A stretch of 64,000 bases of DNA, taken from positions 1 through 64,000 of the forward strand of contig JAOARV010000067.1 in assembly GCA_025210395.1 (NCBI GenBank), given 5' to 3'. Both the position numbers and the translations under genes were made by a program. Position 1 is the first letter of the stretch, and each line of letters opens with the position of its first letter. Positions 1-64,000 of the stretch are shown one piece after another. The notes under the pieces are model-generated. The model worked only from the letters and a program-made list of their open reading frames with translations, did no database searches and was not told where the DNA came from. The stretch comes from Marinisporobacter sp. Lineage in GTDB: Bacteria > Bacillota > Clostridia > Peptostreptococcales > Thermotaleaceae.

Positions 1-91
1 TTGTATAAGTCCTCCAGTATTATAGTTTTGTACTTCCGGCCAGAAGCAATTCTATTTTACTGTGAGGGCTTACTTTTTTCAAACTTGATTT
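1..91. other. Gene-free left edge with a minus-strand SD
   Basis: No complete gene lies here. On the minus strand a GGAGG motif (positions 11-15) sits about 10 bases before the window edge, so a minus-strand gene probably starts just outside, downstream of the PadR gene and perhaps co-transcribed with it. PadR genes are often followed by their membrane or transporter target, but that gene is not visible. A small inverted repeat, CTTC-6-GAAG, lies near 33-46. Confidence 0.3.
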
Positions 92-625
92 TTATTCATT
101 ACAGGAATGCTCCTTCATAAAATTTTCAAGCCATACTTTTTCAGCATCTATACATACTATAGGTCTTTCAAATAATGCCTTTATATGCAATCGTTTATTA
201 GCTGTAGGATGCTGATGATATTTTTTAAGGATAAATGTTCTTCGTTTTGTTAGATTTTCTTTACGCTGTATCAATGCTTCATAAAATTCTTCTTCTGAAA
301 TTAAGTAGGAAAATGCCATCCCTATATGAAATTTACTAGGATCAGAAGTATATTCACTTAATATTTTTATAATCTCTTTTTTTACAATTTCTCTTGTTTG
401 ATCCTTAATAAAATATACTTTTCTCTTGGGAGACCCATATTCCTTTTCATATTTTGAATAGATCAGACCCTTTTTTTCAAGTTTATTGAAAGAATTATAA
501 ATAGATGAAAATCCTATATTGGTCCACTCTCTCATATTTCTTTGTTCTATAATCCTTTCAACCTCATATGCATAATAATCTTTATCATACAAAAGAGCTA
601 ATAGAACAATTTCAATTTCTGTCAT
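92..625 (-). CDS. PadR family transcriptional regulator
   Basis: A 177-residue cytoplasmic DNA-binding repressor of the PadR family. The N-terminal 85 residues form the winged helix, beginning MTEIEIVLLALL with the usual DYYAYEVERII and SSIYNSFNKLEKKGLI segments. The C-terminal half (about 95-175) is the helical dimerisation domain of the Vir_act_alpha_C type. The ATG is well placed after a GGAGG. A perfect palindrome (638-657) just upstream suggests autoregulation, which is typical of PadR proteins. The ligand and regulon cannot be read from the sequence; the next gene on this strand is outside the window. Confidence 0.88.
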   Translation of the reverse strand: MTEIEIVLLALLYDKDYYAYEVERIIEQRNMREWTNIGFSSIYNSFNKLEKKGLIYSKYEKEYGSPKRKVYFIKDQTREIVKKEIIKILSEYTSDPSKFHIGMAFSYLISEEEFYEALIQRKENLTKRRTFILKKYHQHPTANKRLHIKALFERPIVCIDAEKVWLENFMKEHSCNE

Positions 626-637
626 ATTTCACCTCCA

Positions 638-657
638 CTATTCTATCAATAGAATAG
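638..657. promoter_or_regulatory. Palindromic operator candidate upstream of padR
   Basis: CTATTCTAT-CA-ATAGAATAG, a perfect 9-bp inverted repeat with a 2-base centre, lies 12 bases upstream of the padR start codon and overlaps the likely promoter/-10 region. Its position and symmetry suit autorepression by PadR; this is inference. Confidence 0.5.
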
Positions 658-825
658 CATAGTCAATCTTATTTGTAAATAATTTTACATCAATTATTTA
701 TGATTACAACCTTATTCTTTATCCTTCACTTTTTTTGATTCTATGGCTATAAATTTTAAGGATAATAGATCTATTTTATTGGTAGATTATAAATATAAAA
801 CCATTTGTATTAGGAGGAATCTGTA

Positions 826-1269
826 ATGGGCTGGATTATTATGTGTGCTATTGCTTTTTTATTAGTATTTATTTTTATTCCCTTTCATCAATATAAATCA
901 TTATATCCTATTGGCTTAATTTCTTTAGCCATCCTTTATATGATCGATAGTACTTTCATTGAACTTAAAGCCTTCTCCTACAGCTTTGCAAACCCTAAAT
1001 TGTCTGGATTACCTACATTTTACTGGCTGAGTGGCTTTGCAGGTGGTCTGCTTTTAGTGTACTATTATCCTTTACATAAAAAATGGCAGCTCTCCTATCT
1101 ACTTTTTGTATCTTTGTTGCTTCTTATCTTAGAATTCATCATGTATAAACTTAGATATTTTCACTATCACAAATGGAGTCTAGCCCAATCATATTTTCTA
1201 AATATTTTAGGTTTTGCTGTAGTCTTATGGTTTTCCCATTTTTTTAGTATATTTAAAAAGGACTCCTAA
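826..1269 (+). CDS. Small integral membrane protein, possibly CBO0543-like
   Basis: A 147-residue, very hydrophobic protein with about five predicted membrane segments (roughly residues 2-20, 28-46, 63-80, 86-107 and 122-142) and no signal peptidase site. The start follows a clear AGGAGG. The pattern of short loops and the RYFHYHKWSLAQSYFLNILG stretch before the last helix recall the clostridial CBO0543 family of unknown function, but that assignment is tentative. It is transcribed divergently from padR and could be a PadR target through the shared 200-base intergenic region. No function is proposed. Confidence 0.65.
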   Translation: MGWIIMCAIAFLLVFIFIPFHQYKSLYPIGLISLAILYMIDSTFIELKAFSYSFANPKLSGLPTFYWLSGFAGGLLLVYYYPLHKKWQLSYLLFVSLLLLILEFIMYKLRYFHYHKWSLAQSYFLNILGFAVVLWFSHFFSIFKKDS

Positions 1270-1287
1270 ACTAGATTAGAAGTCCTT
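1258..1287. terminator. Terminator between convergent genes
   Basis: AAGGACT and AGTCCTT arms 16 bases apart are followed by CTTTTTAT on the plus strand and AAAAAG-derived U residues on the minus strand. It sits between the convergent membrane-protein and chemoreceptor genes and overlaps the end of the former. Confidence 0.6.
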
Positions 1288-1291
1288 CTTT

Positions 1292-3166
1292 TTATATAAT
1301 TTCTCTGACCATATGATAATGCTCATCTTTACTTTCTTTAAATCCTTCAATTGGCGTATTTAAATCATTACTCTTAAAATTAATAAAACTATCTTTAAGC
1401 TTTTCCAAAAGATCTTTTGAAACTTTAGAACTAACGGCAATAGCATCTTTAGGAATATTTTCTACAGATTTAATAATTCTAACATTATCTGTTGAGATTC
1501 CCTTTGCTTTTAGATTTTCTAGTGCTTCATCATAAGTGGCACCACCATCTAACTCTCCTGATAATACTCCCTTTATAACATTATCATGATTCCCCATAAA
1601 AGTTACTTTAGAAAACATTTTATCTGGATCTAAATGATTTGATCTCAGTATATGTCGTGCATATAAATACCCTGAAGCACTATTTACATCTACATATCCA
1701 AATTTCTTATTTTTTAAATCAGATAAGGTTTCAATGCTACTATCTTTTCTAACAATAATATATCCATTATATGTAGTTTTTCCTCTAACTTTCGGCGTTG
1801 CAATAGGTAAGATATTGTTTTTTTCACGAGCTTTTACATATGCTAAAGGTGAAAACCATCCCACATCTATTATTCCATCCTTTATCCCTTGATTGACAGC
1901 ATCATAATTTTTTACGATAACCGTTCTAGCTTTATATCCTATACTTTTGCATATACTCTGTAAAATAGGCAAGTACATCTTCTTAATATTTTCTGGTGAT
2001 GTAAACGGATTAATGCCAAATATTATTTCATTTTCCTTCTTTAATTTAACAGTTATACATTGAAAATCTTTTGTTACTTCAGTTAATTTATCAAAATATA
2101 TATTCATTTCATCATTTTTATTTTGATGAAGATTGATCATTTCTATAGAATCACTAATAATGTTATTTGTCTTTTCTACAGCTACAGTAACACATTCTGC
2201 TCCTGCATTAATCTCTTTAGCTAAATCTGTCTGCATACCAGACATGTTATTTATTTGAACGGCTGAAGTTCTTATACTATTAACAACACCTTCAACATCC
2301 CCAATGACTTTAGCTGATTTTTTTGAGATCTCATCTATGCTTTTTATTTTATCTTCATAAATATTCATGATTTCATTAGAATTCTCTATTCTATTGAGTA
2401 TTTCTTTCAAAATATCATCTATATTTGAAATGGATTGATCAATCTTATCAGATAATTTACGTACTTCATCGGCAACCACCCAAAAACCTTTTCCAGCATC
2501 CCCTGCTCTAGCTGCTTCTATGGAAGCATTTAATGCCAGAAGATTTGTTTGTCTAGATATTTCTTTTATATAATCAACGATGCTATTAACCTTTTTAGAA
2601 GAATCCTGTAACTCCACATTATTTTTAATGGCACTATCAATAGCTTGTCTAAAATCATTCAAAAAGTCTCCGATACTATTGATCGTATCTAAATTTTGAT
2701 TCAACATTCCATAGGATTGCATCGATTGGGTTTCAATATTATTTATATTTTGCTTTAGTTCTTCCGATATGGATGCTAACTGATTAATGCTTGAACTTGT
2801 TTCTTGCATACTCGCATTATTTTGTTCACTTAGTTCTCTTATCTCATGTGAAATTTTCACTAAATTATTAAATGCCACTCTATTCTCTTGTGTTAACCAC
2901 GATAATTGATAAATATTAAATCCTAAAGTTTCAGATGCTACAAATAATTTTTCATGTACTTCCCTGTCTTCTGTTCGATCTTCTTTTATAACTTTTTCTT
3001 TCCTCCTATAGGCATTTTTAAATAATAAATACATAACAAATACATCTGTACTAACAACGATTCCTTTAGCTATCATATTAGATAAACCATATACACAAAT
3101 TCCCAATTGGATAATCATTAATATACACACACTAAAAAAGCATCTCTTATTTTTCAAATTCCCCAC
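1292..3166 (-). CDS. Methyl-accepting chemotaxis protein with C-terminal PhnD-like domain
   Basis: A 624-residue sensor. Two short hydrophobic segments (about 10-32 and 36-50) anchor it in the membrane with almost no external loop. A helical region then carries the chemoreceptor signalling hairpin (core [20 protein letters not shown], about 205-225, then [12 protein letters not shown]). After the coiled coil, residues about 380-605 match the phosphate/phosphonate ABC-transporter substrate-binding (PhnD) fold: [49 protein letters not shown] and [14 protein letters not shown]. With no membrane helix between hairpin and PhnD domain, the binding domain should be cytoplasmic, unlike ordinary extracytoplasmic PhnD proteins. 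It probably signals to CheA through CheW; a cheW gene lies at 19.0 kb. The ligand is unknown. Confidence 0.88.
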
Positions 3167-3200
3167 CCTCTGCTATTCATTTTATAATTTTATAATCAAG

Positions 3201-3269
3201 CTTACTCAAAGTGATCAAACATTTGATTTCTCAATCATAAAGTATCCACATCTTTTAAATTTTATAATT
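3201..3269 (+). repeat. Dispersed intergenic repeat, copy 1
   Basis: A 69-base stretch beginning CTTACTCAAAGT and containing CAAACATTTGATTTCTCAA and TATCCACA recurs at 14745-14813 in the same orientation with about 62 of 69 positions identical by hand alignment. This copy lies between the arginase-family gene and the chemoreceptor gene. No ORF is conserved between the copies. Confidence 0.7.
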
Positions 3270-3364
3270 GTAGAGTACAATGGTGGACTAGGCTGATTTA
3301 TACGACTCTCATATCTTTATATATTTATTTTATTATAGCATTTTAACGTTTTATTGTAAATTAT

Positions 3365-4381
3365 TCAATTAATTTCCAAATTGTTCATTTCGGTCAAAGT
3401 ACTAATAACAGAAAAAATCAATACGGCAGCTAAATTTGCAGTAGTATTGTCTTGATCGAATCTAGGTGATACTTCTGCAATATCAAAACTAATGACCTTA
3501 TTAGATCTTAAAATATATTTAAGAAACTTCAAAACTCTTTCGGGCTCTAATCCAAAGGGTTGTGTAGCACTTACTCCTGGTGCATAAGCAGATGAAAACA
3601 CATCTGAGCATATGGTTATATAAAAATAATCTCTCAATTTCATAAACTCATCTAATTTTTCTATTATACTAAAGTCATCATAGTTTATCATATCCTTGGC
3701 TAGTATGTACTGAGCACCTAATCGATCTGCCGTTTTAAAAAGATCAATGGTATTCCTATGCTTTTGAATACCTAAGCAAAGATAAGCATATTCTAAATCT
3801 TCTTCTTTACACTGATCTGCAATTTGCCTAAACATGGTTCCAGAGCTTCCTCCCTTTGGATAAGGTCTAAGGTCAAAATGAGCATCAAAATTAATAATTC
3901 CCATATTCAGTTTATCCTCTTTTTCTTTTAAATAGTTTAAAATCCCATTATAGTGTCCAAAAGCTACTTCATGTCCTCCTCCTAAAACGATAGGAAAAAG
4001 ATTTAAAGCTAAAATCTTCTCTACAGCTTTTGAAAGCAATTTTTGACTTTCTTCCAATGTACAGCTTTCACAAAGGATGTTTCCTGCATCAAAAATTTTC
4101 ACCTCTTTTGTAAAGCAACAGGGTAAATTAGCTAATTCTTTTCTAATGCTTATAGGTCCCTTTGTAGCTCCTACCCTTCCCTTATTACGCTTAATTCCTT
4201 CATCACAACAAAACCCTATAAAAGCAAATCCTAATTTTCCTTTATAAGGAAGCAGCTCCTTTTTTCTTAAATCTATTCTTTCAACCCACTGATGCCATCT
4301 AAAAGCATCAAAATTGGTTTCACTATCGATTCTTCCTTTCCAAACTATTTCATCTGTAGGGTTGTAATTTTTATTAAACAT
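3365..4381 (-). CDS. Arginase/agmatinase/formimidoylglutamase family hydrolase
   Basis: A 338-residue ureohydrolase-family protein expected to use a dimanganese centre to hydrolyse a guanidino or formimino group. Visible ligand motifs are GGGHE (His137), NFDAHFD (Asp166, His168, Asp170) and, near the end, ISFDIAEVSPRFDQDN. The SSAYAPGVSATQPFG stretch after the third motif resembles formimidoylglutamase (HutG) more than arginase. In that motif the usual D-x-D reads C258-S-D260, so one expected metal ligand is replaced by cysteine. No other hut gene is adjacent. The neighbouring genes do not identify the substrate. Confidence 0.78.
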   Translation of the reverse strand: MFNKNYNPTDEIVWKGRIDSETNFDAFRWHQWVERIDLRKKELLPYKGKLGFAFIGFCCDEGIKRNKGRVGATKGPISIRKELANLPCCFTKEVKIFDAGNILCESCTLEESQKLLSKAVEKILALNLFPIVLGGGHEVAFGHYNGILNYLKEKEDKLNMGIINFDAHFDLRPYPKGGSSGTMFRQIADQCKEEDLEYAYLCLGIQKHRNTIDLFKTADRLGAQYILAKDMINYDDFSIIEKLDEFMKLRDYFYITICSDVFSSAYAPGVSATQPFGLEPERVLKFLKYILRSNKVISFDIAEVSPRFDQDNTTANLAAVLIFSVISTLTEMNNLEIN

Positions 4382-4723
4382 TCTTTCTTCTCCTATCTAA
4401 TTTTTTATATTTTTTCAATGTTTATAGTCATTTTTATCCTCTATACCTATAATCATCCTAATATTTGAGCTTACCTATTAATCTTTGAAAAAAACAACTT
4501 CCTTTTTTATTTCTTTTCTTTACTATTTTGTATAAGCTACAAGCTAAATCATAACATATATTCTAAGTCTTGCATATTATTCAACAATTTATGCTAAAAA
4601 ATACTTTCTTTTGATATTATTCATACTTTATTAATATTTATCCTTTATCCTAATTTATAGATGAAATTTTTTTCATATAGGGCTTCCCTATTCATTACAA
4701 AAGCTCGTCTTTAATTAAATATA
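4382..4723. other. Gene-free AT-rich spacer
   Basis: About 340 bases between the arginase-family gene and the NSS transporter terminator. No ORF, structured RNA or convincing promoter was recognised; the promoter of the arginase-family gene must lie here or read through from upstream. Confidence 0.5.
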
Positions 4724-4762
4724 AAAATCCCCACCTTATAATTTTATAAGATAGGGATTTTT
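4724..4762 (-). terminator. Terminator of the NSS transporter gene
   Basis: A long imperfect hairpin pairs AAAATCCCCACCTTATA with TATAAGATAGGGATTTT, with T runs on both sides. It directly follows the transporter stop codon. Confidence 0.8.
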
Positions 4763-4763
4763 A

Positions 4764-6143
4764 TTAAAACATGGCTTCAATAACACTCTTAAATGAATTA
4801 ATCAATATAATAAAAACTGCTGGTGGCACAATATATTTTATAAGGAATTTCCATAAAGGTGCAAGTGTAAATTTCACACCCATCTTTTCAATTTCTTCTA
4901 TAGCATGATCTGCTCCCCATACCCATCCAACAAAAATAGAAAGTAATAATCCTCCTGATGTAAGAAGTATATTAGAAGTTAATTTATCATAAAAATCAAA
5001 GAAATTTAAGTTTCCTAGTATATGAAGGTCTTGCCAAGGTCCCATAGAGAGACACGCTGGAATTCCTACAATATACATAACCATGATAATCATTACAGCA
5101 GCCTTTGTTCTATTTACACCCTTTTCATCTACAAAATAAGATACGCATACTTCAAGCATAGATATGGATGAAGTAAGAGCTGCAAACAATACTAGTACGA
5201 AAAATAATATACAAAATAATTTTCCAAAGGGCATGCTTGCAAATACAGCAGGAAGCGTTACAAACATAAGCCCAGGTCCTGAAGAAGCTTTAAATCCAAT
5301 AGCAAACACTGCCGGTAATGTGGCAAAGCCTGCAAGAATGGCTACCATCGTATCTAACACAGGAATAGAAGCAGCTGGTCCAAGTAAATTTGCGTCTTTA
5401 TCTAAATAACTTCCATAAGTAACCATAACTCCCATCCCAATGCTTAGTGAAAAGAATACTTGCCCTAACGCATTCATAATTACATCCATATTTATTTTTG
5501 AAAAGTCTGGAAGAAGGAAAAACGCAATTCCTTCTGAAGCTCCAGGTAAAGTTACAGACCTTATTGCAATAAGCATAATCATTACAAAAAGAGCTGGCAT
5601 CATAATTTTACTGGCTTTTTCTATTCCTGAACTAATTCCCCTAATTACAATGAGTAATGTCAATATCAAAAATATTCCTTGATACATAATACTTGAAACA
5701 GGTGATGATATAAAACCTCCAAAGATTCCACCTAACACTTCAGGATCCTTTATAGCAAGGCCTCCTGTAAAAGCTTTTAAACAATAATAAATTACCCATC
5801 CCCCTACAGTACTATAGAAAGCTAATATAAAAAATCCACAAATAACACCTAGTCCCCCTACGAAGGACCATTTCTTTTTAATGCTTCCATAAGCACCTAC
5901 AGCTGAAAGCTGTGTTTTTCTACCTAATGTAATAGCTGCAAGCATAAGTGGCAATCCTATCAAAATAAGAAATATCATATAAATCATTACAAATGCACCA
6001 CCACCATTATTCCCTACACTATACGGAAATTTCCATAAATTACCTAATCCTACTGCTGATCCTGCTGCTGCAAGAACAAAACCTATTTTAGATCCCCATT
6101 GATCTCTTTTCTTCTCTTTATTTTTTGCAGTTACTAAAGACAT
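4764..6143 (-). CDS. Sodium-dependent amino-acid transporter, NSS/SNF family
   Basis: A 459-residue membrane carrier with about 11-12 helices. The N-terminal signature WGSKIGFVLAAAGSAVGLGNLWKFPY is the sodium- and substrate-binding unwound helix 1 of neurotransmitter:sodium symporters such as MhsT and TnaT; the NNGGGAFVMIY stretch follows. The ATG at 6143 follows AGGAGGATATGT; an in-frame ATG 39 bases upstream lacks an SD and is rejected. The gene is preceded by a T-box leader whose specifier reads TTC, so expression is probably induced when charged tRNA-Phe falls. This points to phenylalanine or a broader aromatic/hydrophobic amino acid as substrate, by inference. Confidence 0.9.
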   Translation of the reverse strand: MSLVTAKNKEKKRDQWGSKIGFVLAAAGSAVGLGNLWKFPYSVGNNGGGAFVMIYMIFLILIGLPLMLAAITLGRKTQLSAVGAYGSIKKKWSFVGGLGVICGFFILAFYSTVGGWVIYYCLKAFTGGLAIKDPEVLGGIFGGFISSPVSSIMYQGIFLILTLLIVIRGISSGIEKASKIMMPALFVMIMLIAIRSVTLPGASEGIAFFLLPDFSKINMDVIMNALGQVFFSLSIGMGVMVTYGSYLDKDANLLGPAASIPVLDTMVAILAGFATLPAVFAIGFKASSGPGLMFVTLPAVFASMPFGKLFCILFFVLVLFAALTSSISMLEVCVSYFVDEKGVNRTKAAVMIIMVMYIVGIPACLSMGPWQDLHILGNLNFFDFYDKLTSNILLTSGGLLLSIFVGWVWGADHAIEEIEKMGVKFTLAPLWKFLIKYIVPPAVFIILINSFKSVIEAMF

Positions 6144-6295
6144 ACATATCCTCCTATTAATTTCAAAATAAATTATGATCACTAATTTACTTTGAAAGCC
6201 TTTTAGTCTTGAAATAGTTCTTTAGTCATGACTATACTTATAAAGACCGGTCAAATCTTTAATACATTCTTTCATTTTAGCTAGCTTTATAGAAA

Positions 6296-6625
6296 TAAAA
6301 AAAAGCTCCCCCTCTATATAATAGAGGCGAAGCTTGACTTCACGGTACCACTCTAATTGATCCAAAAAAACAAAACTTTTTTAAGATCATCTCTTCTCCA
6401 GTCTGCTTTTATAGAATCATAAACACATAAGATAAAAGCTAAACTATAGTCCTAATAAGGGGGACATCCCTTTGCACCTACTCGAAATACCTTTTGGAGC
6501 AACAACTCTAGAGTGAATATACACATTGTCTTATAACACTGGGCTCTCACCTCCCCCCAGTTCTCTGGAATTACAGGGTCAATGCTTTTCTCTCCGTCAT
6601 AGTCTTTATTCTATATTTATTTCTT
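6296..6625 (-). ncRNA. T-box leader, phenylalanine specifier
   Basis: Reading the minus strand, a Stem I region contains GGTGAGAGCC, then TTC followed by ACTCTAGAGTTG (specifier at 6517-6515), the usual codon-A-C layout of T-box specifier loops. The antiterminator motif AGAGTGGTACCGTGAAG is at about 6353-6337; its bulge TGGT would pair with an ACCA tRNA end, consistent with an adenosine discriminator base. A terminator follows (AAGCT...AGCTT, about 6335-6301) with a T run. Uncharged tRNA-Phe should stabilise the antiterminator and switch on the transporter. The T-box class is clear; specificity is read from alignment by eye. Confidence 0.9.
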
Positions 6626-6632
6626 GATGCTT

Positions 6633-6661
6633 ATTGTAGCATCTCAAAAACTGGTTGTCAA
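6633..6661 (-). promoter_or_regulatory. Promoter of the T-box/NSS transcript
   Basis: TTGACA (6661-6656), 17-base spacer, TACAAT (6638-6633): a near-consensus sigma-A promoter starting transcription just before Stem I of the T-box. Confidence 0.85.
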
Positions 6662-6735
6662 TACAAAAAATATTTTTTTTTGAATTTTTTCCTTTTCATT
6701 TATAAAAATCCATTCAATAGACATCTTTAAATCAT

Positions 6736-7449
6736 TTAAATATTCATTCGCATCCCATTTTCTTTTAACCATATTCTTCTTTCTTTATAATCTGGTAATA
6801 TGGCTCTAACCAATTGCCAAAATGCCTTAGAATGATTCATATGCACCATATGACACATCTCATGAACAACGAGGTAATCTATTATCAATTCTGGCATCAT
6901 GGCACACCTTAAATTGAAATTTAAATTCATCTTAGAGCTACAGCTTCCCCATCGTTTCTTCTGATCTTTTATTTTAATAGTATTCGGCTTTACTAGAAAA
7001 TGTTTTTGGAAATACGCTATTCTTTTTATAACCTCTTCGGATGTCTTTTTTCTGTACCACTCTTTCATAGCCCTTTTTAAAATATTTTCATCGTCTGTAT
7101 GGGTAGTAATATAAAACATTTCCTTTTCAAACTTTACTAATGCATCTCTCATAGCAACCCCTCTAATAATTTTTAGTGGATATGCTTTTCCTAAATAAAA
7201 AAAAGTTTCCCCATTTACATACTCTTTTTTTATCTTTGTATAATCTATCCCCTGAAAAAAAGATAGCTTCTCCCTAATCCATTTTTTCTTTGCATCTACA
7301 ATTTTTAATATATCTTCTTCCCTCACTCCCTTTGGAGCTCTCACAATAACTACACAGGGTGGTTCTATTCTAATTTCAAAGGTCTTTCGATTTCTGTATT
7401 CTACTATAAATTCTATATCTAACGCTTCATTATAAAGACTCATCTTCAT
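6736..7449 (-). CDS. YgjP-like zinc metallopeptidase (DUF45, SprT-like)
   Basis: A 237-residue protein with a predicted beta-rich N-terminal half and a C-terminal metalloprotease core. The zinc-binding HEMCHMVHMNHSKAFW (HExxH plus a further histidine) lies near residues 197-212, preceded by the family motif KKRWGSCSSKMNLNFN. YgjP/M48-type members are cytoplasmic and often found beside restriction or repair genes, but here the upstream neighbour on this strand is pduL, separated by a terminator. The start is uncertain by two codons (ATG AAG ATG), neither having a strong SD. The substrate is unknown. Confidence 0.85.
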   Translation of the reverse strand: MKMSLYNEALDIEFIVEYRNRKTFEIRIEPPCVVIVRAPKGVREEDILKIVDAKKKWIREKLSFFQGIDYTKIKKEYVNGETFFYLGKAYPLKIIRGVAMRDALVKFEKEMFYITTHTDDENILKRAMKEWYRKKTSEEVIKRIAYFQKHFLVKPNTIKIKDQKKRWGSCSSKMNLNFNLRCAMMPELIIDYLVVHEMCHMVHMNHSKAFWQLVRAILPDYKERRIWLKENGMRMNI

Positions 7450-7489
7450 CCTGCTTTCTAAACTTATCCTATATTCCTTTTTTCTTATT

Positions 7490-7520
7490 AAAAAAGAATG
7501 ATCCTTAGACCATTCCTTTT
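7490..7520 (-). terminator. Terminator of pduL
   Basis: GAATGGTC and GATCATTC arms around TAAG, followed on the minus strand by TTTTTTAAT; directly downstream of the pduL stop. Confidence 0.75.
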
Positions 7521-7533
7521 ATCTTTATAAAAA

Positions 7534-8109
7534 TTATTTAATTACTTCAAGCATCATTCCATTTTTTAATCCTGCAGCATTTCCTTCTTCCATATCAACA
7601 TGTAATTCAAGAGCATGTGTATCTCCACATCTTACTAATACATTATTAAAGATTAATCCTCTTGGACCTTCTACTTTGATGCTTACTATATCTTGGTCTT
7701 TAAGTCCAAATTTCTCTGCATCAGAAGTATGCATATGTAAATGTCTAGCAGCAACAATGATTCCTTCTTCAATTGTCACTTCTCCTTTTGGTCCTACAAT
7801 CTTTGCTCCTGGAGTTCCTTCTAAATCTCCAGAATTTTTCACTGGTGCCTTTACTCCTAAAGCAAATCCATCTGTTAATGAAATTTCAATTTGTGTTTTA
7901 CTTCTTGCAGGTCCTAATACTCTTACACCTTTTAATGTGCCTTTTGTACCAACAATATCTACTTTCTCTTCACAGGCAAATTGTCCTGGTTGAACTAAAT
8001 CTTTCATAGGAGTTAACTCATGACCTTGTCCAAAAAGAATTTCAACATGCTCCTTGCTTAAATGAATGTGTTTATTAGATAAACCAACAGATACCATATT
8101 ATTTGACAT
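7534..8109 (-). CDS. pduL: Phosphate propanoyltransferase (PduL-type phosphotransacylase)
   Basis: A 191-residue enzyme interconverting an acyl-CoA (propionyl- or acetyl-CoA) and orthophosphate with acyl phosphate and CoA. The two PduL half-domains are complete: SNKHIHLSKEHVEILFG near the N-terminus, ARHLHMH in the middle and LELHVDMEEGNAAGL near the end, carrying the zinc-binding histidines. There is no N-terminal microcompartment encapsulation extension and no shell-protein gene nearby, so it should be a free cytosolic enzyme. It could supply acetyl phosphate from acetyl-CoA formed by PflB. It has its own promoter and terminator and is monocistronic. Confidence 0.92.
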   Translation of the reverse strand: MSNNMVSVGLSNKHIHLSKEHVEILFGQGHELTPMKDLVQPGQFACEEKVDIVGTKGTLKGVRVLGPARSKTQIEISLTDGFALGVKAPVKNSGDLEGTPGAKIVGPKGEVTIEEGIIVAARHLHMHTSDAEKFGLKDQDIVSIKVEGPRGLIFNNVLVRCGDTHALELHVDMEEGNAAGLKNGMMLEVIK

Positions 8110-8162
8110 AAAAAAAACACTCCTTAATTAATATAATTAGATTATGTATACAATATACTCAC

Positions 8163-8191
8163 TTTATATATCATATCTCTTCATTGATCAA
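8163..8191 (-). promoter_or_regulatory. Promoter of pduL
   Basis: TTGATC (8191-8186), 17-base spacer, TATAAA (8168-8163), about 50 bases upstream of the pduL start and its AAGGAG SD. Confidence 0.6.
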
Positions 8192-8218
8192 AAATCAACA
8201 AAAAAATATGATCTCTAA

Positions 8219-8803
8219 CTAAATCCAATTAAAATCGACTAATTTTTGTCCCATTTCATAAGCCTTATCTAGTAGTTCAATTCTTTCTTTTACCAATATC
8301 TTATCTGTACGATCTGCAAAAAGATTATACTGATATTTTGTGTTAATGGCTTTAAAAAATAAATCCATTACAAGGGTAGCACCTAAAAATATATTTTCCT
8401 TTTGTACACTCCCCCCAGTACATATAAATAAACCATTTCTTTTTTTTGCTCTATTAATGGAAGACTTATTCAAAACATATTTACTAGACCAAAACATTTG
8501 ACATCTATCAATCATGATTTTAGACATGCTCGTAACAGAATTAAAATATAGTGGAGAAGCAAAAACTACAATATCTGCTTCATCAAATTTATTATATAAT
8601 AAATTCATATCATCCTTCATAAAGCAATTCCCTGTTTTTTCACAAGCACCACAAGCTATACAAGGATGAATATTTAATTTTCTTAGTTCAATTTTTTCTA
8701 CAAATACATCCCTGTCTTCTAGTCCATCAATAACTTTATCTAAAAGAATGTCTGTATTCATTTTTATCCTGGGACTTCCTAAAATAGCTAATGCTTTCAA
8801 CAA
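8219..8803 (-). CDS. Flavodoxin-like NADPH-dependent FMN reductase family protein
   Basis: A 194-residue flavodoxin-fold protein. The N-terminal LAILGSPRIKMNTDILLDKVIDGL is the FMN-phosphate loop, ADIVVFASPLYFNSVTSMSKIMIDRCQMFW is the flavin/dimer region, and CIACGACEKTGNCFMKDDM carries the four cysteines found in iron-sulfur flavoproteins and related multimeric flavodoxin-like reductases. Translation starts at one of two adjacent TTG codons (8803 or 8800); AGGAGG spacing favours the second. Such proteins pass electrons to small substrates or protect against oxygen in anaerobes; the specific partner is unknown. Confidence 0.82.
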   Translation of the reverse strand: MLKALAILGSPRIKMNTDILLDKVIDGLEDRDVFVEKIELRKLNIHPCIACGACEKTGNCFMKDDMNLLYNKFDEADIVVFASPLYFNSVTSMSKIMIDRCQMFWSSKYVLNKSSINRAKKRNGLFICTGGSVQKENIFLGATLVMDLFFKAINTKYQYNLFADRTDKILVKERIELLDKAYEMGQKLVDFNWI

Positions 8804-9007
8804 AAATCCTCCTACGTAAACTTTTTTATACTTCTAAACACTATTCCATTATATTGAAAATAAGCTTTTAAAACAATCCCTAAAACCGTTCTTTATCTAC
8901 AATCTATTTTTTAAAACCCTCTACATTTTCAGAATTTATTTAATATTCGTTATATTTTTTGAAATTTATGTGAATAATAACAATAATTATACAGGGGAGG
9001 TCTCATT

Positions 9008-9484
9008 GTGAAAGTTGGCAATTTACCTGATCAAACAAGAATGGAAGTCTATAACCATATAAAAAAAAATGTCAGAAAGTATTATAAAGGATTAAAAAAT
9101 GGCTCCTTAAAATATGACTTTTTTGTTAAAACTGTCCTTTCTAAAAATCCAAAACCTAAGTGGTTAACCATCTATCCAAAATTAGAAAATGATAAAGAAT
9201 TTCAAAAATATCTTATTGGATATATCAAAAAAGAAATTGAGCGATATGCACAAATTGAAAAAACAAATCATGCTACTCATCATTTATCTAATACTGAAAA
9301 TATAAAGATCAAAGAAAGACACGAGTTAAAAACCATATTAAATAATCATGGTTATACCTTATCTATTCCTGCAAAATTTATCACTTACACAGAATCAGGC
9401 TACTTAAAGGAATATGTTCAAAATGGTACTCCCATTCCTTTTGAATGGGAAAGAATATTAAATTATATAAAAAGAACCACGTAA
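9008..9484 (+). CDS. Hypothetical protein
   Basis: A 158-residue soluble, lysine-rich, mostly helical protein starting with GTG after a strong AGGGGAGG. I do not recognise the family. It has no signal peptide, membrane segment or cysteine cluster; residues 1-80 are basic (KKNVRKYYKGLKNG), and the rest includes a short low-complexity linker around 90-100. It ends in a hairpin shared with the convergent small gene at 9503. A nucleic-acid-binding role would fit the charge but is not shown. Confidence 0.6.
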   Translation: MKVGNLPDQTRMEVYNHIKKNVRKYYKGLKNGSLKYDFFVKTVLSKNPKPKWLTIYPKLENDKEFQKYLIGYIKKEIERYAQIEKTNHATHHLSNTENIKIKERHELKTILNNHGYTLSIPAKFITYTESGYLKEYVQNGTPIPFEWERILNYIKRTT

Positions 9485-9496
9485 GTGGTTCCTTTT
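9472..9496. terminator. Bidirectional terminator
   Basis: AAGAACCAC and GTGGTTCCTT arms with a 4-5 base loop, flanked by A and T runs, between convergent genes ending at 9484 and 9503. It contains the stop codon of the plus-strand gene. Confidence 0.75.
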
Positions 9497-9502
9497 AACC
9501 TA

Positions 9503-9676
9503 CTATGCCATTGCTCTTTCAAGCTTATCTAGATGTTGAAGTGGAAACATTCTTAATAATTCTTTGAATTGTTCAACTGTTAATCCTTGGGTAGTTGTAT
9601 ATATTCTAATTTTTTCATCAACAGTTGCATTTTTAAACTTTTCTTTGATTTCGCTAAAGTTTATATTTTGTATCAT
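9503..9676 (-). CDS. Small hypothetical helical protein
   Basis: A 57-residue protein (MIQNINFSEIKEKFKNATVD...) predicted to be all-helical. The ATG at 9676 is chosen because TAGGAGTG lies eight bases before it; an upstream in-frame ATG at 9694 would overlap that SD. The segment TTQGLTVEQFKELLRMFPLQHLDKLERAM looks like two amphipathic helices. Similar small proteins occur in clostridia without assigned function. It follows hpt on neither operon nor fused transcript: hpt lies upstream of nothing here and is separately terminated. Confidence 0.6.
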   Translation of the reverse strand: MIQNINFSEIKEKFKNATVDEKIRIYTTTQGLTVEQFKELLRMFPLQHLDKLERAMA

Positions 9677-9753
9677 CTTATCACTCCTATACATATGAAT
9701 GACTTCTCTTTATTAGTATAAGAATTAAAGACTTATTTTATTCTTTGCTAAGA

Positions 9754-10293
9754 TTATTTTTGATAAACTTCTCTTTTTAATGCTGCGATAAAAGGTAAAT
9801 TTCTATACTTTTCTGCATAATCAATTCCATATCCAATAATAAACTCATCTGGAATATCAAAACCTTTATAATCTACTTTTAATTCAACTTTTCTTCTTTC
9901 AGGCTTGTCTAACAAAGTACAAATTTTCAAGCTTTTTAGCTTTCTCGATATTAAATTATCACATAAATAATGTAATGTCAGTCCTGTATCAATAATATCT
10001 TCTATAATAATTACATGTTTATCTTCGATACTTTGGTCTAAATCTTTTAGTATTTTTACAACACCTGAACTTTCTGTTGATAAACCATAACTTGATACAG
10101 CCATAAAATCTATTGTCACTGGAAGATCTATTTTTCTCATCAAATCTCCCATAAATACATTTGCACCCTTAAGTACACCTATTAATACTACTTCTTTATC
10201 TTTATATTCTTCTGTAATTTGCTTCCCTATTTCATTTACTTTCTCTTGAATTTGTTTTTCTGAAAATAAAATTTGTGCTACATCTTCTCTCAA
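9754..10293 (-). CDS. hpt: Hypoxanthine phosphoribosyltransferase
   Basis: A 179-residue purine-salvage enzyme making IMP/GMP from hypoxanthine/guanine and PRPP. Visible motifs are the PPi loop region VVLIGVLKGANVFMGDLMRKI and the PRPP-binding HVIIIEDIIDTGLTLHYL, followed by KPERRKVELKVDYKGFDIPDEFIIGYGIDY, which is typical of bacterial HPRTs. The open frame extends 54 codons further upstream, but the family start and an AGAGGTGAAGG SD support a TTG start at 10293. The upstream DUF1232 gene ends in its own terminator about 125 bases away. Confidence 0.93.
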   Translation of the reverse strand: MREDVAQILFSEKQIQEKVNEIGKQITEEYKDKEVVLIGVLKGANVFMGDLMRKIDLPVTIDFMAVSSYGLSTESSGVVKILKDLDQSIEDKHVIIIEDIIDTGLTLHYLCDNLISRKLKSLKICTLLDKPERRKVELKVDYKGFDIPDEFIIGYGIDYAEKYRNLPFIAALKREVYQK

Positions 10294-10417
10294 AACCTTC
10301 ACCTCTTTTATTTTTAATAAAATTATTATAACATAATTTCTCCTATTATGTACATTTTTATTAAAATTCATTTTAATATTCGTGTTTTGAATTTTATAAT
10401 TTTCTAAAGCATAAAAA

Positions 10418-10437
10418 AACCACCTATCTAGATGGTT
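10418..10437 (-). terminator. Terminator of the DUF1232 gene
   Basis: AACCATCT and AGGTGGTT arms with an AGAT loop, followed by TTTTTTTAT on the minus strand. It includes the DUF1232 gene's stop codon. Confidence 0.75.
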
Positions 10438-10762
10438 GATTATCTTCATCATCAAATTTATATTCTACACCTTCAATAATTTTATCTTTTTTAAATTTTT
10501 TATCTTTATTTCTGTCTTTTGTTACTACATACCCATCTAACTGGTCTGATATTTTCGAAATAATATATAGCATGAGTACTGCATCATCTATAAATCCAAA
10601 TCCTAAAATGGCTTCTGGAATCAAATCAATAGGACTGATTATATAAAACAGACCTCCTACAACCATCATTTTTTTATAAACTGAAACGTTTGGGTCTTTT
10701 ATAAATTGATAAAGTGCTCCTATTCTTTTAAATAACTTTCCTATTGCCTTTAAAATATTCAT
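10424..10762 (-). CDS. YkvA/DUF1232 family membrane protein
   Basis: A 112-residue protein with the YkvA/DUF1232 core: an N-terminal amphipathic part, VYKKMMVVGGLFYIISPIDLIPEAILGFGFIDDAVLMLYII with the family's hallmark SPIDLIP and the downstream aspartates, then a charged tail. The start at ATG 10762 is supported by an AGAGGAA; an in-frame GTG at 10795 is possible but less likely. The role of the family is unknown; members are small membrane-associated proteins found across bacteria. Confidence 0.85.
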   Translation of the reverse strand: MNILKAIGKLFKRIGALYQFIKDPNVSVYKKMMVVGGLFYIISPIDLIPEAILGFGFIDDAVLMLYIISKISDQLDGYVVTKDRNKDKKFKKDKIIEGVEYKFDDEDNQPSR

Positions 10763-10897
10763 ATTTAGATTTCCTCTTCTATTGATAGTTTTCACCCTCT
10801 CTCTTCTTAATATTTATCCTAATACTATTTTTAGTATGATACAAGCAGTAATAATTATTAAACCTTGTTCATATATTTTTGTAGGAGGTTTGTTAGT

Positions 10898-11377
10898 ATG
10901 ATGAATATATGTAATGCGCAAACTATAAGAAAAACAATCCCTATTTATAAAAAAATTCATCCACTAAAATTAATGAATCTAGTAAAAGTTTTTGGTTCTA
11001 TTTGTAATTCAAAATTTAATTGCCAAATATTAACGAAAACGCACAACAATAAATGGATTTTTAAATATCACGCTAAGGAAAAAATAACGATTACCTTGTC
11101 CTTTTGTGATATTCATAAGGAATCTTATCCTTGTATTCATATTCATGAATTTTTATTTTCTAAACAACATCAAGAATCTCAGACAGATGATAAAATTCTT
11201 AAGACCATTATTCGTCATATACACAATTTGGATTTCGAATGCCTTATATTCCATATAAAAGATTCTAACCATATTAATCTCTGTGAACTAAACAGTTTTA
11301 AAAAAAGTGGCATGAATCAAATGGTTTTATCCTTAAAACCAAAATTTATCCAAGTATCAAAACCTAATAATATCTAA
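10898..11377 (+). CDS. Hypothetical protein
   Basis: A 159-residue protein beginning MMNICNAQTIRKTIPIYKK, with an AGGAGG seven bases upstream of ATG 10898 that rules out the earlier in-frame start. It is predicted alpha/beta, without membrane segments. Features include four scattered cysteines and the histidine-rich patch CDIHKESYPCIHIHEF near residues 65-80. I do not recognise a family. It is monocistronic with a strong terminator and lies divergent from the DUF1232 gene. Confidence 0.6.
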   Translation: MMNICNAQTIRKTIPIYKKIHPLKLMNLVKVFGSICNSKFNCQILTKTHNNKWIFKYHAKEKITITLSFCDIHKESYPCIHIHEFLFSKQHQESQTDDKILKTIIRHIHNLDFECLIFHIKDSNHINLCELNSFKKSGMNQMVLSLKPKFIQVSKPNNI

Positions 11378-11382
11378 GATCA

Positions 11383-11420
11383 GGGACTTTTGTTTTTTAA
11401 AGTCCCGTATTTTCTTTTTT
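11383..11420 (+). terminator. Rho-independent terminator
   Basis: GGGACTTT and AAAGTCCC arms around TGTTTTTT, followed by GTATTTTCTTTTTT, right after the stop of the plus-strand hypothetical gene. Confidence 0.85.
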
Positions 11421-11443
11421 CATTTTTATGAAATTTTTTATAT

Positions 11444-11473
11444 TTGACAAAATAGAGCTATTTCAATTATAAT
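11444..11473 (+). promoter_or_regulatory. Promoter of the CDF transporter gene
   Basis: TTGACA (11444-11449), 18-base spacer, TATAAT (11468-11473): consensus boxes, about 55 bases upstream of the start codon. No metal-regulator operator was recognised. Confidence 0.8.
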
Positions 11474-11529
11474 TTTTAGACACGCAAAAGTGTTAATTCA
11501 TTTACCTTTTTACGAAAGGATTGATATCT

Positions 11530-12441
11530 ATGAATGAAAATGCTCGATTGTTATTAGGAAAAAAAGCTTCCTGGATTGGTATAATAGGAAATATCCTTTT
11601 AACAGGTTTAAAAATCATTATAGGGGTAATAGCTAGTAGTACGGCTATGATTGCAGATGCATTACACTCTGGTTCTGATATTATAGCTACAACGATTGTT
11701 CTTCATGGTATTAAAATATCCCATAGACCACCTGATGAAGAACATCATTATGGTCATGGAAAAGCTGAATCAATCGTTGCAAAGATTATTGCAGTTCTTC
11801 TCATTATTACAGGTATAGGTATTGGAGCATCTGCTTATCATTCCTTAAAAAGTCCTAATTTACAAGCTCCTCAATCTATAGCCATTTGGGCTGCTGGTTT
11901 ATCTATAATTGTTAAAGAATGGATGTATCGATATACAGTAAAAATAGGCAAAAAAATTGAAAGTCAAGCATTAATAGCTGATGCATGGCATCATAGAACA
12001 GATGCCTTTTCTTCCATAGCCGCCCTTATAGGGATTACAGGAGCAGTAATGGGTTATCCCATACTTGATCCCATTGCTGGTATTGTTGTAGCACTTATGA
12101 TTATAAAAGCTGGATTTTCTATATATTTAGATGCCATTAATGAATTAATGGATACAGCACCTTCTGAAGAAATTATTGAACAGCTACGAAAAATTTCTTT
12201 ATCTGTTGATGGAGTAAAAAACGTACATAAAATCAGAGCTCGAAAAAACGGTAATCAAATATATGTAGATCTAGTCATTTGTGTAGATAAATATATTACA
12301 GTAGAACAAGGTCATCATTTTGCTACCCAAGCTAAATATAATATATTAGATGCAATTCCAAATATAAAAGATGTGGTTGTTCACGTAGACCCTTATCCTT
12401 TAGAAGCTTCGGATCATCCTCAAAAAAAAGATAAAAGTTAA
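11530..12441 (+). CDS. Cation diffusion facilitator (CDF) family metal transporter
   Basis: A 303-residue divalent-metal/proton antiporter. Six membrane helices fill residues about 10-210, with the two metal-binding motifs DALHSGSD (helix 2) and DAWHHRTD (helix 5), which fit the Zn/Fe/Mn-type H/DxxxD arrangement. The cytoplasmic C-terminal ferredoxin-like domain follows (SVDGVKNVHKIRARKNG, VDLVICVDKYITVEQGHHFA, VVVHVDPY). ATG 11530 is preferred to an in-frame TTG at 11521 because AAAGGA lies nine bases before it. The aspartates and histidines would allow zinc, iron, cobalt or manganese; the specific ion is not determinable. Confidence 0.92.
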   Translation: MNENARLLLGKKASWIGIIGNILLTGLKIIIGVIASSTAMIADALHSGSDIIATTIVLHGIKISHRPPDEEHHYGHGKAESIVAKIIAVLLIITGIGIGASAYHSLKSPNLQAPQSIAIWAAGLSIIVKEWMYRYTVKIGKKIESQALIADAWHHRTDAFSSIAALIGITGAVMGYPILDPIAGIVVALMIIKAGFSIYLDAINELMDTAPSEEIIEQLRKISLSVDGVKNVHKIRARKNGNQIYVDLVICVDKYITVEQGHHFATQAKYNILDAIPNIKDVVVHVDPYPLEASDHPQKKDKS

Positions 12442-12455
12442 CTTTTATCTTTTTT
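12422..12455. terminator. Bidirectional terminator containing both stop codons
   Basis: A near-perfect palindrome, AAAAGATAAAAG-TTAA-CTTTTATCTTTT, has A/T runs on both sides. The convergent CDF and AlbA genes both stop within its central TTAA. Confidence 0.8.
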
Positions 12456-13607
12456 ATATTTTTTGAGTCCTGGCATAACCACCTTAAATAAGTTTCTTTT
12501 TTCTATATTTAAAAATTTTACATTTCCAACTCCTTCAAATAGCTTATTAATTTTTTGAAGACCAATGCCTGTTCTTAAAAATTGATTTGTATCATCTATT
12601 AATAGCAGTCTATGATACAGCCAATTATTTCTTCTTTTCGGATTATTCTCTCTCATAATAGTATGGATATTGCTTCCTTTAGGTAGTGTTCCTGGATTAC
12701 TAATTTCTACTTTATGATCTCCTAAAAGAACTACAATATCTCTTGATATATCCATATAATCTCTATGCGTTACTGCATTTGCAATACATTCAAAGATTGC
12801 TTCCTTAGGGTAATCCATATTTTTTAAATATTCTCTGATAAAGGTACGACATTCATTCAGCATCTCGCTCATATTTCCCCCAATGACATGGATTCTTTTT
12901 TTATCTTTTTTGAAGGTAATAATCTTTACAGAAACATAAGTCAAATATCTCTGAGGCGTATTACAAAACAATAAAAGACCTCCAATGGTTGGACAATATC
13001 TGTTTTTTTCACTATCAAAATGAACGATCCCTAAATTATTCCATATATTCATTCTCATTTTTTCATTTGGAAGAGCACCCATTTTCTTTAAATATTGATT
13101 AATTAATGCTTTATCCAGTACACTCATATCTAAATTATATAATGGAATTAATTCATTACTAATAAGCCCTACTTCTTGGAACATCCTCGCGATTTCAAAT
13201 CTTCTTGCAATATCTGTAGTAGATCCTCTTCTTATATGAAATGCTCCTGTTTGCCTCATTTGATGGGGTCTTTGATCACTTTTAAAAATGGTTATGATTC
13301 CAATATATTTATCATTATATTTTATACACTCTACTCGAATATTCACTGGTGGATCACATCTATGGCTTATAATTTGTTGCAGTCTTTCTTCTTGTAATTC
13401 TTCTGGTTCAATTCCCTTGATTTTTTTCTCCTTATCCTTTACACCAATGATTAAATAGCCTCTTCCTCCTATACTATTAGCAATGGCAATTACATCTTTT
13501 GCAAATTCCTTTTTTTCCGTTTCAGTTTGAAGATGTAAACTTTCTTTAAAATCAAGCTTCATTCCTTCTTTTTGTTTCATTAATATTTTTAGTTTTTGAA
13601 GATTCAT
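12438..13607 (-). CDS. AlbA_2-domain ATP-binding protein (RecG-like C-terminus)
   Basis: A 389-residue protein. The N-terminal AlbA_2/Schlafen-type nucleic-acid-binding domain is seen in EGMKLDFKESLHL, DVIAIANSIGGRGYLIIGVKD and the later RPHQMRQTGAFHIRRGSTTD. The C-terminal part (about 260-375) has the HATPase_c_4 signature AIFECIANAVTHRDYM and VEISNPGTLPKG. Proteins of this layout are usually annotated as putative DNA-binding or transcriptional regulators; some act in phage defence or stress responses, but no partner lies beside it. Its stop overlaps the convergent CDF gene by four bases. Confidence 0.85.
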   Translation of the reverse strand: MNLQKLKILMKQKEGMKLDFKESLHLQTETEKKEFAKDVIAIANSIGGRGYLIIGVKDKEKKIKGIEPEELQEERLQQIISHRCDPPVNIRVECIKYNDKYIGIITIFKSDQRPHQMRQTGAFHIRRGSTTDIARRFEIARMFQEVGLISNELIPLYNLDMSVLDKALINQYLKKMGALPNEKMRMNIWNNLGIVHFDSEKNRYCPTIGGLLLFCNTPQRYLTYVSVKIITFKKDKKRIHVIGGNMSEMLNECRTFIREYLKNMDYPKEAIFECIANAVTHRDYMDISRDIVVLLGDHKVEISNPGTLPKGSNIHTIMRENNPKRRNNWLYHRLLLIDDTNQFLRTGIGLQKINKLFEGVGNVKFLNIEKRNLFKVVMPGLKKYKKDKS

Positions 13608-13767
13608 TTAACCATTCCTTTCACAATGGTAAAATTACTTTTTATATTATGTCTATGCTATATTTCTTATATTTATTTTAAATGATCTTTTACAAAAAAA
13701 CTAGTATTTGATAATTTCCTTATCAAATGGTACTATTAATTTAATACATTATCTTAAGGGTGATTAT

Positions 13768-14667
13768 ATGGATTTTAGACAACTAGAAACTTTTATAACG
13801 ATTGCACGACTAAAAAGCTTCTCAAAAGCAGCTGATGCTCTTTTTTTAACACAACCAACTATTAGTAACCACATTCAAAACCTTGAAAATGAATTAAGTA
13901 CCATATTAATTAATCGATCTAATAAAAGGGTCACTTTGACCAAAGCTGGAGAAATTCTCTTTAGCCACGCCATAGAAATATTAAACAAAAGAGAACAAGC
14001 ACTATTTTCCCTAGAATCCTTCAAGGATAAAATTGAAGGAACCCTAGAAATTGCTTGTAGTACTATTCCTGAGCAATATATTCTTCCTCCATTGCTTAGT
14101 GCTTTCAATAAAATCTATCCCCATGTTCATTACAACCTTCTTCATTATGATTCACAACAAGTAGTAGATGGTGTTTTAAATGGTAAAATAGATTTCGGCT
14201 TCGTAGGAGCAAAGGATGCTATCAAACACTTACATTACATTGATGTACTTGAGGACAATCTTGTCATTATTGCCCCTAACACAAATCCATACAAATCATT
14301 AGATCAAATATCTATAGATTTTTTCCTTAAAGAAAAAATCATTTTAAGAGAAGCAGGCTCTGGAACTAGAAAAATATTTGAAAAGCTTTTAAATAACCAT
14401 AATATATCTTTAGATCAATTACATGTAGTCGCTTGCATAGAAAATACAGAAGCCATCAAGCAATGTGTAAAAAATGGTTTAGGCATTACGATGATTTCCG
14501 AATATGCTATAAAAAATGAAGTTCATCATAATATGCTTAAAAAATTAGAGCTAAAAGATATGGATACAAAAAGAAACTTTTACTTTGTCTATCATGAACC
14601 TAGAATTCTATCTCCTTTAGCAGAAACTTTTAAAAACTTTATGTTAGAAAATCAAAATCTTTTATAA
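13768..14667 (+). CDS. LysR family transcriptional regulator
   Basis: A 299-residue LysR-type regulator. The winged helix-turn-helix is MDFRQLETFITIARLKSFSKAADALFLTQPTISNHIQNLENEL; the periplasmic-binding-like effector domain covers about 90-295 (GTLEIACSTIPEQYILPPLL, GKIDFGFVGAKD, REAGSGTRKIFE). ATG 13768 follows AAGGGTGA. The TIPEQY/REAGSGTR pattern is shared with CysL-like and selenium-metabolism-associated clostridial regulators, so a sulfur/selenium role is possible but unproven. No target is obvious: the next gene is convergent. Confidence 0.88.
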   Translation: MDFRQLETFITIARLKSFSKAADALFLTQPTISNHIQNLENELSTILINRSNKRVTLTKAGEILFSHAIEILNKREQALFSLESFKDKIEGTLEIACSTIPEQYILPPLLSAFNKIYPHVHYNLLHYDSQQVVDGVLNGKIDFGFVGAKDAIKHLHYIDVLEDNLVIIAPNTNPYKSLDQISIDFFLKEKIILREAGSGTRKIFEKLLNNHNISLDQLHVVACIENTEAIKQCVKNGLGITMISEYAIKNEVHHNMLKKLELKDMDTKRNFYFVYHEPRILSPLAETFKNFMLENQNLL

Positions 14668-14711
14668 TCTAAAAAAATTCGCATTATGCTCCGCATATGC
14701 TCATTTCGCAA

Positions 14712-14745
14712 GTTTTATTACAAAAGGGTCCTTTTGTAATAAAAC
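14712..14745. repeat. Perfect 16-bp inverted repeat
   Basis: GTTTTATTACAAAAGG and its exact complement are separated by GT. It abuts the dispersed repeat copy 2 and is preceded by a GC-containing stretch (TTCGCATTATGCTCCGCATA...). It may be part of a larger miniature element or serve as a terminator, though no T run follows either arm. Confidence 0.7.
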
Positions 14746-14813
14746 TTACTCAAAGTAGTCAAACATTTGATTTCTCAATCATAAATTATCCACAGATTCT
14801 AAGTTTTATAATT
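14745..14813 (+). repeat. Dispersed intergenic repeat, copy 2
   Basis: The partner of 3201-3269 in the same orientation; about 62 of 69 positions match, with CAAACATTTGATTTCTCAA identical. This copy joins directly to the 16-bp inverted repeat at 14712-14745, which copy 1 lacks. Confidence 0.7.
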
Positions 14814-14828
14814 TCCTAGCAAATAAAA

Positions 14829-14854
14829 AATAATCGGATAAAAATCCGATTATT
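14829..14854. terminator. Terminator of the M18 aminopeptidase gene
   Basis: AATAATCGGAT and ATCCGATTATT arms, 4-base loop, T run on the minus strand; contains the stop codon of the aminopeptidase. It could also serve the convergent LysR gene. Confidence 0.8.
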
Positions 14855-16265
14855 CTTTTACTTTTAAAAAGGCTTTATATCCTTTGTACGCCATATAAAT
14901 ATCCATTTTACTTGCAATCTCCATAGGTGCATGCATAGAAAGTAACGGAACACCACAATCTACTACTTCTGCTCCATAATTAGCTAATATATAAGCGATC
15001 GTTCCTCCTCCTCCTTGATCAACCTTTCCTAATTCTCCAATTTGCCATATAACCTCATCCTCATTAAATATTTTTCTTAAAATTCCTAAGAATTCTGCAT
15101 TGGCATCATTAGAGCCAGATTTTCCTCTAGCACCTGTATACTTTGATAATAATAGCCCTTTACCAATAAATGCTGCATTTCTTTTATCTAAAACATCTGG
15201 AAAATTCGGGTCAAAGCCAGCACCCACATCAGCTGATAGAACCTTTGAATTAGCCAATGCTCTTCTCACCTTTAAATAATTAAAATCTTTACTTTGTAAG
15301 TTCACTAGCTCAGCTACAACATTTTCAAAAAATCTAGACTGCATTCCTGTATTTCCCATGCTTCCAATTTCTTCTTTATCTACAAGAAGGGTTACAGCTG
15401 TTTTTTTAGGATTTTCAATATCAAAAATAGCCTTCATAGCTGTATAAGAACATACTCTATCATCTTGTCCATAAGATCCTACTAAACTCTTATCAAGCCC
15501 TACATCTTTTGCTTTACTAGCAGGAACTACTTCTATTTCAGCAGTTAAAAAGTCTTCTTCCTCTATTCCATATTTATCATGAAGTAGCTTCAAAATATTG
15601 TATTTTACTTTTTCTTTTATTTCCTTATCTTCATAAGGAATGCTTCCAAGAAGTATATTTAATCCTTCTCCATCGATCCCCTCATTCAATTTCTTTTCAT
15701 TTTGATTCTTGGCTAAATGAGGTAATAAGTCTGTTATAAAAAATACAGGATCCTTTTCATCTTCACCAATTACAATTCTTATTTTTTCTCCTTTTTTATT
15801 GATCACAACTCCATGTAAAGCTAATGGTATAGCCGTCCATTGATATTTTTTAATACCTCCATAATAATGGGTTTTTAGTAAAGCTAGCCCTCCATCTTCA
15901 TATAATGGAAAAGGTTTTAAATCAAGTCTTGGTGCATCTATATGTGCACCCACAATATGCATCCCCTTCTCTATTGGCTCTTCCCCTACTACAAATAAAG
16001 CTACAGCTTTTCCCTTATTATTTGCATAGATCTTTGTCCCTAAGACGATTTCTTCTTTTCCATCTATAAAATTTTCAATATTTTTATATCCATTATTTTT
16101 AGCCTGCTTTATGATTTCCTCTGCACATTCCCTTTCTGTCTTTCCCTGGTCTAAAAAGTTTTTGTAGGTTTCACTTAATGCATATACTTCTTTCTTTTCT
16201 TCTTCTTTTATTTCTCCCCATCCATTTTTGAATTCAAAGCTTAAACTCCCTTTTTTTTCTGACAA
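14850..16265 (-). CDS. M18 family aminopeptidase
   Basis: A 471-residue cytoplasmic dizinc aminopeptidase, of the aspartyl aminopeptidase/ApeA type, removing N-terminal residues from peptides. Motifs are GAHIDAPRLDLKP (first zinc histidine and aspartate), LLVDKEEIGSMGNTGMQS (catalytic glutamate), SADVGAGFDPNFPD and, near the C-terminus, PLLSMHAPMEIASKMD (zinc histidine). Length suits the family. Translation uses TTG at 16265 after AAGGAGGGG. It is alone between degU and the repeat region and probably serves protein turnover. Confidence 0.92.
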   Translation of the reverse strand: MSEKKGSLSFEFKNGWGEIKEEEKKEVYALSETYKNFLDQGKTERECAEEIIKQAKNNGYKNIENFIDGKEEIVLGTKIYANNKGKAVALFVVGEEPIEKGMHIVGAHIDAPRLDLKPFPLYEDGGLALLKTHYYGGIKKYQWTAIPLALHGVVINKKGEKIRIVIGEDEKDPVFFITDLLPHLAKNQNEKKLNEGIDGEGLNILLGSIPYEDKEIKEKVKYNILKLLHDKYGIEEEDFLTAEIEVVPASKAKDVGLDKSLVGSYGQDDRVCSYTAMKAIFDIENPKKTAVTLLVDKEEIGSMGNTGMQSRFFENVVAELVNLQSKDFNYLKVRRALANSKVLSADVGAGFDPNFPDVLDKRNAAFIGKGLLLSKYTGARGKSGSNDANAEFLGILRKIFNEDEVIWQIGELGKVDQGGGGTIAYILANYGAEVVDCGVPLLSMHAPMEIASKMDIYMAYKGYKAFLKVKE

Positions 16266-16326
16266 AATAACCCCTCCTTCATATCCCTTTTATTGTTTCC
16301 CTTAAAACTTACAACTATGTCAAAAT

Positions 16327-16980
16327 TTATATCTTTTTAATATTATGCTTATATGCATAAATAGCTGCCTGAGTTCTATCACTTACATTGATCTTTTTAA
16401 AAATATTTGATACGTGATTTTTAACTGTTTTTTCACTGATAAATAAATCTTCTGCTATTTCCCTATTATTTTTTCCTTCTGCTATTAGACCTAATACTTC
16501 GTATTCTCTTCTTGTTAGTTTATCCTTTTTGCATTCATCATTCCCTTTCTCTTTTTTATTATATTCCTTAACCAATTCTGAAGCAAGAGACGGATGAATA
16601 TACGAATCACCCGTACATACATCTCGAATAGCTTTTATAAGACTTGCTGATTCAGCATCCTTTAATACATATCCAGATGCACCTATATTGATAGTTTCAA
16701 AAAGATATTCTCTATCATCATGTATTGTTAGCATAATAATTTTTGAATCTGTCCCCATATCTTTTAATCTTCTTAAGGCTTGTATTCCATTCATATTCGG
16801 CATATTAATATCTAATAATATTACATCAGGCTTATATTGTTGTGACTTTTTAATGGTATCTTCCCCATCAGCAGCTAATGCAACTACTTTAATGTCCTCC
16901 TCTAACTCTATAATTTGTTTAAGCCCTTGTCTCATTAGTGCATGATCATCTGCTATTAACACTTTAATTTTTCTATCCAT
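16327..16980 (-). CDS. degU: Response regulator DegU-like (NarL/LuxR family)
   Basis: A 217-residue two-component response regulator. The receiver domain has the acidic pair D11-D12, phosphoacceptor Asp57 (DVILLDINMPNMNG) and the conserved lysine in GYVLKDAES; the DNA-binding LuxR/GerE helix-turn-helix is at about 150-212 (LTRREYEVLGLIAEGKNNREIAEDL). It lies 4 bases downstream of degS and its SD (GGAGG) overlaps the last degS codons, so the two are translationally linked. By family it would control exoenzymes, motility or stress, but the regulon is not shown here. Confidence 0.9.
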   Translation of the reverse strand: MDRKIKVLIADDHALMRQGLKQIIELEEDIKVVALAADGEDTIKKSQQYKPDVILLDINMPNMNGIQALRRLKDMGTDSKIIMLTIHDDREYLFETINIGASGYVLKDAESASLIKAIRDVCTGDSYIHPSLASELVKEYNKKEKGNDECKKDKLTRREYEVLGLIAEGKNNREIAEDLFISEKTVKNHVSNIFKKINVSDRTQAAIYAYKHNIKKI

Positions 16981-16984
16981 TCTA

Positions 16985-18145
16985 TCATTCCTCCATATTT
17001 GTTAAGGGAATCGTAACTTTTATTCTTGTTCCCTTTCCTTCATTACTCTTAATATCGATCTTTCCTTTTAATAATTCTACTCTTTCTTTCATAATAAATA
17101 AACCAAAACCACTTTCTCCTTTATTTGTACTTAGTTTATGCTGTGGATTAAAACCAATCCCATCATCAATGATCAATAAATTAATTTTATTGTGAATACT
17201 TTCTAATTTAAGAACCACCATTGAAGCTTTAGCATACTTTCTAATATTATTTAAAGATTCTTGTATGATTCTAAATACTGATAACTGAGTAATTGAATTG
17301 ATATATTCATTTTTTATATTCGCAGAAAAATTCACCTCTACTTTTGTATCTTCCTCAAAGTTTAAGATAAATCTTTGTACTGTTGGTATTAAACCTAAAT
17401 CATCTAAAGACATAGGTCTTAAATCGTATATAATCTTCCTTACATCCTTTAAAGAACATCGAACAATATCTTTAAGCTCCGTCAGCTGTGCTTTTGCTTT
17501 CTCCATATCCCTATCAAATAATTTTTCACAGATCTCTGCTTTGATCACTACATTAGCCATAGATTGAGCTGGTCCATCATGAATTTCTCTTGCAACCCTC
17601 TGTCTTTCTTCTTCTTGAGCTTTAATAACTTTGATTCCTACAACTTCTTTTTGTTGGATATCTACTAATTGTTCTGATACATTTTTTAAATTTCCACTCA
17701 AATACCCCATAGCTACCCCTACTTGAGAAACTAAATTTTCAGCTCTTTTTACAACTTTATAAGAATCTTTTAATCGCTTCTCTAAATCAGACCTTTGTTT
17801 AATTAAATCCTTTTCTTCTTGTCTCTTAAGTAAAATCTTAACCTTTAACCGATTCGCCTCTTCATAAGCTCCTTTAATATCTTGTTCTGTACATTCTTTG
17901 AAATTTTTACTTACAACAGCCAGTCTTGCCCTACTTTTTTTTTCTAAAATTTCTAAAGAATCCACCTCATTGATAATATGGGTAGCTTTTGCTTGTATAT
18001 CTTCTAATTCTTTTTTAATTCTCTTACATTCATTTCTAGCACTTTCGGCAATTTCAAAGATTTCATTTTTACCCTTTTCTATTATCTCAATGGTACTCTC
18101 AATAATATCATTCATTTTTTTAGCATTCAATCCTAGTTTATACAT
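16985..18145 (-). CDS. degS: Sensor histidine kinase DegS-like
   Basis: A 386-residue cytoplasmic histidine kinase collinear with Bacillus DegS. Residues about 1-170 form the DegS-type coiled-coil sensor domain without membrane helices. HisKA_3 contains EEERQRVAREIHDGPAQSMANV with phosphoacceptor His189, then IYDLRPMSLDDLGLIPT. The HATPase region holds IIQESLNNIRKYAKAS, LLIIDDGIGFNP and GFGLFIMKERVELLKG. The start follows AGAGGTG. It phosphorylates the downstream response regulator. The signal is unknown; in Bacillus it is intracellular. Confidence 0.92.
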   Translation of the reverse strand: MYKLGLNAKKMNDIIESTIEIIEKGKNEIFEIAESARNECKRIKKELEDIQAKATHIINEVDSLEILEKKSRARLAVVSKNFKECTEQDIKGAYEEANRLKVKILLKRQEEKDLIKQRSDLEKRLKDSYKVVKRAENLVSQVGVAMGYLSGNLKNVSEQLVDIQQKEVVGIKVIKAQEEERQRVAREIHDGPAQSMANVVIKAEICEKLFDRDMEKAKAQLTELKDIVRCSLKDVRKIIYDLRPMSLDDLGLIPTVQRFILNFEEDTKVEVNFSANIKNEYINSITQLSVFRIIQESLNNIRKYAKASMVVLKLESIHNKINLLIIDDGIGFNPQHKLSTNKGESGFGLFIMKERVELLKGKIDIKSNEGKGTRIKVTIPLTNMEE

Positions 18146-18313
18146 AATACACCTCTAATCATTAATCCTTCGTATAGAATCACATCTTTCTATAAAACGA
18201 CATATTTTGACACATTTATTACATAGATTATTTCTTCATAAATAATTATATTCCTTCTTCTTTTATAGGAAAGAAAAAAATAGTATTTCTTTACTATTTA
18301 TACCTAAAAAACA

Positions 18314-18339
18314 AACTGCCTAATATAAGCTAGACAGTT
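18314..18339 (-). terminator. Terminator of the secreted-protein gene
   Basis: AACTGTCTA and TAGGCAGTT arms (one G-T pair), followed on the minus strand by TGTTTTTTAGG; overlaps the stop codon. Confidence 0.7.
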
Positions 18340-18820
18340 ATTGATATACATTATAATCACAAAGCTTCCATTTTCCATTTTCTTTTTTTAAGATCACCCT
18401 ATAATCAATCTCTTCTTCATACTTAGATGGAATTCCTTCCATTTTCCAATGCATTCTTATCTTTGCTTCCATAGACGCCTTACCATATACTACATTTTCT
18501 ATGGCTACAATCTTTAAGTCTAATACTTTATCCATATCTGTAGGATATTCACAAGCTTGTTTAAATGCCTCCACATCAAAAGATAATAGCGGCTCTACAA
18601 CCATGTTTTTTAGATTTTTAGTCCATTCTTCTGTTTCCATAGTTCTTTCGTAAATATTATTCCATAGTTTTGACCGTTCTCGAAAAAGTTCTTCAATCAT
18701 CGCTCTTTCCTTTTCATAATTTACTTCTTCTTCCACTACTGGATTTGCATCTGCAAAGTTACCTTTTGTATGTATTAATAGTGCAATAAGGATTAAAAAA
18801 AACAGCAAAGTCTTTTTCAT
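18338..18820 (-). CDS. Putative secreted protein of unknown function
   Basis: A 160-residue protein with an N-terminal signal peptide (MKKTLLFFLILIALLIHTKGNFADA), probably cleaved after about residue 25, with no lipobox. The mature part is charged and predicted helical then alpha/beta; its end (IDYRVILKKENGKWKLCDYNVY) resembles the terminal strand pattern of NTF2-like or DUF4878-like small secreted domains, but this is weak. ATG 18820 is chosen over an in-frame GTG two codons upstream for SD spacing. It is monocistronic. Confidence 0.65.
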   Translation of the reverse strand: MKKTLLFFLILIALLIHTKGNFADANPVVEEEVNYEKERAMIEELFRERSKLWNNIYERTMETEEWTKNLKNMVVEPLLSFDVEAFKQACEYPTDMDKVLDLKIVAIENVVYGKASMEAKIRMHWKMEGIPSKYEEEIDYRVILKKENGKWKLCDYNVYQ

Positions 18821-19016
18821 TAGCACATCCCCCTATATATTGTATATTCGAATTAATTATACACTAAGTATAGGTCGGAAATTTGACTATTGCTGTTGTC
18901 AAACACAATCTTTTTGTTTACATATATTTCTAATTTTTTATTTTTTCATCATAAATATTTTAAAAAGGAATCCTTTGCTCATAATTCCTTCTATTATCGT
19001 CAAAATAATTTTATTG

Positions 19017-19469
19017 TTAAGATATTTGTTGTATTTTTTCTTTTTCATCCTCTGTTAGAATATATTCTAAGTCTAGTAATAAAACAATTTTATCTTCTAT
19101 CTTTCCAACGCCTGTAATATATTTCTTATCCACACCAACAACAATTTCTGGTGCTGCTTCAATATTCTCTTCACTCATTCTTAATACTTGAGAAGCTTCA
19201 TCTACAACAAAGCCAACTTGCTTTTCCTTTATTCCAATCACAATAATTCTTGTATCCGAATTTACTTCTGTATCTTTTAGATGAAATCTCTTTTTCAAAT
19301 TAATAATAGGTATAATCTCTCCTCTTAAATTAATAAGACCATCAACAAATTGAGGCGTATTAGGTACTTTTACACTTTCTTTATATTCACAGATCTCTTT
19401 CACATTCATAATATCTACACCATAAGATTCATTTTCTAGCTTGAATATAACATATTGTTTTTCTGACAT
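19017..19469 (-). CDS. cheW: Chemotaxis coupling protein CheW
   Basis: A 150-residue CheW adaptor linking chemoreceptors to CheA. The SH3-like double barrel motifs are clear: YVIFKLENESYGVDIMNVKEI, VPNTPQFVDGLINLRGEIIPIINLKKRF and VGFVVDEASQVLRM, ending with LLLDLEYIL. No cheA or other che gene is nearby. The chemoreceptor at 1.3 kb is a possible partner. The isolated location suggests a second CheW copy or a scattered chemotaxis system. Confidence 0.92.
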   Translation of the reverse strand: MSEKQYVIFKLENESYGVDIMNVKEICEYKESVKVPNTPQFVDGLINLRGEIIPIINLKKRFHLKDTEVNSDTRIIVIGIKEKQVGFVVDEASQVLRMSEENIEAAPEIVVGVDKKYITGVGKIEDKIVLLLDLEYILTEDEKEKIQQIS

Positions 19470-19556
19470 CTTATTATCCCCCTTTATGGAATATGTACGA
19501 ATTTATCTTATCTATATATAATTCTATAAAATTGACATTTTCCCTCTTATTTATAC

Positions 19557-19590
19557 AAAAAAAGAATAACTATAACTTTATTCTTTTTTT
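19557..19590 (-). terminator. Terminator of the DUF896 gene
   Basis: AAAAAAAGAATAA and TTATTCTTTTTTT arms with an eight-base loop, just downstream of the DUF896 stop on the minus strand. Confidence 0.75.
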
Positions 19591-19601
19591 GTATTTTAGT
19601 C

Positions 19602-19772
19602 TTAATCAACTAATTCAATATTCTCTAATTGTTTTCTAAAATTATTTCTGAAGTTCTTTAAATATTCTTCTCTAAGTTTTTTTTGTTCTATTTTTTCCTC
19701 TTGACTTAATCCTTCATTTTTAGATTTCTTGGCTAAAAAGTTTATACGATTAAGTTTTTCTTTTGGAAACAT
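19602..19772 (-). CDS. DUF896 family protein (YnzC-like)
   Basis: A 56-residue protein, MFPKEKLNRINFLAKKSKNEG..., ending ENIELVD. It carries the DUF896/YnzC signature: INFLAKKSK, LSQEEKIEQKKLREEYLKNFR and a final short charged stretch. These are two-helix cytoplasmic proteins widespread in Firmicutes, implicated in no firm function (YnzC is linked to the SOS-adjacent yneA operon in Bacillus). The ATG follows AAAGAGGTGAAG. The gene sits between cheW and the radical SAM gene. Confidence 0.85.
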   Translation of the reverse strand: MFPKEKLNRINFLAKKSKNEGLSQEEKIEQKKLREEYLKNFRNNFRKQLENIELVD

Positions 19773-19839
19773 TTCTCTTCACCTCTTTACTTTTTCTAAT
19801 AAAATATTGTACAAAAAAGATAGGCTTTCGTCAAATATT

Positions 19840-21756
19840 TCATGCCTTTTTCTTTTTTCGAGATTTGTTTTTTTGCCTTTTATTTTTTTGTTTTTCGTCT
19901 TTCCTGAATGGCTTTTTCTTCTGACTATTTTTTCTTAGTATATCTTTTTTATTTTTACCTTCTTTTGATTTGATCAAACATTTAGGACCATTTCCAATTA
20001 AGTCTTCTCTTCCTGCTAAAGTCAATGCTTTCTTTACTAAATCATAGTTTTTAGGATTTCTATATTGAAGCAAGGCACGTTGCATGGTCTTTTCTTCTCT
20101 TGTTTTAGGAACATACACAGGTCTCATATTTCTAGGATCTATCCCTGTATAAAACATACATGTTGATAAAGTTCCAGGGGTTGGATAAAAATCTTGTACT
20201 TGTTGAGGATGATAGTGAATATCTCTTAAATACTCTGCCATCTCAATGGCAGCCTTTAAATCACTGCCTGGATGACTCGACATCAAATAGGGCACTAAAA
20301 ATTGTTTTTTTCCAATTTGATCATTTATTTTATAAAATTTATCTACAAACTTATCATATACGGCTCTCCCTGGTTTTCCCATTAGTCTTAATACTTTAGG
20401 AGAAACATGCTCAGGTGCAACCTTTAGCTGTCCACTCACATGATGTTCACATAGTTCCTTTAAAAAGTCATCTTTCTTATCTGTCATAATATAATCATAT
20501 CTAAGACCAGAACGAACAAAAACCTTTTTTACCCCTTCTATACTTCTGAGCTTTCTTAACACTTCTAAATACTCAGTATGATCCGCATTCAAGTTCTTAC
20601 ATGGTTTAGGATGTAAACATTGCTTATCTTTACATGTTCCATATTTTTTTTGTTTTTCACAAGCAATATGTCTAAAATTTGCTGTTGGTCCACCTACATC
20701 ATGTATATATCCTTTAAAATCTTTATCCTCTACCATACTTTTGGCTTCCTTCATCATAGATTCTTGGCTTCTGCTTTGAATCACTCTTCCTTGATGAAAG
20801 GTTAGGGCACAAAAAGAACAACTACCAAAACAACCTCTTTCACTGACAATACTATATTTTACTTCCTTAATAGCAGGAATTCCTCCCATTTTTTCATATA
20901 TAGGATGATAATTCCTCATGTAAGGTAAATCATATACTCTATCAAGTTCAACTTGCGTGAGTGGCATAGCTGGAGGATTTTGCACAATATAAGTATCTTT
21001 ATGCTTTTGAACAATAACTTGCCCTCTAATACTATCTTGTTCTTCATATTGGATTTTAAAAGCTTTTGCATAAGAAATTTTATCTTCCTTTACTTTTTCA
21101 AAAGAAGGCACTTGAATATAATCATAAACTTCTTCTATATGATCTATATTATAACAAGTTCCTGGAATATGTCGAATATATTGAATATCTAATCCATTAT
21201 TTAAATGTTCTGCAATTTCTATAACCTGTTTTTCCCCCATACCATATACTAATAAATCTGCTTCACTATCAAATAAAATAGACCTTCTCACTGAATCATT
21301 CCAATAATCATAATGAGCAAATCTTCTTAAGCTCGCTTCAATTCCTCCAATGATAATAGGGATTTTTTTATAGGCTTGCTTTATCATATTGGTATATACA
21401 ATAGTTGCTCGATCAGGTCTTAATCCCATTTCCCCCCCTGGAGCATACAAATCTTCTTTTCTTCTTTTTTTATTCACAGAATAATGATTCACCATAGAAT
21501 CTAAATTTCCCGCATTAATTAAAAAGCCTAGTCTAGGTCTGCCTAATTTTTTAAAATCATTAATATTTTTCCAATCTGGTTGAGCAATAATCCCTACCTT
21601 ATAGCCTGCATCTTCTAAAACCCTTGAAATAATAGCTGTACCAAAACTAGGATGATCTACATAAGCATCTCCTGTAACAATAATAAAATCTAACTGGCTC
21701 CATCCTCTTTTTTCCATATCTTCTTTACATATTGGTAAAAAATCGTTTGTTTTCAT
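19840..21756 (-). CDS. YgiQ family radical SAM protein
   Basis: A 638-residue radical S-adenosylmethionine protein. An N-terminal cobalamin-binding-like region ([37 protein letters not shown]) is followed by the cluster motif [19 protein letters not shown] (CxxxCxxC), then a C-terminal part with CxxxCxxxxC-like cysteines ([18 protein letters not shown]) and a Lys/Arg-rich tail. The length and signatures match YgiQ. ATG 21756 follows GTGAGGAA; an earlier in-frame ATG is unlikely. The reaction is unknown; the basic tail hints at RNA or DNA association. Confidence 0.9.
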
Positions 21757-21851
21757 TTTTTCCTCACTCTCATATAGCCCTTGCATTTATTTTTCTACAC
21801 AATAGATATATTATAGTATTTTTCATCACAAATTGCTATCCTTAAAGTAAA

Positions 21852-21871
21852 AAGACCTCAAAAGAGGTCTT
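21852..21871. terminator. Terminator of the YkuS-like gene
   Basis: AAGACCTC and GAGGTCTT arms with a four-base loop and a T run on the minus strand (TTTTTACTTT). Confidence 0.8.
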
Positions 21872-22115
21872 AACTCAAGCGATTTGTTATTTGGTTTTGA
21901 ACATCTTCAGGAGTCATTCCTGCTGCATTGATAACAGATGCCCTTGTATTGGTATCCTGCATACCCAATAGATTACTATTTTGACCTGAAACAACAATTG
22001 CATCAAAGTTTTTTAAGCTTGCTTTGCTACTTTCAAGGTCCGTAACTTCATATCCATTGGTATTAAGATAGTTTTTCACATTTTTCAGTGATCTTTCTAC
22101 AGCTATTTTTCTCAA
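21870..22115 (-). CDS. YkuS family protein (UPF0180)
   Basis: An 81-residue cytoplasmic protein. The family pattern is visible: RKIAVERSLKNVKNYLNTNGYEV, then FDAIVVSGQNSNLLGMQDT and INAAGMTPEDVQNQI. The start is TTG at 22115, seven or eight bases after AGGAGG; an in-frame GTG three codons earlier overlaps the SD. The function of the family is unknown. It lies between the radical SAM gene and ccpA and has its own terminator. Confidence 0.82.
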   Translation of the reverse strand: MRKIAVERSLKNVKNYLNTNGYEVTDLESSKASLKNFDAIVVSGQNSNLLGMQDTNTRASVINAAGMTPEDVQNQITNRLS

Positions 22116-22178
22116 AAGAATCACCTCCTATAATTATAATCTAATTTTATTATTTCTATATAGGAGGTGAAATATTCT

Positions 22179-23195
22179 TTATTCTATATTCTTGCTACTT
22201 TCTCTTATCATTAATTCATGTGGAAGAGTAATAACATGGTTACCTATTTCTTCTCCATTAATTTTTTTAACGATCATTCTCATAGCAACAGCACCAATGT
22301 CATAAATAGGTTGATGAATCGTCGTTAAATTAGGTCTATATATAGATGCTAGCTTTATATCATTAAATCCAACAACAGAAACATCTTCTGGAACCTTATA
22401 TCCATTATCCAATAAACAATTAATAGCTCCAATAGCCATTTCATCACTGGCTGCAAAAATGGCAGTTGGTAAAACCTTTTCATCTATAAATTCTTTTACA
22501 ATTTCATAGCTATTCTCCAACTTCCAATTTCCATATTTTACTAATTCTTCATTAATTTCTAGTCCATGCTCTTCTAATGCCTTCTTGTATCCATTATATT
22601 GATCTAACCCAAAAGCATTTTGATCAAGACTACTACGAATCAATGCAACCTTTTTATGTCCATTTTCAATAAGAAATTTTGTCATTTCATAAGCAGCCTC
22701 AAAATTATCAATAGATACAGATGGAATATGTAGATTGCTAGTATTTCTATTTACTAATGCTACGGGAATATCAATTTTTTCAAGATATTCAACTAATTTT
22801 TCCTCAAGCTTCCAAGTCATAAATATAATTCCTTCTACTTGCTTTGCTCTTAGTAGATTTAGATATCTTAATTCTTCCTCTAGATCCCCATATGTATTAC
22901 ATAATAAAATATCATATCCATACATTTTCCCAATTTCTTCTATACCATTTAAAATTTCTCCAATGAATACATTAGATATATCAGGAACGACTACTCCAAT
23001 CAATTGACTTTTTTTCATGACTAAACTTCTTGCTACTGGATTAGGTCTATATCCTGTTTCCTCGATTACCTTTAACACCTTCTGACGGATTTCACTGCTT
23101 ACAGGTTTAGAACTATTGATCACTCGAGATACAGTAGAAATAGACACACCTGCTTTTTTTGCCACATCTTTAATGGTTATACTCACATTTTTCAC
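22179..23195 (-). CDS. ccpA: LacI/GalR family regulator, probable catabolite control protein CcpA
   Basis: A 338-residue repressor. The N-terminal helix-turn-helix and hinge read TIKDVAKKAGVSISTVSRVIN and YRPNPVARSL; the core is a periplasmic-binding-like domain. Near the C-terminus HQPIYDIGAVAMRMIVKK closely matches the CcpA strip that contacts HPr-Ser-P (YDxxAVAMRxxxxK pattern), which separates CcpA from other LacI proteins. It should therefore bind cre sites with HPr-Ser46-P and control carbon catabolism genes such as pfl. Start is GTG 23195 or a second GTG three codons later. Confidence 0.82.
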   Translation of the reverse strand: MKNVSITIKDVAKKAGVSISTVSRVINSSKPVSSEIRQKVLKVIEETGYRPNPVARSLVMKKSQLIGVVVPDISNVFIGEILNGIEEIGKMYGYDILLCNTYGDLEEELRYLNLLRAKQVEGIIFMTWKLEEKLVEYLEKIDIPVALVNRNTSNLHIPSVSIDNFEAAYEMTKFLIENGHKKVALIRSSLDQNAFGLDQYNGYKKALEEHGLEINEELVKYGNWKLENSYEIVKEFIDEKVLPTAIFAASDEMAIGAINCLLDNGYKVPEDVSVVGFNDIKLASIYRPNLTTIHQPIYDIGAVAMRMIVKKINGEEIGNHVITLPHELMIRESSKNIE

Positions 23196-23395
23196 TCCAC
23201 TTCCTATATATTTTCAATTAAAGTTATTTTTATTTTTAAAATGCATTCCTCTCCTTAATTTATTTTTCTACATACAGTATATCATTTCCTTCTTCAAATT
23301 AATTTTTAAATATTTCTTTATCGAATAAAAAAGGATTTTTGAAAATTTTGTAGAAGTATTATTGTTATGAGTAATTTATAGAGCGAGGTATAGAA

Positions 23396-24328
23396 ATGAA
23401 CTTTTATAAAAAACTAAAACAAATTGCAAATGAATCTCTTCATATTATGATTGTACCCCATTCTGGAAATCATGTTCGACAGCTTAATTTTAAAAGAATG
23501 TCTTTACATATGTTTGGAATTTTTATTATTACTATTTGTATTTCCTTAATGGTTTTAATTTATTCTAATATTCATCTTGCTCAACAGCTTAATAATCAGA
23601 CAAATAATTTATCAAAACTTCAAGAAATCAACAAAACTCAAGCCCTTCGAATCAATGAATTAAAAAGTATAACAAGTGAAGTATCTGAAAAATTATCTAT
23701 ATTAGATGAATTAGAAATTCAAACAAGAAATTTAGTAGGCTTAAAGAATAAAAAATCTTCCTTATCTCAGCCTGTTTCTAGATCTTCTTTCAGAAGTAAA
23801 TTGCCCCTACCAAGTATTGCAAATCCCTCTGCTAATATAGAAGACACCCTGGGCGCCCTATCCAATCAAATGGATGAAGAAACTAAAAACCTTAATGTAC
23901 TCATTGGTGATGTAAAAAAACAATTAAAATTCTTAGCTGCTAAGCCTAATAAAATGCCTGCAAGAGGTAGAATTACTTCTAAATTTGGCTATAGACGTTC
24001 TCCCTTTACAGGTAGAAGCGATTTTCATACGGGGCTAGATATTGCCAACAAAATCGGTACACCTGTTCATGCAGCAGGCACTGGAATTGTTACATTTGCT
24101 GGTTGGAATTCTGCCTATGGAAAAATGATTATTATCTCTCATGGATATGGTTATCGCAGTTTATATGCTCATAACAGCGCCCTCCTTGTAAAGGTAGGAC
24201 AAAAGGTACAAAAGGGTGATACTATTTCAAAAATGGGTAATACAGGAAGAAGCACGGGTCCTCATGTACACTTTGAAGTTCATTATAATGGTCAACAAAT
24301 CGATCCACAAAGAGTTTTAAATAAATAA
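23396..24328 (+). CDS. M23 family metallopeptidase, membrane-anchored
   Basis: A 310-residue peptidoglycan endopeptidase of the LytM/M23 type. A membrane helix (about 38-60) is followed by a coiled coil (about 65-110), a linker and the catalytic domain: FHTGLDIANKIGTPVHAAGTG (first zinc His-x3-Asp) and STGPHVHFEVHYNG (HxH). All zinc ligands are present, so it should be active. The SD is GCGAGG. Sixteen bases downstream lies a bactofilin gene, a pairing found widely and linked to cell-shape control in which the bactofilin scaffolds the hydrolase. Confidence 0.92.
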   Translation: MNFYKKLKQIANESLHIMIVPHSGNHVRQLNFKRMSLHMFGIFIITICISLMVLIYSNIHLAQQLNNQTNNLSKLQEINKTQALRINELKSITSEVSEKLSILDELEIQTRNLVGLKNKKSSLSQPVSRSSFRSKLPLPSIANPSANIEDTLGALSNQMDEETKNLNVLIGDVKKQLKFLAAKPNKMPARGRITSKFGYRRSPFTGRSDFHTGLDIANKIGTPVHAAGTGIVTFAGWNSAYGKMIIISHGYGYRSLYAHNSALLVKVGQKVQKGDTISKMGNTGRSTGPHVHFEVHYNGQQIDPQRVLNK

Positions 24329-24343
24329 TTAGGAGGAACAAAA

Positions 24344-24742
24344 ATGTTTGGAAAAAATAATACGACATCCCATGAAAAAGTTGATACCCTCATTGGTAAA
24401 AATTCAAAATTTGAAGGAAAACTAAACGCAGATGGTACTATTCGCATTGATGGCGAATTTGTGGGAAATATTTCTGTTAAAGGGGATGTTATTCTTGGAA
24501 AAGAGGGTAAAATGGTTGGAGATATTTCAGCAATGAACGTTATTGTATCTGGGTCTGTAGAAGGAAATATTACTACTGAAAACCAATTAAAATTAAATCC
24601 TTCTGGTAAAGTAATAGGGGACATTCATGTGTCTAGTCTTGTAGTGGAAGATCAAGCCCTTTTCGAAGGAAAATGTACCATGAAAAATATTTCTACTTCA
24701 GACAATGTTTCTAAATTAAATCCTAAAAATAAAGAGGCCTAA
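24344..24742 (+). CDS. Bactofilin (polymer-forming cytoskeletal protein)
   Basis: A 132-residue bactofilin, forming nucleotide-free filaments at the membrane. The beta-helical core (about 14-110) shows the characteristic spaced repeats: GKLNADGTIRIDGEFVGNI, GDVILGKEGKMVGDISA, VIVSGSVEGNI and KLNPSGKVIGDI. Short disordered ends flank it. It is 15 bases after the M23 peptidase and shares its transcript, closed by a strong terminator. The pair probably directs local wall hydrolysis or sporulation-related morphology. Confidence 0.93.
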   Translation: MFGKNNTTSHEKVDTLIGKNSKFEGKLNADGTIRIDGEFVGNISVKGDVILGKEGKMVGDISAMNVIVSGSVEGNITTENQLKLNPSGKVIGDIHVSSLVVEDQALFEGKCTMKNISTSDNVSKLNPKNKEA

Positions 24743-24758
24743 AAGACCTCTTTTTTTT
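24731..24758. terminator. Terminator of the M23-bactofilin operon
   Basis: AAAGAGG and CCTCTTT arms, 9-base loop, run of eight T on the plus strand. It may also work for the convergent kinase gene ending at 24757. Confidence 0.8.
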
Positions 24759-25653
24759 ATGGAATCATGATCTCTATTCCCTTTTGTACCACTTCAATAG
24801 TTGCAGGAAGCCTTCCTCCCTGTTCTCCATCTATATCTAAGTCAACCTGAATATCTTTAGGACTACTCAGTTCAATTTTTGAAGTTTGTATATATAAAAT
24901 ACGAGGATGCTTAATATGCTCTCCTTTCATGGTATGTAAAAATAAAGAAAAGAATTCTGGTATATCTGACTTTCTTACAATACATACATCAAATAACCCA
25001 TCATCAATTTTTGCCATAGGTGCAATCTTCTTAAATCCTCCTACTGATGGAGTATTGGTAATAATAAACATAAAAACATCTTCTTCTCCTGTAAATTCCT
25101 CTGAATTAATTTCTACATTAATACTTCTTAGCATCTGTTTTGGAATTTCTTTCATTCCTTCCACATAATAAGCATATTTTCCTAGTACCGTTTTGATTTC
25201 AGAAGATACTTTGTACCCTACATCTGTTAAAAGACCTCCTGCTAAAACATTAATGAAATATTGATCTCCTACTTTTCCAACATCTACTTTTTTCCTTTGA
25301 TTCTTCTCCATCATCCTACAAAAGCCATTTACATCTGTAGGCAAATTTAAAAATTTTGCAAAATCATTTACAGTTCCTGCTGGCAATATAGCTATAGGAA
25401 TTTCACTTTTTCCTATCATCACACCATTTACCACTTCATTAACAGTCCCATCTCCTCCTACAGCAACAAGACAATCATATTCATCTCTTTTAATCCTTTT
25501 TACTTCCTCAAATGCTTCGTTCTTTCCTTTCATTGTAAACACATCCACATAGTTTGCGGTTCCCTCTAATACTAAATTTCCAATGATTCTATCTAAATTC
25601 TTTTGTACAATCTGTTTTCCTGATGAAGGATTAATAATGAATTTTACTTTCAA
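24757..25653 (-). CDS. Diacylglycerol/lipid kinase family protein (YegS/BmrU-like)
   Basis: A 298-residue lipid kinase of the DAGK/sphingosine-kinase superfamily that phosphorylates lipids with ATP. The N-terminal FIINPSSGK and the nucleotide motif CLVAVGGDGTVNEVVNGVM are complete; IAILPAGTVNDFAKFLNLP and the C-terminal IDDGLFDVCIVRKS and QVDLDIDGEQGGRLPATIEV complete the fold. TTG 25653 is preferred because AGGAGG lies nine bases upstream. It lies just downstream of a MocR-type gene on the same strand. Confidence 0.88.
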   Translation of the reverse strand: MKVKFIINPSSGKQIVQKNLDRIIGNLVLEGTANYVDVFTMKGKNEAFEEVKRIKRDEYDCLVAVGGDGTVNEVVNGVMIGKSEIPIAILPAGTVNDFAKFLNLPTDVNGFCRMMEKNQRKKVDVGKVGDQYFINVLAGGLLTDVGYKVSSEIKTVLGKYAYYVEGMKEIPKQMLRSINVEINSEEFTGEEDVFMFIITNTPSVGGFKKIAPMAKIDDGLFDVCIVRKSDIPEFFSLFLHTMKGEHIKHPRILYIQTSKIELSSPKDIQVDLDIDGEQGGRLPATIEVVQKGIEIMIP

Positions 25654-25712
25654 TTTATCTTCCCTCCTATTGTTTTTCAAAATATTAAATCGTTTATTCT
25701 ATGTCATACCTC

Positions 25713-27206
25713 TTATAAAAGAGGCATATAAGAATCCTGTCCTTTTCTCTTCCTTCTATCTTTTTTAATAAATTCTCTTATCACTTGAGCTAATCCTTTT
25801 ATTCCTATTTCAATACCCTTAGGATATACAGCAGCAATACTTAATCTAAAAAATCTGCTTTCATTTTGAGATGGAAAAAATATAGACCCAGGTAAAATAA
25901 GAATATTATTTTTCGCTCCATCCATATAGAGCTTATTAGCATCATAACCTTTAGGCAAAGAAAACCAGAAATTGAGACCTCCTTCTGGAAGGCTATAGCT
26001 TACCCCTATATCTTTGAAATACTTTTCTATACAATTTTTCATCACATCAAAACGTTCCCTATAGATTTTTTCCATATACAGAATATGTTTTTTCCAAATT
26101 CCTTTTCTTAAATAAAGGTCAAAAACTCTTTGATTAAGTCCTGAGGTTGAAATATCTGATGTATGCTTTGCAGCTAAAATTTTGTGATGTATACTTTGAG
26201 GGAGAACTAAAAAGCCTAATCTTAACCCTGGCATGAAAATTTTAGAAAAACTTTTGATATAGATAATACGGTCCCTTTCATCTAAACTTTTTAAAGTACT
26301 ATTATCATGATTATAAAAGCTTAAATCACTTAAGTAATCATCTTCAACAATAAATGTATTATACTTTTGAGCCAATTCAATGATTTTTAATTTTTTCTCC
26401 CTACTATAGGAATATCCTGTAGGATTTTGAAAATTGGGCATTAAATAAACAAATTTAGGCTTATGCTCTTTCATATTTTCTTCTAATAAATCTAGATCTA
26501 TGCCATCCTTAGAAATAGGAATGCTAACAATTTTTGCTCCTCTTGACCTAAAGGTTCCTATAGCCCCTGTATAGGTTGGACGTTCCACAATAATAGTATC
26601 TTTATAATCTACAAATGCCTTGGCAATCACATCTATTCCTTGTTGCGCCCCTGAAATAATTTGAACATTTTCTGGATTCGTCTGAATATTTATTTCCTTT
26701 AAATAATCTACTAATGATTCTCTTAAGGGATAATATCCTTGACTTTCTTGATATCCAAAGGCATCTCCTTGATCTCTATCTAAGACCTCATTTAAAAGAA
26801 TCTTAAAATCATCTACCGGAAACAAATCAGAGGTTGGTGTAGCACTGGCAAAGCTAATCATATTTTCTTTTATTTGGATTTGCCCTCGATCCATTAATCG
26901 AATATCCTCATCAATTGGATATTTTTGTAACATACTATTCCCTGAGGTATCCTCTTCCTTTGACGAAACAAATGTACCACTACCAATTTTTTTATAAACA
27001 AAGCCTTCCTTGTCTAAAAGACCATATGCATTTACAATGGTACTCGTATTCACTCCTAAGGTATTTGCAAGCTGTCTAATAGGTGGAAGCTTCTGATTAA
27101 CCTTTATCTTTCCCTCCATAATCAACTGACGTATTTTATAAAACAGCTGCATATATAAATGTTGAGGTGAATCTTTATCTAAATGTATCTCTTTATATAT
27201 ATCCAT
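25713..27206 (-). CDS. MocR-type PLP-dependent aminotransferase/GntR regulator
   Basis: A 497-residue regulator. The N-terminal GntR winged helix (residues about 1-75: MEGKIKVNQKLPPIRQLANTLGVNTSTIVNAYGLLDKEGFV) is followed by a fold-type I aminotransferase domain with SGAQQGIDVIAKAFVD, VYLMPNFQNPTG and the PLP lysine within YIKSFSKIFMPGLRLGF. Such proteins regulate PLP-linked genes (PdxR, GabR). The ATG follows GGAGGCAAG. The target and the ligand are unknown; no pdx or gab gene is adjacent. Confidence 0.9.
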   Translation of the reverse strand: MDIYKEIHLDKDSPQHLYMQLFYKIRQLIMEGKIKVNQKLPPIRQLANTLGVNTSTIVNAYGLLDKEGFVYKKIGSGTFVSSKEEDTSGNSMLQKYPIDEDIRLMDRGQIQIKENMISFASATPTSDLFPVDDFKILLNEVLDRDQGDAFGYQESQGYYPLRESLVDYLKEINIQTNPENVQIISGAQQGIDVIAKAFVDYKDTIIVERPTYTGAIGTFRSRGAKIVSIPISKDGIDLDLLEENMKEHKPKFVYLMPNFQNPTGYSYSREKKLKIIELAQKYNTFIVEDDYLSDLSFYNHDNSTLKSLDERDRIIYIKSFSKIFMPGLRLGFLVLPQSIHHKILAAKHTSDISTSGLNQRVFDLYLRKGIWKKHILYMEKIYRERFDVMKNCIEKYFKDIGVSYSLPEGGLNFWFSLPKGYDANKLYMDGAKNNILILPGSIFFPSQNESRFFRLSIAAVYPKGIEIGIKGLAQVIREFIKKDRRKRKGQDSYMPLL

Positions 27207-27360
27207 TCTTGCCTCCTATATTTTTTTGTCTTTGATTTTTAAATTTTTTCTCTAATCTTATCAAAATTTACTTCTATACACTATAGTTGATTTTGTTATT
27301 ATAAATTTCTATAACTACCATTAATTATACAGAATATCAAAGAATTTTGCTACAAATACA

Positions 27361-27386
27361 ATAAAGTGCGCCTTTGCGCACTTTAT
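27361..27386 (-). terminator. Terminator of the small helical-protein gene
   Basis: ATAAAGTGCGC and GCGCACTTTAT arms (11 bp, GC core) with a four-base loop; the stop codon at 27386 touches the hairpin. Confidence 0.85.
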
Positions 27387-27577
27387 TAACGTTGATCATA
27401 TTTATCTATTATTTCTTGTAATTTTCTTGCTTGCATTCCTGATTCTTCAGCAAATTGCTTAAATGTATCAGCTACTTCCTTGTCTTTTACTTTCTTTGAA
27501 AACGTTTCATAATCACGTACATTCTCTTGAGCATCTAATAATTTTTTCATGACAGTATCTCGCGTATTCATATCCAT
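27386..27577 (-). CDS. Small helical protein of unknown function
   Basis: A 63-residue acidic protein, MDMNTRDTVMKKLLDAQENVRDY..., predicted to form two helices (about 5-33 and 35-60), without cysteine or membrane segment. ATG 27577 follows AGTAGGAGG. Its helix pattern slightly recalls ferritin-like or rubrerythrin-type small proteins, but the metal ligands of that family are not evident. It lies between MocR and the his operon. Confidence 0.6.
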   Translation of the reverse strand: MDMNTRDTVMKKLLDAQENVRDYETFSKKVKDKEVADTFKQFAEESGMQARKLQEIIDKYDQR

Positions 27578-27645
27578 AAAAATCCCTCCTACTATATAGG
27601 ATGAACTTTTAAATGTTTTTCATACTATTCATATTCTACATTTTT

Positions 27646-28263
27646 TTACTTATTATACCTCCCATATAATTCTTTTTTAATATCTTCTAGGGTAATTTCC
27701 TTTTCTACTAAAAGTACTAATAAATGATAAATAAGATCTGCAACCTCATAAATAAGTTCATCTCTATCATCATTTTTTGCTCCTATAATAACTTCACTTG
27801 CTTCTTCTCCAACTTTTTTTAGGATTTTATCAATCCCTTTTTCAAACAAATAATTGGTATATGAGCCTTCCTTAAGATTTATTTTTCTATCCTCAATCAA
27901 TGTATATAGCTTTTGAAGAATTTTTTCTTTTTCAGCCTCTTCATTTTCTTCTAATATCTTATTAAAAAAACAACTTTCTTCTCCTGTGTGACAGGCATTT
28001 CCTAGAGGAATCACTTCGATCAATAATGTATCCCCATCGCAATCATAGCTGATTCTTTTTACAATCTGGTAATTTCCACTGGTTTCTCCTTTATTCCAAA
28101 GCTTTTGCCTACTTCTACTATAAAACCATGTTTTCTTAGTTTCTAAAGTCTTTTCTAAAGATTCTTCATTCATATAAGCCATCATCAAAACTTTTTTTGT
28201 GTTAATATCTTGTATAATGGCTGGTATTAATCCTTTTTCATCATATTTAAGATTATTTTCCAT
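27646..28263 (-). CDS. hisIE: Phosphoribosyl-AMP cyclohydrolase / phosphoribosyl-ATP pyrophosphatase
   Basis: A 205-residue bifunctional enzyme for steps 2 and 3 of histidine synthesis. HisI domain (about 1-105): [40 protein letters not shown] and [13 protein letters not shown], holding the metal-binding cysteines and aspartates. HisE domain (about 110-205): [25 protein letters not shown] and [15 protein letters not shown]. Its ATG overlaps the hisF stop by one base (TAATG). It is the last gene of the operon. Confidence 0.96.
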
Positions 28264-29027
28264 TACTTGATCCTCCTGATTTCTATCTCGTTGTCATAAA
28301 GATATTCTTTTAATTCTTTAATCATGATTTCTCCATAGTGAAATACAGATGCCGCTAGTGCTGCATCGGCAAAACCATCACGAAATACTTCTAAAAAATC
28401 TTCTTTTTTTCCAGCTCCTCCAGAGGCAACTACAGGAATATTTACATTTTTTGATATGGTTTTTACAAGCTCTATATTATATCCATCCTTTACACCATCT
28501 GTATCAATGCTATTGACAACAATTTCACCTGCTCCTAATTTTTCCCCTTCTATTGCCCATTCTAAAGGATCTAATTTTGTATCTACTCTTCCACCATTTA
28601 TATACACTGTGTATAATCCATCATTATTTTTCTTAGCATCTATAGATAATACAACACATTGTCTTCCAAATTTTAAGGCTGCTTCTTGAATGATTTTAGG
28701 ATTTTTTACAGCTGCTGAATTAACAGATACCTTATCTGCTCCTGCTCTTAACACTGCTGTAAAATCATCTATGGTTCTAATGCCTCCTCCTATAGTAAAA
28801 GGAATATATACTTCTTCAGCTGTTCTTTCAACGACGTTCAAAAAGATATCTCTATTTTCATTAGATGCAGTAATATCATAAAAAACCAATTCATCGGCTC
28901 CTGCCTCACTATAAAATTTTGCAAGCTTTACAGGGTCTTCTACATCTACTAAGTTTTTAAATTTTGTTCCCTTTACAACCCTTCCCTTATTTACATCTAA
29001 ACAGGGAATAATTCTTTTTGTTAGCAT
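28263..29027 (-). CDS. hisF: Imidazole glycerol phosphate synthase subunit HisF
   Basis: A 254-residue TIM-barrel cyclase subunit that, with HisH, turns PRFAR and glutamine-derived ammonia into IGP and AICAR. Catalytic aspartates appear in [15 protein letters not shown] (Asp11-type) and [15 protein letters not shown] (Asp130-type); [22 protein letters not shown]-like [11 protein letters not shown] and VVASGGAG are phosphate loops. It follows hisA by 13 bases and couples directly to hisIE. Confidence 0.97.
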
Positions 29028-29040
29028 AGATCATTCCCCC

Positions 29041-29739
29041 CTATAATTCTTCTAAGGTAATATCACCTGTATATAGCGCTTTTCCTATGATTGCACCATA
29101 AACTTCTAAATCCTTTAATCTTTCAACATCTTCTTTATTACTAATTCCACCAGATGCAATTAAATCTATTTTTATATTGTCTTTTAATTCTTTTAATTCT
29201 TTTAAATTAGGTCCTAAGAGCATGCCATCCTTTGCAATATCCGTATAGATGAGGGTTTTCAGTCCTAATTTCTCTAATTTTTTAGCAAAGTCAATAGCTT
29301 TTATATCACTTGTTTTTGTCCATCCATCTACTGCTACATATCCATTCTTTGCATCGATAGATACTGCAATTTTTTCACCAAAAATTTTTAAGGCCTTCTC
29401 TACGAATCCATCCGTTTTTACTGCTGACGTTCCTAGAATCACACGACTCACTCCGTAGCTTAAAGCCTTTTCTATATCTTCTATTTTTCTAATTCCGCCT
29501 CCTAGTTGTACAGGAATATTTGTCTCTTTTATGATTTCTTTAATCACTTCACTATTTTTAGATACCCCTTCTAACGCTCCATCTAAATCTACTACATGGA
29601 TATATTTAGCTCCTTGTGCTTCCCACTTTTTAGCAATCTCTACTGGATGATTACTATATATATTTACATCTTCAAACCTACCTTGCTTTAGCCTTACACA
29701 ATTACCCCCTCGCAGGTCAATAGCAGGAAAAATAATCAT
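29041..29739 (-). CDS. hisA: 1-(5-phosphoribosyl)-ProFAR isomerase HisA
   Basis: A 232-residue TIM barrel isomerising ProFAR to PRFAR. FPAIDLRGGNCVRLKQGRF includes the catalytic aspartate; VQLGGGIRKIED, VILGTSAVK, YTDIAKDGMLLGPN (second catalytic aspartate) and LIASGGISN complete the phosphate-binding loops. Its ATG overlaps the hisH stop by four bases (ATGA), indicating translational coupling. Confidence 0.97.
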   Translation of the reverse strand: MIIFPAIDLRGGNCVRLKQGRFEDVNIYSNHPVEIAKKWEAQGAKYIHVVDLDGALEGVSKNSEVIKEIIKETNIPVQLGGGIRKIEDIEKALSYGVSRVILGTSAVKTDGFVEKALKIFGEKIAVSIDAKNGYVAVDGWTKTSDIKAIDFAKKLEKLGLKTLIYTDIAKDGMLLGPNLKELKELKDNIKIDLIASGGISNKEDVERLKDLEVYGAIIGKALYTGDITLEEL

Positions 29740-30341
29740 TTGATCAACTCCCCAAAGTTTTTAAGTAGCTTCATCCCTGTCTCTCCACTTTTTTCAGGGT
29801 GAAACTGCATCCCCAGGATATTTTTATTCCTAACAACTCCTGGTACAGCTACCCCATAATCTGTCCAAAATACTACTTCTTCTTTATTTTTAGGCTTTAC
29901 ATAATAGGAGTGCACAAAGTATACATATTCATCATCAATATTTTCTCCTATAGGGCCTTCCGTCCCTTTTAATAGCTTATTCCATCCCATATGAGGTACC
30001 TTTAGCGTATTATCAAATCTCACTACTTCTCCCTTTAAAAGTCCTAAGCCTTCCCATTTTCCATCTTCATAGCTTATATCATAAAGAAGTTGCATACCTA
30101 AACAAATTCCTAAAATTGGCTTCCCTTTTTCTACATTCTCCTTTAAACAATTGATTAAACCACTTTCTACTAGATGCTCCATGGCATCTTTAAAAGCACC
30201 CACTCCTGGCAAAATAATTCCTTCACTCTTATTGATTTTTTCCCCATCAGAAGTGATTATTGCTTCAAAATTTAATTTCTTTAATGCTTTATAGACACTT
30301 TTTAAATTTCCTACACCATAATCAACAATAGCAATCATCAT
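29736..30341 (-). CDS. hisH: Imidazole glycerol phosphate synthase subunit HisH
   Basis: A 201-residue class I glutamine amidotransferase feeding ammonia to HisF. Motifs: IVDYGVGNLKSVYKAL, the nucleophile elbow GKPILGICLGMQLLYD with the active cysteine, YFVHSYYVKP and the catalytic MQFHPEKSGETG. The frame opens 24 codons earlier, but MMIAIVDYG is the family N-terminus and GGGAGG lies just before it; start 30341, or 30338. It begins 10 bases after hisB. Confidence 0.96.
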   Translation of the reverse strand: MMIAIVDYGVGNLKSVYKALKKLNFEAIITSDGEKINKSEGIILPGVGAFKDAMEHLVESGLINCLKENVEKGKPILGICLGMQLLYDISYEDGKWEGLGLLKGEVVRFDNTLKVPHMGWNKLLKGTEGPIGENIDDEYVYFVHSYYVKPKNKEEVVFWTDYGVAVPGVVRNKNILGMQFHPEKSGETGMKLLKNFGELIK

Positions 30342-30351
30342 TTTTCCTCCC

Positions 30352-30936
30352 TTACAATGACCCCTTGGTAGATAATACACCTTCGATTCGATCTTGCACG
30401 CTAGTAGCTTCATCTAATGCTCTTCCTAATCCTTTAAAAATAGATTCTATTATATGATGGGTGTTTTTCCCATATTTTAGACTAATATGAAGGGTTATAG
30501 CTGCACGATTCACAAAAGCTCTAAAGAACTCTTCCACTAATTCCGTTTCAAATTGTCCTACATATTCCCTTTCAAAATTCACGTCAAAATGCAAATAAGC
30601 TCTTCCACTAATATCTATAGAAATCATAGACATGGCTTCATCCATTGGCGTAAAAATCGTTGCATATCTTGTAATTCCTTTTTTATCTCCTAATGACTTT
30701 TTAAAAGCTTCTCCAAGAACAATGCCTATATCCTCTACCGTATGGTGATTGTCTACACGAAGATCTCCAACACATTTTAACACCATATCTAAAAAGCCAT
30801 GTCTACACATTAAATCTAGCATATGATCTAAAAATCCAATTCCTGTATCTATCTTAGTCTTTCCAGATCCATCTAAATTCAATGATAAAGTAATATCTGT
30901 CTCTTTTGTTTTTCTTTTTATTTCTCCTACCCTCAT
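30352..30936 (-). CDS. hisB: Imidazoleglycerol-phosphate dehydratase HisB (monofunctional)
   Basis: A 194-residue manganese-dependent dehydratase for IGP to imidazole acetol phosphate. Metal-binding GFLDHMLDLMCRHG, DNHHTVEDIGIVLGEAF and later LKYGKNTHHIIESIFKGLGRAL are present. There is no N-terminal phosphatase domain, so histidinol phosphatase must be separate; the divergent hisJ fits. It starts 3 bases after hisC. Confidence 0.97.
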   Translation of the reverse strand: MRVGEIKRKTKETDITLSLNLDGSGKTKIDTGIGFLDHMLDLMCRHGFLDMVLKCVGDLRVDNHHTVEDIGIVLGEAFKKSLGDKKGITRYATIFTPMDEAMSMISIDISGRAYLHFDVNFEREYVGQFETELVEEFFRAFVNRAAITLHISLKYGKNTHHIIESIFKGLGRALDEATSVQDRIEGVLSTKGSL

Positions 30937-30939
30937 CTA

Positions 30940-31989
30940 CTACACCACTTTTCTAAGAACTCTGAGTAATTCATCATTTTCTTCTCTAGACCCTATACTT
31001 ATACGAAAACAATTTTTCAAAATTTCTTCATTAAAGGACCTAATACTAACCTTTTCTTCTTTACAAGTCTTTATAATTTCTTCAGCCTTTTTACTTCTCA
31101 TTAAAATAAAATTAGCTCCTGTTTGAAAGACTTCTATCCCTTCTATTTTTTTTAATTCTTCATAAAGATAAGCTCTTTCTTTCTTTATTTTTTCAATATA
31201 TTCTTGAATGAGTCCTATATTTTCCATATAAATTTTCCCTATAATTTGTGAAAATACATTTAGATTATAAGGAGCTTTTACCCGATATAATGCATCCATC
31301 ATTCTTTTACTTCCAGCTCCACAGCCTACTCTTGCACCTGCTAGTGCAAAGGCTTTTGATAAGGTTCTGAGTACAACTAAATTGTCATATTTATTGATTA
31401 AATCTACAGCTGATTCCTCTAAAAATTCAGAGTACGCTTCATCCACTACAATAATAGACTTCGTTTCTTTAATTACTTTTTCAATATCCTCTACTGGTAT
31501 AACCCTTCCCGTTGGATTATTAGGATTACATAAAAAAATAATCTTTGCCTCTCTTTCATTTGCCTCTTTGATGATTTTATCTACATCAATCTTAAAATCC
31601 TCTTCGCATGGAACTTCACTGAAATTTCCACCTGCTATAGTCGTAAAGATCTTATACATAGAAAAGGTTGGACTATGGGTAATGACGTATTCATCCTTTT
31701 CAACAAAGGTGTTAATAATAGTCTGAATCACTTCATCAGAACCATTTCCACATAAAATATTTTCTTTTTTTAATCCTAAATAGTTTGCGAAACACTCCCT
31801 TAATTCATCACTATCCGTATCTGGATATCTATTAAGTTCTAAATTTTTTAATCCTTCTATAAATTTCCCCTTTAAAATTTCAAATAAATTATATGGATTT
31901 TCATTGGCATCCAATTTTACCTTTATCATTTCTTTCGGTATTTGATAAGGCTTTAAATCCACTACATTCTCCTTCATAAAATTCATCAT
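30940..31989 (-). CDS. hisC: Histidinol-phosphate aminotransferase HisC
   Basis: A 349-residue fold-type I PLP aminotransferase using glutamate for imidazole acetol phosphate. KLDANENPYNLFE is the substrate loop, ILCGNGSDEVIQTII binds PLP, LCNPNNPTGRVIP and VVDEAYSEF are core motifs, LRTLSKAFALAGARVGC holds the PLP lysine and RISIGSREEND the carboxylate-binding arginine. Start at ATG 31989 after AGGAG. It begins only 17 bases after hisG, where hisD is usually found in related operons. Confidence 0.96.
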   Translation of the reverse strand: MMNFMKENVVDLKPYQIPKEMIKVKLDANENPYNLFEILKGKFIEGLKNLELNRYPDTDSDELRECFANYLGLKKENILCGNGSDEVIQTIINTFVEKDEYVITHSPTFSMYKIFTTIAGGNFSEVPCEEDFKIDVDKIIKEANEREAKIIFLCNPNNPTGRVIPVEDIEKVIKETKSIIVVDEAYSEFLEESAVDLINKYDNLVVLRTLSKAFALAGARVGCGAGSKRMMDALYRVKAPYNLNVFSQIIGKIYMENIGLIQEYIEKIKKERAYLYEELKKIEGIEVFQTGANFILMRSKKAEEIIKTCKEEKVSIRSFNEEILKNCFRISIGSREENDELLRVLRKVV

Positions 31990-32006
31990 CGTGTTATCTC
32001 CTCTTT

Positions 32007-32642
32007 TTAAATACTCTCTTCTAAACTATTTTCAAAATTCTTTATGAGCTTATGTATTTTTTTGTTTTTCGTTTTAAAGCTCACTTTATTTACAATTAAT
32101 CTTGCACTAATCTCACAAATGTCTTCAATAACCTCTAATCCATTTTCCTTTAAAGTTGTTCCTGTTTCTACAATATCTACAATCACATCTGAAAGCCCTA
32201 TGATGGGTGCTAATTCTACTGAACCATTTAATTTAATAATTTCTATAGGTTCTCCCTTTTTTTCATAATAATTTTTTGCAACTTTAGGGTACTTTGTAGC
32301 TACCTTCCTTTTTCGATCAAGTTTTTCCTCAAAGTCCTTAGGCGCTGCTACTGAAAATTTGCACTTTCCAAAGCCTAAATCCATAATTTCATAAACATTT
32401 GCTTTACTCTCTATTAAAGTATCTTTCCCTGCAATGCCTATATCAGCTGCTCCTTCTTCTACATATATAGGTACATCACTAGCTTTTACGAAGACTACTC
32501 GAATTTTTTCTGCTTCATCTACAAAGATTAATTTTCTACTTTTTTTATCATACTCTGGAAAATGTATTCCAAATTCTTCTAATAATGCAAAGGTTTGATC
32601 TGCTAGTCTCCCTTTGCCTAATGCAATATTTACATAATCCAT
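32007..32642 (-). CDS. hisG: ATP phosphoribosyltransferase, short-form HisG
   Basis: A 211-residue catalytic subunit for the first committed step, ATP plus PRPP to PR-ATP. IALGKGRLADQTFALLEEFGI, GAADIGIAGKDTLIE, ATKYPKVAKNYYEKKG and the PRPP loop DVIVDIVETGTTLKENGL are seen. It lacks the C-terminal regulatory domain, so activity and histidine feedback should depend on HisZ, encoded 12 bases upstream. Confidence 0.97.
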   Translation of the reverse strand: MDYVNIALGKGRLADQTFALLEEFGIHFPEYDKKSRKLIFVDEAEKIRVVFVKASDVPIYVEEGAADIGIAGKDTLIESKANVYEIMDLGFGKCKFSVAAPKDFEEKLDRKRKVATKYPKVAKNYYEKKGEPIEIIKLNGSVELAPIIGLSDVIVDIVETGTTLKENGLEVIEDICEISARLIVNKVSFKTKNKKIHKLIKNFENSLEESI

Positions 32643-32654
32643 GGTGTATCCTCC

Positions 32655-33947
32655 CTAGTGAATAGAAGCAAAGATTTCTAAATTATTTAGTCCTTTAAAA
32701 AATTGAGTCACTGTATTTTTATATACCTTGTTATTTCTAAGATCAATTCTTTTTACATCTTCTCCACAAATCTGTACGATTTCTTTTATGTTTCTGTCAT
32801 TTGCATTTACAATATGTTTCTTAATGTTTTTTTCAAATAAATTTGATTCCACAATAAACCCTTTTTCCCTTAATTGTTCAGCTAATTTCAATCCATTTTT
32901 ACGATAATCCTTTTCATATAAAACTAAATAATCTGTACTACATGCAAAATCTTTATTCATTTTATACATACTAAACACCTCCAAAAGTGCATCAATATTT
33001 AATCCAAAGCCTGTAGCAGGCATATAATAACCATATTGCTTTGTTAATTGATCATATCGTCCACCACTCAAAACCGTTTTTCCATAATGGTTCACATATC
33101 CTTTAAAAATAACTCCTGTATAATATTCAATGTGATGGATCATTCCAAAATCTATAGACAAATATTTTTCATACCCATAATCCTTTAAAACACTGTATAC
33201 ATCCCTTATATTTTCTAAAGCTATTTTCATTTCCTCATTACAAATAAATCTTTCTGCTTCTTCAATAGTTTCTTCAGGTTTTCCAAACAAATAAGGAATT
33301 TCTAGAAGGGCATTTTTAAAAAAATCGTCTATATTGAGATCATTTAAAAATATCTTCAATGCTGCAAAGTTTTTTTCCTCTATAAAGCCTCTCATCTTTT
33401 TTTGCTTTTCTACTGGTAATCTACTCTCTTTAATCAATCCTTTAAAATATCCTGCTTGCCCTAAATCAATTTGAAAATCTTCTATCCCGCAATTTTTAAG
33501 ACCTTTTATGGCTAATGCCACAACCTCTGCATCTGAATCAGGTTGATCATTTCCTAAATATTCAATTCCTGCTTGGGTAAATTCTCTCTTTTTCCCATTT
33601 TGTTCATCATGAATTCTAAAAATATTAGTAGCATAAGAAAACTTTAGGTGTCCCCTACAGGATGGATAATTATTGGCTACCATTCTTGCAATAGGAGTTG
33701 TTACATCCGGTCGTAAAACTAATATTTTCCCATTACCATCTATAAACTTGAACATTTCATCCCTATGGATTGTTCCTTCAATATCTGAAAACAAATCATA
33801 ATATTCAAAGGTCGGTGTTAATATTTGTCTATACCCGAAGCTTTTAAATATCCTTTTTATATTGGTAATTGTATTTTCTTTGATTTCATAAGCATTACAA
33901 TGAATGTCTTCTACCCCTTCAGGAACAAAATGATTCACTCTCTCCAT
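32655..33947 (-). CDS. hisZ: ATP phosphoribosyltransferase regulatory subunit HisZ
   Basis: A 430-residue histidyl-tRNA-synthetase paralogue, first gene of the operon. Class II motifs are recognisable: the motif 2-like LRPDVTTPIARMVANNYP and REFTQAGIEYLGNDQPDSDAEVVALAIK, and TVLSGGRYDQLTKQYGYYMPATGFGLNID as motif 3. The C-terminal anticodon-binding domain is degenerate. It binds histidine and activates short HisG. The SD is GGTGGTGGGG; an unusual triple repeat lies in the leader. Confidence 0.93.
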   Translation of the reverse strand: MERVNHFVPEGVEDIHCNAYEIKENTITNIKRIFKSFGYRQILTPTFEYYDLFSDIEGTIHRDEMFKFIDGNGKILVLRPDVTTPIARMVANNYPSCRGHLKFSYATNIFRIHDEQNGKKREFTQAGIEYLGNDQPDSDAEVVALAIKGLKNCGIEDFQIDLGQAGYFKGLIKESRLPVEKQKKMRGFIEEKNFAALKIFLNDLNIDDFFKNALLEIPYLFGKPEETIEEAERFICNEEMKIALENIRDVYSVLKDYGYEKYLSIDFGMIHHIEYYTGVIFKGYVNHYGKTVLSGGRYDQLTKQYGYYMPATGFGLNIDALLEVFSMYKMNKDFACSTDYLVLYEKDYRKNGLKLAEQLREKGFIVESNLFEKNIKKHIVNANDRNIKEIVQICGEDVKRIDLRNNKVYKNTVTQFFKGLNNLEIFASIH

Positions 33948-33965
33948 AGCCCCACCACCTTCAAC

Positions 33966-33988
33966 TTTATCGTTTTATCGCTTTATCG
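33966..33988 (-). promoter_or_regulatory. Triple CGATAAA direct repeat in the his leader
   Basis: Three copies of CGATAAA on the minus strand recur at exactly 8-base intervals (TTTATCG at 33966, 33974 and 33982 on the plus strand) between the predicted his transcription start and the hisZ SD. The position would suit a repressor or RNA-binding site; function unknown. Confidence 0.5.
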
Positions 33989-34005
33989 TACTAAATCATA
34001 TTAAC

Positions 34006-34034
34006 ATTCTAATATGCTTATTTCATAAAGTCAA
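34006..34034 (-). promoter_or_regulatory. Promoter of the his operon
   Basis: TTGACT (34034-34029), 17-base spacer, TAGAAT (34011-34006). It faces away from the hisJ promoter, with starts about 90 bases apart. The leader of about 50 bases is too short for a T-box. Confidence 0.8.
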
Positions 34035-34057
34035 GTAAATTATTTTCATAAAATAAT

Positions 34058-34086
34058 TTGACCCTTTAAATTTATTAGATTACAAT
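34058..34086 (+). promoter_or_regulatory. Promoter of hisJ
   Basis: TTGACC (34058-34063), 17-base spacer, TACAAT (34081-34086), about 27 bases upstream of the hisJ ATG and its AAAGGAAAGGAG. Confidence 0.8.
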
Positions 34087-34119
34087 AAGGATAATGTTTT
34101 AAAGGAAAGGAGTAAAATT

Positions 34120-34914
34120 ATGTATGATTATCATATTCATAGTCACTTTTCATCTGACTGTGATGTAGACATGGAAGAAATGATTCAAAAATCTATCAAT
34201 ATAGGTCTAAAGGAAATTTGTTTTACAGATCATATCGATTATGATTATCAAGATTCATCTATTAGCTTTGAATTTCATATTCCTTCTTATATAAGCCACA
34301 TCAACGCTTTAATAGGAAAATACAAAAACCATATAAAAATATTACGAGGAGTCGAAATCGGTATTCAACCCCATATTGTAGAAATGTGTGATCAATTAGT
34401 CACTGAGGGGAAATTTGATTTTGTCATATCCTCTATTCATACAGCAGACAAAAAAGATATCCATTTAGGAGATTTTTTTGTAGGAAAAACGCCAAGAGAA
34501 GCTTATGAAAAGTATTTTAGTGAATTACTCATCTGTACAAAAGAATTTAAGAATTTTAATGTATTAGGTCATATGAATCTTTTAAAAAGATATCATCATC
34601 ATGTAGAAATTCAAGACATTAAAGACTATTTTCATATTATAGAAGAAATTTTCAAATCTCTTATTCATAATGGAAAAGGCATTGAAGTAAATACTTCAGG
34701 TTTTCGATATGGTTTAGGTGAAACAGTTCCTTGTAAGGAGATATTGTCCTTTTATAAATCCTTAGGAGGAGAAATCATTACAATAGGTTCTGATGCCCAT
34801 ACCCCTGAACAATTAGCTTGTAAATTTGATTATACTTATGATCTACTTAAAGAAATAGGGTTTAAATATATTGCTGTTTTTGAAAATAGAGAACCTATTT
34901 TCAAAAAAATATAG
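34120..34914 (+). CDS. hisJ: Histidinol-phosphatase, PHP family
   Basis: A 264-residue PHP-domain phosphatase releasing histidinol from histidinol phosphate. Metal-binding motifs: DYHIHSHFSSDCDVDM, EICFTDHIDYDYQDS, GVEIGIQPHI, SSIHTADKKDIH, LGHMNLLKRYHHH and the final GSDAHTPEQLACKFD. It belongs to the HisJ/HisK type used where HisB lacks a phosphatase. Divergent from hisZ, it probably shares regulation with the operon through the common intergenic region. Confidence 0.92.
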   Translation: MYDYHIHSHFSSDCDVDMEEMIQKSINIGLKEICFTDHIDYDYQDSSISFEFHIPSYISHINALIGKYKNHIKILRGVEIGIQPHIVEMCDQLVTEGKFDFVISSIHTADKKDIHLGDFFVGKTPREAYEKYFSELLICTKEFKNFNVLGHMNLLKRYHHHVEIQDIKDYFHIIEEIFKSLIHNGKGIEVNTSGFRYGLGETVPCKEILSFYKSLGGEIITIGSDAHTPEQLACKFDYTYDLLKEIGFKYIAVFENREPIFKKI

Positions 34915-34932
34915 GATGCTTTTAGCATCCTA
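34912..34932 (-). terminator. Terminator hairpin between convergent hisJ and zinc-ribbon genes
   Basis: TAGGATGCT and AGCATCCTA arms with a three-base loop; the T run (TATTTTTTT) lies on the minus strand, so it serves the zinc-ribbon gene, although it may also affect hisJ. Confidence 0.8.
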
Positions 34933-35172
34933 CATTCTAATCCTTTGAATTGAAATTCTCTTATCATGCTTACATGCTTCACAATAAAATAAATGTACGC
35001 ATTGATCATAGGACGCACCATCGACTAGCTGTGTTATATCCATGGCCAAATAAGGACTATACTCATCTAAAAAGTCCGCCACCATTCCTCTATCTTCCAT
35101 CTGTTTGCCACAATGGGGACATCTTAACAAATAGGTAGCCATTCCGTTACAAACAGGGCAAACGTATTCCAT
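34930..35172 (-). CDS. Small zinc-ribbon protein
   Basis: An 80-residue protein with three Cys pairs: CPVC (5-8), CPHC (18-21) and CEAC (64-67). The first two form a classic zinc ribbon, and the last pair may add a half site. It is likely a cytoplasmic metal-stabilised protein of unknown role; similar small proteins are common in clostridia. ATG 35172 follows GGAGGAAAA. Confidence 0.75.
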   Translation of the reverse strand: MEYVCPVCNGMATYLLRCPHCGKQMEDRGMVADFLDEYSPYLAMDITQLVDGASYDQCVHLFYCEACKHDKRISIQRIRM

Positions 35173-35258
35173 CTATTTTTCCTCCATTTCTTTTCTTTAT
35201 GTTATAGTGTCTGTCCCTCACAAAATTTCATACATGGAGAAAAATATTTCCTTTTTTA

Positions 35259-35822
35259 TTATTCGGTCTCTAACATCATTCTAGAAATCAGCTTTTTTTC
35301 AGGATCTAGTTCTGGATACCAAAGCTCTAATTCATTTACAAGAGCCATTTCTTTTAGCTTAAAATCTCTCATTTTATTAAAAGCTTCTATGCTTTCTTCT
35401 TCACTCCATCCTCTTCCATGTATTCCTGCTAAGGTAATATGAAATACAATTTCTTCAGGACAAAAATCTCTTACTTTAAATCCTTTTTCCTTCATTTCCT
35501 GATGAATCAAAGTATATACATTTTTTAATTCTTCTGTTTTTACAATATGAAGGGTAATACAATTATGAGGATGGGGAATATAACCAAATCCATTGGCTCT
35601 AATTTCAAAGGGATCTACTTTAGATATTATTTCATGAAGGGCCATTTTTATTTTTTCTAATTCTTCTAGACTCTCATAGTGAAACGCATCTATCGTTAAA
35701 TGAATTTCAGGTAGCATGTCCATTCCTAAATCATATTCTTTCCAAAGAGATTCTTGTATTTTTTTACAACAATGATATAAAGGTCCCTTTGGAATAGTCA
35801 CTAAAAAAACCATATTTTCCAT
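35259..35822 (-). CDS. 2'-5' RNA ligase family protein
   Basis: A 187-residue 2H phosphoesterase-type protein. The two hallmark motifs are HLTIDAF (H-x-T) and HITLAGIHGR, the second HxT, separated by about 90 residues, as in LigT/ThpR and 2'-5' RNA ligases. The start at ATG 35822 follows GGGAGG; the frame opens 41 codons earlier without support. Such enzymes act on cyclic or 2'-5' phosphodiesters in RNA; the substrate is not known. Confidence 0.82.
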   Translation of the reverse strand: MENMVFLVTIPKGPLYHCCKKIQESLWKEYDLGMDMLPEIHLTIDAFHYESLEELEKIKMALHEIISKVDPFEIRANGFGYIPHPHNCITLHIVKTEELKNVYTLIHQEMKEKGFKVRDFCPEEIVFHITLAGIHGRGWSEEESIEAFNKMRDFKLKEMALVNELELWYPELDPEKKLISRMMLETE

Positions 35823-36005
35823 CTGTATCCTCCCATATGCTGAATTTATATATATATTTAATGATACAACAAAAGAACCTAGTTCAAACATTATTTTTTC
35901 ATGAAATGAAAACAATTTTTCATTTTCATTTATAAAGAAAGTCATATAACTCTTTATATAAGAATATCTATTTAAAGTAAATTTTTATATAAAGAGGGGA
36001 CTTTT

Positions 36006-37553
36006 ATGAAAAAAAATTCATTTCTCTATGGAACTTTCATTCTTATTATTGTAAATTTTATTGTAAGATTTTTAGGGTTTGCCTATAAAATCGTACTCTC
36101 TAGAATCATTGGTGCTGAGGGCATTGGATTATTTCATTTAGTATTTCCTATATTAATGATCTTAATTACCTTCACAACAGCCGGCATTCCCGTTGCTGTA
36201 TCAAAGCTTGTAGCCTATCACGCCTCACTTCATAATAAGAGGGGCTGTAACAAAATTCTAGGATTATCTCTAATACTAGGGTTACTTATTAGTAGTCTTT
36301 TATCTATATTTTTATTTTTTTATGCAAAATATATCAGTATCCACATCATAAAAAATAAAAATACCTATTTTAGTCTCATTGCTTTAACCCCTGCTATTCC
36401 TTTAATCACACTATCTTCCATATTTAGAGGATATTATTATGGTATAAAAGATGTAGGACCTCCTGGTATGTCTCAAATTTTAGAACAAATTTTTAGAATT
36501 GCCTTTGTAATCGGAAGTTTATATATGCTTTCTCCTGTACCTACAAGATATGCATCCATGATTGCAGTCATGGGAATTTCTGTGGGAGAATTAACAGGAT
36601 TATTATGTCTTCTTTTTAAATTTAAAATCCTTGAAGCCTTTCATTTAAGACGAACATATTATGCTTTAAAAACAAAAAGTAAAGGAATTCTAAAAAAAAT
36701 CATCATCATCTCAGTCCCTATTACCCTTACAAGACTAGTTGCTGTAATCATGCAATCCATCAATGCTGTATTGATTCCTCAAAGACTTCAAATTGCAGGG
36801 TTTACACCACAAGAAGCCATCGCTACCTTTGGAAAGCTTGCAGGAATGGCTATGCCTATCTTGTTTTTACCATTTATTGTAACTTCTGCATTAGTTGTAA
36901 ATATTATTCCATCTGTATCAGAAGAAATGGCATTAAAAAATTGGAAAGATATTAGTAAAAAATCAAGCCTTTCAATACGAATCACCCTACTTGTTGCCAT
37001 ACCCACAACCGCATTATTCCTCTTTTTTGCAGACCCAATCTGTATGTTTATCTATAATCAAGAAGATGTAGGAACATTTCTCTCGTTATTAGCTTTTTCA
37101 ACTTCATTTTTATGTCTGCATCATACAGTTTCGGGCATCCTTCATGGAATGGGTAAACAAGTAGTTACTACGATTCATCATCTCATAGGTATGAGCATTC
37201 AACTACTATGTACTTATTATTTAGTAGCAAATCCTGCATTCGCTGAAAAAGGATTTATCTTGGGCTTTTTATTTTCTACTTTATTGATCTGCCTTCTCAA
37301 CCTTAGGAGCTTAAGTCATTATATAAAATTAAATATAAAGATTATAGATCATGTTTTCAAGCCACTTATAGCAACTGTAATGATGGTTTTTGTTGTTATT
37401 TATATCTATAAGCTATGTATCTATATCCATTTACAATCAGTTATTAGTATTTCCTTTAGCCTATGTACCGGATTTTTTAGCTATGGAGCTATCATCATTC
37501 TATCTAGAAGTATTAGCTTTGAAACCATCAAATATATTTTTTCAAAAAAATAA
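36006..37553 (+). CDS. spoVB: SpoVB-like flippase (MATE/Wzx superfamily)
   Basis: A 515-residue polytopic protein with about 14 membrane helices in the MOP exporter superfamily. The N-terminus, FILIIVNFIVRFLGFAYKIVLSRIIGAEGIGLF, is characteristic of the SpoVB/YtgP/MurJ-like group that flips lipid-linked peptidoglycan or polysaccharide precursors. Homologues include SpoVB of the spore cortex pathway. The SD is AGAGGGG. It ends at a bidirectional terminator shared with 6S RNA. Assignment as SpoVB rather than a paralogue is by family resemblance. Confidence 0.8.
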   Translation: MKKNSFLYGTFILIIVNFIVRFLGFAYKIVLSRIIGAEGIGLFHLVFPILMILITFTTAGIPVAVSKLVAYHASLHNKRGCNKILGLSLILGLLISSLLSIFLFFYAKYISIHIIKNKNTYFSLIALTPAIPLITLSSIFRGYYYGIKDVGPPGMSQILEQIFRIAFVIGSLYMLSPVPTRYASMIAVMGISVGELTGLLCLLFKFKILEAFHLRRTYYALKTKSKGILKKIIIISVPITLTRLVAVIMQSINAVLIPQRLQIAGFTPQEAIATFGKLAGMAMPILFLPFIVTSALVVNIIPSVSEEMALKNWKDISKKSSLSIRITLLVAIPTTALFLFFADPICMFIYNQEDVGTFLSLLAFSTSFLCLHHTVSGILHGMGKQVVTTIHHLIGMSIQLLCTYYLVANPAFAEKGFILGFLFSTLLICLLNLRSLSHYIKLNIKIIDHVFKPLIATVMMVFVVIYIYKLCIYIHLQSVISISFSLCTGFFSYGAIIILSRSISFETIKYIFSKK

Positions 37554-37555
37554 AA

Positions 37556-37761
37556 AAAGTCTTTCAATGAAAGACCTTGTTTTTCCCCAGAATGCCGTCC
37601 GCCCTTAAATTCACACCCGCCACTCACCTAGGTGGGTGATCTGTCTTTTACTTCTGAAGTCCACACATAGATGGCTTTTCATCTATAAAAGAACACGAGC
37701 TCCCGGATGTCTTTTGTAGGTTGAATTTTCAGGCTTTAACGTACACCCCAGAACTTACTGT
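37556..37761 (-). ncRNA. ssrS: 6S RNA (SsrS)
   Basis: A roughly 190-base structured RNA with its own promoter. The 5' TTCTGGGGTG pairs with 3' CATTCTGGGGAA mainly through G-U/G-C pairs to form the closing stem, then GTACGTTAAAGCC and GGGCGGACGGC flank an open central bubble, the layout of 6S RNA, and the 3' GGCGGACGGCATTC corresponds to GCGGCGGCATCTC of E. coli 6S. The AATTCAACCT/GGGTGTGAATT helix and an ATAGATG hairpin continue the long arm. It would bind sigma-A holoenzyme. Ends are approximate; the terminator is included. Confidence 0.8.
37559..37575. terminator. Bidirectional terminator of spoVB and 6S RNA
   Basis: GTCTTTC and GAAAGAC with loop AAT; T runs on both strands (CTTGTTTTT and CTTTTTTTA). 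Confidence 0.8.
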
Positions 37762-37767
37762 AAATAT

Positions 37768-37796
37768 ATTATACAACATTATCATACAAATGAAAA
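37768..37796 (-). promoter_or_regulatory. Promoter of 6S RNA
   Basis: TATAAT (37773-37768) preceded at 17 bases by TTTTCA (37796-37791). A second possible set (TTGTCA at 37804-37799 and GATAAT at 37783-37778) lies ten bases upstream. Confidence 0.7.
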
Positions 37797-37853
37797 GGCT
37801 TGACAATCTCTAATTCATCTGTTTATACGCATTTATGATGTTCTTTGTTTATT

Positions 37854-39635
37854 CTATGCAAGTATTTCTTGATTATAAAGTTTGGACTGTTTTATTAATC
37901 CATCAATAGCCTCTTCATTTAATGTCTCTTTCTCAATCAATTCTTGAGCGATAGCTTCTAAAATTTCTCTATGGCCATAAACTATATTTTTTGTCTCTTC
38001 ATATAATTTTCCCATCACTAATCTAGCTTCTTTAATGATTTCACCATCTGCACCTGTTCCTCTCATTCCCTGAAGAACATCATAATTTAACAAACCAACC
38101 TGTTTATTCATACCAAATTTTTTAATCATGGATACAATGATTTGTGTAGCTTTTTCTATATCATTACTTGCACCCGTAGTAATATTTTCTTCACCAAAAA
38201 TAATTTCTTCTGCTACTCTACCTGCTAATGCAATTTTTATATGATCCATCATATCTTTTTTTGTTTGATACATTCTATCTGGTGGTATATTCATACTAAA
38301 TCCACCAGCACCCTTTGTACTTGGAATAATAGTAACCTTCGTAACCTTATTAAGAGGAGCAATTAATTTAGTCATTAAGGCATGTCCAGCCTCATGATAT
38401 GCAGTAATTTCTTGATCTTTGTCTGAAATTGCACTTCTATCTTTTTTCTCTTCTCCTGCTATTACTGTATAAAAAGCTTTGTCCATGTGCTTTTTGTGGA
38501 TATATTCTGCATTTTCCTTTGCAGCTAAAATAGCAGATTCATTCATTAAGTTTTCCAGTTGCGCACCACTAAAATAAACGGTCTCATGGGCGATTCTTTT
38601 TAAGTCTATATTTGTCCCTAAAGGCTTAGTATTGCCATAAAATTCTAAGATCTTATGTCTTGCCTTCACATCAGGTAGCCCTACTTCAATTTGTCTATCA
38701 AATCTACCTGGACGAAGCAATGCTTCATCTAAGGTATCTAACCTATTGGTTGCTGCAATCACAATAATTCCTTCATTTTCATGAAAACCTGACATCTCTG
38801 TAAGCAATGCATTTAATGTTCTATCGGTTTCATCATTTCCATTTAGTCCATCTCTTTTCTTTCCTAACGCATCAATCTCATCAATAAAAATTACACATTT
38901 TCCCTTTTCTCTGGCTTTTTTAAACAAGCTTCTAATCCTTCCTGCTCCTAGCCCTGCATAAATTTGCACAAAATCAGAACCAGATACAGCAAAAAAAGGA
39001 ACATTTGCTTCTCCAGCCAAAGCTTTTGCAAGAAGTGTTTTTCCTGTTCCAGGAGGTCCATAAAGAATCACGCCTCTAGGCATTCTTGCTCCATATTTTC
39101 TATACTTTTCTGGATTTTGTAAAAAGTCTACTAAATCCATTATATTTTCCTTTGCTTCTTCATTTCCTGCCACATTTTCGAAAGTAATCTTTATATCTCC
39201 TTGGTCTACAGCCTCCATATTTGACATTTTAGAAAATTCCCTTGATGTTTGCTTAGAAGACTGTCTAGATAAAAAGATCCCCATAGCTCCAAATGCTATG
39301 ATAAATCCAACAAAGCTAATGATATTCATGATCATAATATTTTCTTTATTTTCTTCTACTAAAACATTATTGATCAACAGAATTTCTTTAAAATTTTCTG
39401 TTCTAGGATGATCCGTTGCAAAGCTGCTTCCATTCTTTAGTGTTCCTTTTAATCTAGGCTCATCTACAAGATATATGTTTTTTACATCTCCTGCTTTCAT
39501 TTTTTCTATAAACTGATTGTAAGATAGATTAAGTATCTCTTCTTTATCTTGAAGCTTAAAATAAGCTAAACTTGAAAGCAGACCTACTAGTAAAGTAATC
39601 ATAACAATGATTATGGTTTTTTTCTTTAATCCCAT
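37854..39635 (-). CDS. ftsH: FtsH-type ATP-dependent zinc metalloprotease (divergent paralogue)
   Basis: A 593-residue membrane AAA protease. Two N-terminal helices (about 7-26 and 103-122) flank a short external domain. The AAA domain has Walker A GPPGTGKT (193-200), Walker B VIFIDEID (248-255) and arginine-finger RPGRFDR; HEAGH (414-418) binds zinc, and a further aspartate lies at about 490. The pore loop reads [16 protein letters not shown] instead of the usual FVEMFVGVGASRVRDL. It is shorter than housekeeping FtsH and not in the usual tilS-hpt-ftsH cluster, so it is probably a second FtsH. The leader can sequester its SD. Confidence 0.88.
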
Positions 39636-39642
39636 AATAAAT

Positions 39643-39676
39643 ACCCCCTTTAAATTGTTATGTACATAGCGGGGGT
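39643..39676 (-). promoter_or_regulatory. SD-sequestering hairpin in the ftsH leader
   Basis: In the mRNA ACCCCC, 22 bases upstream, can pair with GGGGGT of the SD AAAGGGGGT just before the ftsH ATG. A thermosensor-like control is possible for a heat-shock protease; unproven. Confidence 0.5.
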
Positions 39677-39690
39677 GGTTTACATAATAT

Positions 39691-39699
39691 ATTATAGCA
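39691..39699 (-). promoter_or_regulatory. Extended -10 promoter of ftsH
   Basis: TGCTATAAT (39699-39691): an extended -10 (TGnTATAAT). The -35 region is poor. It predicts a leader of about 48 bases holding the SD hairpin. Confidence 0.65.
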
Positions 39700-39777
39700 T
39701 ATTTTCATCCAAAACTGAACCTATTGATTCGTATATATATATTACAATCTTTCATTATTTTTACAAAAAAAGAAAAG

Positions 39778-39948
39778 TCAGTTTTGTTCGTTCTTATGGC
39801 TTTTTATGGTATTTTTTAGTGTCTCTATATAGGAGTTAATGACTCTATAATTATTTGATACCTCATGTGTCTCTTCTAAAGTACGCATATCTTCAAGATT
39901 ATAAGATGATTCTTTTTTGTTTGAAAAATTTCCTTCGTTTATATGAAT
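39778..39948 (-). CDS. Possible small protein without a canonical start
   Basis: A 56-codon frame (ATT start at 39948) reading INEGNFSNKKESSYN...SHKNEQN follows a perfect AAAGGAGGGG. No ATG, GTG or TTG occurs at a usable distance; an internal ATG at 39888 gives 36 residues with only a weak SD. It is predicted helical. Either translation uses ATT/ATA, as in infC, or the SD is a relic. Confidence 0.3.
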   Translation of the reverse strand: MHINEGNFSNKKESSYNLEDMRTLEETHEVSNNYRVINSYIETLKNTIKSHKNEQN

Positions 39949-39995
39949 CCCCTCCTTTTACTACTATTTTACGCATAAAAACAAATTTCATACCT

Positions 39996-40442
39996 CTATT
40001 CTATACTGCTATCCTCTGATTCTATCATCTCTGAATAAATAAATCTATCAATAATAATCTCTTCTATATGAGGATTATTCTTCTTTAATACGCCATGAAC
40101 AAAATCAAATAAATCATCTGATAAATTTTTATAATTTCTATTGATGTTTATAATTACATGAACCATTGGCTCACAAATATTTTCAAAGAATTTTTCTTTC
40201 ATTTCTTCATTTGGAAGTTCTGCTTTTATATATCCTTTCCATAGGGGTTGCTCCATCATCATTTTTTTATTGTTTTCTGGAGATATGTAATGAATATAAA
40301 CATCACAAATACCCTCTTCTTCTTTCGTATTACTAAAAATCCATGCTTGAGAGGTATCTGTAATAAAATGAGCATTCATATTTACAGATATTCTTTTCAT
40401 ACTCGTAATATTTTGCTTATCAATATTTAAAAATTTTAACAT
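39996..40442 (-). CDS. Hypothetical protein
   Basis: A 148-residue cytoplasmic protein, unrecognised family. The N-terminal third is beta-rich (ISVNMNAHFITDTSQAWIFSN), the C-terminal part helical and acidic. No catalytic motif, membrane segment or cysteine cluster was found. It starts 13 bases after the NA37 gene with SD AAGGAGG and is presumably co-transcribed with it, suggesting a linked role. Confidence 0.6.
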   Translation of the reverse strand: MLKFLNIDKQNITSMKRISVNMNAHFITDTSQAWIFSNTKEEEGICDVYIHYISPENNKKMMMEQPLWKGYIKAELPNEEMKEKFFENICEPMVHVIININRNYKNLSDDLFDFVHGVLKKNNPHIEEIIIDRFIYSEMIESEDSSIE

Positions 40443-40455
40443 TTTCTTCTCCTCC

Positions 40456-41496
40456 TTATCGTTCTTGAAAGCTTCTTACATTTTTTATGATAATATTAAT
40501 GGTTCCATCTCCATTTTTATAGATTTCAAATTTCATTCGATCTTCAAAATCTTCATATTCACCTTTGATCTCTATCCCTGTATCTGTTTTCATGACTCTT
40601 TTTTTCATTTTCTTTTCAACCCAAGATTTATCAATTTCAAAGGCTTCAAGCTGTAACCCTTCATTATCCATATGGTTAATAAAATTATCTTGTGCTTCTA
40701 CGTCATTGCCAAAAACATTTTGACTAAACTTTTCTACATCTATTTCTGCACAATTTTTAAAAGAAGAAATAAGCTCTTCTCTTACCTCTTGAGCTTTATC
40801 TATATCTTCCTTTAAATTTTTTCTTGTCCATTTCTCTGCAGCCTTTTTAAATAGCTTTGTCTTATCCCTATTATCTACCAAAATCTCACAATTTAAAAAG
40901 TCCTGTACAAAGAATTGAGCAATTTCCCCATCTTCATCTTTTCCATACACTTGCTTATCTAAAACAATCATATCATATTCATCGTCTTCATCTGTTTTTT
41001 TAATAAATGCACATTTTTGAAGCCTTTGACTTAGTCCTGGAAGCCCAATACTTTGAGGAATAATAGATACTTTTAATTGATCATCAATAAATTCAATATT
41101 ATGAATAAAAGATTTTTTATAATCTAATTTTAATATGCCAATATAATCTTCATCCCCTGCTGTATATGAACAAACTACTAAGTCTGAAGAAGAAATATTA
41201 TTATTTTTCTTCATAGCTTTAAATAATTGTTCTGCAATAGCCTTTGAAGATTCTACAAAAGTTTCTTCATTTTGAAATATGTTGTTACTTGCATTCTTTA
41301 CAACACTTAATCCGCCTCTAAATTTTCCTTTTCTATTTTCCTCATCCTGCAAAGATTTAATAATATGCTTTTCTAAAAATTCATGAATATCTTCATTAAT
41401 TTCCTGTTCAAAATCTGTAAGGATCGGAGCATCTCCATTTCTATCTAACACATGAATAATTGCCTTTTTTATCATGACAGCATCCGTATTTCTCAT
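40456..41496 (-). CDS. Nucleoid-associated protein, NdpA/YejK (NA37) family
   Basis: A 346-residue protein with the NdpA/YejK signature spread over its length: KKAIIHVLDRNGDAPILTDFEQEIN, LVVCSYTAGDEDYIGILKLDYKKSF, SIIPQSIGLPGLSQRLQKCAFI, DMIVLDKQ and AQFFVQDFL. Homologues bind DNA and associate with the nucleoid; their function is unclear. ATG 41496 follows GAGGAGAGGG. It is upstream of the hypothetical gene ending at 39996 and probably in one transcript. Confidence 0.85.
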   Translation of the reverse strand: MRNTDAVMIKKAIIHVLDRNGDAPILTDFEQEINEDIHEFLEKHIIKSLQDEENRKGKFRGGLSVVKNASNNIFQNEETFVESSKAIAEQLFKAMKKNNNISSSDLVVCSYTAGDEDYIGILKLDYKKSFIHNIEFIDDQLKVSIIPQSIGLPGLSQRLQKCAFIKKTDEDDEYDMIVLDKQVYGKDEDGEIAQFFVQDFLNCEILVDNRDKTKLFKKAAEKWTRKNLKEDIDKAQEVREELISSFKNCAEIDVEKFSQNVFGNDVEAQDNFINHMDNEGLQLEAFEIDKSWVEKKMKKRVMKTDTGIEIKGEYEDFEDRMKFEIYKNGDGTINIIIKNVRSFQER

Positions 41497-41659
41497 AATC
41501 CCTCTCCTCTAATTATAGTCTAAGCACTAACTTTTATTATACTATACTTGCCTTTCCCTTAAAAGCGATAGATCAACACAACTATCGATTAATTTCTAAT
41601 TTTTCTTCTCTTCCTCTTTCAGTCTCTATATTTCTTTGCACAAGAAACAATCTATATTA

Positions 41660-41688
41660 TTACAAATTTCTCTATTTTGCGATATAAT
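41660..41688 (+). promoter_or_regulatory. Promoter of the multidomain operon
   Basis: TATAAT (41683-41688) with TTACAA (41660-41665) at 17-base spacing; start about 30 bases before the ATG. The -35 is weak. Confidence 0.5.
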
Positions 41689-41724
41689 GTTCGTAACAAT
41701 AAATGTCATTTCAAGGAGGATTCT

Positions 41725-44700
41725 ATGAAATATTCATCAGTAATTCAATTATATGATCAACTATCTAAAAAATTATTAGATAGTAGATGGTTAAAAGAAC
41801 TATCATTAGATCAAGGCTTCATCCAAAAACATCTTACAGACCCTTCTTTTTTAGAAAATCTAAAATATATGTTTCATGATCAAAACTATAGTTGTAGTGC
41901 TGTTTTAAATTTATGTAAAAAACTCCTTAACGAACTATCCAAAAATAATGTTCCTAAGGATTGGCTTTTTTATATCTATCAATTTACCCTACAAAAGTCC
42001 TTTCCTCATGCAGTAGAAATAACCCTTAAAAGTGAGCTTGATTCTTGTTGCTATTTATATTTAGAAATTCTAAGAATGGTATCGGAATTTCAAAAATTTA
42101 CAAAGGATCCTACTTGGCAAAGTCAATATCCTTTAATTTTTTTAACACAGGAGGAAATCAACGATCTTGAAAACCCTACAGAATATGAACATTTTTTAAC
42201 TGCATTTAATGATAATTATGTTTATGAAATGATGAAGTTAAACCATGAAGTAGCAGGATACAATACAATTGATCATATATGTGGTGTTCATTATCTAGCC
42301 CTTTTTATTGCACGTCAATTGAAGAAAAGCGGTATTCCTATAGATTTAGGAAGAGTTTCTGGTGCTACAGCTGGACACGATATTGGTAAATATGGTTGCA
42401 CAAAGAATGAACAGCATAGGGTTCCTTATCTTCACTATTATTATACAGATTTATGGTTTTCTAACCAACAAATTGTTTATATTCGCCATATTGCCCTTAA
42501 TCATTCTGTGTGGGATTTAGAGCTTGAGAACCTATCATTAGAATCCCTTATATTGATTTATGCTGATTTCCGTGTAAAAAACCATCTAGATCATACCGGG
42601 AAATTTTCTATGCATATATTTAGTCTTTCAGAATCCTTTCAAGTGATTTTAGAAAAGCTTGATCATGTTAATGCAGCAAAAGAAAAAAGGTATCGCCGTG
42701 TCTATGCAAAACTAAAAGATTTTGAGGATTATATGATCCATTTAGGTATTCATGTCAATCCATCTCCTAAACAAATAATACATATCATTGAAAATAAAGA
42801 GAAAAAATTTCATTATTCTTTAATGCAGGGAAAAAAAATTGTTGATCATGTAAAATATCTTTCTATCAATCATAATATCAACCTTATGTATTCCCTTCGT
42901 AATGAATACTCCCTAGATGCAATCCTACAATTAGCACGCAGTGAAAAGGATTGGACAAATCTTCGTGAGTATCTACGAATTTTTGAAGAATACTCTACTT
43001 ATTTAACACAAAAACAAAAGCTTATTACATTAAATTTTTTATATGAAAATTTAATTCATCCAGAAGATGATATCAGAAAACATGCTGCTGAACTCATAGG
43101 TACTTTAATTGCCATGTTTGATGAAGTTTATCGAAAGGAAGTTCCAGAAAACGTAACATTGATTTCTCCAGATGTGACGAGCCTTGAATTATTAGAAAAG
43201 TATTTAAAGCTTTTTATTTTCCCTGATCATAAAATTATCCCAAAACATCGCAGATGGATTGGTTATAGTCTTAGTACTATGGTTTCATCTTTGTTTAAAC
43301 ATAGTAAAAAAAGAAATAGTTCTGAATTACTTCCACAAGCAGATGCTTATATTGACCTGCTTTTAACCTATTATGATAAACAATATTACAAGAATCAAGA
43401 TATTGCTTTTTATCTTCTTGAAACATTAAAAAATATCCCACTGATTTATGACCCTGGACACTTTACAATATTTTTCAAATTCATATTTCAAATGTTAAAG
43501 GATGAAAATGAAGTTCTAAGGGTTGCTGCTTTAGAAGCTACTTATAGATTAATCTCTCACATTCAAAACAATGATGAATTAATAGATGAACTTTCGTCAA
43601 TCCTTACAAATGGAAAGTTTTTATCAGATTGTACCACAGAAAATTTCTTAAAGATAAAAATTGCAAAAAACTTAAATAGACCCTTACTAACAAAATATAC
43701 TTCTTCCTTTGAGATCCATAAAAGTAAAATAACTTCTATGTTTTTAAGCAACTTAAAAATAGCTACAGAATATATTGTCAAGAAGGTTCAAATAGAAGTA
43801 TTATTAGAGGAAGCCCTGAAAGACCCTGAAAATCAAGGACTCCAAACAGCCCTTCATTTTTGCAACTTACTAAAAATTAGTGCATCTGATGGAATAAAAA
43901 CCCGGGCTGGTGGAGCTATTTTGGAAATCGCCCATTATTTATCCTTTGAGCAAAGAAATGAAGTAGCTGTTGAATTATTAAGTGCTCTTGAATTAGATGG
44001 ATATCAGTTTACTGAATATATTCCTCCATTTTTAGGACAATTAATCTTAATGCTTCAACCCGTAGAATTAGATGAATTGATTGATGAATTGATTGAAAAA
44101 ATCAAACAATCTAGTCCAATTCTTAGCTCATTACTTTTAAAGACCCTTGGTATTGCTATTGCTAACTATCCAAAATATGCACTTCTCTTTCATGAAGATG
44201 AAGAGTCTTTTGAAAAACGCCTCATGAAAATGCTTGGTATTTTACTAAATGGTCTTGTAAACTATAATGTAAGAGTAAAACAAGTAGCTTTTTCTGTTAT
44301 TGGTAAAGAAATATTTGGGTCAACTTACTTAAGTTTTTCTGAGAAAAATCATATTTTTCAATTTATTGCAAAAAAAATTCTTACATTGCTCACTACAAAT
44401 CAAGAAGAAACTTTATTATTCTTAGGAAATGCAGCAGCACTACATCATATATATAGATTTATTTCTGATTACATATTCTTTAAAGGAGATTACAATCTTT
44501 TTGTCCCTGAAAAAGTAGCCTTTTTCCCAGGTACCTTTGATCCATTTTCTTTAAGCCATAAACAAATTGCAAAATCCGTAAGAGATCTGGGCTTTGAGGT
44601 ATATCTTTCTATTGATGAATTTTCATGGTCAAAGCAAACATTGCCTCATTTGCTTCGAAAAAATATTGTCAATATGTCTATTGCAGATGAATTGAATATG

Positions 44701-46641
44701 TATCTATATCCAGAAGATTTTCCTACAAACATTGGAAATTCCAAGGATTTAGAAGAATTAAAGAATAATTTTCCTTCTTCTGAAGTACATATTGTTGTGG
44801 GAAGTGATGTGATTTTAAATGCTACAAGCTATCAAAATCCAAAAGAGATAGGTTCTATCCATACTTTCCCTCACATTATTTTTGAAAGAGGTCTTTCATC
44901 ACCTGCTAAGGAGGAACAAACGTCCCTTGCTCCAGCTATAAAAAGAATTGAAGGGAAAGTCAGTATTTTATCTCTTCCACCCCAATATGATGAAATTAGT
45001 TCCATCCAACTACGTAGCTATATAGATGATAATCGAGATATTTCAAGCATTGTTGATCCTTTAGCACAAAAATATATTTATGAAAATGGCTTTTACCGAA
45101 GGGAGCCTGAATACAAAACTCTTCTACAGGGTATGTCTATGAAAATTGATTTTGTCCGTCATATAAATTCAGATCTCATCAATGAATTGTCTGCTAGCTT
45201 TTATAAGGGTGTAGATTTACGTGAAAATTTATTAGATTTTTTCAAAAAACCATCCTCTAAATTATTAATCATAAGAAATATGAATCAAGGTGGGAAAATT
45301 ATAGGATTTTCTGCTCATCATCGAGTAAGACTAAATAGCCTATTCCACGATCTGAAAAATAGCAATGTTTCTGAATATATTCGAGAACACTCTCAAGGAA
45401 GAATTGTCATCATAGATGGTATCTTTTCCCTTCCTTCTAAGGAAAAAGAAAGGATTGAACAAATTTTACTTACAGAAACATTATCCTTTTGCTTATCTAA
45501 GGACTATGAATATGCCATATTTCATAATATGATAGATGGGTATATTTCCCTTTCCTTAGAAGAAATATTAAAATTACAAGGTTTTCAAAAGCTCTCTTTT
45601 AGCCATGAACAAAATCCTGTTTTCGTTGTAAATATGAGTTCTCCCTGTACATTAAATCTAGATATGGAAACCATCATCAAAGAACCATTCAAAAATAATG
45701 AAAAAGTGCTAGAAATCATCCTAAAATCAAGAAAGAAGCTTCAAAAGGCTATTACAAAGCTCTATCCAGGAAATCTTATTTTATCCTTTGATAGAGATGT
45801 ACTGTATGAAACCCTTGTAAAGAAAATTTGTGAAGAAAATAATGTACCAACGATCCCTCTATCACCTCATAAGTTAGGACCTAATATGTGTGTTCCCTTT
45901 GGAATAATCCTCAATAGAACTATTATTCCAAACACTGTAAGTAAATCTTTACACACGGAAAAACTATTTTTACCTCATATGAAGGATTTTTTAATAGGAC
46001 CCTTTCCACATTATACAGACCTTAAAACACAAATTAGAATGCTTCGTTCTTTTAATAGACCCATCATTTTAGTAGATGATATTCTTCATAAAGGTTATCG
46101 TAATAATGTGATTCATCCACTCCTTCATAAGGAAAATATAAAGGTTAAAAAGACAATTGTAGGAATCCTCTCAGCTAGAGGAAAAGAACTAATGGACCAA
46201 CAAGGTAGACAAGTGGATAGTGCTTATTATATTCCAAAACTTAAAGCATGGTTTAATGAAAATTCTATATATCCGTTTTTTGGAGGAGATACGGTATGGC
46301 GTGGTCATACCCCTCAACGAAATTTAGTACCATCCGTAAACTTAATATTACCCTATACATCTCCTTCTTTTATTAAAGATGCTTCAAAGATTTCACAATA
46401 TAATCTTTCAAAAATTTGTATTCAAAATGCAATAGAAATTTCTACAGTTATTGAAAATGAATACCACAAGCTTCATGAAAGAAAATTAACACTCGCATCC
46501 TTAGGAGAAGTATTTATATCTCCACGCTGTCCAGACCATGGTAAAAATATGCAATACGATTTAAGATTTGAACCGTCTCATTATCTACAAAATGATTTAG
46601 AACAATTGAGTCGCCTTGAACAAATCATACTTAATGAATAG
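41725..46641 (+). CDS. HD phosphohydrolase-HEAT-NadD-like-acetyltransferase-like-PRT fusion protein
   Basis: A 1638-residue cytoplasmic protein, starting at ATG 41725 (AAGGAGG). Domains: HD phosphohydrolase at about 180-285 (H184, AGHDIGKYG with H218/D219, H255, H260, D281); HEAT-like helical repeats about 400-925; NadD-like adenylyltransferase 930-1120 (PGTFDPFSLSH at 935-945; VVGSDVILNAT; ISSIQLR at 1091-1097 and ENGFY end); possible GNAT acetyltransferase about 1130-1290 (GKIIGFSAHH, IVIIDGIFSLP); phosphoribosyltransferase-like at about 1320-1560 with PRPP motif IILVDDILHKG (1447-1457). The adenylyltransferase HxGH reads SLSH. It is first of three tightly packed genes. Family function is unknown; NAD-type nucleotide metabolism is inference. 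Confidence 0.82.
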   Translation: MKYSSVIQLYDQLSKKLLDSRWLKELSLDQGFIQKHLTDPSFLENLKYMFHDQNYSCSAVLNLCKKLLNELSKNNVPKDWLFYIYQFTLQKSFPHAVEITLKSELDSCCYLYLEILRMVSEFQKFTKDPTWQSQYPLIFLTQEEINDLENPTEYEHFLTAFNDNYVYEMMKLNHEVAGYNTIDHICGVHYLALFIARQLKKSGIPIDLGRVSGATAGHDIGKYGCTKNEQHRVPYLHYYYTDLWFSNQQIVYIRHIALNHSVWDLELENLSLESLILIYADFRVKNHLDHTGKFSMHIFSLSESFQVILEKLDHVNAAKEKRYRRVYAKLKDFEDYMIHLGIHVNPSPKQIIHIIENKEKKFHYSLMQGKKIVDHVKYLSINHNINLMYSLRNEYSLDAILQLARSEKDWTNLREYLRIFEEYSTYLTQKQKLITLNFLYENLIHPEDDIRKHAAELIGTLIAMFDEVYRKEVPENVTLISPDVTSLELLEKYLKLFIFPDHKIIPKHRRWIGYSLSTMVSSLFKHSKKRNSSELLPQADAYIDLLLTYYDKQYYKNQDIAFYLLETLKNIPLIYDPGHFTIFFKFIFQMLKDENEVLRVAALEATYRLISHIQNNDELIDELSSILTNGKFLSDCTTENFLKIKIAKNLNRPLLTKYTSSFEIHKSKITSMFLSNLKIATEYIVKKVQIEVLLEEALKDPENQGLQTALHFCNLLKISASDGIKTRAGGAILEIAHYLSFEQRNEVAVELLSALELDGYQFTEYIPPFLGQLILMLQPVELDELIDELIEKIKQSSPILSSLLLKTLGIAIANYPKYALLFHEDEESFEKRLMKMLGILLNGLVNYNVRVKQVAFSVIGKEIFGSTYLSFSEKNHIFQFIAKKILTLLTTNQEETLLFLGNAAALHHIYRFISDYIFFKGDYNLFVPEKVAFFPGTFDPFSLSHKQIAKSVRDLGFEVYLSIDEFSWSKQTLPHLLRKNIVNMSIADELNMYLYPEDFPTNIGNSKDLEELKNNFPSSEVHIVVGSDVILNATSYQNPKEIGSIHTFPHIIFERGLSSPAKEEQTSLAPAIKRIEGKVSILSLPPQYDEISSIQLRSYIDDNRDISSIVDPLAQKYIYENGFYRREPEYKTLLQGMSMKIDFVRHINSDLINELSASFYKGVDLRENLLDFFKKPSSKLLIIRNMNQGGKIIGFSAHHRVRLNSLFHDLKNSNVSEYIREHSQGRIVIIDGIFSLPSKEKERIEQILLTETLSFCLSKDYEYAIFHNMIDGYISLSLEEILKLQGFQKLSFSHEQNPVFVVNMSSPCTLNLDMETIIKEPFKNNEKVLEIILKSRKKLQKAITKLYPGNLILSFDRDVLYETLVKKICEENNVPTIPLSPHKLGPNMCVPFGIILNRTIIPNTVSKSLHTEKLFLPHMKDFLIGPFPHYTDLKTQIRMLRSFNRPIILVDDILHKGYRNNVIHPLLHKENIKVKKTIVGILSARGKELMDQQGRQVDSAYYIPKLKAWFNENSIYPFFGGDTVWRGHTPQRNLVPSVNLILPYTSPSFIKDASKISQYNLSKICIQNAIEISTVIENEYHKLHERKLTLASLGEVFISPRCPDHGKNMQYDLRFEPSHYLQNDLEQLSRLEQIILNE

Positions 46642-46651
46642 GAGGAAGCTT

Positions 46652-47893
46652 ATGTTTTATTATGAATTAGAAAATAAAATATGTATCTCTCAAAAACAAT
46701 ATCCGTCTATGGACGAAATATCTGAAAACAAAGCAAAAGAAAGCAAAGGAACCATTTATTTACTCCATGAAATAGACCCTGAAATTTCTCGTAGAAGTTT
46801 TTCTGTAACAGACCCCTCCCTTGCATTTTTAGAAAAAGAAGGGATTGAACTCTTACAAAAATCAGAATCTAAAAGAGTATACCCTGATTGGTTACTCTCA
46901 CGGATCTATAAAGGAGATGTAAGGGGAATCAATACAGCTTATCCCACTTGGGAGAATGCTTTAAATTATACTTCCCCTCAGAAATGGAAAATCCATATTA
47001 CTGGTATGGGAGATGTAGGCGGAACCCTTGTAACAGGTCTTCGTTTATTGGGAGGAGAAAAAATTTCTGAAATCGGTATTTATGATAAAAATGAGCATCA
47101 CCTAAACCGTTGGGAACAAGAAATCAATCAAATTCTTTCCCCCATCCCTGATAAAAGACATCCTGAAATATCTATTCTCTCTGAGGATGAAATCTTTGAT
47201 TGCGATTTATTTATCTTTTGTATTTCTGTAGGTGTTCCCCCTATTGGAAAAGAAAAAAAAGATGTTCGAATTGCTCAATTTGAGGGAAATAAAAAAATCG
47301 TAAAAGCTTATGCAAAAATGGCACGAGAAAAGAATTTTAAAGGAATCTTTGCAGTTGTTTCAGACCCAGTAGATTTATTGTGTAAAACAGCTTTCTTAGA
47401 AAGCAATAAAGATGATGATGGTTCTTTAGACTTCAAAGGATTAGCTGCTGATCAAATAAGGGGGTATGGTCTTGGTGTGATGAATGCTCGTGCAGCTTAT
47501 TATGCCAATAAAGATCCTCATCTAAATCATTACTTAAAGGAAGGAAGAGCTTTTGGTCCTCATGGTGAAGGACTTATTATTGCAAATAGTATTGAAAACT
47601 ATCATGAAGAATGGTCCAAAGAGCTTACAGCAAAAGCTAAAACTGCAAATTTAAAGGTTCGCTCTACTGGATTTAAACCATATATTGCACCAGCTCTATC
47701 TTCTGGTAGTTTATCCATCCTTGCCACAATCACGGGGGATTGGCATTATAGTGCAAGCTTTATGGGCGGTGTCTTTATGGGTGCTAAAAATAGAAATACA
47801 CCTACGGGAATAGAATTAGAAAGATTAGCTTTACCAAGCAGTCTAGTAAATAAATTAGAAAATACCTTTAAGCTTCTAAGGAGCTTTCTATGA
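46652..47893 (+). CDS. Malate/lactate dehydrogenase-like protein
   Basis: A 413-residue protein with an extra N-terminal region of about 110 residues before a Rossmann domain of the LDH/MDH type: KIHITGMGDVGGTLVTGLRLLG (glycine loop 118-124), FCISVGVPPIGK, VVSDPVDLLCK (236-245), GYGLGVMNARAAYYAN and FGPHGEGLIIANS holding the putative catalytic histidine (304). The usual LDxxR is replaced by GVMNARAA and the mobile-loop arginines (GVPRKPGMxR) are changed, so the substrate or activity may differ. ATG 46652 follows TAGGAGGAAG, 10 bases after the first gene. Named for fold, not reaction. Confidence 0.78.
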   Translation: MFYYELENKICISQKQYPSMDEISENKAKESKGTIYLLHEIDPEISRRSFSVTDPSLAFLEKEGIELLQKSESKRVYPDWLLSRIYKGDVRGINTAYPTWENALNYTSPQKWKIHITGMGDVGGTLVTGLRLLGGEKISEIGIYDKNEHHLNRWEQEINQILSPIPDKRHPEISILSEDEIFDCDLFIFCISVGVPPIGKEKKDVRIAQFEGNKKIVKAYAKMAREKNFKGIFAVVSDPVDLLCKTAFLESNKDDDGSLDFKGLAADQIRGYGLGVMNARAAYYANKDPHLNHYLKEGRAFGPHGEGLIIANSIENYHEEWSKELTAKAKTANLKVRSTGFKPYIAPALSSGSLSILATITGDWHYSASFMGGVFMGAKNRNTPTGIELERLALPSSLVNKLENTFKLLRSFL

Positions 47894-48936
47894 AGCTACA
47901 TGTGATTATTCCCGGGGAAATATCTAGCACCCTTTCTAAGATGATTGAAGCTTCAACAAAACATTTAGACACAATCACCATAAAAAAAACTGATGCTCTT
48001 CCTAATTTAAAAAATAAAAAAATCCTCTTTGTTGTTCAGCTTAATGAATTAGGTCAAAATCATGCTTTCTTTGAAATGCTTTTAAATCTATATCAGGAAG
48101 GAATAGACACTCTCTTAGGTTCATCTGCTGGATTGATCATTCACAGCCCAAATGAACTACATACGAAGAGTACAGCACGAAACATTATTTTCTTAGCTAA
48201 TCAATTAGGATGTCGTTTTATGGGGCATCCTATGATTGAAGCAACAGGAAATTTTAATAACTTTAAAACATGGCAAAAAATTTATGACTTATCCTTAGAA
48301 GAGATTTGTCATAAGCTCTGTAAACAATTAGTTGATCGTTTGATGAATGACCATCCTTTATTCATTCACAAACCTAAAATTTTAGCACTACATTCTAGTT
48401 CCTATAAAACATCTAATACCCTTATGCTTTGGAATATGGTAAAAAAACATCTTTCTCCTTACCCTATAAAGGAATTGCATGTTGAAAACGGAACCGTAAA
48501 AGATTGCATTGGTTGTTCTTTTAAAACTTGTTTACATTATAGTAAACAAAGTAGTTGTTTTTATGGTGGCTTTATGGTAGAAGAAGTATTGCCTTCTATT
48601 GAGGAAGCAGATGGAATTATATGGCTATGTCCAAATTATAACGATGCTGTTTCAGCAAATTTGATGGCTGTCATTAATCGGTTAACATCCCTTTACAGGA
48701 AAACACCCCTTTATGATAAATCCCTTTTCTCAGTGATTGTCTCTGGAAATTCGGGTAGTGATTCTGTTGCTAAACAGCTTATTGATGCTTTGAATATCAA
48801 TAAAGGCTTTAGACTTCCACCCTATTTTGCTTTAATGGCTACAGCAAATGATCCAAAAACTGTACAATACATACCAGAAATTGAAGAAAAGGCAAAAATT
48901 TTTGCTCGAAATATTTTACATGAAACAAAAGAATAA
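47890..48936 (+). CDS. Flavodoxin-like NAD(P)H-dependent reductase family protein
   Basis: A 348-residue two-part protein. Residues 1-155 are an unrecognised alpha/beta domain (LLGSSAGLIIHSPNE; GHPMIEATGNF) of shikimate dehydrogenase or flavodoxin-like look; the C-terminal half (about 165-345) has KILALHSSSYKTSNTLMLW, DCIGCSFKTCLHYSKQSSCF with four cysteines, and ADGIIWLCPNYNDAVSANLMAVINRL, as in FMN reductases. Its ATG overlaps the dehydrogenase stop by four bases (ATGA), so the two are coupled. A redox partner for the upstream enzyme is plausible. Confidence 0.75.
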   Translation: MKLHVIIPGEISSTLSKMIEASTKHLDTITIKKTDALPNLKNKKILFVVQLNELGQNHAFFEMLLNLYQEGIDTLLGSSAGLIIHSPNELHTKSTARNIIFLANQLGCRFMGHPMIEATGNFNNFKTWQKIYDLSLEEICHKLCKQLVDRLMNDHPLFIHKPKILALHSSSYKTSNTLMLWNMVKKHLSPYPIKELHVENGTVKDCIGCSFKTCLHYSKQSSCFYGGFMVEEVLPSIEEADGIIWLCPNYNDAVSANLMAVINRLTSLYRKTPLYDKSLFSVIVSGNSGSDSVAKQLIDALNINKGFRLPPYFALMATANDPKTVQYIPEIEEKAKIFARNILHETKE

Positions 48937-48938
48937 CA

Positions 48939-48963
48939 AAGACTGCCACAAAATGGCAGTCTT
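48939..48963. terminator. Terminator between the multidomain operon and panF
   Basis: AAGACTGCCA and TGGCAGTCTT arms; T-rich on the plus strand (CTTCTTTAAA) and on the minus strand (TTTGTTATTC). It serves the convergent operons. Confidence 0.85.
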
Positions 48964-48965
48964 CT

Positions 48966-50456
48966 TTAAATTCCCCAGAAATTTTTGATAATTTCCTTGG
49001 ATGGCTTCTTTGTGCTTACACTTACAATAAAAAATGCAATTAGGGATAAAACAAGTGGTAATCCAATAGTATGCATCCCTAAGGGTCTTGGCCATACCTT
49101 ACTAAATAAAATATAAGTGCCTACTCCTGTTATAATAGATGCAAAAGCTCCTGGTGCATTTGCCCTCTTCCAATATAAACCTAATATAATGGGCCATAAA
49201 AAAGTTGAAATCAATCCTGCATTGGCATAAAGATTTAACCAAACCATAATAGGAGGTGGATTAAATGCAGTCATAAATACTAAAGCTCCCACAATAAGCG
49301 TACTTGCAAAACTAATTCTGGCAGTTTTTCTTCCGTCTTTTTTAATACTAGGATTCATATAATTTGCATATAAGTCATTTACAATAGCCCCTACTACAAT
49401 CAATAACTGAGAATCTACTGTTGACATAACAGCAGCTAATGGTCCTGCTAAAATAATTCCTGCAATCCATGCTGGAAATAATTTTGTTGTGATCGTTGGA
49501 ATTACTAAATCTCCTGATTCAATTCCAGGAACTACAACAATCCCAAAAGCACCGATTAAATGCATCCCTAATATTAATATGATAGAAACAACTGTCCCAT
49601 AGATAATCCCTTGTTTTAAACTCTTACTATCTTTATAGCTCATAGCACGCATTCCTACACTTGGTAGTCCTACAACAGCAAAGCCTACTAAAATCCAAAA
49701 AGATGTGACCCACGCCTTTGTAGCAAAACCTTCTTTGATGCTATAGGGCGTAATCAGTCCCGGATTAATCTCATACATCTTTTGAATAATATTCGATAAT
49801 CCTCCTCCCGCATGGATAGTTGCTATAAAAAGTGCGATGGTTCCAATAGTCATGATCACTCCTTGTAGTGTATCCGTTAAGGCTACTGCACGAAAGCCTC
49901 CTATTGTGGTATAAATCAAAACAGTTATTGCAAAAAATATAAGGGCTATCTTATATGGAATACCTACAGAGCCTTCAATCAATCTAGCTGCACCAATCCA
50001 CTGAGCTCCCATTGCTGCAATGAAAAATGCAACAATAGAAATAGAACAAAGAATGACTAACGCATCGTTTTTATATCTTTCCCTAATAAAATCTGTAATG
50101 GTTACCGCATTAATTTTTCTAGCTACAATAGCAAATTTTTTCCCTAAAACTGCAAGGGTAAAATAGCCTGTAGGCATCTGGGTCATAGCTAGAAAAACCC
50201 AAGCCATTCCAAAAGTATAAGCAGCTCCAGGACCTCCTATAAAACTTCCTGCACTTAGATATGTAGTAACTAGCGTCATGGCTAGTACAAATCCTCCAAG
50301 ATCTCTCCCACCTGCTAGATATTCTGATAAAAATCCATTATGACCTTCATCTTTTTGAGCACGGCTTACAAATCGCATGCTATAAAAACCTATTAAAAAT
50401 ACACCTAAAAAATAAAGTATTAATGGAATCAAAACATTCCAATGCATATTTGTCAT
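48966..50456 (-). CDS. panF: Sodium/pantothenate symporter PanF
   Basis: A 496-residue sodium:solute symporter with about 13 helices. The hallmark SSF segment RDLGGFVLAMTLVTTYLSAGSFIGGPGAAYTFGMAW and FRAVALTDTLQGVIM match PanF, which imports pantothenate with sodium. The adjacent yhdT gene, as in E. coli yhdT-panF, supports the call. ATG 50456 follows AGAGGTG; an in-frame GTG four codons upstream overlaps that SD. It lies 17 bases after yhdT. Confidence 0.9.
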   Translation of the reverse strand: MTNMHWNVLIPLILYFLGVFLIGFYSMRFVSRAQKDEGHNGFLSEYLAGGRDLGGFVLAMTLVTTYLSAGSFIGGPGAAYTFGMAWVFLAMTQMPTGYFTLAVLGKKFAIVARKINAVTITDFIRERYKNDALVILCSISIVAFFIAAMGAQWIGAARLIEGSVGIPYKIALIFFAITVLIYTTIGGFRAVALTDTLQGVIMTIGTIALFIATIHAGGGLSNIIQKMYEINPGLITPYSIKEGFATKAWVTSFWILVGFAVVGLPSVGMRAMSYKDSKSLKQGIIYGTVVSIILILGMHLIGAFGIVVVPGIESGDLVIPTITTKLFPAWIAGIILAGPLAAVMSTVDSQLLIVVGAIVNDLYANYMNPSIKKDGRKTARISFASTLIVGALVFMTAFNPPPIMVWLNLYANAGLISTFLWPIILGLYWKRANAPGAFASIITGVGTYILFSKVWPRPLGMHTIGLPLVLSLIAFFIVSVSTKKPSKEIIKNFWGI

Positions 50457-50473
50457 GTATAAGTTCACCTCTT

Positions 50474-50776
50474 CTATATTTTATCCTCATCCTGTAAATC
50501 TATTTTGTCTAATGGCATATCTTTAAAAAATTTACTTACCATAATAATTGCTAAACTCGAAAAAAGTATCCCTCCTACAATACAGCTCATAAAAAACCAC
50601 ATGGGAAGTCCCATTATATAAGTATACTCTTCTGGTGCTTGTGAGCCTAATCCATACCCAAAAGCATACCACCATATGAGATTTAAAATTCCTAAACCGA
50701 TACCCATTAAAGCTTCTTTATTGCATTGCTTATAGCGAGGATCTTCTATAAATTCTTCTTTTTTATGATCATTCAT
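50474..50776 (-). CDS. yhdT: YhdT family membrane protein (DUF997)
   Basis: A 100-residue protein with two membrane helices (about 23-44 and 58-84) and the YhdT pattern: RYKQCNKEALMGIGLGILNLIWWYAFGYGLG and GLPMWFFMSCIVGGILFS. It is typically co-encoded with panF and presumably assists the transporter, although no function is proven. SD GGAGGTT; first of two genes. Confidence 0.88.
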   Translation of the reverse strand: MNDHKKEEFIEDPRYKQCNKEALMGIGLGILNLIWWYAFGYGLGSQAPEEYTYIMGLPMWFFMSCIVGGILFSSLAIIMVSKFFKDMPLDKIDLQDEDKI

Positions 50777-50988
50777 AACCCAACCTCCTTTTCTCTTATT
50801 TTCATCATTTTAAGACATTTCTATCTATTTTTTTCATAATCCCTTTCTATAATATAGGGGCGATAGATTCCTGTCAAATATTTTTTAAAGAACCTTCTTA
50901 TATAAACTATTATTGCTACTTTTTAAAAGTTTTACTTAGGAATATTAAAAAAATTCATTTATCAAACACCCATGTCTCAAAAAGAAAA

Positions 50989-51012
50989 ATGCTAACAAAT
51001 TTATGTCAGCAT
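50989..51012 (-). terminator. Terminator of ndk
   Basis: ATGCTGACA and TGTTAGCAT arms (one G-U pair) followed by TTTTTCTTTTTG on the minus strand. Confidence 0.8.
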
Positions 51013-51019
51013 CTATTTT

Positions 51020-51418
51020 TTATGAAAACCAAATTCTGATTTCCCTCTCAGCAGATTCTTTCGCATCAGAAGCATGTACGATATTTTCAGTTGTCTTATT
51101 TGCAAAATCTCCTCTTATTGTTCCCATATCTGCATCTAAAGGATTTGTACTTCCATGCATTTTTCTAATCAATTGTATTACGTTGTTCCCTTCAAGAACC
51201 ATCACCAATACTTTTCCTCTCATCATATAATTCATCAAATCCTCATAAAAGGACTTTCCCTTATGTTCAGCATAATGTTTTTCTAAAAGTTCTCTATCTG
51301 CTTTAGCCATTTTGCATGCTACTATTTTTAATCCTTTCTTTTCATATCTACTAATAATCTCCCCTATCAAACCTCTTTCCACTCCATCAGGCTTTATAAT
51401 AACTAATGTTTTTTCCAA
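51020..51418 (-). CDS. ndk: Nucleoside-diphosphate kinase
   Basis: A 132-residue enzyme balancing nucleoside triphosphates by phosphate transfer via a phosphohistidine. [37 protein letters not shown] and the active-site [20 protein letters not shown] are seen, with VHASD in place of the more usual VHGSD. The histidine is intact. SD AGGAGGAAG. Confidence 0.96.
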
Positions 51419-51497
51419 TATTCTTCCTCCTTTTCCTTTTTATATTTAATACCCTATTTACTTTTCTTTAAATATTTTTCATCTTAAAAGCATAAAA

Positions 51498-51549
51498 AAT
51501 ACACCTTCAACTTCATCGTAATTTATACAACAAAATTTAAGGTGTATTT
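51498..51549. repeat. Inverted repeat upstream of ndk
   Basis: AAATACACCTT and AAGGTGTATTT (11-bp perfect arms, 30-base spacer), followed by a smaller ATTCG...CGAAT repeat at about 51553-51571. It may terminate the lipase-like gene (stop 51631) or regulate ndk. Confidence 0.5.
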
Positions 51550-51630
51550 AACATTCGTATAAAAAACGAATCTATACAACCAATATAAGCGAAAACTATC
51601 CCCGTCAATTCAGGAAATTAAAAGATACTT

Positions 51631-52275
51631 CTATATGAACTTCCCGGTCTTAATAAAATGATCTATTACTCTTGCTGTTTCCCACTTATAATGTATTTCT
51701 TTATGTCCATATGGTAAAACAACAAAATCTTTTAATCCAGAAAATTTTACAGATTTAACGGTAACCCTTCCATCATTTTCATTTCTTAATAACTTCCCTA
51801 AAAACAAGTTGCTTCTATTTCCTGCTATTGCACCTATTTCAATTTCATGGCTATTTTCTAATTTTAATGTTTTTACCTCTTCACATTGCAGTGATTTTAA
51901 AGTTTTAAAAATATTAATAAATGTTTTGGACATTTTTCCAGCCAGATCTGCTAATTCACTACCCTTATTTGGAGTAGCCACTAGCACACACCTGTTAATT
52001 TTATTGATATGTTTAGAAGTTGATAATAAACATCTTATAACTAATCCCCCTGTACTATGTCCAACAATATTTATTTTTTCATTGTTCTTTAACTCCTTAA
52101 TAATTTTGTGAATGATTTCTTCTAATACAAGAGCAGCATATTCAATTTCTTTATAAGTAAGTGGTAAATCAACTAAAATTCCTTCATAACCCATTTTTTC
52201 TAAATTCTTTTTCAATACTTTCATATCATTAGAATTTTTATTGTAACCATGGACTAAAACAACTTTTTGCTTCAT
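51631..52275 (-). CDS. Alpha/beta hydrolase, lipase/PGAP1-like
   Basis: A 214-residue esterase-type protein. VVLVHGYNKNSNDMKVLKK gives the oxyanion region, NIVGHSTGGLVIRCLL the nucleophile elbow GHSTG, LVATPNKGSELADL the second core motif typical of EstA/PGAP1-like lipases, and a C-terminal LPYGHKEI provides the catalytic histidine; the acidic member is likely in ENDGRVTVKS. There is no signal peptide. Substrate unknown. SD: AGGTGATTTAG. Confidence 0.85.
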   Translation of the reverse strand: MKQKVVLVHGYNKNSNDMKVLKKNLEKMGYEGILVDLPLTYKEIEYAALVLEEIIHKIIKELKNNEKINIVGHSTGGLVIRCLLSTSKHINKINRCVLVATPNKGSELADLAGKMSKTFINIFKTLKSLQCEEVKTLKLENSHEIEIGAIAGNRSNLFLGKLLRNENDGRVTVKSVKFSGLKDFVVLPYGHKEIHYKWETARVIDHFIKTGKFI

Positions 52276-52366
52276 CTAAATCACCTATTATCATCAGTCA
52301 TGATAAAATTCAATCTTTATCATAACTCAAATAAATAACAAAACCTTAATAAACGTTAAAACCAAT

Positions 52367-53095
52367 CTACTCCTCCGGCATATCCCAGTTATGATAAATC
52401 TGTTGCACGTCATCATCATCTTCAAGCATATCAATCAGCTTGTTCATAGATTTGATTGGACCTTCCTCTTCAAGATTTACCATAGTTTGAGGAATCATGT
52501 TTACATCTGCTTCTAGGAATTCATATCCTTTTTCAGCGAGTGCATTTTTCACTTCATAGAAATCTTCTGGTGCTGATAACACTTCAAAAACTTCTTCATC
52601 ATCTGTGATGAAATCTTCAGCTCCAGCTTCTAGTGCTGCTTCCATTAGTTCATCCTCATCGTAATTCTCTTTCTTTTCAATAAGGATTTGTCCTTTTCTA
52701 TCAAACATATACCCTACACAACCTGGTGTTCCTAAATTTCCATTATTTTTATCAAAATAATATCTAATATTGCTACCTGTTCTATTTCTATTATCTGTAA
52801 GCACTTCTACAATAACAGCTGTACCATTTGGTCCATATCCTTCATAGGTAATTCTTTCAAAGTTATCTCCATCTGTTCCACCTGCACCTTTTTTAACAGC
52901 TCTATTGATATTGTCATTTGGCATATTGATAGATTTGGCTTTATCTATTGCATTTTTAAGTGCTGCATTATATTCTGGATCTGCTCCACCTTCTCTAGCT
53001 GCAACAATAATCAGCCTTGCATACTTTGTAAATATTTGAGCTCTTTTCGCATCTTGTTTATTTTTTCTGTTAGCAATGGTTCCGTGTCTACCCAT
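52367..53095 (-). CDS. YebC/PmpR family protein
   Basis: A 242-residue YebC/TACO1-family protein. [74 protein letters not shown] and the acidic C-terminus are as in the family. Members were described as transcriptional regulators, and several now help ribosomes translate proline-rich stretches. ATG 53095 (SD AAGGAGTG) is preferred to the codon four residues earlier. Confidence 0.94.
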
Positions 53096-53192
53096 CTTTT
53101 TTATCACTCCTTAATCCTTCTACGCAATGTACAAACCTAATTCTATCATAAAATGAAATTTAAGTAAATAAATCGCAAACGCTCCTATTCAA

Positions 53193-53220
53193 AAGAGAAT
53201 CCTTATTTTAGGATTCTCTT
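53193..53220 (-). terminator. Terminator of the TAXI-TRAP operon
   Basis: AAGAGAATCC and GGATTCTCTT arms, extended by CCT/AGG in the loop, just downstream of the permease stop and before the YebC SD region; T-rich on the minus strand. Confidence 0.75.
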
Positions 53221-53249
53221 CAATAGATCAATATTTTATTTTTTCTGAT

Positions 53250-55193
53250 TTAGGCGATTATACCTTTTTTACTTTTAGACTTTTGAATCATATATCCTCC
53301 TATAATAGCGATTGCTCCTACAGCATTTAATCTATAATCTGTAGTTACTAGAAGGATTCCACCTAGAGCAAATAATGCTCGTTCCATAATAGACATATTG
53401 GCTTTAAAATATCCTGTCAACGCCGCAGCAACACTTACGATTCCAATGAGTGCTGTTATTACAATGAATATTACCTGAACAATGGATACATCAATAAGTA
53501 AAAGTTGTGGACTATATACAAATATATAAGGGATTAGAAAAGCTGCTATAGCAAGCCTTGCTGCCTGAACCCCAGTCCTCATAGGTTCTGATTTTGCTAC
53601 CCCTGCACCTGCAACAGCTGCAAGACATACAGGTGGTGTTACATCCGCAATAATTCCAAAGTAAAAAGCAAACATATGTGCTGCTAAAACAGGTACATTC
53701 ATCATTAAAAGGGCTGGTGCTGCAATAGTAGAAGTGATTACATAATTTGCAGTCGTTGGTACACCAATCCCAAGTATTAAAGAAGTAACCATAGTGAAGA
53801 ATAAAGTCAATAAAAGTTTACCATTGGCTATACTCACAAGCATTGATCCCATCTTAAGTCCTAATCCTGTTTGGGTAACAACCCCAATGATAATCCCTGC
53901 ACAAGCACAAGCAGAGACTACTGTTATTGCACTTCTAGCACCTTTCTCAAGACCATCAATGATATCCTTTAAGCTTAGTCTTGTTTCTTTTTTAAGCCCA
54001 GCACATATAATAGATGAAGCAATGGCCCCTAATGCTGCTCTAATTGGTGTATATCCTGCAACTAGTAAATAAATTACAAAGACAATAGGTATTAAAAGAT
54101 GCCCTCTTTCCTTCATAATATTTTTGATTTTAGGAAGTTCTTCTTTAGGCAATCCTTTTAATCCAAGTTTTTTTGCTTCAAAATGTACACCAGAGAATAC
54201 TCCAAAATAATATAATAAAGCTGGAATAGCAGCGGCTGTAATTACTTCTACATATGGAGTATTGGTAAATTCAGCCATCAAGAAGGCTGCGGCCCCCATA
54301 ATTGGAGGCATTAACTGCCCTCCTGTAGAAGCTGTAGCTTCAACGGCTCCTGCAAATTCGCTTTTATACCCTAATTTTTTCATCATAGGAATAGTAAAGC
54401 TTCCAGTTCCTACAACATTAGCAACAGAACTTCCCGTAAGGGTTCCCATACATCCACTAGAAATTACTGCTACCTTTGCAGGTCCACCTGCTGCAAAACC
54501 AGCAATGGCATTTGCAGCATCTATAAAGAATTCTCCCATACCTGTTTTTTCAAGGTAGGATCCAAAAAGTAAAAACATAAAAATAAAAGTTGATGATACA
54601 CCTATTGGTATACCAAATACGCCTTCTGTAGTAAAGAATAATTGTTGTACTAAGTTTTCCATATCAACGCCTCTATGAGCTAATTTCCCCGGAATACTTC
54701 GTCCAAATAAAGCATATGCAATAAAAATTAGTGCAATAATAACCATAGGCCACCCGATAACACGTCTTGCTGCTTCTAACACCAAAACAATAGCAATAAG
54801 TCCTACAATCCTATCAAGAGTTGTTACGGTTCCTGCCCTTAAAACTAAATCTTTATAACATACTACTACATACATGCATACAGCTGCTGCAACAACAGCT
54901 AACAAGATGTCAACTGGATGCATCTTCTCTCTTGACCAACTTTTTCTAGATGGATACAAAAGATATACTAAACAAAGGCCAAATGCAAGATGGACTGCTC
55001 TTTGAAGCATTGCATCTAACACCCCAAAAATTCCTGTGTATAATTGAAATAGTGTAAAACATATTAAAACAGCTGATATGATCTTAGCTCCAAACCCTTT
55101 TAGCTCACGATAATCTGAACCTTTATCATATTGCCTTAAAATGTCCTTAGCATCTCCTGCTTCCTCTAATTGAAACTGCCTGTTTTCTTCCAT
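53250..55193 (-). CDS. Fused TRAP transporter permease (DctQM-type)
   Basis: A 647-residue permease with the small DctQ-like four-helix part at the N-terminus fused to the large DctM-like domain. Many helices; motifs SGSSVANVVGTGSFTIPMMKKLGYKSEFAGAVEATASTGGQLMPPIMGAAAFLMAEF and VTSLILGIGVPTTANYVITS are diagnostic of TAXI-associated permeases. It works with the solute-binding protein at 55877 to import an organic acid (often C4-dicarboxylate or glutamate-like) with sodium. SD AAAGGGGATG. Confidence 0.93.
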   Translation of the reverse strand: MEENRQFQLEEAGDAKDILRQYDKGSDYRELKGFGAKIISAVLICFTLFQLYTGIFGVLDAMLQRAVHLAFGLCLVYLLYPSRKSWSREKMHPVDILLAVVAAAVCMYVVVCYKDLVLRAGTVTTLDRIVGLIAIVLVLEAARRVIGWPMVIIALIFIAYALFGRSIPGKLAHRGVDMENLVQQLFFTTEGVFGIPIGVSSTFIFMFLLFGSYLEKTGMGEFFIDAANAIAGFAAGGPAKVAVISSGCMGTLTGSSVANVVGTGSFTIPMMKKLGYKSEFAGAVEATASTGGQLMPPIMGAAAFLMAEFTNTPYVEVITAAAIPALLYYFGVFSGVHFEAKKLGLKGLPKEELPKIKNIMKERGHLLIPIVFVIYLLVAGYTPIRAALGAIASSIICAGLKKETRLSLKDIIDGLEKGARSAITVVSACACAGIIIGVVTQTGLGLKMGSMLVSIANGKLLLTLFFTMVTSLILGIGVPTTANYVITSTIAAPALLMMNVPVLAAHMFAFYFGIIADVTPPVCLAAVAGAGVAKSEPMRTGVQAARLAIAAFLIPYIFVYSPQLLLIDVSIVQVIFIVITALIGIVSVAAALTGYFKANMSIMERALFALGGILLVTTDYRLNAVGAIAIIGGYMIQKSKSKKGIIA

Positions 55194-55286
55194 AATTCAT
55201 CCCCTTTCTCAACCTCTCATATTGTGGCTACGCTGTCAACAAGGACTCTTTTACCCTATAATAAATTTGTAGAGTCATTCAAAAGG

Positions 55287-55321
55287 ATTCTCAAATCTCT
55301 ACAAAAGAGAGATTTGAGAAT
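55287..55321. repeat. Perfect 14-bp intercistronic hairpin
   Basis: ATTCTCAAATCTCT and AGAGATTTGAGAAT with a seven-base loop, between the DUF1850 gene and the permease. No strong T run follows on the minus strand, so it may moderate or process the transcript rather than end it. Confidence 0.75.
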
Positions 55322-55330
55322 GTTATGTGA

Positions 55331-55861
55331 TCAAAACAACTTGATGAATTTTTTTCCTATTCTAAAGCCCTGTTCCTTCACTACATATATTTTTACTAAG
55401 TCTTCTGGTACTGCAACTAAATCAATCAATTCGTATCGTTCCTCTCCAATGCTTACCCAATGCTTTGGAATGGGAGATACCCTTAAATGAATTGCATCAG
55501 TAACTCTTTGTACCTTTAATATAAATTTTCCATCCTTTATATCAAAGTCCCATTTTTCTTGAGAATAAGGAAGCCCGACTCCAAAGGATTCATATATGGT
55601 TTTATAGAGCTTTAACTGATTATTATCAGCTACAGAAAAATATTCTTCTGCTGGTGTCAGCAACACTGAATGAATATATCCTAAAGTAAATTTTCCATCT
55701 GGAAGATGTAACTCTGTTTTCATTGGATGATCCACATCTTCAATAATCAATACCTTTTCATCTTTAACAAGGCTTGTTGCTCCTAATACCATCAGTATTA
55801 GAACAATCAATAAAATGCTAATCTTTTTTCCTAAGCTGCCCTTTTCTTTAAAGTCATACAA
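55331..55861 (-). CDS. DUF1850 domain-containing protein
   Basis: A 176-residue protein: a membrane anchor (about 13-29) and an external beta-rich DUF1850 domain (LPDGKFTLGYIHSVLLTPAEEYFSV; SFGVGLPYSQEKW). DUF1850 genes sit between TAXI solute-binding and permease genes in many TRAP operons; their role is unknown. The start is TTG at 55861 (SD AAGGAG at eleven bases). It starts 15 bases after the binding protein gene. Confidence 0.85.
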   Translation of the reverse strand: MYDFKEKGSLGKKISILLIVLILMVLGATSLVKDEKVLIIEDVDHPMKTELHLPDGKFTLGYIHSVLLTPAEEYFSVADNNQLKLYKTIYESFGVGLPYSQEKWDFDIKDGKFILKVQRVTDAIHLRVSPIPKHWVSIGEERYELIDLVAVPEDLVKIYVVKEQGFRIGKKFIKLF

Positions 55862-55876
55862 GGTTCTTCAAACTCC

Positions 55877-56860
55877 TTATTTTCCTTCTTCATCAAAGAA
55901 TTTTTGTGCTCCTGGATGTACCTCAACACTCATTCCCTCTAATGCTGTTTCTTTTGTAATATATTTACCTACATTATGTGCCGCTACTACTCTTTCATGA
56001 TTATCATAAATACCTTTTACCAAATTATATGCTAAATCTTCATCCAAATCTGCATTTACAGCTAACATTGCTTTAACTGTTAAGGTTTGTATATCTTCAG
56101 TTTGTCCCTTATACGTATTTGCAGGAATTGTGAATTTTGTGAAGAATTTGTATTTTTCCATTAATTTATTTGCTATTTCATCATCAACAGGTACTACATG
56201 TACCTCATGTTGTGCTCCAAGGTCTTGAATAGCAGCAGTAGGAATTCCAGCTGTTATAAATGCTACATCTACTTGCTTATCCTTAAGCCCTGTAGATGCT
56301 TCACCAAAGGAAAGGAACTTAGCATCAATATCTTCTTCAAAGTCAAATCCCGCAGCTGTTATGATTTGTCTAGCATTTGCTTCTGTACCACTACCGATTG
56401 CTCCTACTGCAACTCTTTTACCTTTTAGATCTTTTATTGATTTAATACTTGGATCAGTAGTTACGATTTGAAGTGGCTCACTATACATTGTACAAAGCCC
56501 TCTTATATCCTCATACTTCTTATCTTTAAACATTACTTCTCCATTTGCTGTATACCAAGCAATGTCATTTTGTACAATAACAACTTCAACTTTTTTATCT
56601 TTTAATAAGTTAATATTTGCTACTGAAGCACCTGTACTTTGAGCAGTAGCATTGATTCCTTCAATGTTGTTATTCCAAATTTCTGCAAAAGCTCCTCCTA
56701 GTGGGAAATATGTACCTGCTGTTCCACCTGTTCCAATATTAACAAAAACTTGCTCAGCTGGTGCTTCTGGATCTGCTGGTTTACTTCCACATCCAGCAAA
56801 TAATCCAATCACCATAGCTAATACTGTTAATAACGCCAACAATTTCACATTTTTTTTCAT
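55877..56860 (-). CDS. TAXI family TRAP transporter solute-binding lipoprotein
   Basis: A 327-residue binding protein with a signal peptide and lipobox LFAGC (Cys24), so anchored outside the cell as expected in Gram-positives. TAXI markers: FVNIGTGGTAGTYFPLGGAFAEIWNN, INLLKDKKVEVVIVQNDIAWYT, LKGKRVAVGAIGSGTEANARQIITAAG, and DVAFITAGIPTAAI. It captures the substrate for the fused permease. Substrate unknown. SD AAGGAGG. Confidence 0.95.
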   Translation of the reverse strand: MKKNVKLLALLTVLAMVIGLFAGCGSKPADPEAPAEQVFVNIGTGGTAGTYFPLGGAFAEIWNNNIEGINATAQSTGASVANINLLKDKKVEVVIVQNDIAWYTANGEVMFKDKKYEDIRGLCTMYSEPLQIVTTDPSIKSIKDLKGKRVAVGAIGSGTEANARQIITAAGFDFEEDIDAKFLSFGEASTGLKDKQVDVAFITAGIPTAAIQDLGAQHEVHVVPVDDEIANKLMEKYKFFTKFTIPANTYKGQTEDIQTLTVKAMLAVNADLDEDLAYNLVKGIYDNHERVVAAHNVGKYITKETALEGMSVEVHPGAQKFFDEEGK

Positions 56861-57186
56861 CCTTTTTTCCTCCTTAAATCATTTATTATCTTAATAAACA
56901 GTATGATCTCTTTTATTCGATCAACCCTCCTTTTCTTCATATATAATCAGCTGTATAACTATACAACTATTTAATACTCTTATTTTTCAAAAACCATAAA
57001 ACCCCAGAACAATAAACCTTTATTCTATGTTGCATGAACATATGTTGACATGTTTACTATGCTGGGACAAAATCTATTACCTAAATCAGCAGAGATTAGC
57101 AGCAATCTTTATCAGCCACGTTTCGTCAATTTAATGCATTTCTTACCATTTCTTTCATATTGTTGAATTTTCCAAATATTTTCTAC
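56861..57186 (-). other. Long leader of the TAXI operon
   Basis: About 325 bases between the predicted start and the coding region. No ORF or known riboswitch class was identified; CATGTCAACATATG and AATAAAGGTTTATT are small palindromic patches. It may hold a regulatory element. Confidence 0.4.
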
Positions 57187-57192
57187 AGTTTG

Positions 57193-57221
57193 ATTATATG
57201 AGATTTGTACAATTTAGTCAA
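57193..57221 (-). promoter_or_regulatory. Promoter of the TAXI-TRAP operon
   Basis: TTGACT (57221-57216), 17-base spacer, TATAAT (57198-57193). Confidence 0.8.
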
Positions 57222-57353
57222 GTTTTTTATGGATTCGAAGGTTAAATTGCACACATTTCCATGTGCGATTGTTGGATTCACTGCTTCAAAAATCTTTTTA
57301 TTTATTTTTCTGTATATTCTGGATTTTGTTTTATTTTTCAATTCCATCAAAAA

Positions 57354-57385
57354 AACTTGATTATCTCATAGGATAACCAAGTTTT
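57354..57385 (-). terminator. Terminator of pflBA
   Basis: AACTTGGTTATCC and GATAATCAAGTT arms with a short loop, followed by a T run on the minus strand (TTTTTTTGATGG). Confidence 0.8.
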
Positions 57386-57389
57386 TCAC

Positions 57390-58103
57390 TTAGATAATAT
57401 TTAAATATTTTTCAAGTTCTATGGTTTGCTCTTCACCCATAGGTTTAACACCTTCTAGCTTATACGAAATTCCCATTTCTTTATATTTATTAATTCCTAA
57501 ATTATGATATGGAAGTAACTGAATCTTTTCTACATCTTTAAATCCTTTTATCACTTTTTTTAGATTCTTTATATGCTCTTTATCATCTGTTATTCCTGGA
57601 ACAATCACATGCCTAAGCCACAGCTTCACAGATGTATCTAATAAGCTTTTCTTAAAATATTCGAAGACTTTCATACTTCCGCCGGTAAGTCTTTTATATC
57701 CATTTTCATTTACATGCTTTACATCTAAAATGACTAAATCTGTATACTTTAAAATTTCTTCATAACTTCCTTTCCCAAAGCCAGCTGTATCAATAGCTGT
57801 ATGAATATCATTTTCTTTACATAATTTTAAAAATTCTATCAAAAACTCCGGTTGCATGAGAGGATCTCCGCCCGAACAGGTTACACCGCCTCCAGAACTT
57901 TTAAAATAAGGCTTAAACCTCAATACTTTTTTTATCAGGTCATTAGGTGATATTTCTTTTCCTTTATCCATATGCCAAGTATCTGGATTATGACAATAAG
58001 CACATCTCAATTTACATCCCTGAAAAAATACCACTGTTCTTATACCAGGACCATCCAATAGTCCCATACTTTCTATAGAATGAATTCTTCCCATCACACT
58101 CAT
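57390..58103 (-). CDS. pflA: Pyruvate formate-lyase activating enzyme PflA
   Basis: A 237-residue radical SAM enzyme installing the glycyl radical on PflB. VFFQGCKLRCAYCHNPDTW has the CxxxCxxC cluster; GGGVTCSGGDPLMQPEF is the SAM GGE-like motif; DVKHVNENGY and LLPYHNLGINKYKEMG complete the family pattern. It starts five bases after pflB; its SD lies in the last pflB codons. Confidence 0.96.
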   Translation of the reverse strand: MSVMGRIHSIESMGLLDGPGIRTVVFFQGCKLRCAYCHNPDTWHMDKGKEISPNDLIKKVLRFKPYFKSSGGGVTCSGGDPLMQPEFLIEFLKLCKENDIHTAIDTAGFGKGSYEEILKYTDLVILDVKHVNENGYKRLTGGSMKVFEYFKKSLLDTSVKLWLRHVIVPGITDDKEHIKNLKKVIKGFKDVEKIQLLPYHNLGINKYKEMGISYKLEGVKPMGEEQTIELEKYLNII

Positions 58104-58108
58104 TTTCT

Positions 58109-60343
58109 CTACCCTACCATACTTTCATGGAATGTTCTACTAATCACCTCTAGCTGTTGCTTTCTTGTAAGCCTATTAAAATGAACTGCATACCCAGATA
58201 CTCTAATAGTAAGTGTTGGATATTTTTCAGGATGCTCCATAGCATCTATAAGGGTTTCCCTATTTAATACATTTACATTTAGATGATGGGCTCCTTGAGA
58301 GAAATATCCATCTACTATACTTACGAGATTATTGATTCTATTCTTTTCATCTTTCCCTAAAGCCTTAGGAATAATTGTAAAGGTATTGGAAACACCATCT
58401 TGACAAACATCCTTATAAGGAATTTTTGCAACAGAATTTAGGGATGCTAAAGCACCATTTTGATCTCTTCCATGCATAGGATTTGCTCCTGGTGCAAAGG
58501 CTTCTCCCATCTTTCTTCCATCTGGTGTTGCTCCTGTCTTCTCACCATATACTACATTTGAAGTAATTGTCAGTACTGATAAAGTATGTTCTGCATCTCG
58601 ATAAGTTTTATGTTTTTTAAGCTCTTTAATAAATTTTTTGACAACGAATACAGCTATTTCATCTACTTCATTCAAATCATTTCCATACATAGGAAATTCC
58701 CCATCGATCTGAAAATCTACTGCTATACCATTTTTTCTGATGGGTTTTACTTTTGCATGTTTTATAGCACTTAAGGAATCTGCCACTACTGATAATCCTG
58801 CTACCCCAAAAGCCATAATCCTTCCCACCTCTGTATCATGTAGACTCATCTGTCCTGCCTCATAAGCATATTGATCATGCATGTAATGAATAATATTCAT
58901 GGTATTTACATAAAGCTTTGCTACATATTCTAAAACTTTAAAATAGTTTTCTTTTACTTTTTCATAATCTAATACATCCTCTTCAATCTTCTCAATTTCT
59001 GGTACAACTAAAGTTCCTTTTTTCTCATCTACCCCACCATTAATAGCATATAAAAGGGCTTTTGCAAGATTGCATCTAGCACCAAAAAACTGCATCTGCT
59101 TTCCAAGCTTCATAGCAGAAACACAGCAAGCAATCCCATAATCATCTCCATAAATAGGTCTCATAATATCATCATTCTCATATTGAATAGAATCTGTCTC
59201 AATAGACATCTTCGCACAATACTTTTTAAAGTTTTCCGGAAGCTTTTCTGACCATAATACTGTCATGTTCGGTTCTGGTGATGATCCTAAATTCGTTAAA
59301 GTATGCAAAAATCTAAAGGAAGTTCTACTCACTAAAGGCTTTCCATTTATGCCCATTCCTCCTACAACCTCTGTAATCCAGTTTGGATCTCCTGCAAATA
59401 ATTCATTATACTCTGGTGTTCTTAAATGTCTTACCATTCTAAGCTTTATTACAAATTGGTCAATGATTTCTTGAGCCTCTTCTTCCGATATCACACCATT
59501 TTTAAGATCTTTCTCCATGTATATGTCTATAAAAGTGCTTGTTCTTCCAAGAGACATGGCAGCACCATTATTCTCTTTTATCCCTGCTAAATAGCCAAAA
59601 TAAATGAACTGAACAGCTTCTTTAGCATTCTCTGCAGGCTTTGATATATCTATTCCATAGGAAAGTGCCATATTTTTTATTTTCTTTAGTGCACTGATTT
59701 GCTCTGCTACTTCTTCTCTTTTTTTAATGAACTCTTCATTCATAGCTCCTTTTAAATTTTCAAGATCTTTTATTTTTTCCTCTACCAAAAAGTCTATTCC
59801 ATAAAGTGGAATTCTTCTATAGTCCCCTATAATTCTTCCTCTTCCATAAGCATCCGGAAGACCCGTTAGAAGACCTGCTGATCTTGCTACCTTTGTCTCC
59901 TTTGGATATACATCAAACACCCCTTGATTATGGGTCTTTCTGTATTTTTCAAGTGCTTCCTCCATTACCCTATCCATTTCATATCCATAAGCCTCTAGAG
60001 CAGATTTTGCCATCCTCACGCCCCCAAAAGGATTGACAATTCTCTTAAGTGGAGAATCTGTCTGAATGCCTACAATGACTTCATTTTCCTTATCTATATA
60101 ACCTGGTTTAAAATGATCTATTCCTGAAACATTTTTCGTATCAATGTCAAGTACTCCTTTTTTTAATTCTTCTAAAGATAGCTTCTCGCAAATGTCCCAT
60201 ACCTTTTTCGTCTTTGTTGTAGCTGCCTTCAAAAAGCTTTCATCCCCTTCATAAGGAGTATAATTCTTTTGTATAAAATCCCTTATATCTATCTCTTTTA
60301 TCCAATTTCCTTCTACAAATCCTATCCATTCATTTTTTAACAT
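58109..60343 (-). CDS. pflB: Formate acetyltransferase (pyruvate formate-lyase) PflB
   Basis: A 744-residue glycyl-radical enzyme converting pyruvate and CoA to acetyl-CoA and formate. The active-site pair Cys406-Cys407 (GIACCVSA) and the radical loop RVSGYAVHF with Gly717 are intact. Oxygen destroys the radical, so it works anaerobically. SD AGGGAGGGA. A ZTP riboswitch with a terminator controls it. Formate feeds 10-formyl-THF synthesis. Confidence 0.97.
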
Positions 60344-60388
60344 AAAAATCCCTCCCTGACATAGATAAACAAGTCAGAGGCTTCAAAA

Positions 60389-60490
60389 AAATAGAAAGAC
60401 CCCCTGGACTTGTTGCCCAGGCGGTCGGCATTTCTCAAAATCACACTCCCATGTGGTTTATTCCACTTCCGCCAGTCATGTGATCTGTTT
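60389..60490 (-). ncRNA. ZTP (pfl) riboswitch with intrinsic terminator
   Basis: Read on the minus strand: GGCGGAAGTGGAA, ACCAC, then GGGAGTG and, after a spacer, GCCGACCGCCTGGGCA: conserved blocks of the pfl/ZTP aptamer. The following CCAGGGGGTC can pair with GACCGCCTGG to form a terminator with a T run, so ligand binding (ZTP/ZMP) should prevent it and switch pflBA on. Confidence 0.93.
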
Positions 60491-60518
60491 CATAAATAAT
60501 AATTTATTTTCTATGCTC

Positions 60519-60547
60519 ATCATACCAATAGACGCAGTTTTTGTCAA
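60519..60547 (-). promoter_or_regulatory. Promoter of the pflBA transcript
   Basis: TTGACA (60547-60542), 17-base spacer, TATGAT (60524-60519); the start should lie about 25 bases upstream of the aptamer. Confidence 0.85.
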
Positions 60548-60773
60548 TCCTTCAGAAAAAATAAGTTTTCATCTACTTTAACAATATATAGATATTCACT
60601 TCCTACCTTTCATCTTAAGTTTTGTAAAATAATAAAACCTATATTTTATCATTCATTGTTGTATACTATTTCATAGAAATGTTTATATTTTGGAATAGAT
60701 TTTCTTTGTAATTCTAGTAAATATAAGTATAATATTGTATATAAATAGATAATAGAAAGTTGGATGTGTCTTT

Positions 60774-61877
60774 ATGAATAACAAAAAAATATTTATTAAA
60801 CTTCTTTTTATTCTCTTAATCCCCATAACTGCATTATTATTTCATATAGCCTCATTTTATCCTCAATTCATTGAAAAAATATATGCCAATCGAATCTATA
60901 AAGAAATGATACAAATTTTAAGCTCTATTACTGGCATATTGCCTTTTTCAATAGCTGAGCTTCTAGTACTATTCCTTATTTTCTTTGTTGTATGGATGCT
61001 TCTTCAAACTATCATAACGGCCATCCATCATCCTCTTAAAAGAAAGTCTACAATCCTTAACTTTATAGGAAATATTATTATTTTAGCTAGTATGATTTAT
61101 TTTATCTTTATCTTTATTTGGGGATTTAATTATTGTCGTTTACCTTTTTCTGAAATCGCAAACCTAAAAGTAAAGCCTGCTTCTGTTGAAGAACTTGAAA
61201 ATTTATGTAAAAACCTTATTGAAAAAGCAAATACCCTAAGACCAAAAGTAATAGAAAACAAAAATGGTGTTATGACTCTTCCAAAGGGTTATTCAGATGT
61301 TTTTATTCGTGCATCTAAAGGTTATGAAAAAGCAGCAAATATTTATCCTGAATTAGGGGGAAACTATGGTAATCCTAAGGGAATTATTTTATCAAGTGCC
61401 ATGTCCTATACAGGAATAGCTGGAATTTATTGTCCCTTTACAGGAGAAGCCAATGTAAATATAGCTATAACAGCTACCTCCATTCCTAGCACCACCTGTC
61501 ATGAAATGGCACATCAAAGAGGTTTTTCAAGGGAAGATGAAGCAAATTATATTGCCTATCTAACCTGCACCATGCACCCGGATGTAGATTTTCAATATTC
61601 AGGAACTGTCCTAGCTTTAATTCATTCTATGAATGCATTGTATAGAGTCAATGAAGAAAAATATATGAAATTAAAAGAACTCTATAAGGAAGGATTAGTG
61701 AGAGATTTAGCTTATATGAGATCCTTTTGGCAACAATATGAAGGTCCTGTAGAACGTGCCTCTACAAAATTAAATAATGCTTATCTAAAAGCGAATCATC
61801 AAAAGGATGGTGTCCGCAGCTACGGAAGAATGGTAGATCTTTTAATCGCAGAAAATCGTTTGAAAATATGGAAATAA
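60774..61877 (+). CDS. DUF3810 family membrane protein, putative metallopeptidase
   Basis: A 367-residue protein with three N-terminal membrane helices (about 8-28, 50-78 and 92-115) and a C-terminal domain holding TTCHEMAHQRGFSREDEANYIAYLTC, an HExxH zinc motif with a downstream glutamate, and YFIFIFIWGFNYCRLPFSE. These match DUF3810. It should face the outside and may be a zinc peptidase, but activity is unproven. Only a weak SD-like GGATG precedes the ATG. Confidence 0.85.
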   Translation: MNNKKIFIKLLFILLIPITALLFHIASFYPQFIEKIYANRIYKEMIQILSSITGILPFSIAELLVLFLIFFVVWMLLQTIITAIHHPLKRKSTILNFIGNIIILASMIYFIFIFIWGFNYCRLPFSEIANLKVKPASVEELENLCKNLIEKANTLRPKVIENKNGVMTLPKGYSDVFIRASKGYEKAANIYPELGGNYGNPKGIILSSAMSYTGIAGIYCPFTGEANVNIAITATSIPSTTCHEMAHQRGFSREDEANYIAYLTCTMHPDVDFQYSGTVLALIHSMNALYRVNEEKYMKLKELYKEGLVRDLAYMRSFWQQYEGPVERASTKLNNAYLKANHQKDGVRSYGRMVDLLIAENRLKIWK

Positions 61878-61970
61878 ATAAAGGATTTAATATTTTGATG
61901 TAGAAATTTATTAAAACCATTTTTAAAATTTTCAAAACTATATACTTTAAGCAAAGGAAGGAGTCATTCT

Positions 61971-62867
61971 ATGTATTTTGCCACTTTTCACTATAACGGA
62001 GAAGAGCAAGTTGGTATTTTAAGTAAAAATAAAAAAAATGTTATTCCTATGGATAAGATTTTCAAAAAGTTAGATATCGTTCCACCAAAAACTTTAAGAG
62101 ATTTCATAGAAAATGCAGAAGATACTCTTATTGAAGATATAAGAGCTATCTTAAAAACTCATAGTTTTGAAGAAATCCGTGTTGAAAGCATTAAATTATG
62201 TGCACCTATTCCTTATCCTCGTAGAAACCTGATCTGCTTAGGAAAAAATTATATGGATCATGCAAAAGAAGTGGTAGGACTTCCAGGAGCAGATGATGAT
62301 ATTCCAAAATTTCCAATATACTTTACAAAAATTGCAGAACCCGCTATAGGAGATGGAGACGTCATTAAAAATCATAAGGATCTCACAGAGATGGTGGATT
62401 ATGAAGTCGAACTAGCCATCATCATAGGAAAAGATGGCATCAATATCAAAAAAGAAGATGTGGAAAAATATATATTTGGCTATACCATCGTAAACGATGT
62501 ATCTGCAAGAAATATCCAAAGAAAGCATTCTCAATGGTTTAGAGGAAAGAGCCTTGAAACATTCTGCCCAATGGGTCCGTATATTGTACATAAAAGTGAA
62601 ATTCCTTTTCCTATAAAACTAGCTATACAATGTAGTATCAACGGTGAAATCAGACAAAATTCTAATACAAAAAATTTAATTTTTGATATTGCTTATATCA
62701 TTAGTGACTTATCAAAAGGAATGTACTTAAAAGCTGGAGATATTATTCTAACAGGTACCCCTTCTGGTGTTGGATTAGGCTTTAAGCCTTTTAAATTCTT
62801 AAAATCAGGTGATATGGTTGAATGTTTTATTGAAAAAATAGGAACTCTTACAAACACAGTTGAGTAA
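61971..62867 (+). CDS. Fumarylacetoacetate hydrolase family protein
   Basis: A 298-residue FAH-fold protein. The metal-binding core is visible: RNLICLGKNYMDHAKEV, DYEVELAIIIGKDG, GYTIVNDVSARNIQRKHSQWFRGKSLETFCPMGPYIV and GDIILTGTPSGVG. Family members hydrolyse or decarboxylate 2-oxo or acylpyruvate compounds; the substrate is not determinable. SD GGAAGGAG. It lies 25 bases upstream of the TtcA-like gene and is probably co-transcribed. Confidence 0.93.
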   Translation: MYFATFHYNGEEQVGILSKNKKNVIPMDKIFKKLDIVPPKTLRDFIENAEDTLIEDIRAILKTHSFEEIRVESIKLCAPIPYPRRNLICLGKNYMDHAKEVVGLPGADDDIPKFPIYFTKIAEPAIGDGDVIKNHKDLTEMVDYEVELAIIIGKDGINIKKEDVEKYIFGYTIVNDVSARNIQRKHSQWFRGKSLETFCPMGPYIVHKSEIPFPIKLAIQCSINGEIRQNSNTKNLIFDIAYIISDLSKGMYLKAGDIILTGTPSGVGLGFKPFKFLKSGDMVECFIEKIGTLTNTVE

Positions 62868-62892
62868 AAACTATTAAAGAGGAATTTCTCAA

Positions 62893-63639
62893 ATGATAAA
62901 ATTTCAAAAAAAATACAATAAGCTCTTTTTAAATGATATAAGAAAAGCTATTGATGATTATAAGATGATCCAACCTCATGATCAAGTAGCAGTAGGTCTA
63001 TCAGGTGGAAAAGACAGTATTTTTCTTTTATTCTGTTTAAAACTAATCCAATTAACTTCCATAAAAGACTTTGAGTTAATTGGTATTCATATTGATTTAG
63101 GCTTTCCTATGGATATAGTCCCACTAAAAAACTATTGTATAAATAACCATATTCCACTCATCATAGAAAAAACAAATATTGCCCATGTAGTTTTTAATGA
63201 AAGAAAAGAAAACAATCCCTGTTCTCTTTGTTCAAAGCTTAGAAAAGGTGCTTTAGCCAGGATTGCAAAGAAGCATCATATAAATAAAATTGCACTAGGT
63301 CACAATAGTGATGATGTAATCGAAACCCTATTTATGAATGTTTTAAAGGTAGGGAAATTAGGAACTTTCCATCCAAATAGTTATAATCATGAAAAAGATA
63401 TGCGTATGATCAGACCTATGATTTATATAAGAGAAGCTTTAATAGCGTCTATTGTTGATGCATATCATCTTCCTGTTATTAAAAATACTTGCCCTATAGA
63501 TAAAAAAACTACTAGACAAGAAATGAAAAATTTATTGATCCAATTAGAAAATATTCATCCAGATGCACAACAAAAAATTTTATCTGCTTTATCCAATTAT
63601 GATATAAAAAATCTTTGGAAAAAAAATTCTAAAAAATGA
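62893..63639 (+). CDS. TtcA-like PP-loop ATPase (tRNA 2-thiolation family)
   Basis: A 248-residue protein with the PP-loop SGGKDS, CSLCSKLRKGALARIAKKHHINKIALGHNSDDVIETLFMN and NTCPIDKKTTRQEM. The CSLC pair and the lone CP motif suit the iron-sulfur-bearing TtcA family that makes 2-thiocytidine at tRNA position 32; family members may have other thiolation targets. SD AGAGG. Confidence 0.88.
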   Translation: MIKFQKKYNKLFLNDIRKAIDDYKMIQPHDQVAVGLSGGKDSIFLLFCLKLIQLTSIKDFELIGIHIDLGFPMDIVPLKNYCINNHIPLIIEKTNIAHVVFNERKENNPCSLCSKLRKGALARIAKKHHINKIALGHNSDDVIETLFMNVLKVGKLGTFHPNSYNHEKDMRMIRPMIYIREALIASIVDAYHLPVIKNTCPIDKKTTRQEMKNLLIQLENIHPDAQQKILSALSNYDIKNLWKKNSKK

Positions 63640-63660
63640 CCCATTAAATGGGTCATTTTT
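63634..63660. terminator. Bidirectional terminator at the right end
   Basis: AAATGACCCAT and ATGGGTCATTT with loop TAA, T runs on both sides; it holds the TtcA stop and overlaps the end of the convergent edge gene. Confidence 0.85.
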
Positions 63661-63997
63661 TATTCTCCATACTATTAATGGTATCATTCCACCTGTCTAC
63701 ATAACTACCTGTTGCCCACTCTGCCATAACAATCCTTTCATTTTCTTTTAAATCTATTTTCTTCATATACTTATACGACAATTGATTGTCTTTTATTGCA
63801 TATACATAGATTGCTTCTTTTGTAACCACAAGGGCTATGTCTTTTTTAGGTGAAGTAAAAATATCCTTCGCCTGCGGTACTCTTTTTTTCACTTCATTCC
63901 AAGATACATATAAATGATCATAATGGACGATTTTATAAGGTGGAATCATCTGAATATTAAATTCTAAAAATTTATTTTCCCCTTTTTTATTGTACAA
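63653..63997 (-). CDS. Hypothetical protein, possibly truncated by the window edge
   Basis: At least 114 residues; the frame begins 3 bases from the window edge, so the true start may lie outside. The protein is alpha/beta with KDIALVVTKEAIYVYAIKDNQLSYKYMKKIDLKENERIVMAEWATGSYVDRW, no membrane helix, and no known motif. It could be the C-terminal part of a larger protein. Confidence 0.5.
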   Translation of the reverse strand: MYNKKGENKFLEFNIQMIPPYKIVHYDHLYVSWNEVKKRVPQAKDIFTSPKKDIALVVTKEAIYVYAIKDNQLSYKYMKKIDLKENERIVMAEWATGSYVDRWNDTINSMENKK

Positions 63998-64000
63998 TCT

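Follow-up and report, generated by a model that had tools for sequence, protein, structure and literature searches.

A conserved three-gene operon of anaerobic bacteria encodes a candidate bifunctional nucleotidyltransferase/HD protein and two oxidoreductases

What might a bacterial cell do with a single chain of 1638 residues that joins an HD phosphohydrolase-like domain, a repeat solenoid, a NadD-like nucleotidyltransferase (NTase), an acetyltransferase-like (GNAT) fold and a phosphoribosyltransferase-like (PRT) part, and whose gene is followed by two oxidoreductase genes? The question is raised by positions 41725–48936 of the window, i.e., the whole stretch of 64,000 nucleotides from Marinisporobacter sp. 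that was analysed here (contig JAOARV010000067.1 of assembly GCA_025210395.1). Reading of the sequence confirmed a self-contained operon of three genes, all on the forward strand, with ORFs, starts, the 10-base gap and the 4-base overlap just as they had been given in a first-pass annotation made from the sequence alone. Gene 1 (41725..46641, ATG at 41725), for which relatives were found, is preceded by an AAGGAGG ribosome-binding site (41713..41719, +) and by TATAAT, the putative -10 element of a presumed promoter (41683..41688, +). Gene 2 (46652..47893, +), which codes for a 413-aa LDH/MDH-like dehydrogenase with an extra N-terminal domain, starts 10 bases past the stop of gene 1 and has an AGGAGG ahead of it, while gene 3 (47890..48936, +), coding for a 348-aa FMN_red/flavodoxin-fold protein with a 160-aa N-terminal extension, overlaps gene 2 by ATGA at 47890. 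The upstream gene (40456–41496) is divergent and encodes a nucleoid-associated NA37 protein; since the gene upstream of gene 1 is divergent here as well as at most loci compared, the operon is by its layout a unit of its own. A search of 18 loci with Rfam gathering scores as the threshold gave no riboswitch. Farther upstream, the NA37 gene and an FtsH-like gene flank a 148-aa ORF (39996–40442, −) that has no Pfam match.

Full-length relatives of gene 1 (33–94% identity) were found in many genera, far beyond what chance would give, and at least 549 matching stretches were obtained by scanning a genome collection; judged by their titles, the best 80 records belong to Clostridia, Tissierellia and Atribacterota. 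Among the 67 fetched loci that had enough downstream sequence, gene 2 was next after gene 1 in 63, gene 3 came after that in 59, and both were in place in 58, while no other neighbouring gene recurred at a comparable rate. Even the most distant member (33% identity) has all three genes in the same order. We also considered 59 whole genomes (the window's own and relatives), of which 37 carry gene 1; gene 2 was present in 37/37 of these carriers and gene 3 in 34/37, whereas both were absent from all 22 genomes without gene 1, a co-occurrence that does not count independent events because the genomes are related (five further weak gene 1 matches were ordinary NadDs and were not counted). The conservation of the three genes as a set, on which the first-pass annotation depended, was thus borne out. 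Most of the genomes sampled within the order carry the system, beside ordinary genes, and it is rare outside the order (4/299 in an even sample of the phylum, the window's genome included). Some records deserve a separate mention: in two related genomes (L044:7918-13236 and L046:14954-20157) gene 1 is separated from genes 2/3 by three genes resembling parts of a split glutamate synthase and by an ammonium-transporter-like gene, and the operon (53% identity) also turns up, among Clostridia-like relatives, in a record titled 'Calditrichales bacterium MX18-03' (L053), for which a wrong name or assembly, or a transfer, is possible.

Gene 1 contains an NMNAT/NadD-type NTase (aa 926-1130, 44500..45114, +), supported by a PDB profile match to NadD 5llt across the whole domain (E 1.4e-7), a fold match to 4rpi (Z 17.8, 2.7 Å over 187 residues) and the alignment with nine housekeeping NadDs, in which the catalytic residues are kept (GxFD...H945, GSD and SSxxxR). 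The catalytic set GFDHGDSSR is complete in 129/131 full-length copies outside a clade with a lost NTase set, the other two differing at one position, and where NadD has a conserved Trp the alignment shows the aromatic residue Y1036 (131/131). Other NadD motifs are replaced (HxGH by (S/T)x(S/G)H, PPHK by SWSK, the latter within the family signature DEFSWSK, and SYT by NIAN), and the NadD model TIGR00482 (cut-off 112.45 bits) was missed by both the window's NTase (35.6 bits) and its paralogue (51.8 bits). On contig C36 of the window's genome, a NadD (189 bits) and a YqeK (164 bits) are encoded by neighbouring genes, so that the operon was rejected as the housekeeping NadD-YqeK pair, both of whose members are encoded separately in the same genome.

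The HD domain (aa 150-350, 42172..42774, +) is recognised by profile and ligands; the fold search of this part was dominated by HEAT repeats, and a PDB sequence search with the HD region gave no convincing match. PF01966 matches 37/44 members (best 2.8e-5), the window copy falling below the curated cut-off, and the ligands H184, H218-D219, H237, H260 and D281 are invariant in all 142 copies that have the HD. Most of the set proposed at first sight (H184, H218-D219, H255, H260 and D281) was therefore correct; the exception is H255, which is variable (N 73, H 57 and L 5 in 135 full-length copies) and whose place is taken by the invariant H237. The resulting ligand order is that of the diiron YqeK, H...HD...H...H...D, in which a further pair of His, placed after the HD and before the last D, makes a di-metal site (PMC8177086), and this pair (H237 and H260 in gene 1) is invariant. 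However, only the separate YqeK on contig C36 exceeds the TIGR00488 cut-off in the window's genome, and gene 1 does not. Where phosphohydrolase HDs have an Arg three residues ahead of the first His (PMC8177086), gene 1 has T181. HD-GYP features (an HH pair before the last D, the GYP motif) are absent as well, that place being occupied by NHSxWDLELENL with a single His.

Between the HD and the NTase lies a HEAT/ARM repeat solenoid (aa 370-920, 42832..44484, +; mean pLDDT 89), identified by HEAT/ARM matches and by Pfam HEAT. Two AlphaFold2 models, both of gene 1 and built from 63-sequence alignments, were confident (mean pLDDT 89.5 and 89.0); genes 2 and 3 were characterised by sequence. The possible GNAT domain of the first-pass annotation (aa 1137-1306, 45133..45642, +) is real as a fold (Z 15.1 to 5e96, 2.6 Å over 140 residues; shortened in split copies), but the acetyl-CoA loop [RQ]xxGx[GA] is present in just 2/135 copies and absent in the other 133, and GNAT catalysis is unlikely. 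A similar qualification applies to the PRPP-motif domain read from IILVDDILHKG (aa 1310-1560, 45652..46404, +; loop DDILHKGYR). It does match PRT-like proteins, through PF00156 in 28/44 members (best 2.9e-4) and through Foldseek, where Hpt (prob 0.97) was hit along with further PRTs; these hits came from the viral library alone, the general fold search of this part being dominated by NadD and GNAT matches; hhalign against seven Hpt/PyrR-like proteins aligned a local motif only (prob 20%). Its loop, mostly DD(L/I)L(H/N)KGYR in the 135 copies, ends in KGYR and departs from the canonical DDxxx[TS]Gx[TS]. Nicotinate and quinolinate PRTases have a fold other than the purine/pyrimidine-type PRT, and because the gene 1 part resembles the latter, a step in which it would make NMN is unsupported. 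Judging from these residues, both the GNAT, which is degenerate, and the PRT, which is altered, are probably binding modules. As a whole, the originally proposed domain list stood: the NTase and GNAT by fold, HEAT/ARM by matches, and the HD and PRT-like parts by Pfam profiles in relatives. The failed folds that would have counted against the first-pass annotation were not encountered, the HD and PRT parts having been searched together with neighbouring domains.

By profile, gene 2 is LDH/MDH-like (PF00056 at 29.8 bits vs a cut-off of 27; PDB profile E 7e-9). It shares with L-lactate/malate dehydrogenases the glycine-rich loop and the counterparts of LDH R109, R171 and H195 (R206, R280 and H304), and differs from them in having M277 at D168, D238 at N140 and about 110 extra N-terminal residues; these positions were mapped by motif and not by structure, and all five residues are invariant in the gene 2 alignment. 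Two gene 2 relatives (L127:7228-8187 and L128:6785-7741) lack this N-terminal extension, which is thus dispensable. Gene 3 matches PF03358 (E 5e-20), and no solved structural relative was found by profile at E 0.001. Its four cysteines C206, C209, C214 and C223 are invariant, which suggests, together with PF03358, an iron-sulfur flavoprotein. The previous reading as a flavodoxin-like reductase is to be refined, since the protein looks like an iron-sulfur flavoprotein to which a further domain has been added at the N-terminus. From the iron-sulfur flavoproteins of the FMN_red family it differs by the CX2CX4CX8C spacing and the extension of about 160 aa.

The closest indication of how the parts of gene 1 relate to each other comes from its paralogues, among which (family f2) the NTase and HD activities appear to be separated. 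HD-less copies in four genomes (G038, G363, G364 and G365) have a complete NTase set; gene 2 comes next in all of them, and then gene 3 in 3/4 cases, the fourth contig ending before that point. In the stand-alone copies of eight genomes (G038, G048, G363, G365, G381, G382, G383 and G391) every HD ligand is present and the NTase set has been lost (H945 is replaced by Q in 6/8), and genes 2/3 do not adjoin any of them in the sequence examined, the G363 copy being truncated by the end of its contig. A separate HD copy occurs in 4/4 genomes with an HD-less copy, probably reflecting one event; the one in G364 is an HD-containing fragment cut by a contig end. The HD-less and stand-alone classes form one clade each (support 1.0 and 0.999), therefore few independent split events are represented. 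According to this pattern genes 2/3 stay with the NTase while the HD may be carried by a separate chain, and, as the pattern resembles that of RelA/SpoT, the HD and the NTase would belong to the same pathway and plausibly act in opposite directions. A different kind of paralogue is found in the window's own genome (G000:C21:79446-84233, i.e., L002; also L022:8477-14240), with 54% identity to gene 1, and in the related genomes G001, G002 and G009: here the HD and NTase are both intact and genes 2/3 are absent, so the latter are not always needed. An APH/choline-kinase-like gene lies directly upstream of this second copy (with a 23-base overlap in the window's genus), and such an adjoining kinase fits a phosphorylated small molecule as the acceptor of gene 1.

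NMNAT-type NTases join an NMP to phosphomonoesters. YqeK and other HD enzymes of the di-metal kind cleave nucleotides that are linked through a diphosphate (PMC8177086), and in the mycoplasma NadD-YqeK fusion the HD removes wrong products of the NTase and thereby proofreads NAD synthesis (PMC9426524). Because of this chemistry, the YqeK-type cleavage and the precedent of the fusion, the most likely reading of gene 1 is a bifunctional synthetase/hydrolase of a nucleotide-diphosphate metabolite with the two oxidoreductases on the synthetase side, to which we give about an even chance of being right. The NTase would join an NMP, probably AMP supplied by ATP, to a small molecule that carries a phosphate; the putative two-metal HD would cleave the resulting nucleotide-diphosphate-linked compound or wrong products. 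The HEAT repeats would serve as a scaffold, and the degenerate GNAT and altered PRT would probably bind ligands and regulate. Gene 2, as a predicted NAD-dependent 2-hydroxyacid-type dehydrogenase, and gene 3, as a putative 4Fe-4S flavoprotein, would act with the synthetase half, either before it, by preparing the substrate, or after it, by reducing the product.

Several other explanations were weighed against this one. The first-pass annotation had favoured a pyridine-type dinucleotide, so that gene 1 would make, proofread or recycle NAD, NaAD or a modified NAD as a second, specialised NadD-YqeK. That an HD and an NTase in one chain recall this pair was a sound observation, as the fusion exists in mycoplasmas (PMC9426524), and the profile and fold affinity of the NTase to NadD, the aromatic Y1036 and the YqeK-like order of HD ligands all agree with it. 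Nevertheless, PPHK, SYT and the first His of HxGH, i.e., the NadD substrate motifs, are missing, and a dedicated NadD above cut-off is encoded in 57/59 genomes and a YqeK in 53/59, with or without the operon, which counts against the pyridine claim. There is also no clear association with nadA (22/37 carriers vs 10/22 non-carriers), and a link to de novo NAD synthesis was rejected because the presence of nadA does not track the operon. We thus regard a pyridine dinucleotide as a rather unlikely substrate or product. Gene 1 could also be a sensor or regulator, in which the NTase, PRT and GNAT bind nucleotides, the HD alone or no domain is catalytic, and genes 2/3 are effectors. A HEAT solenoid suits protein binding, and the PRT and GNAT loops are non-canonical in nearly all copies, but the catalytic set of the NTase hardly varies among operon copies, its decay being confined to the stand-alone clade, as expected under selection for catalysis, and this makes such a role improbable.

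The same combination of NTase, HD and protein-binding solenoid in one chain would be compatible with a reversible protein nucleotidylylation (GlnE/GlnD-like), the NTase adding and the HD removing the group and genes 2/3 being targets or partners. To our knowledge, however, NMNAT/CTP_transf-type NTases act on phosphorylated small molecules and not on proteins, and we consider such a role very unlikely. Least probable of all, and only barely conceivable, is a role in anti-phage defence or in another kind of conflict. Systems of that type do contain HD, NTase and HEAT parts, but none of the three proteins had a PADLOC match at E 0.01, no phage match was obtained, the plasmid matches traced back to one chromosome-sized record, and the operon is kept in most genomes sampled of the order, beside ordinary genes; a defence or phage origin was rejected on the PADLOC, phage and plasmid searches. 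The record in question (L134, NZ_CP154629.1) is a 2.6-Mb Acetoanaerobium noterae sequence filed as plasmid pTPELB2 in PLSDB that looks chromosomal.

Returning to the synthetase/hydrolase reading, the operon as a whole is best read as a metabolic or signalling module of anaerobes. It may even constitute a dedicated anaerobe pathway for an unrecognised nucleotide-linked cofactor or signal, which gene 1 would make and destroy, for which genes 2/3 would provide the redox steps, and of which the kinase-linked paralogue would handle a second variant, a broader proposal that we hold somewhat less firmly. The three-gene set, found mostly in Clostridia, is apparently undescribed, as no published description of the system was found in the open-access literature, and the initial remark that no ordinary pathway explains all parts still holds, given that no known pathway was found. 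A protein of this length, kept full-length in hundreds of anaerobe genomes and nearly always with two redox genes, points to a metabolite or signal so far overlooked by biochemistry, and the split paralogues offer what appear to be natural synthetase-only and hydrolase-only versions of it.

Two known systems come close. As in the mycoplasma NadD-YqeK fusion and the nadD-yqeK pair of Firmicutes, where the NTase makes and the HD cleaves diphosphate-linked nucleotides (PMC9426524), an NMNAT-fold NTase and a di-metal-type HD are brought together in one chain or operon. Gene 1 differs from these in domain order and size, in its extra HEAT, GNAT and PRT parts, in the company of two oxidoreductase genes, in the lack of the NadD substrate motifs and in its coexistence with a separate NadD and YqeK. 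With RelA/SpoT it shares the arrangement of a (putative) synthetase and an HD in one long chain, and the division, in one lineage, into paralogues with either the synthetase or the hydrolase alone, whereas its NTase fold is unrelated, its HD ligand set is another one and redox genes are added, so that the likeness to RelA/SpoT is a functional analogy only.
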